From Myxococcaceae bacterium (GTDB taxonomy: Bacteria > Myxococcota > Myxococcia > Myxococcales > Myxococcaceae), in contig JAIBBR010000023.1 of NCBI GenBank assembly GCA_019694575.1, forward strand, positions 1 to 48,003: 48,003 bases of DNA. The letters run 5' to 3'. The position numbers and the translations under genes were made by a program. Below are positions 1-48,003 of this stretch, piece after piece. Under the pieces are notes generated by a model, which saw nothing but the letters and a program-made list of their open reading frames with translations, searched no databases and was not told the DNA's origin. Every line of letters begins with the position of its first letter. The stretch's first letter is position 1.

Positions 1-104
1 CGCTCAGACCCTCAGACGCTCAGACCCTCACACGCGCAGACGCTCAGACGCTCAGACGCTCAGACGCTCAGACGCTCAGACGCTCAGACGCTCAGACGCT
101 CAGA
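1..104. repeat. 8-bp tandem repeat, 13 copies
   Basis: Thirteen head-to-tail copies of the octamer CGCTCAGA run from the first base of the window. Copies 2, 4 and 5 carry one or two substitutions and the last eight copies are identical. The array may extend beyond the window. The unit length is not a multiple of three and no reading frame uses it, so it looks like a non-coding microsatellite-like tract prone to copy-number change. It ends about 290 bp upstream of the alpha-2-macroglobulin start. Confidence 0.95.
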
Positions 105-395
105 CGTGTGTTCGCACCCACCCTTAAGCGCCTGCAAGCATTATTTTTCCGAATGCCCTTAATTTTAAGTCATTGTAATTACTGTGCTTAACCTAGCGCA
201 TGGCACCGTCGTTCGACCAACACCCAGCCAAGAGGCCAAGGAGTTCAGCGAGTGGCCTCCCTTGAAGCCGGACTTGCATCAGCTGTTGACGCAAATTTCC
301 CGCTGAGGGCCCTCTCTCACAGAGATCTATGGCGTCGGTCGGCCGTTTGAGACTGAATGCGCTTTTCACGCCCATTCACTTCAAGGAAAAGCTCC
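105..395. other. Intergenic region upstream of the alpha-2-macroglobulin gene
   Basis: No gene is supported here. Bases 135-195 are clearly AT-rich against the GC-rich background and are the likeliest place for a promoter of the downstream plus-strand gene, but I could not fix convincing -35 and -10 boxes. A TGGCAC hexamer at about 201 resembles a sigma-54 -24 element but lacks the matching TTGC at -12. Confidence 0.4.
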
Positions 396-3300
396 ATGCT
401 GCGCTCGCTGACCGTGGCCGCGTGCCTGAGTACCACCGCCACCTTCGCTCAGTCTGACGCGTCGTTCGACGCTGCCAACAATTACGCGACCGAAGAGTCA
501 CATACTCGCGCTTGTGACGCTTTCATCGCTTTCTTGAAAACCAACCCCGGCTCACCACTCAGGCGCGAGGCTGAAGCCAAACAAGCCCGCTCGTGCATTC
601 GAGCCGGCCGCAGTGGCGAATTCGCTTCAAAGCTTCAGACCTTGGCCAACCAAGGTGAAAAAGACTTCGCCCGTGCGTACGCCCTCTTCGCCTTGGGTGA
701 ACAAGGCTACGGCGACGCGTTCAGCAAGGCGCTACCACTGCTTAAACAAGCCGCTGGCGATTCGCGCATTGGCAAGGAGGCACGTGCCCTGTTTGTGCGC
801 GCGGCCTTCACCGAGATTGAGCGCAATGCATACGACACTCAAAAAATCTCTACCCTCGTCGAACAAGTGTTGGACGTGAGCGATCGCCCTGCTGACAAGG
901 CCCGCGCACGGTTGTGGCGCGGCCGTTCGAAACTGGGCAACGAAAAAACGTTCAACGAAGGTGAGCGCGAGCTGCGAGAACTCGGCAACGGAGGCTCTGA
1001 ACTGGCCGACGACGCCCTGTACACACTGGGCCAGGCCTATGAAAATCGGCAGAAGTTCGTCGAAGCGCTCGCCACCTACGACGAAGTGGTGAAGCGCTTT
1101 TCAGCGACCACCAGCAGCGTGCGCAACTCGGCCCAATCGCAGGCGCAAAACATTCGTCAGCCCGCCGCCGCCATGAACATTTCGTACATCGAGCTGCCCG
1201 GCACCAAGCCGCAGGTCTCGTTTTCGTACCGCAACATTGATTCTGTGCAGTGGACGCTGCGCCAGGTCAACCCCATGGCGATGGACCCTGATGGCGCCAT
1301 CAACAACACCGATGAGGCCCTGGCCAAGACCGCAACACGTACCGAAAAGCAGTGGACCACCGAGCTAAAAGTCAGCGCCAAACATGCTCCTGGAAGCACG
1401 CAGTTCGAACTCGACGTGCCCGGCGCCGGCGTTTGGCTGCTCAGCTACGCCACCAACGGGCTGATCGGTAACGGCATGGCCTTGGTGACGCCACACGCCA
1501 CCGTGCTCAAAGCCGAGCGCGATCAAGCCATTACCTTCACCGCTGACGCCATGACGGGCAAGGCACTCGGCAACGCCAACGTGGTGCTTTACGTACGCTC
1601 TCACGACAACAAGCCGTACGAGCGCCTCACCGCGAAGGCTGACGCCACTGGCGTGGCGCGGTTCGACCTCACTGGAAAGAACGCGTACGCGCTCAAAGCC
1701 TGGGCCGAAGGCGGGGGAAGCTACAGCTATGCCACCGGCTACATTGGCAGCTGGTCGAGCGAGCAGCGCGAGCACTTGGCGTATGTGCAGACCGACCGCC
1801 CGCTTTACAAGCCGGGCGAAACGGTGGGCTTCAAAGTGTACGTGCGTTCGCGCGAAGACGGCCCCTCGGTGCCAGTACCACAGTCGCCCTTCACACTTTA
1901 TGTGCGCGACCCGAGTGGAAAAGAAATCGCCAGGCCCGCACTCACCACCAACTCACTCGGCACCGCCACCTTCAACCTCACCCTGCCCGCCAATGCCCAG
2001 CTCGGCAGTTATTCGATGTATGTGCAGTCGAACAGCTTGTCGTTGCAGCAATTTTCGCCCGCGTTCCGCGTCGAAGAATACAAGCCACCCGAATACACCG
2101 TAAGCATCGCTCCGGTCGGAAAACCGGCGATGGGTGAAAAGCTGAAATTCAAAGTCAGCGCCTCGTTTTTCTTTGGAGGGCCCGTCGCCAATGCTTCAGG
2201 CCGCGCGCTGGTGCAGGTGAAGCAATGGACCCACCGTTTCGGCCCTTGGCCTGATCAACCGGTGGAAGAAGAAACGGGCTCGCCGTACCCGTTTTTCTAT
2301 GGCAAACGGCGCGGACACTACGAGGGTGACGGCAGCTACCGGTACCAACCGCAATTCGCCACCCACACCCTCACCTTCAAGACAGGCGCCGACGGCACCG
2401 CTGAAGTCGAAGTACCGGCGTTGACGCAAAACCTCGCTCCCGCCGTGCAAGGCTTGGAATATGCCCTTCAAGTCTTCGTCACCGACGCCTCGCGCCGAGA
2501 AGTGAGCGGCACGGGTTCAGTGAAAGTCTCATCGACCCCGTTCTTCGTCGATTTGCGTGCCGATCGTTTTCTCTACAAACCGGGCGAGCGGGTTGAAGTC
2601 ACGCTGAGCGCTGAAGACGCCAACGGCAAGCCCGAATCTCCCCCACTGCACCTGCGGCTTGTGCGGGTGAACAAAGACGGCATGTCAGCCATTGCCGCGC
2701 AGAAAGTGACGTTGTTGAACGGCCGGGGTGTAGTGAAGCTCGATGCCGATGCGCTGGGGCCAGCGCGCATCGAGGTGCGCGGCTCTGAAAAAGACGACGC
2801 ACCGGTGCTTGCACAGTCTGACATTTGGCTCACCCAAGACGCCAAGCCGATGCTGCCCGAAGGCTACGGCTTTCAAGTCTTCGTCGACAAAGCGCCGCTC
2901 AAAGTGGGCGACAGCATTCGCGCGTTGGTGGTGAGCCCAAGCGCCGGCGGGCATGCGCTGGTGAGCATTGAAAACGAGCACGTCACTTTCGTGAAAGCGG
3001 TCGAAATGAACGGCCGCGGTCGCTTTCTCGAAGTTCCTCTCACTGGCGCCATGGCACCCAACGCGTGGCTGCAGGTGTACCGCTTCGAGCAGGCTTCTCT
3101 GTACCAGCAGAGTGTCGATATTCGCGTCAAAGGCAGTGAAGTCGAAGTACCAGTGAAGTTGGCGTGGCCCAGAGCGAGCACCGAGCCGGGCAGCTCCATA
3201 CCCCTCACTGTCGAAGCCCCAAGCCTGCCGCGCAGCACCGAGCTCGACGTGGCGGTGACTGTTGTCGACGAAGCGCTCTACGCCATGGAGCCCGAGAAGA

Positions 3301-5687
3301 AAGACTTCTTGAGCTTCTTCGGCCGCAAGCAGCGCGACTTGCGGGTGCAGACCAGCTCGACAATGAACGAGCGCAGCTACCGCAGGCCACTGCCACACGC
3401 GGAGAATCAACCGGGCACCGACAAAGGCAACCGGCGCGAAGAATCGAAGCAAGAACGGGCGATGGCAAATTCAGCGGCCAGCCCAATGGTGGCGGCCGAT
3501 TCAGAAGCGGCACCGGCCAAGAAAGCCAAGAGCACCCTGGGCTCCTTGGCCAAGGAGCGCAGCCGTGACGAAGCCGACGACGCAAACGAAGCGCGCGCCG
3601 CTTCGATCGCGGTGCGCAGCGACTTTGGCAGCTCATCGGGCTGGTTTCCATCGCTGAGCGGCAAGGGAGCCCTTTCGCAAAAGGTGAAGCTGAAAGACTC
3701 GCTCACCTCTTGGAAAGCCACCGCTTACGTCATTACCAACGGGCCGCAGCTCGGCGTGGGCAGCGCCACCGTGCGCACCGAGAAGCCGTTGATGGTGCGC
3801 TTGCAAGCGCCCCGATTCTTTACCGAGCGCGACGAAGTGACGCTGTCGGCGATCGTCACCAGCCGGCTCAACAAAAATTCTGACGTAGAAGTCGCGATCA
3901 GCGCGCCGGGCTTAAAAGCGCTCGGGCCAGCGAACAAGACGCTCAAAGTCGAGGCGGGCAAAGAAGCGCGCTTCGATGTGCGTTTTCACGTAGTAGACAT
4001 TGGCGAGCCCGTGGTGCGGGCAACGGTGCGTGGCGGCGGCAGTGCTGACGCAATGGAATGGAAGCTGCCTTCAATCATTCACGGCTCGGCGCAGCGGCAG
4101 TCTTTCGCTGGTCGGCTGAGCGACAACTTCAGCCTCGAGCTCGAGCTGCCTGAAAAGCGCAACCCCCGCGCCACCCGTTTCGAGCTGACGCTGTCGCCGT
4201 CGCTCATTTCGGTGATGTTCGACGCCCTGCCGTATCTCGCGCAGTACCCCTATGGTTGCGTGGAGCAAACGCTGTCGCGCTTTGTGCCCGCAGCGATTGC
4301 CCGGCGTGCGGTGAACGACTTGCGCCTGCCCGCTTCGCGCGTGCCCGACAAGCTCGATGACATGATCGGCGCCGGGTTGCAGCGCCTTTATGGCTTTCAA
4401 CACTCTGACGGCGGCTGGGGCTGGTGGCAGACCGACCCGACCAACTTGTGGATGAGCGCGTACGTCGTCTATGGCCTGGGGCTGGGCTTAGAAACGGGCC
4501 TGCCGGTAGACAAAGGCGTGCTCGAACGCGGCCGTTCATTTTTGGTGAACAGCTTGGGCACGGCACGCAACCAGCCCGAAACCCAAGCCTTCATGACGTA
4601 CGCGCTGGCTTCAACCGGCACGGTGCCCAAGAGCGCCCTCGACTTCGCCTTCGAGCAGCGCACCAAGCTTTCGCCACGGGGCCGGGCTTTGGTGGCCCTG
4701 GCATTGCTCTCGTCGAAAGACAAGCGGGCACGCATTGCGGTCGAGAACCTAGACGACGTGGTGAAGAAAGCATCAGCGCGCAATGATGCCGCGGTGGGCG
4801 ACGCGAATAACGCGTGGAGCACCTCGGCGGCGATCGAGGCCACTGCCTATACCCTAATGGCCATGCTCCGTTACGACGTGAATTCGCCCAACATAAAGCC
4901 GCTGACCGACTTCTTGGTATTGCGGCGCAACGGCGGCCAATGGCGCAACACGCGAGATACGGCGTTTGCGGTTTATGCGCTGTCTGACTTGGCGCGAAAA
5001 GAAGAAGCGTCGACGCGCTCGGGCAGTTTTGTAGTGAGAGTGAATGGGCGCGAAGTGAAGCGCGTGGCTTACAGCAAGGGTGGGCTCGACTTGACGGGGC
5101 CGGTGGTGCTCGACGACAGCGCGTTTCGCAGCGGTAAAAACGTGGTGGAAGTGCGGCGCGACGGCCTAGGCACCGGCTACTACGCGGCACTGTTCGACGT
5201 TTTCAACCAGAACGATTTCATCAAGGGCGTGGGCGGCGATTTGCTGGTGACGCGCAAGTACACGCTGCTCGGCAAACCCAGTACGCAGCCCGGCGCGGCT
5301 CCCACCGAGTACGGCATGCCGCTCGAATCGGGCGAGCGGGTGCGGGTGGACTTAGAGATAAAAGCAAACAAGGCCGTCGAATTCGTGATGCTCGAAGACT
5401 TGAAGCCCGCCGGGTTAGAAGCCGTACAAACCAAGAGCGGCCCGCAGGTGTGCAATTACGCCTGCGCGCACGCCGAGCTGCGGACTGATCGCGTGGCCAT
5501 GTTTCTGCAGCAAATTCCCGTTGGGGTGACGAAGCTTTCATATGAGCTGCGCGCTGAAGTGCCTGGCACGTTTTCGGCCCTGCCTGCACGCTCTGAAGCG
5601 ATGTACGCGCCCGAGCTGCGGGCGACGAGTGACGAGATGCGGTTCGAGGTGAAAGACGCTCCTGACGGCAACGTGGTGAACCGGTAA
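396..5687 (+). CDS. Secreted bacterial alpha-2-macroglobulin family protein with thioester
   Basis: A 1763-residue protein. The ATG at 396 is preferred over 357 because AAGGAAAA lies just upstream and a clean signal peptide ending near TFA-QS follows. Cys10 lies too early for a lipobox, so the product should be soluble in the periplasm or exported, whereas E. coli YfhM is a lipoprotein. Residues about 20-270 look TPR-like and are followed by macroglobulin beta domains. A charged Ala/Lys/Glu-rich stretch at about 990-1085 is a candidate bait-like linker. The thioester motif PYGCVEQ has its Cys at residue 1288 and is followed by the helical thioester domain (DGGWGWW). Family knowledge: these proteins trap attacking proteases by covalent thioester capture. 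No penicillin-binding protein PbpC is adjacent, unlike in enterobacteria. Confidence 0.9.
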   Translation: MLRSLTVAACLSTTATFAQSDASFDAANNYATEESHTRACDAFIAFLKTNPGSPLRREAEAKQARSCIRAGRSGEFASKLQTLANQGEKDFARAYALFALGEQGYGDAFSKALPLLKQAAGDSRIGKEARALFVRAAFTEIERNAYDTQKISTLVEQVLDVSDRPADKARARLWRGRSKLGNEKTFNEGERELRELGNGGSELADDALYTLGQAYENRQKFVEALATYDEVVKRFSATTSSVRNSAQSQAQNIRQPAAAMNISYIELPGTKPQVSFSYRNIDSVQWTLRQVNPMAMDPDGAINNTDEALAKTATRTEKQWTTELKVSAKHAPGSTQFELDVPGAGVWLLSYATNGLIGNGMALVTPHATVLKAERDQAITFTADAMTGKALGNANVVLYVRSHDNKPYERLTAKADATGVARFDLTGKNAYALKAWAEGGGSYSYATGYIGSWSSEQREHLAYVQTDRPLYKPGETVGFKVYVRSREDGPSVPVPQSPFTLYVRDPSGKEIARPALTTNSLGTATFNLTLPANAQLGSYSMYVQSNSLSLQQFSPAFRVEEYKPPEYTVSIAPVGKPAMGEKLKFKVSASFFFGGPVANASGRALVQVKQWTHRFGPWPDQPVEEETGSPYPFFYGKRRGHYEGDGSYRYQPQFATHTLTFKTGADGTAEVEVPALTQNLAPAVQGLEYALQVFVTDASRREVSGTGSVKVSSTPFFVDLRADRFLYKPGERVEVTLSAEDANGKPESPPLHLRLVRVNKDGMSAIAAQKVTLLNGRGVVKLDADALGPARIEVRGSEKDDAPVLAQSDIWLTQDAKPMLPEGYGFQVFVDKAPLKVGDSIRALVVSPSAGGHALVSIENEHVTFVKAVEMNGRGRFLEVPLTGAMAPNAWLQVYRFEQASLYQQSVDIRVKGSEVEVPVKLAWPRASTEPGSSIPLTVEAPSLPRSTELDVAVTVVDEALYAMEPEKKDFLSFFGRKQRDLRVQTSSTMNERSYRRPLPHAENQPGTDKGNRREESKQERAMANSAASPMVAADSEAAPAKKAKSTLGSLAKERSRDEADDANEARAASIAVRSDFGSSSGWFPSLSGKGALSQKVKLKDSLTSWKATAYVITNGPQLGVGSATVRTEKPLMVRLQAPRFFTERDEVTLSAIVTSRLNKNSDVEVAISAPGLKALGPANKTLKVEAGKEARFDVRFHVVDIGEPVVRATVRGGGSADAMEWKLPSIIHGSAQRQSFAGRLSDNFSLELELPEKRNPRATRFELTLSPSLISVMFDALPYLAQYPYGCVEQTLSRFVPAAIARRAVNDLRLPASRVPDKLDDMIGAGLQRLYGFQHSDGGWGWWQTDPTNLWMSAYVVYGLGLGLETGLPVDKGVLERGRSFLVNSLGTARNQPETQAFMTYALASTGTVPKSALDFAFEQRTKLSPRGRALVALALLSSKDKRARIAVENLDDVVKKASARNDAAVGDANNAWSTSAAIEATAYTLMAMLRYDVNSPNIKPLTDFLVLRRNGGQWRNTRDTAFAVYALSDLARKEEASTRSGSFVVRVNGREVKRVAYSKGGLDLTGPVVLDDSAFRSGKNVVEVRRDGLGTGYYAALFDVFNQNDFIKGVGGDLLVTRKYTLLGKPSTQPGAAPTEYGMPLESGERVRVDLEIKANKAVEFVMLEDLKPAGLEAVQTKSGPQVCNYACAHAELRTDRVAMFLQQIPVGVTKLSYELRAEVPGTFSALPARSEAMYAPELRATSDEMRFEVKDAPDGNVVNR

Positions 5688-5758
5688 GGCGACAAAAAAA
5701 TAATCGGTCGACGCGATCGCCCTCTTAGATGCGTTGTGTTAGGCGCGGTGCGGTTTTC

Positions 5759-6976
5759 ATGAGCACTTTTTCTTCGAGCCCTCGTCGCGCCGCGCTGGTT
5801 TTCATTCTCATTACCGTGATGCTCGACATCTTGGCGCTGGGAATGATTATCCCCGTGTTGCCGAAGCTGATTTTGAGCTTCTACGGAGGGAACACCGTCG
5901 CCGCGGTGCAAGTCACTGGCGTGTTCGGCACCGCCTGGGCGCTGATGCAGTTCATTTTTTCACCCGTTCAAGGCGCCCTCTCTGACCGCTTTGGTCGCCG
6001 CCCCGTGGTGCTGCTTTCAAATTTCGGCCTCGGTCTCGACTACATTTTGATGGCGCTCGCACCCAACATCGCCTGGCTCTTCGTGGGCCGGCTGATTTCG
6101 GGCGTCACCGCCGCCAGCATTTCTACCGCCAGCGCGTACATCGCCGACGTCACCTCGCCCGAAAAGCGCGCCTCGGCGTTCGGCATGATTGGGGTCGCTT
6201 TCGGCATGGGCTTCGTGCTCGGCCCCGCGGCTGGAGGGCTGCTCGGCAAAGTCAGCATTCACTTGCCCTTCTGGGTGGCGGCGGGCTTGAGCTTGACGAA
6301 TGCAATGTACGGGCTGTTCGTGCTCCCCGAGTCGCTCCCGGCTGACAAACGCCAACCCTATTCGTGGAGGCGCGCCAACCCGATTGGCTCGTTGCACCTG
6401 CTGCGGTCACGCGAAGGCCTGCTCGGCCTGGCGGGAGTGATGTTTCTGTACCACCTGGCGCACCAAGTGCTGCCCGCCGTCTTCGTGCTCTACGCTGGCT
6501 ACCGCTACGGGTGGGACGAAATGGCCGTCGGCCTCACGTTGGCCTCGGTAGGTGTCTGCTCAGCCATCGTACAAGGAGCCCTGGTGGGCCCGCTGGTGAA
6601 GAAGCTGGGCCAACGGCGTGCGCTCTGGGTAGGGCTGACTTGTGGAGCCATTGGCTTCGCGGTGTACGGCCTGGCGCCCACGGGCAGCTGGTTCATGGCG
6701 GGAATACCGGTGATGGCGCTGTGGGGCCTGACCGGCCCGTCGGCGCAGGGCTTGCTCACAAGCCAAATGGGCCCTTCTGAACAAGGGCAGCTGCAAGGGG
6801 CAATTAGCAGCATGGTGGGCATTACCGGCATGATTGGGCCCGGCCTGTTCAGCATTGTCTTTTCGACCTTCATCGAAGACATGCCCGGGGCTCCATTTTT
6901 TCTCGCGGCAGTACTGCTGTTGTTCGGCGTGGCCTTGGCGGTGGCCGTCGCGCCACGGCAAGAAGCGAAAGCTTGA
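5759..6976 (+). CDS. TetA-type major facilitator superfamily exporter
   Basis: About 405 residues with twelve predicted hydrophobic segments. The MFS motif A SDRFGRRP is present, followed by LGLDYILMAL, GRLISG and IADVTSPEKR, an arrangement very like the TetA drug:proton antiporters. It should sit in the inner membrane and export a small molecule, but the substrate cannot be read from sequence and tetracycline resistance should not be assumed. An in-frame ATG at 5729 would add ten residues. The ATG at 5759 gives the N-terminus expected of the family (short polar leader, then TM1 with IIPVLP). The cytochrome gene begins 28 bp downstream on the same strand. Confidence 0.85.
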   Translation: MSTFSSSPRRAALVFILITVMLDILALGMIIPVLPKLILSFYGGNTVAAVQVTGVFGTAWALMQFIFSPVQGALSDRFGRRPVVLLSNFGLGLDYILMALAPNIAWLFVGRLISGVTAASISTASAYIADVTSPEKRASAFGMIGVAFGMGFVLGPAAGGLLGKVSIHLPFWVAAGLSLTNAMYGLFVLPESLPADKRQPYSWRRANPIGSLHLLRSREGLLGLAGVMFLYHLAHQVLPAVFVLYAGYRYGWDEMAVGLTLASVGVCSAIVQGALVGPLVKKLGQRRALWVGLTCGAIGFAVYGLAPTGSWFMAGIPVMALWGLTGPSAQGLLTSQMGPSEQGQLQGAISSMVGITGMIGPGLFSIVFSTFIEDMPGAPFFLAAVLLLFGVALAVAVAPRQEAKA

Positions 6977-7004
6977 CGGCGCGCGCTGCCAACCGAAGTT
7001 CGAC

Positions 7005-8006
7005 ATGAAAATTTTGAAGATCGTAGGTTACGGGGTGGGCGCACTCTTGGTGTGCATCATCGGACTCTACGGCTACGTCGAAGCCGCCTCACAGCGCAGC
7101 CATGCCGCCTTGCCTGAGCCGAACATCAAGGCCAGCCAAGACTACGAAGTCATTCGCCGCGGAGAGTATGTGGTGCACGCCGTGTCGCACTGCTCTGCCT
7201 GCCACTTGTCGAATGCTGACGCCAAGCACCGCGCAACCGGAGCGCGGCCTGACTTGGTGGGCGGGCACGAATGGAACCTCCCGGGGTTTGGTCATTTCGT
7301 GTCGGCCAACATTACGCCCGACGAAGAGACCGGCATTGGCCAAATGAGCGACGGACAACTGGCACGCGCAATTCGCAATGGCGTGGGCCGCGACGGCAAG
7401 CTTCTGGCGTTCATGAGCTTGTGCGTAGGGCCCATGAGCGATGCAGACCTCACCGCCGTCGTTTCGTACCTGCGCGCGCAAAAACCGGTGAAAAAAGCGC
7501 AGCCCGCAGACCAACCGACCTTGATTGGCAAATTCATCGCCACCCGAATGAACCCGGCCGACAAGACACCGCCTGTCGACGTGCCCGCGGGAGGAATCAG
7601 TGTGGAGCGCGGCGAGTACCTGGCCAATGGCCCGGCGATGTGCGCGGGTTGCCACACTCCGGCTGACCCGCTTCGGGGCTTTGCCCCTTCAGGCGCGGCT
7701 TTCTCAGGCGAAGCAAACGCTGACCCCGACCCCACCGACGCCTCGATGGAATTGGTGACACCGAACCTCACGCCCGACCCGACGACGGGGCACATCACCG
7801 CGTGGACCGAAGACGTCTTCGTCAACCGCTTTCGCACTGGACCTGCCTACGAAGGCAGCCGCATGCCGTGGGGTAACTACCGCGAAATGACTGAAGACGA
7901 CGTGCGCAGCATTTTTCGTTACCTGCGCACGGTGGCACCGGTTCAACACGAAGTGGGGCCGTCGCGCCGCGAGCTGGGTTGGAAACCGAAGGTCACCAGC
8001 AGATAG
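7005..8006 (+). CDS. Membrane-anchored diheme cytochrome c
   Basis: A 333-residue protein with an N-terminal hydrophobic segment (residues about 4-25) that acts as signal or anchor. Two c-type heme sites are visible: CSACH at residue 63 and CAGCH at residue 213. Each lies in a cytochrome c fold of about 130 residues, and Met residues in GPMSD and SRMPWGNY are plausible distal ligands. The layout resembles the periplasmic cytochrome subunits of alcohol/fructose dehydrogenase-type complexes, but no dehydrogenase subunit is adjacent, so the electron donor is unknown. A longer in-frame start overlaps the exporter gene. The ATG at 7005 is chosen because the hydrophobic signal starts there. Confidence 0.87.
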   Translation: MKILKIVGYGVGALLVCIIGLYGYVEAASQRSHAALPEPNIKASQDYEVIRRGEYVVHAVSHCSACHLSNADAKHRATGARPDLVGGHEWNLPGFGHFVSANITPDEETGIGQMSDGQLARAIRNGVGRDGKLLAFMSLCVGPMSDADLTAVVSYLRAQKPVKKAQPADQPTLIGKFIATRMNPADKTPPVDVPAGGISVERGEYLANGPAMCAGCHTPADPLRGFAPSGAAFSGEANADPDPTDASMELVTPNLTPDPTTGHITAWTEDVFVNRFRTGPAYEGSRMPWGNYREMTEDDVRSIFRYLRTVAPVQHEVGPSRRELGWKPKVTSR

Positions 8007-8021
8007 GCGCAGCGCTGAAAA

Positions 8022-9287
8022 CTACTGCGGGTAAAGCGCACGGTAGGTGGCGCGGAGCAACCGGTTCACGTCACCGTTGGGCGCTTTGGGCCAATAGCCT
8101 TCGTTGATGGTCCAAATGATTTCGCCTCCCAGCTGGTTGTCGAGCACGTACTGGCCTTTCACCGCCACCGAGCGCTCATCTTCGAATGAAATGAAGGTGC
8201 ACCCCTCGGGGCCCTTGGGCGCGCTGAAGCTCAAGTACGACGCTTCAGCCACGTCGTCGAAGCGCAACGCCGACGCCTCGAAGTACGCGTCCATAATCGC
8301 GGCGAAAGTCATTTTGTTGTCGCCCGCTTTGATCGCGCCGCCGTTGGGCGTCTGACGGGGCCCGGTGACCGGGTTACCCCAGCACGAGCCGTAGTAACCG
8401 ATGCCAATGCCCATTTTTTTCTTGGAAATACCGAGCTTCAAAAACGCATTGAGCGTCGAGGAAACCGAGGTCGGCGTGGTGGGCCCTTCACCTTTGAGCG
8501 CTGACGAATGCCATGACAACCAGCCCGACCAACCGTCAGCCATGCCGTAAGACATAATGTTCAACCGGTCGACCTGCTGCGCCAGTTGCGCGAAGAAGCG
8601 GGGCACGCTGGCAGAATTCGCGTTCAACCACAGCACCGGCACCGTGAGCACGATGCCGGGCCGCGCGGTTTTCAGCGCCTCAACCAGCGCGAGCAACGGC
8701 GCTTCGTCTTGCGATTCAATCGGCTCCCAGTCGAGGTCAAGCCCTTGGTAACCGTAGTCGTCGAGCGCTTGGAGCAGCTTGGCGACGAACGCCGCGCGGT
8801 TGTTGGCAGAAGCGGCGCCGCGCCAGCCCGCAAGCTCACCGGCTCCTCCCACCATGAGCAACGGTACCGCGCCGGCTTCTCGGGCACGCTTCGAGACGTC
8901 TTTGGCAATGGTGGGCCCCAGCGGCCCCACATCGAAGTCAGTGGTCAAACCGCCACTCACTGTGGGGCGAACGCGGCCCATGGTCACATGGGTGAGCGAG
9001 CCGTAGTCAACTTCAGCGGGCGGGTACATGTCATGCTGGTAGCCAACGTAGTAGCCGATGAGCCAAGGGCCCGACGCATCACGGGGGTGCACGCCAGCAT
9101 CAGACGGGCCTGCGTCGGCACCGGCGTCGAACGGTTGCATCGAGCCGCCTCCGGTGCCCGTGTCGCCACCGCCCGCACCTGAGTCGAAACCACCCGCGCC
9201 GTCAGGAAAATCGCCCTGCGCGACACCCATGCAACCGGTGCCAAGCGTCAAAACAACCATCGCGGCTGAAAAGGTTTGTGACTTCAA
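8022..9287 (-). CDS. GH18 chitinase-like lipoprotein
   Basis: A 421-residue protein. The N-terminus has a signal peptide with a slightly degenerate lipobox ending at Cys19, then a low-complexity Gly/Asp/Thr/Ala linker (about 25-70) of the kind seen in many myxobacterial lipoproteins. A GH18 TIM barrel follows. The strand-4 motif reads QGLDLDWEP, so the two inner Asp and the catalytic Glu (E188) are present, but the first Asp of the usual DxxDxDxE is replaced by Gln. LNIMSYGM matches the beta-6 motif. Likely activity is hydrolysis of N-acetylglucosamine polymers such as chitin or peptidoglycan at the cell surface. Reduced or absent activity is possible. It is convergent with the cytochrome gene. 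Confidence 0.82.
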   Translation of the reverse strand: MKSQTFSAAMVVLTLGTGCMGVAQGDFPDGAGGFDSGAGGGDTGTGGGSMQPFDAGADAGPSDAGVHPRDASGPWLIGYYVGYQHDMYPPAEVDYGSLTHVTMGRVRPTVSGGLTTDFDVGPLGPTIAKDVSKRAREAGAVPLLMVGGAGELAGWRGAASANNRAAFVAKLLQALDDYGYQGLDLDWEPIESQDEAPLLALVEALKTARPGIVLTVPVLWLNANSASVPRFFAQLAQQVDRLNIMSYGMADGWSGWLSWHSSALKGEGPTTPTSVSSTLNAFLKLGISKKKMGIGIGYYGSCWGNPVTGPRQTPNGGAIKAGDNKMTFAAIMDAYFEASALRFDDVAEASYLSFSAPKGPEGCTFISFEDERSVAVKGQYVLDNQLGGEIIWTINEGYWPKAPNGDVNRLLRATYRALYPQ

Positions 9288-9617
9288 TGAATGTCCTTTC
9301 GGTACAGCCCCAAGCGTACCGGTGCGGCGTCAGGCCAACGAAAGCGCACTGACGGTGCCGCAATTTAGCTGGCTTTCGAAACAGCACGCGAGAGGTCCGC
9401 CCAACTTTTTTCTGCTTGTTTACGGCATGTAAGCAAGTGTGCCCACCCAGCAGCAGCCGCAAAACCTGGAGCACTTGTTTCGCAATTGTCGCGCCATGGT
9501 TACAGGCCTTTAGCGAAAGCGATGCATGGGGTGAGGTGAGCGATCTGCTCCCGCTTGCTTCGGAACGACGAGAGCGGCTACATGCGACGCCTTTTCCACA
9601 CAGAGGGATCTTTCGAC
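9288..9617. other. Divergent intergenic region between the GH18 lipoprotein and the barrel protein
   Basis: About 330 bp without a supported gene, expected to carry both divergent promoters. It contains a T-rich patch near 9403-9411 next to a near-perfect inverted repeat (listed separately) and an AGAGGGA ribosome-binding site just before the plus-strand start at 9618. I could not define promoter boxes with confidence. Confidence 0.4.
9415..9437. promoter_or_regulatory. Inverted repeat, possible operator
   Basis: CTTGTTTAC and GTAAGCAAG pair over 9 bp with one G-T wobble around a 5-base spacer. It lies about midway between two divergent genes and has no T-run on its 3' side in either direction. 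A regulator-binding site is therefore more likely than a terminator. Confidence 0.35.
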
Positions 9618-10589
9618 ATGAACCGTCGTCTCATCGCAATCGTGGCTGTATTCGCCGCTGCGCCTGTTTCAGCGCAAATGTTGTCAGACATGGGGCCGCC
9701 ACAGCACCGTTTCGTGCACCGCAACACTTTCGCGCTTCGGGTGAACCCACTGGGGCTGTTGTACGACGGGCGGTTCTCGTACCGGCTGCGGCTCTTCGAG
9801 AGCAAGTCAGTGGCGTTGCGCGACAACTTCGTCGCCATTGGCGTGGCGGCGGGTGCGAGCCCTGCTTTCGTGCGCGGCGGCCCATACATCGAAATTCAAC
9901 CGCTCACGGTGTTCAGTGTGTGGGCGACGTACGACGTGCAAAAATACTTCGGCACTTTCAACCTGCTGCAGTCTTTTCCCAACCAGAATGCCGAGTTCTC
10001 TGATCAAACGATTCGCGAGCGCGGTGAGATGGGCGCCAAATTTGCCGGCTTTGGCACCAACCTGACCATCGGCGCCAACCTGCAACTGCAAGTGGGCCCG
10101 ATTGTGCTGCGCAGTGGAGCCCGCATGATTCAGCCCAAGTTCGCGCTGCGCGACGGCGACACCGTCATTTACGATCAGTTCTATGACTTGTTAATGCCCA
10201 ATGGCCGTTTCACCTTCACCAACGATCTCGATCTGCTCTACCGCACGTCGTGGGGTTTGGCGGCAGGTCTTCGCTACACCATGGGCGTGCCGATGTACGG
10301 CCCCGAAAACCAAGCGGCAGGCGTGGCCGCGAAAGACAATTCAACGCACCGCATGGGCCCCTTCATCACCTACCGCCTGTGGGACGAAGACGGCAGCGCC
10401 TTCAATCAGCCCACTATCGCGCTGGCGATCAACTGGTGGATGAAACACCGCTACCGCACCGGCGCCGAACAGAGCTTGGCGCTGCCCTACTTGGCCTTGG
10501 CCTTCAACGTGGTGGGTGACCTGATGCCGATTAAAAAGCCGGCTCCCGCAGTACCGGCGCCTGCCCCCCAGAGCCCCGAGACGAAGTAA
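9618..10589 (+). CDS. Probable outer-membrane beta-barrel protein
   Basis: A 323-residue protein. The ATG at 9618 has a good AGAGGGA ribosome-binding site and begins a signal peptide ending near VSAQ. The mature part alternates hydrophobic and polar residues with many aromatic and Gly positions (for example NLDLLYRTSWGLAAGLRYTMG-like stretches), as in outer-membrane barrels. It ends in a Pro/Ala-rich tail rather than a C-terminal aromatic residue, which is atypical for BAM substrates. I do not recognise a named family. The next gene starts 13 bp downstream and is probably co-transcribed. Confidence 0.6.
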   Translation: MNRRLIAIVAVFAAAPVSAQMLSDMGPPQHRFVHRNTFALRVNPLGLLYDGRFSYRLRLFESKSVALRDNFVAIGVAAGASPAFVRGGPYIEIQPLTVFSVWATYDVQKYFGTFNLLQSFPNQNAEFSDQTIRERGEMGAKFAGFGTNLTIGANLQLQVGPIVLRSGARMIQPKFALRDGDTVIYDQFYDLLMPNGRFTFTNDLDLLYRTSWGLAAGLRYTMGVPMYGPENQAAGVAAKDNSTHRMGPFITYRLWDEDGSAFNQPTIALAINWWMKHRYRTGAEQSLALPYLALAFNVVGDLMPIKKPAPAVPAPAPQSPETK

Positions 10590-10602
10590 ACTTCGCTTTC
10601 GC

Positions 10603-13330
<2,728 letters not shown>

Positions 13331-13349
13331 GTGACCGAGGAACGAAGCC

Positions 13350-13925
13350 TCATTGCTTTCTGTTGAAGCGGTTCATCGCCGCGGCCATGCCCCACTTCGC
13401 CCAGCCCTCGGCAATGTCAGCCGCCCGCGTAATGCCCTCTTGCAGCGCCTTTTCTTCTTCGCTTGAAAACGGAGCCAGCACGTGACCGACCACGCGCTCT
13501 TTCGCATTCGGGCCCGGCGGCTTGTCGATGCCAACGCGCAAGCGGCCGTAGCTTTCTTCGCCCCAGCTCTCGGCGATGCTGCGCAGGCCGTTGTGACCGC
13601 CGCTGCCTCCGCCCTTTTTCAACTGCAGCTTCATGAACGGCAAGTCGAGCTCGTCATGAATCACCAGCACGTCGTCGGCAGACACTTTGTAAAAGCGCGC
13701 GGCGGGCCCCAGCGATTGGCCCGAGAGGTTCATGTAGCCTTGGGGTTTGAGGAGGAGCACTTTTTCGTCGCCCACTGAGGCGGTGACACATTCAGCGTCG
13801 AACTTCGACTGCCAAGCGCTCGCGTGCCACCGCGACGCCAAGGTGTCGATGACTTGAAAGCCGATGTTGTGGCGGTGCCGCTCGTATTCACGGCCGGGGT
13901 TGCCGAGCCCGCAGATAACCTTCAC
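13350..13925 (-). CDS. pth: Peptidyl-tRNA hydrolase
   Basis: A 191-residue cytoplasmic enzyme that frees tRNA from prematurely released peptidyl-tRNA. Family residues are all visible: Asn9 in GLGNPG, catalytic His19, Asn66 in MNLSG, Asp91 in HDELDLP and Asn112 in GGHNGLR. Length is normal. It follows rplY on the same strand with 76 bp between, the conserved rplY-pth order. An intrinsic terminator between the two suggests partial read-through or a separate promoter. Confidence 0.97.
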   Translation of the reverse strand: MKVICGLGNPGREYERHRHNIGFQVIDTLASRWHASAWQSKFDAECVTASVGDEKVLLLKPQGYMNLSGQSLGPAARFYKVSADDVLVIHDELDLPFMKLQLKKGGGSGGHNGLRSIAESWGEESYGRLRVGIDKPPGPNAKERVVGHVLAPFSSEEEKALQEGITRAADIAEGWAKWGMAAAMNRFNRKQ

Positions 13926-13941
13926 AGCGCGTCGTATAGCC

Positions 13942-13974
13942 TAAAACAAAGGGCCCCGCCGAAACGGAGCCCTT
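13942..13974 (-). terminator. Intrinsic terminator after rplY
   Basis: On the minus strand a 10-bp stem (AAGGGCTCCG pairing with CGGGGCCCTT, one G-U) with a 6-base loop is followed by TTGTTTTAG. It lies between the rplY stop codon and the pth start, so it should reduce transcription into pth. Confidence 0.75.
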
Positions 13975-14001
13975 GTTGAAACTTCAGCTGCGAAAAGCCG
14001 G

Positions 14002-14736
14002 TTACTTCTTCTTGTCGGCCGCCTTCGCCGGAGCCGCTGCGCCGGCCTTGGCATCGCCCGCCTTCGCGTCGCCGGCCTTGGCATCGCCCGCTGCCGGAGC
14101 CGCACCCGCCGCAGGAGCAGCACCCGCCGCGCCCGCCACCGGAGCCGCCGCCACTGCCACCACTTCTTCCTTCTCGGGAATCGCCACGACCGCGAGGGTG
14201 TAATTGACGTGCGACTTCACCGTCACGCCCGCGGGCAGCTTGATGTCGTTGATGTGCAGCGCCTGCGCGACCTTGAGCGCCGTCACGTCGGCTTCGATCT
14301 TCTCGGGAATCGCGGCCGGCAGCGCCCACACTTCGATTTCACGGCGTTGCTGCGACAAGATGCCGCCTTCGGCGACGCCGGCAGCCTTGCCCACCAGCAC
14401 GATGGGAACATTCACCTTCACGGTCTCGTTTTCGGCCACTTCGATGAAGTCAGCGTGCAGCAGCTCGCGCGTCACCGGGTGCTGTTGGTATTCTTTCAGC
14501 AACACCATGCGCGACTCGGCGCCCAGCTTGAGGCCGATCAACGTGTTCAGCTTCTTGGGAGTGGCGATCGCCTTCTTCATCGCCGAAGGGTCGATGGAGA
14601 TGTGCAACGGGGCCTTCACGTGCCGGCCGTAAACGACGGCGGGAATCAGACCTTGGGTGCGCAACTGGCGCGAAATGCCTTTGCCCGCAGCGGTGCGGGG
14701 CTTGGCGTCGAGAGTGGCTTGGGTGGTGGTGGTCAT
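14002..14736 (-). CDS. rplY: 50S ribosomal protein L25/CTC
   Basis: A 244-residue member of the long L25/CTC type that binds 5S rRNA. The N-terminal L25 domain covers about residues 1-95 (RTAAGKG, PAVVYG, HADFIEV) and the C-terminal CTC beta domain about 96-190. The last 50 residues or so are an Ala/Gly/Pro/Lys tail with three AGDAK-type repeats, ending in KKK. The tail is probably disordered and variable. It is first in a short rplY-pth unit; prs, often upstream, is not next to it here. Confidence 0.95.
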   Translation of the reverse strand: MTTTTQATLDAKPRTAAGKGISRQLRTQGLIPAVVYGRHVKAPLHISIDPSAMKKAIATPKKLNTLIGLKLGAESRMVLLKEYQQHPVTRELLHADFIEVAENETVKVNVPIVLVGKAAGVAEGGILSQQRREIEVWALPAAIPEKIEADVTALKVAQALHINDIKLPAGVTVKSHVNYTLAVVAIPEKEEVVAVAAAPVAGAAGAAPAAGAAPAAGDAKAGDAKAGDAKAGAAAPAKAADKKK

Positions 14737-14797
14737 TGATTTCCTTATTGAAAAAATGAAATGGAGTACCGCGTGCTACGACATTTTTCCCCGGCAT

Positions 14798-14814
14798 CCC
14801 TCTCGAAGAGAGGG
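14798..14814 (-). promoter_or_regulatory. Hairpin in the rplY leader
   Basis: CCCTCT and AGAGGG arms with a 5-base loop lie about 60 bp upstream of the rplY start. It could be a leader structure or the end of an upstream transcript. The rest of the interval 14737-14988 shows no gene. Confidence 0.35.
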
Positions 14815-14988
14815 CCCCGAAGTCTCTTCACCTTCGCCCACTGCGAAAGGCGGCCTTCAGATGCCAAATGCACCCGGGTGCCGTCAAGTAGCCCTTTGTC
14901 AAAAACCAGCAATTGAGCGGTCACTTGCCCGCCTGGGCGACTTCGGTGAAAAGTAGCGCCGGTTGACGGTGGGACGGGAGGCCTCGGC

Positions 14989-15753
14989 ATGACATGGGCC
15001 AATATTTTGGTGGTCGAAGGCGAGAGCATCGCCGCTCAAGACTTGCAAGAACATTTGGTGGCCTTGGGTTACGGGGTCAGCGCGGTGGTCTCTACCGCCG
15101 AAGCGGCGTTGAAGGCGGAGTTGAGCAGCCGGCCCGATTTGGTGCTGGTTGCCATGCGGCTCGCCGACGGGTCTGACGGCATTGAAACCGGGCAAGCCTT
15201 GCGCGAGCGCATTGACGTGCCGATCGTTTACCTCACCGCCTATGCAGACGCCGCGACATTGGAGCACGCGCAGAAAACACAGCCATATGGCTACATCATC
15301 AAGCCCTTTCAAAAGCGCGATGTGCACGTGGTGATTGAAATGGCGCTCTACCGTCACCGTGTCGAGCACCAGCTGCGAGATCGCGAGCGCTGGCTGTCGG
15401 CGGTGCTCAAGTGTGTCGGCGAAGGCGTGATTGCCACCGACACGCGGGGCACGGTGAGGTTTTTGAACGACGCCGCCGAGTCACTGCTCGGGCGAACCAG
15501 CGCCGAGACGATTGATCACCCCTTGAGCGAAATTTACCCCGCCAGGCCCAGCGCTCCAGCTGCGTTGCCCGAGACAGTCGCCCAAGCGCTGCAAAGACGC
15601 GCGACGGTGCGCCGCACCAAGGCTCCGCTGGCTCTGCCGAATGCGCCTTTGCTGTTGGTGAATGAATGCGCGGCGCCGATCATCGACGAGCGCGGCATGA
15701 CCGTGGGCGCGATTTTGGTGCTGCAGCTGGCTGAAGCGACTGATCAGGAGTAG
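14989..15753 (+). CDS. Degenerate receiver-PAS protein
   Basis: A 254-residue protein. Residues 1-125 have the response-regulator receiver fold: ILVVEGES at the start, T83 in VYLTAY and K105 in YIIKPF are in the right places. The phospho-acceptor position, normally Asp in LVLxDxRL, is Ala55, and one Asp of the N-terminal acidic pair is Gly11. Phosphorylation by the usual mechanism is therefore unlikely. A linker helix leads to a PAS domain at about 130-235 (GVIATDTRGTVRFLNDAA). No kinase, DNA-binding or cyclic-di-GMP output domain is present, so it probably acts by protein contact. It is convergent with the PilT gene. Confidence 0.8.
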   Translation: MTWANILVVEGESIAAQDLQEHLVALGYGVSAVVSTAEAALKAELSSRPDLVLVAMRLADGSDGIETGQALRERIDVPIVYLTAYADAATLEHAQKTQPYGYIIKPFQKRDVHVVIEMALYRHRVEHQLRDRERWLSAVLKCVGEGVIATDTRGTVRFLNDAAESLLGRTSAETIDHPLSEIYPARPSAPAALPETVAQALQRRATVRRTKAPLALPNAPLLLVNECAAPIIDERGMTVGAILVLQLAEATDQE

Positions 15754-15776
15754 CGCGCAGCACGGCCCTGCAAAGA

Positions 15777-15804
15777 GCACGCGGCTGCTTTCGCAGCTAC
15801 GTGC
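15777..15804 (-). terminator. Hairpin between convergent genes, possible terminator
   Basis: GCACG-CG-GCTGC pairs with GCAGC-TA-CGTGC across a TTTC loop (10 paired bases, one 2-base internal mismatch). It spans the PilT stop codon and lies 24 bp after the receiver-PAS gene. On the minus strand CTCTTTGC follows, a weak U-tract, so it may end the filament operon transcript. Confidence 0.45.
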
Positions 15805-16897
15805 CTACGCCTTGCAGATTGAGCAACCGCCGCAGGTCGCTCGGCGCGTTGGCGTAGGTATATGCCACCTCGGCGGTGATCAGGTTCTCGCGCACCAACG
15901 CCACCAGGTGTTTGTCGAACGTATGCATTTGTTGATCGCCCGAGCGCTCGAGCACCGCGGGAATGGTGGCCAACTTCACCGGGTCTCTGATGCACTCTTT
16001 GATCGCATAGTTGTTCACCAGCACCTCGCAGCACACCACCCGGCCGCGGCTGCCTTTGCGTGGCAACAAGCGTTGGCAGACGATACCCCGCAGCGCGTCG
16101 GCGAGGCGCGAGCGCATACCCGCCTGATCGTCATTGGGCAGCATCGCCAAGATGCGCTGCACTGTCTTCAACGCCGAGCCGGTGTGAAAGGTGCTGATCA
16201 CCGCGTGCCCGGTTTCAGCTGCTTGCAGCACCACTTCTAAGCTGGCCGCGTCGCGAATTTCGCCCACGAAGAGCAAGTCGGGGTCTTCACGCATTGCCGC
16301 TTGCAGCGCATCGGCATAGCTCGGCGTATCGCGCCCCACTTCACGCTGCGAAATACACGAGGCCACGTCGGTCAGGCTGTACTCAATGGGGTCTTCGACG
16401 GTAATCACATTGAGCGCTTGCGCCGCGGCGGCGTAACGCAACATCGCCGCCGCGGTGGTCGACTTGCCGCTGCCGGTGGGCCCGGTGATCAACACCAAGC
16501 CGGGCCCGTGCTCCGACAGCGACTTCACCACCGGAGGCAACCGGAGCTCCTGAAAAGTCGGAATTTGAGGGGGCACCAGGCGCAACGAGAGCGCCCAGCC
16601 TCCGTTGTCGCGAAACGCATGGCCACGGTAACGCGCCACCCCGGCCTGCTCGAACGAATATTCCCAACTCATGGCCCCTGCCTGCGTGGGGCGCCGGCCC
16701 GACGTGAGAGCGATGACCTCTTCAATCGTCTGAGCCGTCAACGCGGGCGCCGACGTGCGCGCCAGCTGACCATCGATGCGAATGAAGGGCGGAGAACCGG
16801 CCCGCAAATGCAAGTCAGACGCCCGGGCTGAAATCGAGCCACCCAAGAGCTTGAGGAGCAGCGCTTTCGTTTCTTCACTCGCCATTTCGCCGCCCAT
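15797..16897 (-). CDS. PilT-family type IV pilus retraction ATPase
   Basis: A 366-residue hexameric ATPase of the PilT/PilU family, which power pilus disassembly at the inner-membrane base. Visible motifs are the N-terminal SDLHLR, Walker A GPTGSGKST (about 139-147), the Asp box ITVEDPIEY, Walker B LLFVGEIRD (208-216) and the His box GHAVISTFHT. The ATG at 16897 has AAGGAG ten bases upstream. A GTG at 16906 would overlap the preceding stop as GTGA but lies almost on the ribosome-binding site. No other pilus gene is in the window. Its place directly after a glycosyltransferase at the end of the fliD-fliS operon is unusual and may mean a PilT paralogue with a flagellar or surface role. Confidence 0.88.
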   Translation of the reverse strand: MGGEMASEETKALLLKLLGGSISARASDLHLRAGSPPFIRIDGQLARTSAPALTAQTIEEVIALTSGRRPTQAGAMSWEYSFEQAGVARYRGHAFRDNGGWALSLRLVPPQIPTFQELRLPPVVKSLSEHGPGLVLITGPTGSGKSTTAAAMLRYAAAAQALNVITVEDPIEYSLTDVASCISQREVGRDTPSYADALQAAMREDPDLLFVGEIRDAASLEVVLQAAETGHAVISTFHTGSALKTVQRILAMLPNDDQAGMRSRLADALRGIVCQRLLPRKGSRGRVVCCEVLVNNYAIKECIRDPVKLATIPAVLERSGDQQMHTFDKHLVALVRENLITAEVAYTYANAPSDLRRLLNLQGVGT

Positions 16898-16902
16898 GGC
16901 AG

Positions 16903-18498
16903 TCACGCTCCTTGCAACGCGCCCACCCCGACGTACGCGGGCAGCCAGGGAAAGACGCTTTCAATCGCCGGCACCATTTCTTGAAACCGGCCAAGCAACC
17001 GCTCGCTGCGCTTGAGCTTGAGCACATCGACCCAGGCACGCATTGCCGCGTCGGCGGCTTCGGCAGACAACGCCACTTCGAGCTCGCTGTCTTGGCCTTG
17101 GAGCAGATCGCACACCAACACCCCCAACGACGCTTCGGGAAATTCGGCTTGCAGGCTCACCGCCAACGCACGCGCAGTGCCCACGTCGCCGAGGGCCAAC
17201 AGCGCCTTCGACAACTGCACCGCGGCTGGGCCCTGGGGAGGGTTTCCCGCGGCACGGGCAAAAGCCTGCGCGGCCTGCAGCATGTGGCCGGCCAGCATGG
17301 CCTCTTCACCGAGCGCTTCGTCAAGCTCGACGCACGCCCCATGTTGCTCGGTGTGGCTTTGGGCGAAACGCACCACCGCGTCTTCGCCGCCGGTCATTCG
17401 CGCCACCACCACCCGCGCCAAGAGTGCCTCGGGGTCACGCGCGTTCCAGCTTAGGGCCTCGTCAGTGCGGGCCTTCGCCAGCTCGAAATGGGCAGCTCCC
17501 AGCGCCAGCCGCGCCAAACCCAACAACGGCCGCACCGTCGCCAGCTGCAGGTCTGCCACCTGACCCGCTTGGGCAAGGCAGCTCTCGTAGTCGGCCTGGG
17601 CCAGCGCCGCTTCGCCTTTCAGCTCGCGCAATTCGCCCCGGTACAACAACATGGCCACTTGGTGGCCACAGGGAGACCACCATTGCTCCATGAACCGCAG
17701 CGCCTGGGTGGGTTGGCTTCGGTACAGCGCGTGGGCGACCCATGTCAGCAGCGCGCCCCCGTAATGCGCACCGCGAACCGCTTTGTGCCCTTGCCGTTCT
17801 AACGCAGCCAGCGCCCGGCTTGCCGCCCGCTTGGCCAAGCCAGTGTCTTCCCAGAAGCGCGCTTGCTCGAGCAGCTTGTAGTGGCTGTAAAAGTCGTCGG
17901 GCACGGCAGCGAGCTGCGCCTCGAGTAACCCCACGTCTCGGGTCTTCTTGTCGCGCGCTTGGGCCCGCTCGCGCACGTAACCCAAATGCTCAATGCCCCC
18001 TTTGAAATGAACGAGCTTTTGCCCCGTTGCTGCCAGGCGCGCGGCGACTTTTGCCGTCGCGTCTTCATGAATGCGGTGCTCGTAACGAATCGACGGGTGG
18101 TTGCGAAACAGCCGCAACAAGCGCGATTGGCGGCGATGACCGTGTGGCAGCGCATTGTGCATCACCACCGTGGCCGCGCCGACCGAGGGCTCTTTCACCA
18201 CGGCTCTGATCTCTTGCACCAGCTCGGGGCTGGTCAGCTCGTCGGCGTCGAGCACCAACACCCACTCGTGCTGCGCGGCGGCGAGTGACACGTTGCGCGC
18301 TGCCGCGAAGTCGCCGCTCCACAGACATTCGAGCACCGTTCCTCCTGCTGCGCGGGCGATGTCGGGCGTGGCGTCTTGCGAGCCGGTGTCGACGACACAC
18401 AGCTGGTCCCACACGCCGGCGGCGCGCTCCAAGCACGTGGGCAGCAGCGCCGCCTCGTCACGCACAATCATGCACAGCGACACACCTGGCTTGATCAT
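16903..18498 (-). CDS. Family 2 glycosyltransferase with TPR-like C-terminal half
   Basis: A 531-residue protein. Residues 1-200 form a GT-A glycosyltransferase domain with SLCMIVRDE, VVDTGSQD and the metal-binding VLDADE (Asp84, Asp86). Residues about 210-500 are Ala/Leu-rich helical repeats typical of TPR or SEL-like solenoids. The start overlaps the upstream stop by 4 bp (ATGA), indicating translational coupling. Similar GT2-TPR proteins occur beside flagellin genes and some glycosylate flagellin, so flagellin or cap glycosylation is the leading inference. The sugar donor and acceptor are not shown by sequence. Confidence 0.8.
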   Translation of the reverse strand: MIKPGVSLCMIVRDEAALLPTCLERAAGVWDQLCVVDTGSQDATPDIARAAGGTVLECLWSGDFAAARNVSLAAAQHEWVLVLDADELTSPELVQEIRAVVKEPSVGAATVVMHNALPHGHRRQSRLLRLFRNHPSIRYEHRIHEDATAKVAARLAATGQKLVHFKGGIEHLGYVRERAQARDKKTRDVGLLEAQLAAVPDDFYSHYKLLEQARFWEDTGLAKRAASRALAALERQGHKAVRGAHYGGALLTWVAHALYRSQPTQALRFMEQWWSPCGHQVAMLLYRGELRELKGEAALAQADYESCLAQAGQVADLQLATVRPLLGLARLALGAAHFELAKARTDEALSWNARDPEALLARVVVARMTGGEDAVVRFAQSHTEQHGACVELDEALGEEAMLAGHMLQAAQAFARAAGNPPQGPAAVQLSKALLALGDVGTARALAVSLQAEFPEASLGVLVCDLLQGQDSELEVALSAEAADAAMRAWVDVLKLKRSERLLGRFQEMVPAIESVFPWLPAYVGVGALQGA

Positions 18499-18818
18499 GG
18501 GCCTTCACTTTCGAAAGGGGCCTGCGCGGTTTCTTGGCCGTACGCACCCATGGCGCGGCGCGAGAGCCCGGTTTGCGTCACCGAGCCTTTGAGCTGCGCC
18601 TGCAGTTGCAAAGCCGCTTCGAGACAGCCGCGGTGCAGCTCGAGCAATTCATGGGCCACTTGGGCTTCGAGCCGAGCCTGATTATCGGCCGAATGCGCAC
18701 ACAGGGCCACCGCTTGGTCGGCGGTCTCGGCCGCGGCCACCGCGTCTTTCGCCTCGAGCTGTTGTTTGACCTGCCCCAAGAGCGCCCGCAGTTGTTCAAT
18801 GCCGAAGGCCGCGGTCAT
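18495..18818 (-). CDS. Small helical protein in the FliT position
   Basis: A 107-residue, mostly alpha-helical protein with a coiled-coil character over residues 5-80 and a polar tail. It overlaps the fliS stop and the glycosyltransferase start by 4 bp on each side. In many bacteria fliD-fliS-fliT are consecutive and FliT is a ~100-residue helical export chaperone for the cap protein. The assignment here rests on size, helicity and position rather than on a recognisable motif. Confidence 0.5.
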   Translation of the reverse strand: MTAAFGIEQLRALLGQVKQQLEAKDAVAAAETADQAVALCAHSADNQARLEAQVAHELLELHRGCLEAALQLQAQLKGSVTQTGLSRRAMGAYGQETAQAPFESEGP

Positions 18819-19198
18819 CGCGGAGCACCCGCCGCGGCTTGGCTGACAGCCGTTTGAAAGGCTTCGACCACGGGCACGAAGGCGCGCTCAGCTTCTCGCG
18901 CCAGCGTGGCGTCGAGCTTGAGCGAAGCTTGGGTGAGCCGCAGCATCACGAAGCGGTACACGTCAGAGAGGTAGTCGCACAGCTCGGGCGACTGGTTGCG
19001 ATCAAGCGTGGCGTGCAGCTCGGTCACGATGTCAGACGCGTGCGTCAGCGCCTGGGCCGCGTCGAGCGACCGGCGCGCCTCGATGGCGGCGGTGCCTTCG
19101 CGAATGTCGCGCAGTGCGCGTTCGAAAAGCAGCACCATTAACCGCTCTTTCGAAGCGGTCTCGCGCTGGGTCTGGCTGTACCGGCTCGCGGCGATCAT
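18815..19198 (-). CDS. fliS: Flagellin export chaperone FliS
   Basis: A 127-residue four-helix protein. The N-terminal ASRYSQTQRETASKERL matches the FliS pattern Y-x-TASxxKL, and LCDYLSDVYRFVMLRL matches the conserved third-helix region. It binds the C-terminus of unpolymerised flagellin in the cytoplasm and delivers it to the export gate. Its start overlaps the fliD stop as ATGA. Confidence 0.9.
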   Translation of the reverse strand: MIAASRYSQTQRETASKERLMVLLFERALRDIREGTAAIEARRSLDAAQALTHASDIVTELHATLDRNQSPELCDYLSDVYRFVMLRLTQASLKLDATLAREAERAFVPVVEAFQTAVSQAAAGAPR

Positions 19199-20553
19199 GA
19201 ATTGCTCTGTTTGTTTGAAGAGAGGTTCTGCGACAGAAAGTTGCTGATCGAATTGAGGCTGCCCACCACCTTTTCCATCGCGGTGAACTGCTTCACGATG
19301 CGATCTCGAAAGGCGTCGATGCGTGCCTGGGCCCGCACTTGATCATCATCGAGACGATCGACGGCCCCGTTGAGGCCGCGTTGCCGCAACACCAACGTGC
19401 CATCGGTCGAATTGGTGAAGCGATCGACCATTTGACTGGCCACGTCGCCCATGCCAGTGGCGGCCTGAGAGAACAGACCATTCAACGCCGATGGCTCGCG
19501 GGCGACAGCCGTCTTGAGCACGTTCTTGTCGAGCGACAAGCTGCCGTCGCGCGCCGTTTTCACCCCAATGTCGGCGAGCGTGCGCACGCTGCCCAAGCCG
19601 TCGACCGCGGTCGTCACCAGTCGCTGCAGGCTTTGTTGCAACCCCCGCACCGTACCGTCGCCAGCCAAGGTCGATTGTCGGTTAGAGCCGTCGGTGACCG
19701 CGAGTTGTTTCTGCACCAGCGAAGCCACGTCGTTGTACGCGGCGATGAACGTCTGCAGCTTTTCGGCCGTGCCGTCAACGTTGCTGGTCAGCACCACGTT
19801 TTCGGGCGCCGCGGTGATCGCCTTGAGAGAAAATGAAACTCCGTTGATCACGTCGCTCACTTCGTTGCTCTGACGCTCAATCGGCAAGCCATCGACCGTG
19901 AACTGGGCATTGGCGGCGGTCGACGTCAGCGCCAAGCCCAGGGCCTGCCCGGCGCCACCATTGCCGTTTTCGGTGATCAGCAGCGCGTCACCGGCCACGC
20001 CCCCTAGCGGAAAGCCGGTTTCGTCGTTGCTCAGTGACAAGTACGTCTGCGTGCCGTCAGAGATCAGCGTCGCGCTCACCGGAGCAGCCGAGGCGTTGAT
20101 CGCCGCGGCGACGTCGGCCACCGAGTCACCGTCGTTGATGGTGATGTCGTAAGAGGTGCCCATGACGTTGAGGTTCAAAGTACCCGCCTGCACCGCCGCG
20201 TCGTCACTGGCGAACCCGACGGAGCGCGCTTTGGCTTCTGAAGCGAGCGCAGTCACCTGAACGCCGTAGCGGCCGGCTTGCGCGCCCGAGCCCGCGGTGA
20301 CAGAAAAACCCGTTTGCCCAGTGGTGGCCACGACTGCCAACGCGCCGTCGCTCTTCAAGGCCTTGGCGGCGTCGCGCAGGGCCGAGAGCTTCGAAGCAAT
20401 GTCACCGAGCAGTGAAACCTGGCTCTTGAGCGCGCTTTGCTTCGCCTTCAAAATCGTCAGCGGCCGCGATTCGATGGTGACCAATTGATCAATAATCGAA
20501 TTGGTGTCGATGCCCGACGCCAAGCCGCCTGCGCGAAAAACGGGTGTCGCCAT
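19195..20553 (-). CDS. fliD: Flagellar filament cap protein FliD
   Basis: A 452-residue protein. The N-terminal FliD_N signature is clear (FRAGGLASGIDTNSIIDQLV), and the C-terminal coiled-coil region ends in LNSISNFLSQNLSSN, as in HAP2 proteins. Five copies form the cap under which flagellin polymerises. The ATG at 20553 is preferred over the in-frame start 33 bp upstream because GGAG lies nine bases before it. It is downstream of flagellin and heads a coupled set with fliS, the FliT-like gene, the glycosyltransferase and the PilT gene. Confidence 0.95.
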   Translation of the reverse strand: MATPVFRAGGLASGIDTNSIIDQLVTIESRPLTILKAKQSALKSQVSLLGDIASKLSALRDAAKALKSDGALAVVATTGQTGFSVTAGSGAQAGRYGVQVTALASEAKARSVGFASDDAAVQAGTLNLNVMGTSYDITINDGDSVADVAAAINASAAPVSATLISDGTQTYLSLSNDETGFPLGGVAGDALLITENGNGGAGQALGLALTSTAANAQFTVDGLPIERQSNEVSDVINGVSFSLKAITAAPENVVLTSNVDGTAEKLQTFIAAYNDVASLVQKQLAVTDGSNRQSTLAGDGTVRGLQQSLQRLVTTAVDGLGSVRTLADIGVKTARDGSLSLDKNVLKTAVAREPSALNGLFSQAATGMGDVASQMVDRFTNSTDGTLVLRQRGLNGAVDRLDDDQVRAQARIDAFRDRIVKQFTAMEKVVGSLNSISNFLSQNLSSNKQSNS

Positions 20554-20567
20554 GAGAAAGATCTCCA

Positions 20568-20601
20568 GCCGCCCCAGACCCTCCATGAGTACCGGGGCGG
20601 C
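20568..20601 (-). terminator. Stem-loop between flagellin and fliD
   Basis: A perfect 8-bp stem (GCCGCCCC with GGGGCGGC) encloses an 18-base loop just after the flagellin stop codon. There is no U-tract, so it is more likely a partial terminator or an mRNA-stabilising 3' structure that keeps flagellin expression above that of fliD. Confidence 0.5.
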
Positions 20602-20623
20602 CGTGAAAGAGATGACTTATGAA

Positions 20624-21451
20624 TTACCCGAGCAGCTTGAGGGCGATTTGCGGCATTTGGTTGGCTTGCGCGAGCACCGACACACCGGCTTGCATCAACA
20701 CCTGCGAGCGGGCCATGCGCGAGGTCTCTTCAGCCACGTCGACGTCGCGAATACGGCTGTTCGCGGCCGAGAGGTTTTCAGAGGCGGTTTGAATCGTCGA
20801 AACCACTGACGTCAAGCGGTTGCCGACGGCGCCAAAACCAGCGCGGGCGTTCGAAACGTCTTCGAGCGCAGAGTCGACCAACGCGAGCGCCGCTTGCGCA
20901 CCGCCTTGGGCCGACAGATCGATACCGTCGACGCCCAAGGTGGCCGAGGTCGCGTCAACGGTCGAGACGGCGATCTGATCGTTCGCTGGCGTGTTGCGAA
21001 TACCGACCTGGAACGTCAGGCTGGTCGCGGTGGAGTTCAACAGCGAGGTGCCGTTGTACTCAGCCGCGTTGGCGATACGATCGATTTCGGTGATCAGCGC
21101 GGTGGCTTCTGACTGAATGTACGCCCGCTCGGTGTCGCCCACGCCGCTCGAAGCAGACTGCATGCCCAGCTCGCGCAGGCGGCTCAAGATGTTGCTGGTT
21201 TCGTTCAATGCACCTTCAGCGGTCTGCACGAGCGAAAGGCCGTCTTGCGCGTTGCGTGACGCTTGGTTGTACGAGCGAATCTGCGCTTCGAGGTTCACGC
21301 TGATACCGAGGCCGGCAGCGTCGTCGCCGGCTTTGGTAATGCGAAAACCTGAAGACAAACGCGACATCGACGACGACATCATCGCGTCGGTTTGGAACAA
21401 GTTACGTTGCGCATTCAGCGACGCAACGTTGGTACGAATCGTCATTGCCAT
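20624..21451 (-). CDS. fliC: Flagellin
   Basis: A 275-residue flagellin, near the small end for the family. The D0/D1 N-terminal region is canonical (MTIRTNVASLNAQRNL, SRLSSGFRITKAGDDAAGLGIS), as is the C-terminal region ending in QVLMQAGVSVLAQANQMPQIALKLLG. The variable central domain is short (about residues 140-185), so the filament surface should be simple. AGAGGG lies seven bases before the ATG. A sigma-28 promoter sits directly upstream. Only one flagellin gene is present in the window. Confidence 0.98.
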   Translation of the reverse strand: MAMTIRTNVASLNAQRNLFQTDAMMSSSMSRLSSGFRITKAGDDAAGLGISVNLEAQIRSYNQASRNAQDGLSLVQTAEGALNETSNILSRLRELGMQSASSGVGDTERAYIQSEATALITEIDRIANAAEYNGTSLLNSTATSLTFQVGIRNTPANDQIAVSTVDATSATLGVDGIDLSAQGGAQAALALVDSALEDVSNARAGFGAVGNRLTSVVSTIQTASENLSAANSRIRDVDVAEETSRMARSQVLMQAGVSVLAQANQMPQIALKLLG

Positions 21452-21505
21452 GGTGCTTCCCTCTTTGCTTTAGGTGGGCGAACCCCATGTTCGCCTCCAC
21501 TGATT

Positions 21506-21532
21506 TTGTCGGCACGGGCTGGCTAACTCTTA
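21506..21532 (-). promoter_or_regulatory. Sigma-28 (FliA) promoter of flagellin
   Basis: On the minus strand TAAGAGTT, then exactly 11 bases, then GCCGACAA, compared with the sigma-28 consensus TAAAGTTT-N11-GCCGATAA (5 of 8 and 7 of 8 matches). The -10 box is about 55 bases from the flagellin start. The -35 box overlaps the stop codon of the upstream cyclase-like gene, so flagellin can be expressed separately from the flgF-flgL operon. Confidence 0.75.
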
Positions 21533-23815
21533 AGTCCCCGAAACAAGTCGGACATGGGCCCACAAACGGCGAACCGCGACAGAACGCGCGTACAGCGTCG
21601 CCAAGCTGTCAGACGAAACACGTACATCGACCGCCACCTTGTCTACCCGCAGGTAGCCGGTAAGCCCGTCGGGCCACCGGGCCAAAATCGACTGCGCCGC
21701 GGCGCTCCAGCCCAGGGGTAAATGGGCTCCGAAGCGCTCCCCGAAAAGCTCGACCGTCAACCCGAACGGCAGGCGACCGTACACACTGACGCCAATTTCT
21801 TCGGGCGCTTCGCCCGCGGCGCGCTCGACCGCGGTCACCAAGTCGGGCGTGGCACGAACTGACAGCAAGCGCGGCTGAAAACCTTCATGCAGCAAGGCTT
21901 GCGCCCCCGCCAAGTGACGCTCCAGCCACCGCACCGGCACGTCTTCGCGCAGCCGCCAGCCTTGCGAGTCGGTGTAAAGCAGGCAGGCCCAGTTGTCTTC
22001 GCGCAGCCAGGCCAGACATTCGACATTGTTGGGGTTGTTGAGCGCCCAACGTTTGGCCGTCACCACGCCGCCGAAGTCAGGCGCTTCGGGGTCTAAAGCG
22101 TAGCGGCGGGGGCGCGCGGTGAAAGCGCCGACGCTGCTCCAGCGATGGTCGCCGTCGAGCCACCAGAGCACACGGCCTCCGGCTTCGATGGCCAGGGGCA
22201 ACTCTTGCGCGCCGGGCCGGCAAAAGCGGGCCAACCGCGCCAACCGCGCCACCGCTGGCTGCGCTCCGGGCACGGCGAGGGCCACGTCAATCATGGTGCC
22301 GCGCATCGCCTCGAGGGCCACTTTCTCAACCGTCGGCGTGGGCCCCAACCGGCTCGCCGCCGGCCGGCTGCCCGGAGTCAACGTCACCACCAGCGCTTCG
22401 GTGAGCGCGAGCGAGCGGTCTTTGCCCCGGTTTAAGGGATCATAAGGAGGCCCCACGGCTTCACGCCGGCCCACCGCCAGCAACAACGTGCGCCGCTCGA
22501 GAGGTTGCCCAAAACGGCGCAACAGCGGCCGCCACTCTTCGGGCGCTACGCTCTGTGCCACCGCCGCTCCGAGCGTTTGCGCCACCAAAAAAAGTGCCCG
22601 GCCCCACGCCTGCTCGACCGTTCGGCCACGGCCCAGCACCGCGCCCTGCACTTCGCGCACTTCGACTGTGTTGCCTTGCGTCACCACCTGCAGCGGCTCG
22701 GGCCCGGTTTTCAGCTGCGGCTTGAGCGCCTTTTCCAACGCGGGCAAAAAAAATGTGGGTACGCCCACGCCCAACCAGGCGCGGTGCAAATAGCGGCGCA
22801 GCGGGCCAAGGACGGCGCGCGGCACCCGCCGGGCTTCACGCAACGCCAACAGCGTCAGCTCACGCGCCAGCCGCAACACGTTTTCGACGTCGCTGGTAAT
22901 TTCTAATTCGAGAGGCACCGTCGACAGCACCCGGCGGTTTCCCGGTGAGGCGAGCAACCGGCCCGCCCACGCTTGGGTGGCCGTCGAAGCCGAAAGCGTC
23001 GCCAGCAGCTCGAAGGCAAGGCGCGGCCGGGGCAACCCGGGTGACAACCACACCGCGCAAAAGAGCTCGGGGTCGGCGATTGACAGCGCGGCGCGACCTT
23101 CAATGGCGGCCAGGTTCAACGCGTCGAGCAAGGCCTGAAACGGCGCCGGCACGCCTCGCGCGGCGAAGGGCAACAACAACGCCCGGGTGAGCTCGGTCGG
23201 CGCCCATTGCCACAACCCAGCCAAAGGCGGTGTGTCGTCGGGCGATTCACCTGCACGCCGCGCGGCTGCCCAGAATGAAGCCGGCAAGCGGCCCGCAACC
23301 ACCGCGCCGAAACAGAGCACCCGCGCCCAGTCGACGCGAGAAGGTGCGTTGGGCCACGGCGTCACCCGCGTTGACACTCCGGCTTGGGTGAGCAACGCTT
23401 CAGCCGCTTCGAGCCGCGCCATGGCCCGTTCACGCTCGCGCTGGCCCAGATCGCCCGCCCAACACACCCAAGCGTCGAAGCCCCCTTCGCGCGGTGCCGC
23501 GAACAAAGCGGCGATGACCCGACGGCCACGCTGCATGCCGCTGGCGGTCGGCAAATCGAACGCGCGGGCCAGGGCGCCCCACTTCTTGCCCGCCTTCTGC
23601 CCTTCGATGCCGGGCGCGTCGCTTTTCAGCTCGCGGCGAGGAAAAGTGGCGTGGAGCAAGGCCGGCAAGAACGACAGCGCCTCGGCGTGCCGCTTGGGCA
23701 ACGTGGCCAAGAGCCAGCGGGTACGTCGACGCAACAGCGCAGAAAGGCGCCGTGCTTCGTGAGCACCCGAATCACCCCGGGCGCCACCCACTGGCGAAGC
23801 GAGCGCGAGCCTCAT
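21530..23815 (-). CDS. Class I adenylate cyclase-like protein, probably catalytically degenerate
   Basis: A 761-residue protein four bases downstream of flgL and directly upstream of flagellin. I see by-eye similarity to enterobacterial CyaA (class I adenylate cyclase): FLPALLHATFP (49-59) against LLPTLLHYHHP; FDAWVC (113-118) against LDIWVC, followed by a helix rich in Arg/Glu and then GVSTRV against GVEVSF; and GLWQW (200-204) against SLWQL. In CyaA the SDLDIWV segment carries two metal-binding Asp. Here the first is Gly112, the second survives as Asp114, and the upstream GS motif of the nucleotidyltransferase fold is not evident. cAMP synthesis is therefore doubtful. No signal peptide or TM segment is seen. 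The assignment depends on a remembered alignment and needs profile confirmation. An alternative is an unrelated large flagellar-locus protein. Confidence 0.5.
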   Translation of the reverse strand: MRLALASPVGGARGDSGAHEARRLSALLRRRTRWLLATLPKRHAEALSFLPALLHATFPRRELKSDAPGIEGQKAGKKWGALARAFDLPTASGMQRGRRVIAALFAAPREGGFDAWVCWAGDLGQRERERAMARLEAAEALLTQAGVSTRVTPWPNAPSRVDWARVLCFGAVVAGRLPASFWAAARRAGESPDDTPPLAGLWQWAPTELTRALLLPFAARGVPAPFQALLDALNLAAIEGRAALSIADPELFCAVWLSPGLPRPRLAFELLATLSASTATQAWAGRLLASPGNRRVLSTVPLELEITSDVENVLRLARELTLLALREARRVPRAVLGPLRRYLHRAWLGVGVPTFFLPALEKALKPQLKTGPEPLQVVTQGNTVEVREVQGAVLGRGRTVEQAWGRALFLVAQTLGAAVAQSVAPEEWRPLLRRFGQPLERRTLLLAVGRREAVGPPYDPLNRGKDRSLALTEALVVTLTPGSRPAASRLGPTPTVEKVALEAMRGTMIDVALAVPGAQPAVARLARLARFCRPGAQELPLAIEAGGRVLWWLDGDHRWSSVGAFTARPRRYALDPEAPDFGGVVTAKRWALNNPNNVECLAWLREDNWACLLYTDSQGWRLREDVPVRWLERHLAGAQALLHEGFQPRLLSVRATPDLVTAVERAAGEAPEEIGVSVYGRLPFGLTVELFGERFGAHLPLGWSAAAQSILARWPDGLTGYLRVDKVAVDVRVSSDSLATLYARSVAVRRLWAHVRLVSGT

Positions 23816-23819
23816 CGCC

Positions 23820-24701
23820 TTACAGTTTGTCGAGCAAAGTGAGCTTGAAGCTGCGCGCCGCCGCGGTCATCGACGCGTCGAGGGCACGTTCGGCCAGCGC
23901 GAGCCTGCTGGCGGCGTCGACCAAGTCGGTCTCTGACAAATGCGAAATTTCGGTCACTTCGGCGTCACGGCCGCTGCGGCCCGCTTCAGCTGCCGCGTCG
24001 AGCACTGTCATCGATGAACCGAGGCGCGAACGGCCCGCCGCCAATTGGCTGATACCGGTGTCGAAGTCGTTCAAGGTCGCGGCCACGGCGGCGCGGTTGC
24101 CTGAAGTGAGCGCCGTCGAGAGCGCCTGGAGCGAAGCAAAAATATCGACGCCTCCGGCGGTGCCTTTGATCACCACGTCGGCGCGCACCGACGCGTCTTG
24201 CAAAATGCCGGGAGCCAGCTCGACACGCCGCACGCCGGTGTCGCCTACGTAATTGCCCGTCGCGTCGAAAGGCGGCGTGGAATCTAAATTGCCGCCGAAA
24301 ATGTAGCGGTTGCCCACGCGGCGGTTCATCAAACCAACCACGCTGTGCAACAAGCCATCGACTTCGGCGGCGGCGGCGGCGCGCTCATTGGCTGAATAGC
24401 TGTCATTCGAGAGCTGCACCGCCAGCTCACGCGCTCGGCTGAGGGCGTTGGTTGCCCCTTCGAGCGCTCCGTCGGCCGACGCCAATTCGTCTGACGCGCG
24501 CTGCGCGGTTTGCACGATGGCGGCGAAACGGGTGGCTGCCACCCGGTGGGTGACAATCAAACCGGCCGCGGTGGGGTCATCAGCGGGGTGCGTCACCCGC
24601 ATGCCGGTGCCCACTTCATCTGAAACCGCTTGCGCCCGCTCTTTCGCTGCCCCCGCATGGGCGCCTGCTTGCCGAAACACCATTTGGTCAGTGACGCGCA
24701 T
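23820..24701 (-). CDS. flgL: Hook-filament junction protein FlgL
   Basis: A 293-residue protein (HAP3). The N-terminus MRVTDQMVFRQ and the helical SADGALEGATNALSRARELAVQ region match FlgL. NRRVGNRYIFGG is the family-typical turn into the central domain. The ATG at 24701 has AGGGGGG five bases upstream. A longer GTG start would overlap flgK. It joins FlgK to flagellin. Confidence 0.93.
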   Translation of the reverse strand: MRVTDQMVFRQAGAHAGAAKERAQAVSDEVGTGMRVTHPADDPTAAGLIVTHRVAATRFAAIVQTAQRASDELASADGALEGATNALSRARELAVQLSNDSYSANERAAAAAEVDGLLHSVVGLMNRRVGNRYIFGGNLDSTPPFDATGNYVGDTGVRRVELAPGILQDASVRADVVIKGTAGGVDIFASLQALSTALTSGNRAAVAATLNDFDTGISQLAAGRSRLGSSMTVLDAAAEAGRSGRDAEVTEISHLSETDLVDAASRLALAERALDASMTAAARSFKLTLLDKL

Positions 24702-24712
24702 ATTCGCCCCCC

Positions 24713-26119
24713 TCACTTCAGCGACATCAAAGTCTCTAAGAGCTCGTCGGTGGTCTTCATGACCTTCATCACCGCTTCGTAGCCACGCTGCGCTTTGGTC
24801 AGGTTGATCATCTCTTCGTCGATTGACACGCCCGACACCGAATCGCGCATCGCCTCGAGGTTCGAGAGCACCGCCCCGTCATGCTCGAAGGCCGCCTGCG
24901 CGCCCGACGCCGCCGAGCCGAAACGGGTGATCAACGCCGACAAGCTGGCCGTGGCGTCGCCGCCCGTCGAGAGCAGCTGGCTCTCGGTGGCAATCAGGCT
25001 CATCAGATTGTCGGCATCTCCCGGCAAGGTGGTACCCGACGAAGCGGCCGCCAAGGTGCGCGCGTCAGCCAAAGCCGTGGCGTCGACTTGAATATTCGCG
25101 GCCGCGCCTTCGGCGGTGGCCCCCACGGTGAGCAAGTCGCGGCCATTCACGCCGTCGAGGCCGTAGCCTGCGCGGTGCACCGTGTTGATCGCGCCCGCCA
25201 AGTCGAAGGCCAGCGTGTCGACGTCGCGCTCGGCCGAAGCCAACGCGCCATCACGTGCGTCGAGTGCGCCACCCATCGCCCCGCCCAACGCGCCCGTTGC
25301 CAATGTTTGGGGGCCGGTACCGTCAGCCAAGGTAAGCCGCACGCTCGAATGACCGCGGTTGGCGGCGTTGGGCTGGGTTGAGAGCGTGGCCGAACGGGTA
25401 CCGCTGACCAGCGCCGCGCCCGAAGCCAGCGCCATGCTCACATTGCCCTGGGCGTCAGGCACCGGTACCGCTCCAGTCAAGGTGCTGAGCTGATCTTGCA
25501 CTTTCTGGCGGGCGTCGAGCAGATCGTTGGGAGCGCCTCCCGCCGCACGTTCTACCGCGATGCGGCGGTTCAAGTCGGCCATCGACGCCGCGAGACTGTT
25601 CACCTGCTGCGTTTGCCCCTCGAGCTGCGCGTCGATGCCGCTGCGCGCCGACGACAAGCCGCCGGCGGTGCGTTGAAACGCCAAGGTCAGCGCCCGGGTC
25701 GACGCCACGGCCGCTTCACGCGAGCCTAAGTCAGAAGGGTTTTGCGACAGCGTGCGCAGTGACGCGTAGAAGTCGCCCAGTGCCGCGGTGAGGCCCGCTC
25801 CCGCGTCAGGGTCGAGCACCGACACTGACGACAACGCCGAAGTCTGTGCTTCTGAGCGCGACTGTTGAGCCAACGCGGCCGGCAACTGCGCCTCTAAAAA
25901 GCGATCGCGCGACTGGCTCACCGTGAGCAGCGACACGCCGCGGCCAATGAAGGCCCCCGCGAGCCGTTCGGCCGGCAGCACCGCTTCGAGCTCGGCGCGT
26001 TGGCGCGCGTAACCTGGGGTGTTGGCGTTTGACAGGTTGTTGCTCGCCGTGGCCGCGGCGCCGCGGTGGGCCCCCAGACTGCTGGCCGCTTGCGACAACA
26101 GTGCGAGAAGGTCAGCCAT
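24713..26119 (-). CDS. flgK: Hook-filament junction protein FlgK
   Basis: A 468-residue protein (HAP1). The N-terminal rod/hook signature ATASNNLSNANTPGYARQ is present, and the C-terminus has GVSIDEEMINLTKAQRGYEAVMKVMKTTDELLETL as expected. Ala content is high throughout. It lies between flgN and flgL in the usual flgM-flgN-flgK-flgL order. Confidence 0.95.
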   Translation of the reverse strand: MADLLALLSQAASSLGAHRGAAATASNNLSNANTPGYARQRAELEAVLPAERLAGAFIGRGVSLLTVSQSRDRFLEAQLPAALAQQSRSEAQTSALSSVSVLDPDAGAGLTAALGDFYASLRTLSQNPSDLGSREAAVASTRALTLAFQRTAGGLSSARSGIDAQLEGQTQQVNSLAASMADLNRRIAVERAAGGAPNDLLDARQKVQDQLSTLTGAVPVPDAQGNVSMALASGAALVSGTRSATLSTQPNAANRGHSSVRLTLADGTGPQTLATGALGGAMGGALDARDGALASAERDVDTLAFDLAGAINTVHRAGYGLDGVNGRDLLTVGATAEGAAANIQVDATALADARTLAAASSGTTLPGDADNLMSLIATESQLLSTGGDATASLSALITRFGSAASGAQAAFEHDGAVLSNLEAMRDSVSGVSIDEEMINLTKAQRGYEAVMKVMKTTDELLETLMSLK

Positions 26120-26125
26120 CGCTTT

Positions 26126-26602
26126 TTAAGCCCTCGTTGAAACAGTCGCCGACAGCGCACCAGCCGCCGCTTGTTGACCTTGAGGCCCGTAGCTGGCCGC
26201 CTTTGGTACCACCGCGGCCAAGTAGCTGCGCACGACGCTCAAGGTGCGTTCACCCAACGAGCGGTTGAGCGCGTCGAGCTCGGCCAAGGTCGACGACAGC
26301 AGGCGCACTTGCGCCAGCACGCCTGACAGTTGCGCGGCCTCAGTGGGCACCTGGGCCGCCAAGGCAGGCAGCGTCACCTCGGTGAGTGAGAGCCGCTTCG
26401 CGGCGCCGGCCAAGTCGCGCTGCAACGCACGCTGCAAAGCAACGCAGGCAATGTTGAAGCCGTCGCGAAGCGCGGCCCGCCGCAACAACGCTTCACCGTC
26501 GAGGTTGCGCAGCAACAGGCGTTCTTCGCGCGCTCGTTCGACTTCAGACACCAACGCGTCTTTCAGCTTCTCGGCGGTCGCGATGGCGGGAGTGAGCTCC
26601 AT
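26126..26602 (-). CDS. flgN: FlgN-like export chaperone for FlgK/FlgL
   Basis: A 158-residue helical protein with an N-terminal coiled-coil (KLKDALVSEVERAREERLLL) and the LNRSLGERTLSVVRSYLA segment typical of FlgN. It sits between flgM and flgK, as in most flagellar loci. FlgN holds FlgK and FlgL for export. The sequence is divergent, so the call rests on pattern plus position. Confidence 0.8.
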   Translation of the reverse strand: MELTPAIATAEKLKDALVSEVERAREERLLLRNLDGEALLRRAALRDGFNIACVALQRALQRDLAGAAKRLSLTEVTLPALAAQVPTEAAQLSGVLAQVRLLSSTLAELDALNRSLGERTLSVVRSYLAAVVPKAASYGPQGQQAAAGALSATVSTRA

Positions 26603-26620
26603 AAAGTCTCTCTTAAAAGG

Positions 26621-26911
26621 CTAAGGAGGCAACATCGCCTGAATGCGTGCGTCGAGCTCGGCGGCTTCGAGAATGCGCTGCGCCACTTGGCTGGCCGACG
26701 GCTTGAAGGTGCCGTTGCGAACCGCTGCTTCGATCGCGACCAAGTGAGCCGCCCGTGAGGCGCCCGAGCTCGTCTTCGCTTGAGAGATCGCCGCATCGAC
26801 TTCGCGGGTGTTCTCTAAAGTAACCACGTCGTGTTTTTCGGCCTGGGGTGACGCCGCGTCGGCCTTGACGGGGCGCAAGGGGCTGATTTCCTTCGGTTCG
26901 TTCACTTTCAT
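26621..26911 (-). CDS. flgM: Anti-sigma-28 factor FlgM
   Basis: A 96-residue protein. The C-terminal half IEAAVRNGTFKPSASQVAQRIL matches the conserved FlgM sigma-binding motif (I..G.Y.....IA..LL). FlgM holds FliA inactive until the hook is complete and is then exported, releasing late transcription. The N-terminal half is polar and probably disordered, as in the family. Confidence 0.92.
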   Translation of the reverse strand: MKVNEPKEISPLRPVKADAASPQAEKHDVVTLENTREVDAAISQAKTSSGASRAAHLVAIEAAVRNGTFKPSASQVAQRILEAAELDARIQAMLPP

Positions 26912-26940
26912 CGTGATCTCGATGGCAAAGGGGCTTTCCT

Positions 26941-27636
26941 TCAGCGTTCATCGGCACGACCTCCATAAATCTTAAACGCCCGTGTCGGATTGACGGGCCG
27001 GTTGCCCACACGCACCTCGAAGTGCAGGTGATCACCCGTGGCTCTGCCACTGTGTCCTACCTGGGCCACCGGCTGCCCCTTTTCAACCCGGTCACCTTCG
27101 TTCACCAGCAGGGCCGAAGCGTGGGCGTACAACGTGGTGACCCCGTCGCCGTGATCAACCTCAACCGCGAAGCCGTAGCCGTCACGGGGGCCCGCGCGCC
27201 GAACCACTCCACCCGCGGCCGCCAAAACCGGGCTGCCTTCAGCCGCGGCAATGTCGACGCCAGAGTGCTTGCGCTCCACACCGTCAAAAGGGTCGGCCCG
27301 GGTACCATACGCGCTGCTGATTCGCGCATCGGCGGCCACCAAACGGGTGAGCGCCAAGGCCTGCGGGGGCACAGGCGGAGGAGCCGCTGGTGGCCCTGCG
27401 TGCAACGACGGCTCCAGCGATTTCGCCAACCCCAACCCACCCGACTGGCTGACCGCTTCGGCCAGCGTTTCGACGAAGAGATCGACATGCAACGATGAAC
27501 CGGCGCTGTCGCTGCCCTTGAAAGCGCCACTGGCTTTCAACATTTGCTTGAGCACCAACGCTTCAAGCTGCTTCGCCACCTGCTCAGTGTCGTTGCCCGC
27601 CGCCCTGACGTCAGAGAAGCCTTGAACGAAGCTCAT
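26941..27636 (-). CDS. flgJ: FlgJ-like rod-binding protein fused to an M23 metallopeptidase
   Basis: A 231-residue protein in two parts. Residues about 10-75 match the FlgJ rod-binding domain (AKQLEALVLKQMLKA, SGGLGLAKSL). After a Pro-rich linker (80-93), residues about 105-225 are an M23 endopeptidase with zinc ligands His124 and Asp128 in HSGVD, and HLH (His203, His205), plus His172 in LYAH. Gammaproteobacterial FlgJ instead carries a GH73 muramidase. The fusion should cut peptide cross-links in peptidoglycan for rod passage. The ATG at 27636 overlaps the flgI stop by one base. No signal peptide is seen, so export through the flagellar apparatus is likely. Confidence 0.9.
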   Translation of the reverse strand: MSFVQGFSDVRAAGNDTEQVAKQLEALVLKQMLKASGAFKGSDSAGSSLHVDLFVETLAEAVSQSGGLGLAKSLEPSLHAGPPAAPPPVPPQALALTRLVAADARISSAYGTRADPFDGVERKHSGVDIAAAEGSPVLAAAGGVVRRAGPRDGYGFAVEVDHGDGVTTLYAHASALLVNEGDRVEKGQPVAQVGHSGRATGDHLHFEVRVGNRPVNPTRAFKIYGGRADER

Positions 27637-28742
27637 CAAATCACCTCGAGCTCAGCGTCGAGCGCGCCGGCTGCGTCGAGCGCTTGAAAAATAGAGACCA
27701 GATCGCGAGGGGTGGCGCCGAGCGCGTTGAGCGCCTTCACCAAGTCTTCAACGGTGCTGGTGCCCGGCAGTTTGACGAGCGCGCTCTTCGTCTCTTGCGC
27801 CGACACTTCGCCCGTCGTCGTCACCACGGTGTCTGCGCGCCTCGAAAACGGAGCAGGCTGCGACACTTCGGGCCGCGCGGCGATAGAAACCTGCAGGCCA
27901 CCGTGCGCCACCGCCGCCGGGCGAATGCGCACGTGCTCGCCGGCCACCACGGTGCCGGTGCGTTCGCTGACCACGACTTTGGCGCGTTGATCAGCTTCGA
28001 CTTCGAGCGCTTCGAGCTTGGCGACCAGCGCAATGGGGTTGCTCTTGAATTCTTCAGGCGGAGTGATTTCGACCGACGCGGGGTCAGCCGCGCGCGCCGC
28101 CCCCGCGCCGAGGGCCTGCTCGACCGCCGCGGCGACACGGCTGGCGGTGGTGAAGTCGGGGCGCTTCAACCCCAGCACCACCGGGCCTTTGCTGAGCTCT
28201 GCGGCGACCGCTTTTTCTACCGTGGCGCCCGACGGCACCCGGCCGGCGGTGGTTTGGTTTTTGCGCTGCAGCGAGCCGAAGGCCGCCACTTCGTAGCCGC
28301 CCACCTGCACCGAGCCCTGCGCCAGCGCATAGACCGCGCCGTCGGCTCCGGTGAGCGGGGTGAGCAGCAGCACGCCTCCCGCCAGTGAGCGGGCGTTGCC
28401 CATAGAGCTCACCTGTACATCGAGCCGGCTGCCGGGCCGCGAAAAAGTCGGCAAGCGCGCAGTCACCATGACCGCGGCGACGTTGCGTGAACGAATTTCG
28501 CGCGCGTCGACCCTGATGCCCAGCCGGCCCAACATGCCGCTGAGCGACTGGCTGGTGAAAAACACTTGCTCGCTGTCACCGGTGCCGGCCAAGCCCATGA
28601 CCAGGCCGTAACCGTAGAGCTCGTTGTCACGCATGCCTTGCACGGTGACCAATTCTTTCAAGCGTACCGTGGCGGCACCGGCTGAAAGCGGTACGGCCAC
28701 CCAAGCGACGGCGAGCAGCAAAATGGCAGCGCGCATGCCCAT
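27636..28742 (-). CDS. flgI: Flagellar P-ring protein FlgI
   Basis: A 368-residue periplasmic protein with a signal peptide ending near AGAA. ELYGYGLVMGLAGTGDS, SRNVAAVMVTARLP, GGVLLLTPLTGADG and the C-terminal TVEDLVKALNALGATPRDLVSIFQALDAAGAL are typical FlgI. The ATG at 28742 has GAGAGGG six bases upstream and follows flgH by 14 bp. An in-frame start at 28796 would lie inside flgH. Confidence 0.97.
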   Translation of the reverse strand: MGMRAAILLLAVAWVAVPLSAGAATVRLKELVTVQGMRDNELYGYGLVMGLAGTGDSEQVFFTSQSLSGMLGRLGIRVDAREIRSRNVAAVMVTARLPTFSRPGSRLDVQVSSMGNARSLAGGVLLLTPLTGADGAVYALAQGSVQVGGYEVAAFGSLQRKNQTTAGRVPSGATVEKAVAAELSKGPVVLGLKRPDFTTASRVAAAVEQALGAGAARAADPASVEITPPEEFKSNPIALVAKLEALEVEADQRAKVVVSERTGTVVAGEHVRIRPAAVAHGGLQVSIAARPEVSQPAPFSRRADTVVTTTGEVSAQETKSALVKLPGTSTVEDLVKALNALGATPRDLVSIFQALDAAGALDAELEVI

Positions 28743-28756
28743 GAGAAACCCTCTCG

Positions 28757-29440
28757 TCAGAAAGGCCACAGCCAGGTGAAGAAACGTGAGAACCAACCTT
28801 GGCGCTGGTTGTCGGTGAGGTTGCCTTGGCCGGTGAATTCGACTTCGGCGTCGGCGATCATCGAGCTCTTCACGCTGTTTTGTTGATCGATGTCGATCGG
28901 CCGCACCACACCCGAAATATAGAAGTGGTGCTCTTCGGCGTTCACCAGCACCACGCGGTGGCCTTCGACGAAGAGGTTGCCGTTGGGCAACACCTTGCGA
29001 ACCAACGCGGGCACGGTGGCCGTCAGCCGCTCGGTGCGCCGCGTCGAGCCGTCTCCACGAAACGACGACAACGTCGAACCGGTGGCGCCCACGCTGATAT
29101 CAGGGCGGCGTACACCAGCGGCTTGCAGAAAAGCAGTGACGTCGGCGCTGACTTTGCTCTCGCGGCTCAAGTCGGTGTCGGCGTTGCGCGCCGCGTCGGC
29201 CACTTCTTCGACCTTCACCACCACCAGATCGTTTTCGCGCAGCGCGCGGGCGTCGGTGAACAACATGGCGGCGGCCGTGCCGGGCTGCCACAAGCTGCCG
29301 GGCGTGGCGCGGCTCTCTTCTTTGTTGCCTGACGCTTGGTACTGGTAGTCGCGCTTCTTCGGCGTGTACGGCGCGACGTGCGCGGGGCCACAAGCCGACA
29401 TTCCCCACGCCAGGGCGGCAATCACCGAGAGCTTTTTCAT
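28757..29440 (-). CDS. flgH: Flagellar L-ring lipoprotein FlgH
   Basis: A 227-residue outer-membrane lipoprotein with the lipid-accepting Cys17 (MSAC). GSLW, AMLFTDARALRENDLVVVKV, LPNGNLFVEGHRVVLVN and the YISGVVRPIDI segment match FlgH. The ATG at 29440 overlaps the flgA stop as ATGA. The longer in-frame extension upstream has no FlgH character. Confidence 0.96.
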   Translation of the reverse strand: MKKLSVIAALAWGMSACGPAHVAPYTPKKRDYQYQASGNKEESRATPGSLWQPGTAAAMLFTDARALRENDLVVVKVEEVADAARNADTDLSRESKVSADVTAFLQAAGVRRPDISVGATGSTLSSFRGDGSTRRTERLTATVPALVRKVLPNGNLFVEGHRVVLVNAEEHHFYISGVVRPIDIDQQNSVKSSMIADAEVEFTGQGNLTDNQRQGWFSRFFTWLWPF

Positions 29441-30051
29441 GGCATGACGATCCACAATTTTCCGTTTGAGAGCTGCCCTTCCACCCGTTTGCCGTTGGCG
29501 AGCAGCGCGCAGGTTTTCTCTCGCCCGCAGGGCAATGAACGCCCCGTCTGCTCGACGACCAGCGCGCCCACCTGGAGCGACACCGTGACCTTCGCCCCCC
29601 ACGCCACCCCGCTTCGCTTCACGTGGTGCTCTTCGAGCGCCGTACCCAGAGGCAACGCCCTCGCGGCCTGTGCGTCAGCGGGCAACTCATTCAAAAACGT
29701 GCGCTCTGACTTGAGCTCGCGCTCGGCTTCAACCGTGGCGGGCATCAACGCATCACCCGCGCGCAGCGGCTTCGTCGTCACCCACGCTTTGCCATAAACA
29801 GCAACTTGCACCCAGCCCCAGGCTTCGCACGCAGCGCCGTTTGGCATTTGACCTTTGAGCTGCACGGCCACGCGGCCCGACGTGCGCACCGCGGTTTTCA
29901 GTGCCGCTTGTTGCACCTGGCAGTCAGACTGTTCGGCTTGAAAGCGCACCACCTCGGCGCGCCGGCCTTCGGGCACCGACGTGCGCACCGCTTCGAGCAC
30001 CGTCGCGGGAGCGCCCAACGCAAGGCTCGCGATCAAGGTGGAAAGAACCAT
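29437..30051 (-). CDS. flgA: P-ring assembly chaperone FlgA
   Basis: A 204-residue secreted protein with a short signal peptide (to about residue 14). The C-terminal half has the SAF domain features of FlgA: VTTKPLRAGDAL, LPLGTAL, and VSLQVGALVVEQTGRSL. It helps FlgI assemble the P-ring. Placement between flgG and flgH is common in deltaproteobacteria. Confidence 0.88.
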   Translation of the reverse strand: MVLSTLIASLALGAPATVLEAVRTSVPEGRRAEVVRFQAEQSDCQVQQAALKTAVRTSGRVAVQLKGQMPNGAACEAWGWVQVAVYGKAWVTTKPLRAGDALMPATVEAERELKSERTFLNELPADAQAARALPLGTALEEHHVKRSGVAWGAKVTVSLQVGALVVEQTGRSLPCGREKTCALLANGKRVEGQLSNGKLWIVMP

Positions 30052-30055
30052 TGCG

Positions 30056-30841
30056 CTATCTCAGTGAAGTGAGGCGCTGCAACATTTGATCAGCGGTCTG
30101 AATGACTTTCGAGTTCATCTCGTAGGCGCGCTGGGTCGAGATCATGTCGATCATCTCTTCGACCGCCTTCACGTTCGAAGTTTCGAGATAACCCTGGGCC
30201 AGTGAGCCCATGCCTTGCTCGCCGGGGCGCAGACGAACCGCTTCACCACTGCTGGGGCTGGCCGCCAAGAGGTTATTGCCCATCGCCTGCAGGCCAGCGG
30301 GGTTGGCAAACTGCACCAGCTCAATGGTGCCCAGGGGCACCGGCTCGTCGCGGCCGGGTACGCGCGCTTCTACCGCGCCGTCGGGGCGAATGGTGAGGTT
30401 GACAGACTCGGGAGGAACGACGATTTCGGGATCAACCAAGTCTCCATTGGGCGTGCACAAACGGCCGGTGGCGTCGACACGAAAGTTGCCGGCGCGGGTG
30501 TAAGCGGGCTCTCCATTGGCGCGCTGCACCACGAAGAAGCCGTTGCCTTCAATCGCCACGTCGAGCTGGTTTTGGGTGTTGATCATGTCGCCCTGGGTGA
30601 ATGAGCGCGTGGTGGCGACGGTGCGCACGCCCAGGCCCACTTCGAGCGGGCTGGGAGCCGTGCCGCCGCGCGGATCTGCCTCCGACGGCGCGCGCACTGT
30701 TTCTGAGAGCAGATCTTCGAACTCGGCGCGGGTTCGCTTGAAGCCCGTGGTGCTCGCGTTGGCGAGGTTGTTCGAGATGGTGTCCATCTTCAACTCTTGG
30801 GCCTCCATGCCGGTGGCCGCGGTGTAGAGCGATCTCAACAT
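30056..30841 (-). CDS. flgG: Flagellar distal rod protein FlgG
   Basis: A 261-residue protein, the standard length. The N-terminal MLRSLYTAATGMEAQ, the NNLANASTTGFKR rod signature, the central QLDVAIEGNGFF and the C-terminal VEEMIDMISTQRAYEMNSK are canonical. No signal peptide, as expected for export through the flagellum. It follows flgF by 23 bp. Confidence 0.98.
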   Translation of the reverse strand: MLRSLYTAATGMEAQELKMDTISNNLANASTTGFKRTRAEFEDLLSETVRAPSEADPRGGTAPSPLEVGLGVRTVATTRSFTQGDMINTQNQLDVAIEGNGFFVVQRANGEPAYTRAGNFRVDATGRLCTPNGDLVDPEIVVPPESVNLTIRPDGAVEARVPGRDEPVPLGTIELVQFANPAGLQAMGNNLLAASPSSGEAVRLRPGEQGMGSLAQGYLETSNVKAVEEMIDMISTQRAYEMNSKVIQTADQMLQRLTSLR

Positions 30842-30864
30842 GGTCTTTTCCTTGGTGGTGTCGG

Positions 30865-31572
30865 TTAACGAATGCGGCCCAGCTCGTTGGCGCGCTCATC
30901 GAGGCGCCGGTAGGTTTGAATCGCTTGCATCGAGGTGTCGAAGTGGCGCTGCACGGCGACCATTTGCACGGTGGCTTCGAGCACGTTGGCATTGCCGAGC
31001 TCGACTTCGCCGGTACGCACGCGAGCGTCTTCAACCGCCATCGCACTGCCTTGAGGTGAAGGCGCGAGCAACGAGCCTCCCAGACGGTCGACCGGCCCTG
31101 CCAGTTGAAAGACGCCAAGCTTGGCAACTTCTTGCCCGTCAGCGGTGACTCGACCTTCAGCGTCGACGGCGACCTTCGTGTTCAACGGCAAGACGATTGG
31201 CTGGGCTTGCGCGTCGAGCACCGGCCGGCCTTGCGCGAGCAACATGCCTTGGGGATCAACGCTGAGCTTGCCGTTGCGGGTGAAGGCCACTTGCCCCGCG
31301 GCGGTTTCAACCGCGAGAAACGCGCCGTTCTCGGGCAGCACGTCGAGCGGGTTGCCAGTCAACGACGTTTGGCCCGGTCGCAAGTCGGTGCCCGTCGCCA
31401 CGGCCGCGGTGTAACTTTTGTCACCTGGCTCTTTTCCCAAGAACGCTTCGAACGCGGGCCGCGAAGCTTTGAAGCCCGGCGTCTGCGCATTGGCGAGATT
31501 GTCTGAAAGCGAATCGAGTTGTGCCGCCCTGGCGACGGCGGCGCTCATGCCTACGTAAATGCCGTCTGACAT
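30865..31572 (-). CDS. flgF: Flagellar proximal rod protein FlgF
   Basis: A 235-residue rod protein. It has the NLANAQTPGFKA motif, the NPLDVLPENGAFLAVET region and a C-terminal VQRHFDTSMQAIQTYRRLDERAN helix, which in FlgG-type proteins reads QRAYE. It is first gene of the flgF-flgL operon, with AGGAGG before the ATG and a sigma-54 promoter immediately upstream. Confidence 0.94.
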   Translation of the reverse strand: MSDGIYVGMSAAVARAAQLDSLSDNLANAQTPGFKASRPAFEAFLGKEPGDKSYTAAVATGTDLRPGQTSLTGNPLDVLPENGAFLAVETAAGQVAFTRNGKLSVDPQGMLLAQGRPVLDAQAQPIVLPLNTKVAVDAEGRVTADGQEVAKLGVFQLAGPVDRLGGSLLAPSPQGSAMAVEDARVRTGEVELGNANVLEATVQMVAVQRHFDTSMQAIQTYRRLDERANELGRIR

Positions 31573-31601
31573 TGTTGACGCCTCCTACTGAAGTCGCACT
31601 G

Positions 31602-31617
31602 AGCAAGCAGCGGGCCA
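31602..31617 (-). promoter_or_regulatory. Sigma-54 promoter of the flgF operon
   Basis: On the minus strand TGGCCC-N5-TTGCT, against the consensus TGGCAC-N5-TTGCW, with the invariant GG and GC correctly spaced. The predicted transcript start is about 18 bases before the flgF ATG, leaving just enough room for the AGGAGG ribosome-binding site. Confidence 0.72.
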
Positions 31618-31679
31618 CGGCGTGTTTGAGCGCATTTCTCGCGGTGTTGCGGCAGTCAGTCGGCGCGCGCGCCATGAAT

Positions 31680-31719
31680 GCGGCGTCAAGTGTGGGCTGA
31701 TGGCGGCCCACGACGTCAA
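31680..31719. promoter_or_regulatory. Candidate enhancer-binding sites for the flgF sigma-54 promoter
   Basis: GCGGCGTCAAG at 31680-31690 and GACGTCAA at 31712-31719 are near-direct repeats that flank an inverted repeat GTGGGC/GCCCAC. They lie roughly 90-130 bp upstream of the predicted start, the usual distance for a sigma-54 activator. The same 11-mer lies upstream of the fliL promoter. Confidence 0.45.
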
Positions 31720-31900
31720 ACCGTTGACAGGCTCGTCACCCCAATGACGGAACGGGCGAAAAAATGGCCGAGGTGAGGTCAGCCCAGACCCGGCAGTTGC
31801 GGTTGACCCGGCGGTTTTCGAGGCAACTACCGAGATTCACGACGTGGGCTCTTGGTACCGGGTTTTGCATTGGTGACAACTCGCAAAGGGGACGTTGTCG

Positions 31901-32320
31901 ATGACCTACCGAACCCGGCTTGATGCTGTTGTTCGAATTCGCGAGCGGCAAGAAGAGCGCGCGGAGAAGGCGTTGGCCGCCGCCAACTCCCATGCGGTGA
32001 AGACTGAGGAACGGGCGACTGCGCTCCGCCAGGTTGCGGCGCGTGATCACCGGCAGGGTTCTTCGGCTTCACACTGGGACATCGTGGAGCGTGCGCACAC
32101 CCGCGCACTGAGCGAAGCCCGAGCGGCCGATAAGGCCGTTGAAGCCGCGAAGAAGAACGTGGTGGCCGCGCAGGGTGTGCAGCAACACGCGTATAAGCAG
32201 GCTGAAGTGGTACGCCATGCGGTGCAAGCCAAGCGCGCAGAGATGACACGTGAGGCCGCTCGTAAAGAGACCCGTGAGCTCGATGAGATTGCCTCGCTGC
32301 GCCACTGGCACATGCGCTGA
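31901..32320 (+). CDS. fliJ: Flagellar export protein FliJ
   Basis: A 139-residue, almost wholly helical coiled-coil protein. The start MTYRTRLDAVVRIRERQEERA and the C-terminal RKETRELDEIASLRHW fit the FliJ pattern. FliJ couples the FliI ATPase ring to the FlhA gate and escorts chaperones. The ATG at 31901 has AAGGGG nine bases upstream; a TTG two codons earlier is too close. It is unusual in standing alone, divergent from flgF, with fliI not in the window. Confidence 0.8.
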   Translation: MTYRTRLDAVVRIRERQEERAEKALAAANSHAVKTEERATALRQVAARDHRQGSSASHWDIVERAHTRALSEARAADKAVEAAKKNVVAAQGVQQHAYKQAEVVRHAVQAKRAEMTREAARKETRELDEIASLRHWHMR

Positions 32321-32350
32321 GGCGGCTGGCGAAGAGAGTTAAACGAGCAA

Positions 32351-32776
32351 CTACCCCCTGCGGACGGCGGTCCACAGTTTTGCGGCGACGTTGCCCACGT
32401 CTACCTTCGGCTTGCCGCCCGGGGTAAAGACGTCAGAGCGGGCAATACCTTTTCCCTCGTCAGGCAAGTGAGACAACGTGTAGGCCGCTCGGTTCAGCGC
32501 ACCTTCGAGAGACGCGATTGAAGCCGTGCCACCGCTGCGAACCTTGCTGTACGCAGCGCGAACCACCGCGGCGTTTGTTTTTCTTAACCCTTTTGTCAGC
32601 TTGTTCAGCTCGTGCGGGTCAATACGGGCGTCGGAACCGGTCACCACTTTCGGAGTGATGCCCTCGTACCCAGGCAGCGGCTTGGGCTTGGTGAGCGTGC
32701 GAACGTCGGCAGCCTTCATTTTTTGGGCAAGGGTATCGACGCGCGTTGCAATGCGACTGCGACTGACGAGTGCCAT
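32351..32776 (-). CDS. Unrecognised small protein, possibly flagellar class 3
   Basis: A 141-residue basic protein with no signal peptide or TM segment. AGGAG precedes the ATG. A segment ARIDPHEL (about 50-57) resembles the second half of an EF-hand loop but lacks the full set of acidic ligands. Residues 93-138 (ALNRAA ... GKGIARSD ... KVD) line up with residues 138-186 of the protein encoded at 33069-34163, so the two may share a domain. A sigma-28-like promoter lies about 70 bases upstream. Function unknown. Confidence 0.65.
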   Translation of the reverse strand: MALVSRSRIATRVDTLAQKMKAADVRTLTKPKPLPGYEGITPKVVTGSDARIDPHELNKLTKGLRKTNAAVVRAAYSKVRSGGTASIASLEGALNRAAYTLSHLPDEGKGIARSDVFTPGGKPKVDVGNVAAKLWTAVRRG

Positions 32777-32846
32777 AAAAGTCTCCTAACCGTGAAGCCC
32801 CATGGTCCGAAGTGGCTGTATTGCCCGATCGTCACCATTGGTGCAG

Positions 32847-32873
32847 TTATCGGCCCCGTCGAGCCGAAGTTTC
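32847..32873 (-). promoter_or_regulatory. Candidate sigma-28 promoter for the 141-residue protein gene
   Basis: On the minus strand GAAACTTC, then 11 bases, then GCCGATAA. The -10 box matches the consensus exactly and the -35 box at 5 of 8, with the right spacing and a plausible distance to the start codon. The same -10 octamer also occurs by chance inside two coding regions of this window, so the match alone is not decisive. Confidence 0.42.
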
Positions 32874-32970
32874 GGGAGATTTGACAGATTTGATCGATGC
32901 TGAAAATTCGAGGGGGTTGAGCGCACAACGCCTGAGATTTTCTCGAGACCCAGCCCGTGGGGTTTTCTCA

Positions 32971-33000
32971 TTTTGCGTTAATACGTTTTGCGTTGATGCG
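32971..33000. repeat. Two tandem 15-bp repeats
   Basis: TTTTGCGTTAATACG is followed directly by TTTTGCGTTGATGCG (13 of 15 identical). It lies in the AT-richer intergenic DNA (32777-33068) upstream of the 364-residue protein gene and could be a pair of regulator sites. Confidence 0.7.
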
Positions 33001-33068
33001 TAATTGCTTCTGATATGTAACCGTGCGGAAAGTTTGTCGCTTCTTCCAATTTTTCCGCGGAGTTTAAT

Positions 33069-34163
33069 GTGGGCTTATCTTCAACGCTGCCAAAGAAACA
33101 CCTTCGCAATGCTGCTCCCAAGTCGGTGGCCCATCCGTCTTTCGCCGCTAAAAAGAAGACGAATACCGCCGCTGAATACATGCAGGCGCTGTGGCCCGCT
33201 GCCAGCCAACATACTTGGCCTTTCAGTGATCTAAAGAAAATGTCGCCCGCGGTTCGAGCAATCGTCTCGACCTTGAAGGAAGCGAACGAACGGACTCAGA
33301 TGGCAGTGACCGAGTACCACTTTAAAGGCTCGCTCCCGAGCGATGAAGGCATTCACCCCGCTCTTCTTGAAACAACACTGCAGGCCCGTCTTCGGCCGCT
33401 CAAACACAAGCTGAGTGAAGTGCCCTCACTGTTGCTCCGTGAAACGCAGAAGCGTTCTCTTCATCTGAACACCAAACAAGCGCTGACGCGTGCAGCGATC
33501 ATGTGGTCGAGCCGAACCAATCCAAACGGTTGGAAGGGCATACCCAAGAATGACCTTGCTCTCGGCTTGAAGCAGTTCAGGATCGACGGGGACAAGTTCA
33601 ATCAACTCATCAAATCGGTGGTAACTGGTCGCATTATTCCAGGCGACCCCGAGTGGAGTTATGGGGCCCTGTCTGATGATCTGGGGCTCGACTGGACGAT
33701 GGGTTCCGAAAAAAACCGCAATGGGTGGAAGGCTGCGACGACGTTCCGACCGCTGGCTCCGAATAAAGAAAAAGCTCCTCCTCCGTACGAGCCGGCCTAT
33801 CGTTCTGTTTCGTACGAACGTCCTCGTTCTCCCCAGCGCGCGGGGTGGTCGACGACAGATTTTTCGTCCCGAGAGATGAGCTTCTCGGATCAATTTCGTC
33901 TCATGGTGCCGGAATTAGGGATGAAGGGCCACCAATTCAGTAATCCCCAAGACAACCTGAGGTACTTGAACGTGGTGGGTGAGGCTGTCGGTGATCGCAA
34001 CGGGGGTAATGTGCAGCAACAGCTGCGTCAGCACCTCGTCTTGATCAAAGAAAACTACGCAGACGGCGGCATCACCAATGAAGAATTTGCTCGAGTACTG
34101 GACCGGCTTGATCAAGTCAAAGCGCTCGCCCATCAAGGCCATCGGAACATTCGATTCGAATAA
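33069..34163 (+). CDS. Unrecognised 364-residue protein beside fliA
   Basis: A 364-residue protein without a signal peptide or TM segment. GGAG lies just before the ATG. The N-terminal 30 residues are basic and low-complexity. Residues about 225-270 are Pro/Ser/Tyr-rich with a PPPYEP motif and look disordered. DGGITNEEF near the C-terminus resembles part of an EF-hand. Residues 138-186 resemble the C-terminal part of the 141-residue protein encoded at 32351-32776. Base composition is visibly less GC-rich than the flagellar genes, and Lys and Asn are more frequent, which suggests later acquisition. No family recognised. Confidence 0.68.
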   Translation: MGLSSTLPKKHLRNAAPKSVAHPSFAAKKKTNTAAEYMQALWPAASQHTWPFSDLKKMSPAVRAIVSTLKEANERTQMAVTEYHFKGSLPSDEGIHPALLETTLQARLRPLKHKLSEVPSLLLRETQKRSLHLNTKQALTRAAIMWSSRTNPNGWKGIPKNDLALGLKQFRIDGDKFNQLIKSVVTGRIIPGDPEWSYGALSDDLGLDWTMGSEKNRNGWKAATTFRPLAPNKEKAPPPYEPAYRSVSYERPRSPQRAGWSTTDFSSREMSFSDQFRLMVPELGMKGHQFSNPQDNLRYLNVVGEAVGDRNGGNVQQQLRQHLVLIKENYADGGITNEEFARVLDRLDQVKALAHQGHRNIRFE

Positions 34164-34176
34164 CGCGCACTGAATT

Positions 34177-34896
34177 CTACTTCGATGGCCACGCCTCTCC
34201 CGTTTCACCGCTCCCCATGCCAATCACCTGCTTCATCTGAGCGATGGCGTCACGGTGCAGCTGACACACCCGCGGCTCGCTCACCCGCAGCACCTTGGCG
34301 ATCTCACGGTACGTCAACTCTTCAACGTAATAGAGCGCGAGCACCCACTGCAGGCGCTCGGGCAGCGCAGAAATAGCGGCCGTCATATTCGCCAACAGCT
34401 GCTGGCGGCTGATCGACTCATCGACCGCCTGCTCTGGTGAAGGCGCGTCGATCTCGGGCGTGAGCGGAATCACCGGCTGCCGCGCCAGCTCGATGCTCGC
34501 CAGCTCGTCGAGATCGACACCCATCGTCTGCGCCACTTCTTCTGCCGTCGCCTCGCGACCGAGCGAATGCGCCAAGGCGTGCTTCGTCTTCGCCAGCTGC
34601 TCAGTCTGCGCCCGCAACCGCCGAGGCAAATGATCCATTCGGCGCAATTCATCGAGCATGGCGCCGCGAATGCGATGCTCCGCGAAGCTCTCGAACTTCA
34701 CCGCGCGCGAGGCGTCGAAACGCTTCGCCGCGTCAAGCAAACCCAACGCTCCCGCCGACCACAAGTCGTCGGCCAACCCGGGCGTACCCGCGCGATACGC
34801 GACACGCCGCGCCACCCGGTCAATGAGGTCGGCGTAGCGCGCAATCAACGCCGCGTCTTGCTGGGGCTGAGCGTAGAGCGCCTGGGCTCGGTGCAT
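34177..34896 (-). CDS. fliA: Flagellar sigma factor FliA (sigma-28)
   Basis: A 239-residue sigma factor. Region 2 is clear (DDLWSAGALGLLDAAKRFD, FESFAEHRIRGAMLDELRRMDHLPR, the last segment diagnostic for FliA/WhiG). Region 3 follows (SLGREATAEEVAQTMG) and region 4 has LPERLQWVLALYYVEELTYREIAKVLRVSEPRVCQLH. It should transcribe late genes such as flagellin and is controlled by FlgM. It is last in the fliL-fliA transcription unit, four bases after flhG. Confidence 0.96.
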   Translation of the reverse strand: MHRAQALYAQPQQDAALIARYADLIDRVARRVAYRAGTPGLADDLWSAGALGLLDAAKRFDASRAVKFESFAEHRIRGAMLDELRRMDHLPRRLRAQTEQLAKTKHALAHSLGREATAEEVAQTMGVDLDELASIELARQPVIPLTPEIDAPSPEQAVDESISRQQLLANMTAAISALPERLQWVLALYYVEELTYREIAKVLRVSEPRVCQLHRDAIAQMKQVIGMGSGETGEAWPSK

Positions 34897-34900
34897 GAGG

Positions 34901-35767
34901 CTACCCCGCGGCGACAGGTGACTCTCGCAAGATGCGTTGCCACAAAAACTTCAACCCACCCGCGTTCTGCACCGGAGCCGGCTCATCAAAAAGCTTGGCG
35001 CCGATCGTCGCCAGCGCCCGGCTCGCCGGAGATTGGGGAAAGAGCTCAACCAAAGGCTTCTGGGCCATCACCGCCCGATGCAGGTTCTCATCGCGCGGCA
35101 CGAAGCCAATGTACTTCAGCTTGGCCTTGAGAAACCGCCGCGTCACCGTGCACAACTTCTCGAAAATGTCGCGGGCAATCGCTTCAGTCGCGCAGGGGTT
35201 GACGATCACATTGAAGTGCTCCACGCCCGCTTCGAGCGAAAGCACCTTCACCGAAGCGTAAGCGTCGGTCAGCGACGTCGGCTCGGGCGTCACCACCAAA
35301 AGCGCCTCTTGCGCACCTCCGACGAAGAACCGCACGTTCTCGCCAATGCCCGCGCCAGTGTCGATAATCACCACGTCGAAGGCGTCTTCAACCGCGTCGA
35401 GCCCGGTCATCAGCCGCAATTTCTGCGCGTCATCGAGCTGGGTCAGCGACGACACGCCTGAGCCCGCGGGCAGCACACGAATGCCTCCCGGCCCCGTGGC
35501 GAGCACTTCTTCCATCGTCACCTTGCCGTCGAGCAAGTCGCCCAAATGGTACTTGGGCGTAATGCCGTAAATAATCTCGACGTTGGCCAGGCCGAGATCA
35601 GCGTCGACGATCAACACCCGCTTCCCCGACTTGGCCGCCAGCACCGCCAAGTTCGACGAGATGTTCGTCTTGCCCACCCCACCCTTGCCGCTGGTGGTCG
35701 CAATCACCCGCACCGGCGCGGAGTGCCGTTCTGCCAACATTTGCCGCAGGCTCTCTGCCTGATCCAT
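34901..35767 (-). CDS. flhG: MinD-like ATPase FlhG (FleN/YlxH)
   Basis: A 288-residue MinD/ParA-family ATPase. The deviant Walker A TSGKGGVGKT (25-34), DADLGLAN (55-62) and IDTGAGIG switch are visible. FlhG limits flagellar number and works against FlhF. It follows flhF by two bases. The N-terminal QAESLRQML fits the activator helix that stimulates the FlhF GTPase. Confidence 0.94.
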   Translation of the reverse strand: MDQAESLRQMLAERHSAPVRVIATTSGKGGVGKTNISSNLAVLAAKSGKRVLIVDADLGLANVEIIYGITPKYHLGDLLDGKVTMEEVLATGPGGIRVLPAGSGVSSLTQLDDAQKLRLMTGLDAVEDAFDVVIIDTGAGIGENVRFFVGGAQEALLVVTPEPTSLTDAYASVKVLSLEAGVEHFNVIVNPCATEAIARDIFEKLCTVTRRFLKAKLKYIGFVPRDENLHRAVMAQKPLVELFPQSPASRALATIGAKLFDEPAPVQNAGGLKFLWQRILRESPVAAG

Positions 35768-35769
35768 CG

Positions 35770-36912
35770 TTATCTCCCCACCGCGCGCAACGCGGGTTCA
35801 ACTGCGTTCCATTGCCCCAACACCCAGTCGATCAACCCGGTCTCGGTGGTGGGGTGAAGATCTTCAGGCACCCGCTGGCCATCAGCCAGACACGGCACCG
35901 GCTTGCCAATACGAATCGACGCTGAAAGCACCCCGCCCGGCGCGGCCGCTTCGTCGAGCTTGGTGAAAATCAACCGCTGCGGGTTCAACGCCCGGTAACG
36001 TTCAGCGCTCGCCGCCAGCTCGCGCGCTCCCGTCGCCGCGCTCAACACCAGGTACAGCTGCACCCCGGGTATCGACCGCACCATCGCCGCTTGCTGCGCC
36101 ACCGCTTCATTGAGCGAACGGCCCGCGGTGTCGATCAACACCAGCTCCGCCGAGGCACACCGCTCGACGGCACGGTTGAGCTCCACCGCCGTCGTGGCGA
36201 CGAAGGTAGGCACCCGCATGATCTCGCCGTAACGCGCCAGCTGATCGCTCGCGCCCACGCGGTACGTGTCGACGGTAATCAGCGCCACTTTGCTGGCCGA
36301 TTCCATCAAGGCGCGGGCCGCGATCTTCGCCAGCGTCGTCGTTTTGCCAATGCCCGTGGGGCCGACCAGCGCAATCACCCGGCGGCGATCAGGCAGCCAC
36401 GGCGCCCGGCTGGGCACCAAACGTTCAGCCACCCGCTCGCGCACCCGCGCCCACAAGTGCATCGGGTGCGGCGTGGGCGCGCCGTCGAGCGCCAGCCGCA
36501 CCAGCTCTTCAGCCAGCCCGTGCTCGATGCCCCGATCAACCAAATGCCCAAAGAGCGACGCCGCCGCCGGAGGGAGCTGCAGCTGCTGGCCCGCGCGCGC
36601 GTTGTCGGCCACCGTGCGCAATTCGTGGCGCATTTGCTCGAGCGTCGAGCGCAGTGAAATCACTTCGTCGGTCAACGCGGGCGGCGGCTGAACCGTCACC
36701 TGCTTGACGGCCACTGCCGCGGCTGCAGCCGGAGCCGGCGTCACCGTCTCGTGCGACAACGCCGCCGTCACCTCTACCTCGGCTCGCCCGAAGAAGCCCG
36801 AGCGCACTTCTTTGGTGCCCAAAATCACCGCTTCGCCACCGAGCGCCGCTTTCACCGCCGCCAATGCCGAACGCGCGTCAGGCGCACGAAAGGTTCGAAT
36901 CATCGCAGTCAT
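35770..36912 (-). CDS. flhF: Signal-recognition-type GTPase FlhF
   Basis: A 380-residue SRP-GTPase. An N-terminal B domain (RTFRAPDARSALAAVK, LGGEAVILGTKEVR) is followed by an Ala/Val/Pro linker (about 55-80) and the NG domain. G1 GPTGIGKTT is at 184-192, DTAGR at 261-265 and TKLDEA at 317-322. FlhF marks the pole for flagellar assembly. Its ATG overlaps the flhA stop as ATGA. Confidence 0.95.
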   Translation of the reverse strand: MTAMIRTFRAPDARSALAAVKAALGGEAVILGTKEVRSGFFGRAEVEVTAALSHETVTPAPAAAAAVAVKQVTVQPPPALTDEVISLRSTLEQMRHELRTVADNARAGQQLQLPPAAASLFGHLVDRGIEHGLAEELVRLALDGAPTPHPMHLWARVRERVAERLVPSRAPWLPDRRRVIALVGPTGIGKTTTLAKIAARALMESASKVALITVDTYRVGASDQLARYGEIMRVPTFVATTAVELNRAVERCASAELVLIDTAGRSLNEAVAQQAAMVRSIPGVQLYLVLSAATGARELAASAERYRALNPQRLIFTKLDEAAAPGGVLSASIRIGKPVPCLADGQRVPEDLHPTTETGLIDWVLGQWNAVEPALRAVGR

Positions 36913-39005
36913 CGCTTTTCACCTCGGGTCAAAGCAGGCAGTTGCGCCGCAGCCTGAATCAGCCCCGCGGGCTCAATCGACGTGCCAGGCACCAGCTCAC
37001 GGGCGCTCACCACCCACAAGTCAGGCACGAAGCGCGACGCAAAGTCGTACAGCGGCCGCCGCAAGTCGGGAGGCGCCAGAATCAACGCCGGGTGGCCCGC
37101 CGCCGCCAAACCCGCGGCGCGATGCTCGAGCGACGCAATCAACTTGCGCGCGGTGTCGACATCGGGAGCCAACGCCGCTTCACCGTCGCTGTTGCCCAGA
37201 CTGGCGCGCAGCAACTCTTCGGTCGAACGATCAATCGTCAGCGCGTGCACCATGCCGGTCTGCGCATCGGCCACGCGAGAGGTGATTTGACGCGAGAGCC
37301 GGCGCCGCGTCTGCTCCACCATGAAGGCCGTGTCTTTGCTCTTCGGCGCGGCGTCAGCCACCGACTCGAGCACGGTGCGAAAGTCACGCACTGAAATGCC
37401 TTCGCGCAACAGCCCACGCACCACCCGCACCAGCTCGCCCAGCGTAACGGTGCCGGGCACCGCGTCTTCCACCAACTTCGGCGATTCTTTGGCGCACACC
37501 CCGAGCAGCTCTTGCACTTCTTGCCGACCCACCAGCTCGTGCGCATTGCGGCGAATCAGCTCTGACAGGTGCGTGGTGATGACCGACGAGGGGTCAACCA
37601 AAGTCAGCCCGCGCGACTCAGCGGCGCCCCGTTCGGTCGCCAACACCCACACCGCCGGCAAGCCAAACGCCGGCTCTTTCGCCGGCAAACCTTCGAATTG
37701 CGGCGCTTGCCCCGTCGGGTCCAACGCCATCAGACGATCTAAATGCACCACACCGCGCCCTACTTCTTGGCCGCGCAGGTTCACCCGGTACTCGTTCGCT
37801 TCAAGGCGCAGGTTGTCGCGCAAGTGCACCGACGGCAACACAATGCCCAAGTCGGTCGCCAGCTGGCGGCGCAGCGCGGTGACCCGGCCCGGCAGCTCGC
37901 CGCCTTTCTCTAAGTTAATCAGCGGCAACAGCCCGTAGCCGACCTCGAGCTCTAAGGCGTCGAGGCCGAGCAAGTCTTGCACCCGGTCTGGGCCCTTTTG
38001 AGGCTCAGCCTTCACCGGCGCTGCGCTCGCCTGCGACTGCGCCCGTTCTGCCCGGCGCGCCAAGAGGTAAGTGCCCGCCGCCATCGCCCCGAACAAAAAG
38101 GTAGGCAGCCCCGGCAGCACCGCCAACAGCCCGAGCAAGCCCGCGGTGTATCTCAGCACCCGCGGCTGCCCGAAGAGCTGGCCGCTCACCTGGCTGCCCA
38201 AGTCGCTGCCGGTGGCCCGCGTCACCACAATGCCCGCGGCGGTTGAAATCAGCAGCGCCGGCAGCTGCGAAGCCAAACCGTCGCCCACCGTCAAAATCGT
38301 GTAGTTCTCGACCGCCGCCGAGAGCGACATTTTGTCGCGCAGCAACCCAGCGAGCAAACCGCCGACCACGTTGATGGCGGTAATCACCAAGCCGGCGACC
38401 GCGTCTCCGCGAACGAACTTGCTCGCGCCGTCCATCGCGCCGAAGAACTCGGTCTCTTGCTCCAGCGTCGTGCGGCGGGCGCGGGCCTCGCGATCAGTGA
38501 TGATGCCCGCCGCCAAGTCGGCGTCGATCGCCATTTGCTTGCCCGGCAACGCGTCTAACGTGAAGCGCGCGGCCACTTCAGAAATGCGGCCCGAGCCCTT
38601 GGTGATCACCGCGAAGTTCACCACCAACAAAATCAGAAACACCACCGCGCCGACGATCAAACTGCCGCCAATCGCGAAACGACCGAACGCTTCAATCACG
38701 TGGCCGGCTGCCCCGGTGCCGTCACCACCGTGCAGCAAAATGAGCCGCGTGGTCGCCACGTTCAAGCTCAGGCGAAAGAGCGTGCTGATCAACAACACCG
38801 AGGGAAAAACCGAAAAATCGAGTGGACGCTTCAACCCCAACGCCACCAATAGAATCAGCACCGACCCCGCGAGGTTCAGCGCCAATAAGCCGTCCATCAG
38901 CGGCGCCGGCACCGGCACCACCAAAATCGCCAACACACAGAGCACCGCAATCGCCAAAAAGGCTTCGGCTGAAACGCGCGGTGTATTGGCGGAAGGCTCG
39001 CTCAT
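36909..39005 (-). CDS. flhA: Flagellar export gate protein FlhA
   Basis: A 698-residue protein with about eight N-terminal TM segments and a large cytoplasmic C-terminal domain. The FHIPEP-family signature is present (RISEVAARFTLDALPGKQMAIDADL). It forms the nonameric ring that receives chaperone-substrate complexes and uses proton motive force. Its start overlaps the flhB stop. Confidence 0.98.
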   Translation of the reverse strand: MSEPSANTPRVSAEAFLAIAVLCVLAILVVPVPAPLMDGLLALNLAGSVLILLVALGLKRPLDFSVFPSVLLISTLFRLSLNVATTRLILLHGGDGTGAAGHVIEAFGRFAIGGSLIVGAVVFLILLVVNFAVITKGSGRISEVAARFTLDALPGKQMAIDADLAAGIITDREARARRTTLEQETEFFGAMDGASKFVRGDAVAGLVITAINVVGGLLAGLLRDKMSLSAAVENYTILTVGDGLASQLPALLISTAAGIVVTRATGSDLGSQVSGQLFGQPRVLRYTAGLLGLLAVLPGLPTFLFGAMAAGTYLLARRAERAQSQASAAPVKAEPQKGPDRVQDLLGLDALELEVGYGLLPLINLEKGGELPGRVTALRRQLATDLGIVLPSVHLRDNLRLEANEYRVNLRGQEVGRGVVHLDRLMALDPTGQAPQFEGLPAKEPAFGLPAVWVLATERGAAESRGLTLVDPSSVITTHLSELIRRNAHELVGRQEVQELLGVCAKESPKLVEDAVPGTVTLGELVRVVRGLLREGISVRDFRTVLESVADAAPKSKDTAFMVEQTRRRLSRQITSRVADAQTGMVHALTIDRSTEELLRASLGNSDGEAALAPDVDTARKLIASLEHRAAGLAAAGHPALILAPPDLRRPLYDFASRFVPDLWVVSARELVPGTSIEPAGLIQAAAQLPALTRGEKR

Positions 39006-40075
39006 CGCAGCGCTCCCGCCGCTTGCCCTTGAAGGCGCCCGGTAACCCGGTAAACGAAGGCCAGCACCGCCGCTACCGCTTTGTACGTTTCAGCTGGCAC
39101 CTGCCCGCCCACTTTCACCCGGCGGTACAACAACCGCGTGAGGGCAATGTCTTCGACAATTGGAATGCCGTTGGCCCGCGCCAAATCGCGCATGATCTCG
39201 GCCAGCTGCCCTTTGCCTTTGGCGATGACTTTGGGCGCCCGGCTTTCGTCGCGCCGGTAGCGAATGGCAACCGCCACGTGCGTCGGGTTCACCAACACCG
39301 CGTCGGCGCGAGGCACTTCAACCGCCACCCGGCCCTTGGCCAATTCGCGTGAACGCTTTTTGCGGCGCATGCGCATGAGCGGGTCGCCCTCTTCTTCTTT
39401 GTATTCGCGCTTGGCTTCTTCGGGCGTCATTTTCATTTTGGAGCGAAAGCGAAGGTGGGCCACTGCAAGGTCCGCACCGGCGAGTACCGCCATAACCGTC
39501 AGCACTTTGACGGCCGCTTTACCCAATGGCTCAAAGATGGCGCCCACTTGCGCCGCTGCCGGGGCGTCTAGCAACTTGGGCAGCGTCATGAATTCGTCGC
39601 GCAGCGCCAGGTACGCCACCCACCCCACCGCAGCTACCTTGAGCGCCGCCAGGCCTAAGTCGATCAGAAACTCCCGCGTGAAGAGCCGCGACAGCTTGCC
39701 CTGCGTCATTCGCGAAACGTCAGGCAAAGCCAGCTCAGGCCAAAAACCTCCCCGGGTTTGGGCCAAGGTGGCCGACGCCGCCAAGAGCGCTCCCGCCGCG
39801 CAGACTTGGGCTGGCCCCACCAAGGCCTTGGCCACCGAGTCCCACAGCGTCGCATAAGGTGTGGTGGGCGCCGCGGTCAGCGTGTTTTGCACCAGCCGCA
39901 CCAGCGCGTCGGTGAACGGAGCGGCCGACGACACCAACGCCAAGGTGCCCCCCACCATGCCCGCCAAGGCAATTGCGTCGCGGCCGACGGGCATTTGCCC
40001 TTCGTCGTAAGCCTGGCGAACGCGCCGCTCGCTGATCTGGTTTGTCTTATCGTCAGCTTCACTGCTCTCGGCCAT
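39002..40075 (-). CDS. flhB: Flagellar export switch protein FlhB
   Basis: A 357-residue membrane protein with four TM segments and a cytoplasmic tail. The autocleavage motif NPTH lies at residues 263-266 within VLVNPTHVAVAIRY, so the rod/hook to filament substrate switch should work normally. The connector KMKMTPEEAKREYKEEEGDP is canonical. Confidence 0.98.
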   Translation of the reverse strand: MAESSEADDKTNQISERRVRQAYDEGQMPVGRDAIALAGMVGGTLALVSSAAPFTDALVRLVQNTLTAAPTTPYATLWDSVAKALVGPAQVCAAGALLAASATLAQTRGGFWPELALPDVSRMTQGKLSRLFTREFLIDLGLAALKVAAVGWVAYLALRDEFMTLPKLLDAPAAAQVGAIFEPLGKAAVKVLTVMAVLAGADLAVAHLRFRSKMKMTPEEAKREYKEEEGDPLMRMRRKKRSRELAKGRVAVEVPRADAVLVNPTHVAVAIRYRRDESRAPKVIAKGKGQLAEIMRDLARANGIPIVEDIALTRLLYRRVKVGGQVPAETYKAVAAVLAFVYRVTGRLQGQAAGALR

Positions 40076-40078
40076 GCG

Positions 40079-40831
40079 TCACCCTGGCTGGCCGTGAAAA
40101 GTGCGCAGCGCCGCCTGCGCGGTGATGTGCGCGATGTGCGGCAAGAGCGCGTAGACGGCGGTGCCTCCCGCCAGAATGGCCACCGCGAAACCCACGCTCG
40201 AAATCTGAATTTGCGGCGCGGCCCGCCCCATGATGCCGAGCACCGCGTGGCCAAAGGTGACGGCGGCGAGCAGCGGCAGCCCCAAACGAATCGCCAAGGT
40301 GACGGCGTAAATCGATTGCACCACCACCCCTTGCGCCAGGGTGCCCAAACCGTCGACCGTGCCCGGGGGTACCTGGTGCACCGAGAGCGCCAGCCACCCC
40401 AGCGCTTCTCGGTGAATGCCCAGCGCCACCGCGACGCCAATGGTCACCCACGAAAAAAGCTGGCCCAACATGGTCGACTCGGTGCCGTTGACCGGGTCTA
40501 ACAACGCGCCGAAGCCAAAGCCCATTGACGTGCCGGCCAACTGCCCCGCGGTCTGCGCCGCGTCGAGAATGATGCGCGCACTCAGGCCCGCGCACAGACC
40601 CATCACCGTCTCGGCCATTGCCTGCGCCCCCAACCCCAGAAAAGTGCCCGGCACGTCAGCGTGAGGGTAACCCGCGCCCGAAAACGCCACCGCGGCCACC
40701 ACTGTGGCGAGCGCCATTCGCGAGCGCATGGGCACACCGCGCATGCCCAACAGCGGAGCCGACATGCACAACGCCGCCGCTCTGAAGATGAGGAGCAGCA
40801 AGCCGTACGCCGCTGGCAGATCGACGCGCAT
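40079..40831 (-). CDS. fliR: Flagellar export gate protein FliR
   Basis: A 250-residue membrane protein with six TM segments. FRAAALCMSAPLLGMRGVPMRSR and the IILDAAQTAGQLAGTSMGFGFG region are family typical. The ATG at 40831 lies two bases after fliQ; the longer in-frame start would lie within fliQ. Confidence 0.95.
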   Translation of the reverse strand: MRVDLPAAYGLLLLIFRAAALCMSAPLLGMRGVPMRSRMALATVVAAVAFSGAGYPHADVPGTFLGLGAQAMAETVMGLCAGLSARIILDAAQTAGQLAGTSMGFGFGALLDPVNGTESTMLGQLFSWVTIGVAVALGIHREALGWLALSVHQVPPGTVDGLGTLAQGVVVQSIYAVTLAIRLGLPLLAAVTFGHAVLGIMGRAAPQIQISSVGFAVAILAGGTAVYALLPHIAHITAQAALRTFHGQPG

Positions 40832-40833
40832 GG

Positions 40834-41103
40834 CTAGAAGCCGTGCCCCGACATGCGCTCCATCGCATGGGCCAAGAAAGACGCCATGCGCTCCATCATC
40901 CACCCGCCGAGCAACGCGCAGGTGCCCACCGCCACACCGATGCGCGGCAAGAAGCCAACCGAAGGGTCATTGATTTGCGTCGCCGCCTGCAGCACACCCA
41001 AGAGCAAGCCCGCGACGAAGAGGCCTAAAAAAAGTGGGCCGCCCACCACCGCCAGCAAGGTGAGCGCTTCGTGCACCAGCGCCGAGGGCATTTCTGAGCT
41101 CAT
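40834..41103 (-). CDS. fliQ: Flagellar export gate protein FliQ
   Basis: An 89-residue protein with two TM hairpin helices. GLLLGVLQAATQINDPSVGFLPRI is the FliQ signature (in most members LQAxTQIxExTLxFxPK). Its ATG overlaps the fliP stop as ATGA. Confidence 0.96.
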   Translation of the reverse strand: MSSEMPSALVHEALTLLAVVGGPLFLGLFVAGLLLGVLQAATQINDPSVGFLPRIGVAVGTCALLGGWMMERMASFLAHAMERMSGHGF

Positions 41104-41792
41104 GCGAAGCTCCGCACCAAGGTGCCGGCCAGCAGGTGCCAGCCGCCCGCGAGCAAGAAAACGCCAATTTTGAGCGGCAATGAAACGAGCGTGGGCGGCA
41201 CCATCATCATGCCCAGTGACATCAAAATCGCTGACACCAACAGGTCGATGACCAAGAGTGGAATGAAGATGAACAACCCCATGCGAAACGCCGTGGTGAG
41301 CTCAGAAACCATGAACGCGGGTATGGCAATCGACAGGGGAATGTCGTCGACCGTCACCGGCGCGTCAGTCTTGGCGATGTCGTAGAAAAGCCGCAGATCT
41401 TCAGTGCGCGTTTGCTTGAGCAGAAAGCCGCGCACCGGGCCTGACGCGCGGGCAAGCGCTTCTTCATGGCTGATGCGATCTTCAAAATAGGGCCCGAGCG
41501 CCTCTTGGTAAACCTGCGTGCCCGTCGGCGCCATGACGAAGGCCGAGAGCGCCAGCGAGAGCGCAATCACCACCTGGTTCGGCGGCAGCTGCGGCGTACC
41601 CAACGCCTGCCTTACGAATGAAAGCACAATCACAATGCGGGTGAAGGAGGTGATCGAAATCAACACTGCGGTGGCGAACGACAACACGGTGAGCAGCAAA
41701 AAGAGCTTCACCGATGAAGAGCCGCCGCCGTTGACGGTGAGCTGCACACCGGGCTCTGCCACTGCCCACACCATGTTGCGCCAGGCTTTCAT
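41100..41792 (-). CDS. fliP: Flagellar export gate protein FliP
   Basis: A 230-residue protein. The first conserved block SFTRIVIVLSFVRQALGTPQLPPNQV and the second block FIPLLVIDLLVSAILMSLGMMMVPP are intact. A cleavable signal is not obvious; the N-terminal 25 residues are short and polar. The start overlaps the fliO stop. Confidence 0.97.
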   Translation of the reverse strand: MKAWRNMVWAVAEPGVQLTVNGGGSSSVKLFLLLTVLSFATAVLISITSFTRIVIVLSFVRQALGTPQLPPNQVVIALSLALSAFVMAPTGTQVYQEALGPYFEDRISHEEALARASGPVRGFLLKQTRTEDLRLFYDIAKTDAPVTVDDIPLSIAIPAFMVSELTTAFRMGLFIFIPLLVIDLLVSAILMSLGMMMVPPTLVSLPLKIGVFLLAGGWHLLAGTLVRSFA

Positions 41793-42355
41793 GCCACGCG
41801 CCCCTGCAGACCACGGGCCAATTTTTGACGCAGCTCGAGATCTTCAACGCTTTCATCGAGCAGCGATTGAAACGAGTCGGGCTCGGTAGCGGCGAAGTCG
41901 TTGGGTTGAGGCGGCGGCGAAGCAACGGGAGCCACCACACAGGTCAAGGGCAATGGCGTCGCACGCGGGCCGGGCAGTGCCTGCGCCGTCGCTTCGGTCG
42001 AGGGCCGCGAAGCGAGCAACACCAGGCCTGCTTCACTCGAGCCAATCAGCAACATTTCGCTGCCCATGCGAGCCACCAGCAATGAACGCTTCGGCCCCAC
42101 CGCGGTGGTCTCGAGAACCTGCACATGCCGGGTGACTGTTTGCCGACGGCGGCGCGCCCACAGCGCCACCGCGAGCAGCGCCAGCACCACCAGGGCCGGG
42201 GCCACCCAACCGAAGAACACGGGTTCAGAGGTGCCCGGCGGGTTGTCGAGCGGCGCAGCTTGCTGCCCAGCCGAGGTGCGGGCCGGCGCTGCCGCGGGCG
42301 ATGCGGGCAAAGCAAGGGCCTGCACGTCGGGCGACGTGCCGTTGGCGGTGGTCAT
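41789..42355 (-). CDS. fliO: FliO-like flagellar assembly protein
   Basis: A 188-residue protein with an Ala/Pro-rich N-terminus, one TM segment (about 46-66) followed by RRRR, and a small beta domain with VLETTAVGPKRSLLVARMGSEMLLIGSS, the FliO core. A Pro/Asp-rich tail of about 60 residues follows. FliO helps assemble the FliP pentamer. Confidence 0.88.
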   Translation of the reverse strand: MTTANGTSPDVQALALPASPAAAPARTSAGQQAAPLDNPPGTSEPVFFGWVAPALVVLALLAVALWARRRRQTVTRHVQVLETTAVGPKRSLLVARMGSEMLLIGSSEAGLVLLASRPSTEATAQALPGPRATPLPLTCVVAPVASPPPQPNDFAATEPDSFQSLLDESVEDLELRQKLARGLQGRVA

Positions 42356-42390
42356 GGCGTGGGTCCCCTTTTTTTTAAACGGTGGAGCAA

Positions 42391-42696
42391 TCAGCGCAAG
42401 CGGGCGATGCGCTCTGAACGGCTGACGATGTCGGTGATGCGAATGCCGAATTTGTCGTTGACCACCACGGCTTCTCCGCGGGCAATCAGGCGATCATTGA
42501 CCACGATGTCGAGCGGCTCACCGGCGATCTTGTCGAGCTCCACCACTGAGCCCGGCGCGAGGGCGAGCAAGTCGTTGATCGTCATGCGCGTGCGGCCGAG
42601 CTGAACGGTGACGTCGAGCGGCACGTCGAGCAACATGTCAAAGCGGCGCTGCGGCTTGGCCAGAGCATCGGTGTCTGCGTTGTCAGAGGGGCTCAT
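42391..42696 (-). CDS. fliN: Flagellar motor switch protein FliN
   Basis: A 101-residue SpoA-domain protein. LLDVPLDVTVQLGRTRMTINDLLALAPGSVVELDK and GEPLDIVVNDRLIARGEAVVVNDKFGIRITDI are canonical. It forms the bottom of the C-ring with FliM. Confidence 0.97.
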   Translation of the reverse strand: MSPSDNADTDALAKPQRRFDMLLDVPLDVTVQLGRTRMTINDLLALAPGSVVELDKIAGEPLDIVVNDRLIARGEAVVVNDKFGIRITDIVSRSERIARLR

Positions 42697-42729
42697 GGGC
42701 GGTTCTCCTTTTCATTCATTCAAAAGCGT

Positions 42730-43737
42730 TCAGGCAGCGGCCGACACGTCGAGGGTTGCTTTGTGTTTGCCGTCGAGCGTTTTTTCGAGCACCAGCGCAT
42801 TGCTGCCGCCCACGACGTGCGGGTGCCCGGTCATTTTGGCGCGGCCTTCGACCGTCACGGTGATCGCCGCGCCTTCGTCGCTGTCGAGCATCAGCACGTC
42901 GCCCACTTCGAGCGACAACAGCCGCGAAATCGGCAACGCCACGTGACCCAGCTCGGCGCACAGCTCGACTTCAATCTGCTCGAGCTCGCGCTGCAGCGCC
43001 GCGGTGAACTTGGCATCTTGCCCGGTGCTGACCCGCATGGGCGACGAGAGCAGCTTCTTCACGCCTTCGACAGCCGCGAAGGGTATCGCCAGCTGCAACC
43101 GGCCAGTGAGCGCCCCGCTGATTTCGAAGGTTGAAAGAATGGCCGCTTCGTTGTGGGGGGCAATGGTGGCCAACCGCGGGTCAGACTCGAAGCGCAGTAC
43201 TTCAGGGCGAAACGGCAACACTGACGCCCAGGCCCGGGTCATCGCGTCGGTGAGCAAGCCCAACAGGCGCTTCAACACCAAGCGTTCGACTGACGTGAGC
43301 TCTCGGCGTGGCTCGACCGCGCTTTCGTCAGGGCGCACTTTGCGGTCACCCAGCGCGGCGGCGAGCAACGCTTCACCCAGGCCCGGCTCGAGCACCGCCA
43401 AGGCCAAGCCGTGGCCCTGCCCCAGCGACAACACACCGACGATGGTGGGCGGCGCGAGCAGCGAATTGAAGTCGACGAACTTCATCAACGTGGCCGGGCT
43501 AGAGCTGATTTTCAAATTCAACCGGGTGCGGCCGGCGAGGCCCGTGGCCAACATCGAAGAAATTTGCTCGTTGATGGCGTCGAGCGTCGGCATCTGCCCG
43601 CGAATAATGCGATCGCGGCTGGTCAGGTCATAAGGAGCGACTTGCTTACCCTGGCCCGGCGCCGGCTCGGGCTCTACCCGGCCGTCTTTGATCGCGTCCA
43701 TCAACGCATTGACTTCATCGCTGTTGAGCGTAGCCAT
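42730..43737 (-). CDS. fliM: Flagellar motor switch protein FliM
   Basis: A 335-residue C-ring protein. The N-terminal LNSDEVNALMDAIKDG resembles the CheY-binding EIDALL helix, followed by the CheC-like middle domain (about 45-230) and a C-terminal SpoA domain (LPISRLLSLEVGDVLML). It follows fliL by 12 bp. Confidence 0.96.
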   Translation of the reverse strand: MATLNSDEVNALMDAIKDGRVEPEPAPGQGKQVAPYDLTSRDRIIRGQMPTLDAINEQISSMLATGLAGRTRLNLKISSSPATLMKFVDFNSLLAPPTIVGVLSLGQGHGLALAVLEPGLGEALLAAALGDRKVRPDESAVEPRRELTSVERLVLKRLLGLLTDAMTRAWASVLPFRPEVLRFESDPRLATIAPHNEAAILSTFEISGALTGRLQLAIPFAAVEGVKKLLSSPMRVSTGQDAKFTAALQRELEQIEVELCAELGHVALPISRLLSLEVGDVLMLDSDEGAAITVTVEGRAKMTGHPHVVGGSNALVLEKTLDGKHKATLDVSAAA

Positions 43738-43749
43738 CGCGTCGGGCCC

Positions 43750-44256
43750 TCATTGAATGACGATGTCGGTGATGTACACGGCGCGCGGCGTCACGCTGGG
43801 CACGGTGGCCTTCAACTTGTTGAACAGCGCCTCTTTGGTCTTCTCGATGCCGTCGCTGCCACGCAGCTCTTCGAGCGTGCGGTCAGACAAGTAAGCGATG
43901 AAAGCTTCGCGCACCTTGGGCAGGTGCGGGTTGAGGCTGTCTTTGTCTTTGTCGTTCGCCAGCTCGATTTCAAACGAAAGCCGGGCGTAGCGGTCAACTT
44001 CGGGGTTGCGCAAGTGCACCACGAAGTCAGCCAGCCGCAGCGTGGGGCCAATGCCCCCGGGCCCGGGCCCCGCCTCTTTGCCCCCTTCAGCGGCGCCGTG
44101 CTCTTCTTTCGCCGGAGCAGGCGCGGGCGCGGCGGCCGGCTTCAGCAACAACACACCGAGCACTCCCGTCAAGAGCACGCTGTTGATGATCAAAAAAATC
44201 GGTACAGCCTTGCTCTTCTTTGGAGGCGGGGTGTCAGTGGCTGTCGCGTCGGTCAT
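43750..44256 (-). CDS. fliL: Flagellar basal body-associated protein FliL
   Basis: A 168-residue single-pass inner-membrane protein with TM at about 17-38, an Ala/Pro/Glu/Gly linker and a periplasmic FliL domain. The C-terminus SVTPRAVYITDIVIQ matches the family ending (VxxVyfteFviQ). FliL rings surround the stators. It is the first gene after the sigma-54 promoter described below. Confidence 0.94.
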   Translation of the reverse strand: MTDATATDTPPPKKSKAVPIFLIINSVLLTGVLGVLLLKPAAAPAPAPAKEEHGAAEGGKEAGPGPGGIGPTLRLADFVVHLRNPEVDRYARLSFEIELANDKDKDSLNPHLPKVREAFIAYLSDRTLEELRGSDGIEKTKEALFNKLKATVPSVTPRAVYITDIVIQ

Positions 44257-44285
44257 TTGTCACGCCCCTTACCTGCGAAAGAAAA

Positions 44286-44301
44286 AGCAAAGGCCATGCC
44301 T
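44286..44301 (-). promoter_or_regulatory. Sigma-54 promoter of the fliL operon
   Basis: On the minus strand AGGCAT-N5-TTTGC-type element: AGGCATGGCCTTTGCT keeps the invariant GG and GC at the correct spacing, with mismatches at the first and sixth consensus bases. A T-rich stretch follows, and fliL starts about 30 bases downstream with an AAGGGG ribosome-binding site. Confidence 0.6.
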
Positions 44302-44348
44302 GCCCCGTTCTCTCTCGAAGCGCGCGTCAAGCCCCTGACAACGGGCGC

Positions 44349-44369
44349 GCGGCGTCAAGCGGGTGACGC
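44349..44369. promoter_or_regulatory. Candidate enhancer-binding site for the fliL sigma-54 promoter
   Basis: GCGGCGTCAAG at 44349-44359 is identical to the 11-mer upstream of the flgF sigma-54 promoter. Here it also forms an inverted repeat, GCGTCA-N6-TGACGC (44352-44369), centred about 85 bp before the predicted start. Confidence 0.45.
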
Positions 44370-44389
44370 GGTGGGAGTGCCCCGCTGAC

Positions 44390-45163
44390 TCATGGCGCCG
44401 CCAGGTTCATGACGTCATGGGTTGACAGCTCGACGACCAGCTCGATTCGGCGGTTGGCTTCACGGCCGGCCAGGGTGTCGTTCGACGCAATGGGGTGCGC
44501 CGACCCCATGCCCGCGGCTGAAAGCAGCTCGGGTTTTATCTGGTGGCCTCGCTCGAGGTACGACACCACCGTCACCGCGCGCGCGGCTGAAAGGTCCCAG
44601 TTGTTGCGGTAGCCACTGCCTTGCAGCGCGCCGTCGTCAGTGTGCCCTTCGACCCGAACTTTGTCGTCCATGGTGGCGAGCTCGGCGGCAATGGCGTCAA
44701 TCACCGGCAACGCTTCGGGGCGCAAGGCAGCCTGGGCCGGGTCAAAAAAGTGCGACGCCGCCAAACGCACCGCCAGCTTGCCGGGCTGGGCTTCGAGCGT
44801 CACCGCGTTGACCGCGTTTCTTTCGAGCAAGAAGGGCTTTAACTTGCGCTCCATCTTCTTGCGCAGTTTTTCCACCGCCTGAATGTTCTGCGTACTCTGG
44901 TAGTTCGACGAGCCGGTGTTCGCCGCGCAGCCACCTTCTGACGGAGGCCCGTCGAAAATCGGCAACGCATTGACACCACCGGTGCCGCTGAAATGCAGCG
45001 CCCATTTGATCGAATTGGCGGTCTGCACCAGCTTCTTGTTGTCGACGCGGCTGACCGAATACATCACCACGAAGAAGGCGAAGAGCAAGGTAATGAAGTC
45101 GGCGTACGACACCAGCCACCGCTCGTGATTTTCGTGCTCTTCGTGCTTGTGCTTCTTCGCCAT
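44390..45163 (-). CDS. motB: Flagellar stator protein MotB
   Basis: A 257-residue stator protein. The single TM SYADFITLLFAFFVVMYS carries the essential proton-binding Asp22. The C-terminal OmpA-like domain (about 150-250) has VRVEGHTDD, AARAVTVVSYL and NRRIELVV for peptidoglycan anchoring. The ATG at 45163 is chosen because AAAGGG precedes it and the Lys-rich MAKKHKHEEH start is typical. A longer TTG-initiated frame has no MotB character. It is separated from motA by an opposite-strand gene. Confidence 0.96.
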   Translation of the reverse strand: MAKKHKHEEHENHERWLVSYADFITLLFAFFVVMYSVSRVDNKKLVQTANSIKWALHFSGTGGVNALPIFDGPPSEGGCAANTGSSNYQSTQNIQAVEKLRKKMERKLKPFLLERNAVNAVTLEAQPGKLAVRLAASHFFDPAQAALRPEALPVIDAIAAELATMDDKVRVEGHTDDGALQGSGYRNNWDLSAARAVTVVSYLERGHQIKPELLSAAGMGSAHPIASNDTLAGREANRRIELVVELSTHDVMNLAAP

Positions 45164-45262
45164 GGTGCGCGCACCCTTTGAAGAAGCCCATCGACACGTT
45201 TCGCGAGCGCCTAAAGGTGTACCTGCGCACACACCTCGACAGGCATGGGTGGGCTCTGACAA

Positions 45263-45282
45263 GACGAGCGGTTGAGCTCGTC
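45263..45282 (-). terminator. Inverted repeat upstream of motB, possible terminator
   Basis: A perfect 7-bp stem with a 6-base loop followed on the minus strand by TTGTC. It lies about 100 bp upstream of motB, after the motA 3'-end remnant, as would be expected of a terminator that once followed motA. Confidence 0.4.
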
Positions 45283-45294
45283 TGACGCAGGCTG

Positions 45295-45337
45295 GCTCAT
45301 CAAAGCCGAGCTACGCCGCCTTCGGCGGAGCCGCCGC
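45295..45337 (-). pseudogene. Remnant copy of the motA 3' end
   Basis: Thirty bases (45308-45337) match the end of motA (46404-46433) at 28 positions, and the adjoining 13 bases match with short gaps. Read on the minus strand it still encodes AAPPKAA followed by TAG, like the AAPAKAA-stop end of MotA. Homology stops upstream of this. Together the two copies flank the inserted plus-strand gene as direct repeats. Confidence 0.7.
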
Positions 45338-45484
45338 AGCTGCGTTTAAACACCGCTTCTGCCGAAAAACCCGCCCTCGCCCAAACTCGTCACCATCGAC
45401 AGACCTTCGGACCTTCCTGCAGTGGGGGACTTTCCGGTGACTGGTAGCTTTGCAACCGGTCGTTGCGGGGTACGTCTACCTTCC

Positions 45485-46345
45485 ATGAACGCTCAAATCT
45501 CCCCTACCCTGTTTCGTCCCCTACCCCTTATGCTGGTGCTCGCACTGGCACGGGCCGCGTCAGCCGCCGCCGAACCCGCCCCCACCCCGCTTCTGAGCAG
45601 GGGTGAGACCGCGCTTCGAGCCTCCTTCTACCTGAACACCGTGCCCACCCTGGTCGAGATGGTGGGCGACATGCAGAAAGACATTCTCGATTCGCTCGAG
45701 CTCGATGCGAAGAAGCGCGCCATCGTCGAGAAGGCACTCACCGAGCTGTGGGCCGAAAAACAGCTGTACGCCAATGCCGCGGCCATTCTCGAAAAGCAGC
45801 TCGCCCCTGACGTCTTGGACGCAGCGATTCGCCAGATGACTCCCGAAGTGCAGGCGATGGTGCGGGCTGGCATCAGCGACGCCAGTCCCGAACAGGCGAA
45901 GGCGTGGCTTGACGCCGCGAAGAAGCAGCCCGATGCAAAGGAACGTGACGCCCTGGCCCGCCGTATTTCCGTGCACCTGCCCCGGCCTGGCCCGCTCAAA
46001 GAGCTGCTCCTCCAGGTCGGAGAGGTGATGGCCGACGTTGCCCAGGTTGCGTCAGGTTCTGACGAGCTGCGCGCCGCCCTGCACAAGACACTCAGTGAAG
46101 GCGTCGCGCCGATGATGGCGGCCATGGAGGTAAAAGAAACGATGATCGCGGGAACCATTATCGCGTACCGCGATCAGCCCACCGCCAAGATGCGGTTCCT
46201 CGCTGACGCTCTCGATTCGGCCAGCGGGCGGCAGCTGCAGTCGGCGGCGTTGGCCAGTCTGTTGGGTGGAGCGAAGCAGACGCGTGAGCAGCTCGTGGCG
46301 CGCCTTCAGGCCGAGCTGAAGCCGGCCACCAAGAAGAAGAAATGA
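45485..46345 (+). CDS. Secreted helical protein inserted between motA and motB
   Basis: A 286-residue protein with a signal peptide (MLVLALARAASAAAE region) and an all-helical mature part rich in Ala, Leu, Lys and Glu, ending in KKKK. The pattern of two similar helical segments (FYLNTVPTLVEMVGDMQKDIL and LLLQVGEVMADVAQVASG) resembles DUF2059-like periplasmic proteins, but I would not assign the family. The ATG at 45485 is preferred over 45422 because the signal peptide begins there. It runs opposite to the flanking stator genes and is convergent with motA. Confidence 0.7.
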   Translation: MNAQISPTLFRPLPLMLVLALARAASAAAEPAPTPLLSRGETALRASFYLNTVPTLVEMVGDMQKDILDSLELDAKKRAIVEKALTELWAEKQLYANAAAILEKQLAPDVLDAAIRQMTPEVQAMVRAGISDASPEQAKAWLDAAKKQPDAKERDALARRISVHLPRPGPLKELLLQVGEVMADVAQVASGSDELRAALHKTLSEGVAPMMAAMEVKETMIAGTIIAYRDQPTAKMRFLADALDSASGRQLQSAALASLLGGAKQTREQLVARLQAELKPATKKKK

Positions 46346-46360
46346 AACTCCGAAGGAACC

Positions 46361-46376
46361 GCGCCGGCGCCGTTTT
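46361..46376 (+). terminator. Weak terminator-like palindrome after the inserted gene
   Basis: GCGCCGGCGC palindrome followed by CGTTTT, 15 bp after the stop codon of the plus-strand gene. The loop is too tight for a full hairpin, so confidence is low. Confidence 0.3.
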
Positions 46377-46406
46377 CGCGTTTCGACATGCTGATCGAGC
46401 CGCGAG

Positions 46407-47204
46407 CTACGCCGCTTTCGCCGGAGCCGCCGCTTCGCCACCCGCGCCGCCACCGTGCGCATGCTCACCCGCCATGGCCCGAAGCTTGTCTTCCAGCACG
46501 CGGGGGTTGAGCCCCTCTTGAATCGCCAAGCACCCCTCGGCGATCAACGTCTTGCGCTCTTTCTCGAGCGTGATTTTACGCTTTAGCTTCGTCGCCATCG
46601 GCAGCAGCACCAAGTTGGCGATACCCACGCCGTACACCGTCGCCACGAATGCCGTCGCGATACCCGAGCCCAACTTTGACGGGTCTGACAAGTTTTCCAT
46701 CACGTGAATCAGACCGAGCACGGCGCCCAAGATGCCGACGGTGGGAGCAAAACCACCCGCTGACTCATACACCTTGGCGGCGACGGCCAGCTCTTCGTAT
46801 TCAGCTTCGATTTGCGCTTCTAACGCAGAGCGCGCCACCTGCGCATCGACACCGTCGACCAAGAACGAGAGCGCCCGCTTCAAAAACGGGTCGCTCACGC
46901 TCGCCAGCTTGCCTTCGAGCGCCAGCACCCCGTCGCGCCGCGCCACGCCGGCCATTTCGACGATTTGCGCCACCAGGGCCCCGGTGTCGATCTTCTGCTC
47001 CTTCACGCCGTCTTTGAACATCTTCAGACCGCGCATGAAGTCTTTCTTCGGAAAAGCCACCATCGTCGCACCGAAGGTACCGCCGAGAACGATGATCGCC
47101 GCCGTCGCTTGCACCAGCGAGCCGGCATGACCGCCTTCAAGCGCTTGACCGCCGAGAATGGCGACGATCGCCAGCACGATGCCGCCAACAGTTGTGATGT
47201 CCAT
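46407..47204 (-). CDS. motA: Flagellar stator protein MotA
   Basis: A 265-residue protein with four TM segments and a cytoplasmic loop. MDITTVGGIVLAIVAILGG (TM1), GGTFGATMVAFP (TM2), ESAGGFAPTVGILGAVLGLIHVM (TM3, with the conserved Pro) and TAFVATVYGVGIANLVLLPMATKLK (TM4) are typical of the MotA/PomA type. The C-terminal HAHGGGAGGEAAAPAKAA tail is low-complexity. It lies three bases after flbD. Confidence 0.96.
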   Translation of the reverse strand: MDITTVGGIVLAIVAILGGQALEGGHAGSLVQATAAIIVLGGTFGATMVAFPKKDFMRGLKMFKDGVKEQKIDTGALVAQIVEMAGVARRDGVLALEGKLASVSDPFLKRALSFLVDGVDAQVARSALEAQIEAEYEELAVAAKVYESAGGFAPTVGILGAVLGLIHVMENLSDPSKLGSGIATAFVATVYGVGIANLVLLPMATKLKRKITLEKERKTLIAEGCLAIQEGLNPRVLEDKLRAMAGEHAHGGGAGGEAAAPAKAA

Positions 47205-47207
47205 GTC

Positions 47208-47447
47208 TTATGCCTCCATGTCGTCAGACTGCTTGGGGGGAGCCACGACGCGCAGCGTGGGGTTGGCTACCGCGACGCGACGCCTGAAAGCGACGGTTCG
47301 CGACACCACTTCGTCGACCGACTCTTTCACCAGCCAATGCGCACCGGTGGTGAGCGTGAGCATGGTGTCGGGCGTTCTCTCGACAGTGAGAATGTGATCG
47401 CTGTTGACCACCATCTCGGTGCCGTCCAACCGGGTCACCAAAATCAT
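47208..47447 (-). CDS. flbD: FlbD/SwrD-type small flagellar protein
   Basis: A 79-residue protein starting MILVTRLDGTEMVVNSDHILTVE, the signature of the FlbD (Pfam) or SwrD family found between flgE and motA in many bacteria. In Bacillus, SwrD raises stator power. It is not the Caulobacter sigma-54 activator of the same name. Gene order flgE-flbD-motA is kept. Confidence 0.93.
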   Translation of the reverse strand: MILVTRLDGTEMVVNSDHILTVERTPDTMLTLTTGAHWLVKESVDEVVSRTVAFRRRVAVANPTLRVVAPPKQSDDMEA

Positions 47448-47477
47448 GAAAAGACTCCTGCTTCTGGGGTGGCGCGG

Positions 47478-48003
47478 TTAACGCTTGAGGGCGATCAATT
47501 CGTTCAACAGCTGATCAGCGGTGGTGATGGTCTTGGAGTTCGCTTGAAAGCCACGCTGCGCCGAAATCATGCGTACGAACTCGGTCGCCAAATCGATATT
47601 CGACTGCTCGAGCGCACCCGCCACCACTGAGCCGCGGCCACCGTTGCCCGGCGCGCCCAACGTGGGCTGGCCCGAAGCCGGCATTTCGCCATAGAGGTTG
47701 CCGCCCAGGCGTTCGAGACGATCAGGCGCCTCGAAGTCAGCCAGCGCCACTTGCCCCAACGCGCGGCTCTGGCCGTTGGTGAAAGCGCCCATGATGGTGC
47801 CGTCGGCTTCAATGCTGATGCGCGCCAGCTCACCCGAGGCGTAGCCGTCTTGGTTCATGAAGGTCACCGTCGAAGGGCTGGCGAACTGCGTCAGCCCTTT
47901 CGCGCCGGTACCGCTGGCCGCGGTGGGGTCGCCAAAGTTGAAGTTGAGCGCCTGTGGGTTGACCGAGCCCAGCGGCGTGAAGTTGCTGGTCTGCGTCATG
48001 TCA
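47478..48003 (-). CDS. flgE: Flagellar hook protein FlgE, C-terminal part
   Basis: The frame is open to the window edge, so the N-terminus is missing and about 175 codons are seen. FMNQDGYASGELARISIEADGTIMGAFTNGQSRALGQVALADF and the C-terminal ALEQSNIDLATEFVRMISAQRGFQANSKTITTADQLLNELI are canonical for FlgE. The ATG at 47999 is an internal Met and not the start. Confidence 0.95.
   Translation of the reverse strand, partial: DMTQTSNFTPLGSVNPQALNFNFGDPTAASGTGAKGLTQFASPSTVTFMNQDGYASGELARISIEADGTIMGAFTNGQSRALGQVALADFEAPDRLERLGGNLYGEMPASGQPTLGAPGNGGRGSVVAGALEQSNIDLATEFVRMISAQRGFQANSKTITTADQLLNELIALKR

Follow-up and report, generated by a model that had tools for sequence, protein, structure and literature searches.

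A predicted class I adenylate cyclase-derived pseudoenzyme encoded between flgL and flagellin in Myxococcota

The flagellar filament operon of a Myxococcaceae bacterium carries a large gene between flgL and the flagellin gene fliC, which raises the question of what a protein of 761 amino acids does at this place. The original prediction, judged by eye, was that it resembles class I adenylate cyclase (CyaA) with a damaged active site. The locus was analysed in a DNA stretch of 48,003 nucleotides, called here the window, and relatives of the gene were sought within the same order and then the phylum, in a set of 195 Myxococcota genomes.

A conserved gene in the flgL-fliC slot

The gene is a real open reading frame spanning 21530–23815 on the minus strand, and it is called the pseudo-cyclase gene below. 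All the filament genes of the window lie on the same strand in the order flgK-flgL-pseudo-cyclase-fliC-fliD-fliS, with flgM and flgN upstream. The anti-sigma28 gene flgM (26621–26911; PF04316, 2.8e-5, just under the cut-off) and the chaperone gene flgN (26126–26602; PF05130, 4e-7) are followed by flgK (24713–26119; FlgK_D1, 5e-53) and by flgL for the hook-filament junction (23820–24716; Pfam match to Flagellin_N). Downstream of the pseudo-cyclase gene lie fliC (20624–21451; PF00669, 1.4e-38 and PF00700, 1.4e-26), the filament cap gene fliD (19195–20586; PF07195, 1.7e-49) and a fliS-like flagellin chaperone gene (18815–19198), assigned from its position and conservation after fliD in the family loci. 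A family 2 glycosyltransferase gene (16903–18498) located 3′ of fliS, a place kept in many relatives, is a candidate flagellin glycosyltransferase. A gene for a PilT-like ATPase (15797–16906) is also found near the filament operon, as it is in loci L035 and L059.

Both ends of the gene were found as predicted. It starts 4 nt after flgL, and in the members measured the start codon either overlaps flgL or lies no more than 26 nt after it. The stop codon is 78 nt from fliC, and a predicted sigma28-like promoter of fliC (21506–21532, minus strand) with the site TAAGAGTT-N11-GCCGACAA scored 12.0, whereas the highest background score among 300 random windows was 10.5. The pseudo-cyclase stop codon forms the beginning of the −35 element of this promoter. 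The best sigma28-like site began exactly from the stop codon in several relatives too, with most of their scores falling within the background.

The search returned 30 genomes at E ≤ 0.001. Setting aside G098, whose match is a true cyclase, and the marginal G084 and G078, 27 of the 195 genomes have a clear family member. The neighbourhood survey bore out the proposed position, as the gene lies directly after flgL and directly before fliC in 27 of 27 genomes wherever the contig reaches, with one gene per flagellar cluster. In a FastTree phylogeny of FlgK-FlgL-FlgI, the pseudo-cyclase clusters grouped in a single clade, within which the gene has in places been lost or replaced. The slot is empty, with flgL directly before fliC, in the flagellated Myxococcota loci L111–L113, L117, L120 and L123; thus, the pseudo-cyclase is dispensable for flagella as such. 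Elsewhere in flagellated Myxococcota the slot is occupied by CsrA-FliW, by response-regulator histidine kinases or by an FHA-domain protein (the latter two kinds in L114, L121, L122 and L124), as though the place were set aside for regulators.

One genome (G171) has a second copy outside any flagellar cluster, besides its flagellar copy. This gene (L089:8718–12485) encodes a protein of 1256 amino acids in which a zinc ribbon and a Ser/Thr kinase domain (residues 220–481) are joined to a C-terminal pseudo-cyclase region, and such a kinase fusion fits a signalling role.

Descent from class I cyclases and loss of the active site

The window protein alone gave an E value of 0.035 with PF12633 (Adenyl_cycl_N; 14.5 bits, under the curated cut-off of 27) and no match to PF01295 in the Pfam search. 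The single sequence gave nothing significant in the NCBIfam and PDB sequence searches, and found no relative when the genome contigs were scanned with it. With matches as weak as these, the window sequence by itself would not prove kinship with CyaA. The evidence for kinship comes from the family. A profile (A1) built from 16 members matched the genuine class I cyclase encoded in G098 with an E value of 3.5e-6 (8.3e-7 in another search) and no other named family, and its search of the PDB gave just weak rows that were read as chance. In hhalign comparisons, the family matched a CyaA profile (A3) across the N domain (E 6e-6) and the Myxococcota cyclases (A4) across nearly the whole length (E 3.4e-5). 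The profile-profile scores against CyaA were 59.5 (A5) and 51.9 (A4), compared with maxima of 16.2 and 22.8 in 40 column shuffles each and with 18.5 and 16.9 for the reversed alignments. These results support a shared descent of the window protein with class I adenylate cyclases, as had been proposed by eye.

When the parts were tested separately by hhalign, residues 15–200 matched CyaA with an E value of 3e-6. They hold the nucleotidyltransferase-like domain (residues about 22–175; 23291–23752, minus strand). Residues 425–761 (21533–22543, minus strand), the C-terminal half that is common to the flagellar-operon cyclases, scored 36.1 against a shuffled maximum of 22.5, in the same order relative to the N part; a visible piece of this match is PPYDPLNRG in the family and QWDPLDYG in the cyclases. 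The middle region, about residues 200–430, showed no significant match to CyaA. Among the three blocks noticed by eye, FLPALLH (residue 49) and FDAWVC (residue 113) fall within the significant block, and GLWQW (residue 200) falls in the unmatched middle. As GLWQW is not conserved in the relatives either, it was dropped as evidence of kinship.

To examine the active site, 21 family members were aligned with eight class I cyclases. In all eight cyclases a GS motif (GSxGT, or in E. coli GSTSS) precedes SDxD. In all 21 members, the GS segment of roughly eight residues is mostly or wholly missing, a larger loss than the lack of a clear GS motif noted earlier, and its deletion would leave two strands joined by a short hairpin. 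The first metal-binding Asp is replaced in every member aligned, mostly by Gly; it is Gly112 in the window protein, in agreement with the residue number given in the original prediction. The second Asp corresponds to Asp114, so the metal-binding pair DxD is broken in the window protein, within a catalytic loop remnant at residues 105–119 (23459–23503, minus strand). Because both the GSxGT loop and the first Asp are lost, catalysis of the class I type is not expected, and the aligned residues predict a pseudo-cyclase that would not synthesise cAMP. Nine class III cyclase domains are encoded in genome G000, so cAMP need not depend on the pseudo-cyclase gene there.

The structural models were compared with solved folds. 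The model of the window protein had a pLDDT of 84.7 and that of an intact Myxococcota cyclase had 68. The best solved folds for the window model were the MNT nucleotidyltransferases (Z 7.2 over 115 residues, rmsd 5.1 Å, within the range of common arrangements), with AadA at Z 5.9; for the intact cyclase model, AadA came on top (Z 9.9) and MNT gave Z 6.0. The secondary-structure elements of both models agreed in order along the length (39 matched; Z 5.0 against 1000 order shuffles). A sequence search of the PDB turned up no structure of a class I cyclase, and Foldseek gave no E value below 0.001. The actin-like, ribosomal and reverse-transcriptase rows obtained for the C half were weak and were not believed. 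For the window model, the MNT match is suggestive, but the Z values are not decisive by themselves.

Intact cyclases in the same slot

PF12633 was above the cut-off in only 3 of the 195 Myxococcota genomes (E < 1e-43). In these clusters (L057, L058 and L059), from two Myxococcales MAGs and one Deltaproteobacteria MAG, an intact class I cyclase is found in the order flgK-flgL-csrA-fliW-cyaA-fliC. The intact cyclase of L059 lies at 7906–10839. The cyclase frame of L057 ends early, and a C-terminal-like remainder is present in a separate ORF (9564–10034). Filament genes were not found near the class I cyclases of the other phyla examined (Desulfovibrio, Spirochaetia, Nitrospinota and others). Since this slot can hold an intact cyclase, the window gene is probably equivalent in position to a flagellar-operon cyclase, in an inactivated form. 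In the FlgK-FlgL-FlgI tree, the cyaA clusters sit elsewhere, with the fliW clusters and not beside the pseudo-cyclase clade. Because the tree separates them, descent from one ancestral cyclase of the slot, later inactivated, is plausible but not proven. FliW was detected in 9 and CsrA in 10 of the 195 genomes (9 of the latter above the cut-off), and none of these belonged to the pseudo-cyclase genomes. This absence tracks the lineage, and its link to the pseudo-cyclase may be coincidental.

Possible function and comparison with known systems

With homology, loop loss, purifying selection, the flgL-fliC position and intact slot cyclases all obtained by computation, we consider it reasonably probable that the protein is a catalytically dead descendant of CyaA, which regulates filament formation or serves as a scaffold for it without enzymatic activity. 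The gene position is what points to a role as flagellar component or regulator. As the active site is deleted in every copy examined, yet the gene and its position are kept, the findings suggest that a signalling enzyme has been recycled in flagellum assembly as a component or regulator.

The loss of the catalytic site and secondary losses in some lineages could also be read as decay of a gene without function. This reading was rejected as hardly credible, since the frame is open in all complete members and selection acts on the protein. The dN/dS values ranged from 0.11 to 0.55 among five related members, where dS was high in most pairs, and the closest pair, which is the most reliable, gave 0.11 compared with 0.07 for FlgL of the same pair; such a low value indicates that the gene is maintained because of the protein it encodes. 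Descent could also be questioned if the protein had only the general nucleotidyltransferase fold and no ancestry in class I cyclases, as may be read from the insignificant Pfam match of the single sequence and from solved-structure matches spread over several nucleotidyltransferase families. We regard this as very unlikely, because class I cyclase is the only named family that the profile matched, the C-terminal half matches too while lying outside the nucleotidyltransferase domain, and true cyclases are found at this place in the operon.

It seems unlikely that the active site has been rebuilt and that the protein is still an enzyme, performing another nucleotidyl transfer or another reaction. 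Asp114 is kept, many members have Asp or Glu at this position, and some charged residues (R31, R524, E624, R749 and R750) are invariant in the family. Against this stand the deletion of GSxGT in all members, the missing first Asp, the loss of the second acidic residue in several members (L039 and L042 among them) and the lack of any invariant, catalytic-looking set of acidic residues in the family. A more serious competitor, held at roughly one chance in a handful, is a structural or chaperone component, in which the cyclase scaffold would serve only to bind FlgL, FliC or the export gate and would neither regulate nor sense. The conserved C half and the unvarying association of the gene with flgL and fliC across the 27 genomes favour such a component, whereas its size of 650–760 amino acids and its fold are unlike those of the small chaperones FlgN and FliS of the same clusters.

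Taking the preferred reading of a dead cyclase descendant further, the protein would most likely act in the cytoplasm, regulating flagellin production or serving as a scaffold for it. Translational coupling is suggested by the 4-nt gap in the window and by start codons that overlap flgL in some relatives, and the pseudo-cyclase would be made in the cytoplasm along with FlgK and FlgL, just before flagellin expression starts. There it would most likely sense flagellin, FlgL or a nucleotide, and the sensing may adjust the synthesis or delivery of flagellin. In the cyclase-bearing clusters, the counterpart role might be divided among CsrA, FliW and cAMP. We tentatively put forward, as a possibility that we consider less likely than the general reading above, that a second-messenger enzyme of the filament operon became a FliW/CsrA-independent flagellin checkpoint, possibly a nucleotide-sensing one, in a group of flagellated Myxococcota, with the intact clusters representing the ancestral state.

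The fold of model residues about 40–330 appears like that of the MNT and AadA nucleotidyltransferases, from which the pseudo-cyclase differs in having no catalytic motif and no sequence match. With CyaA (PF12633 and PF01295), it shares a helical N-terminal segment with LPxLLH, a nucleotidyltransferase-like domain, a helical middle, a C-terminal half and the order of elements; unlike CyaA, the family is without the GSxGT loop and the first Asp, stays under the Pfam cut-offs and resides in a flagellar filament operon. A literature search on class I cyclases with flagella, FliW, Myxococcota or pseudoenzymes, in full text and with few subscription journals, returned nothing on such a case. In the literature searched, pseudoenzymes derived from class I cyclases apparently have not been described, and likewise a class I cyclase inside a filament operon.

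In Bacillus and Clostridioides, flagellin homeostasis is controlled by the CsrA-FliW-flagellin checkpoint (PMC11898703). The pseudo-cyclase is likened to it by gene position, since the checkpoint genes sit at the same place beside flagellin in related clusters, whereas FliW and CsrA are missing from the pseudo-cyclase genomes, and a sequence relation between the two systems is not expected. The intact cyclases of L057–L059 share the slot before fliC in the flgK-flgL cluster and differ from the pseudo-cyclase in their intact catalytic motifs and in having csrA and fliW between flgL and cyaA. The intact and inactivated forms in one slot offer a natural before-and-after pair for the change of a signalling enzyme into a non-catalytic component, and they point to a route of flagellin control in bacteria without FliW and CsrA.
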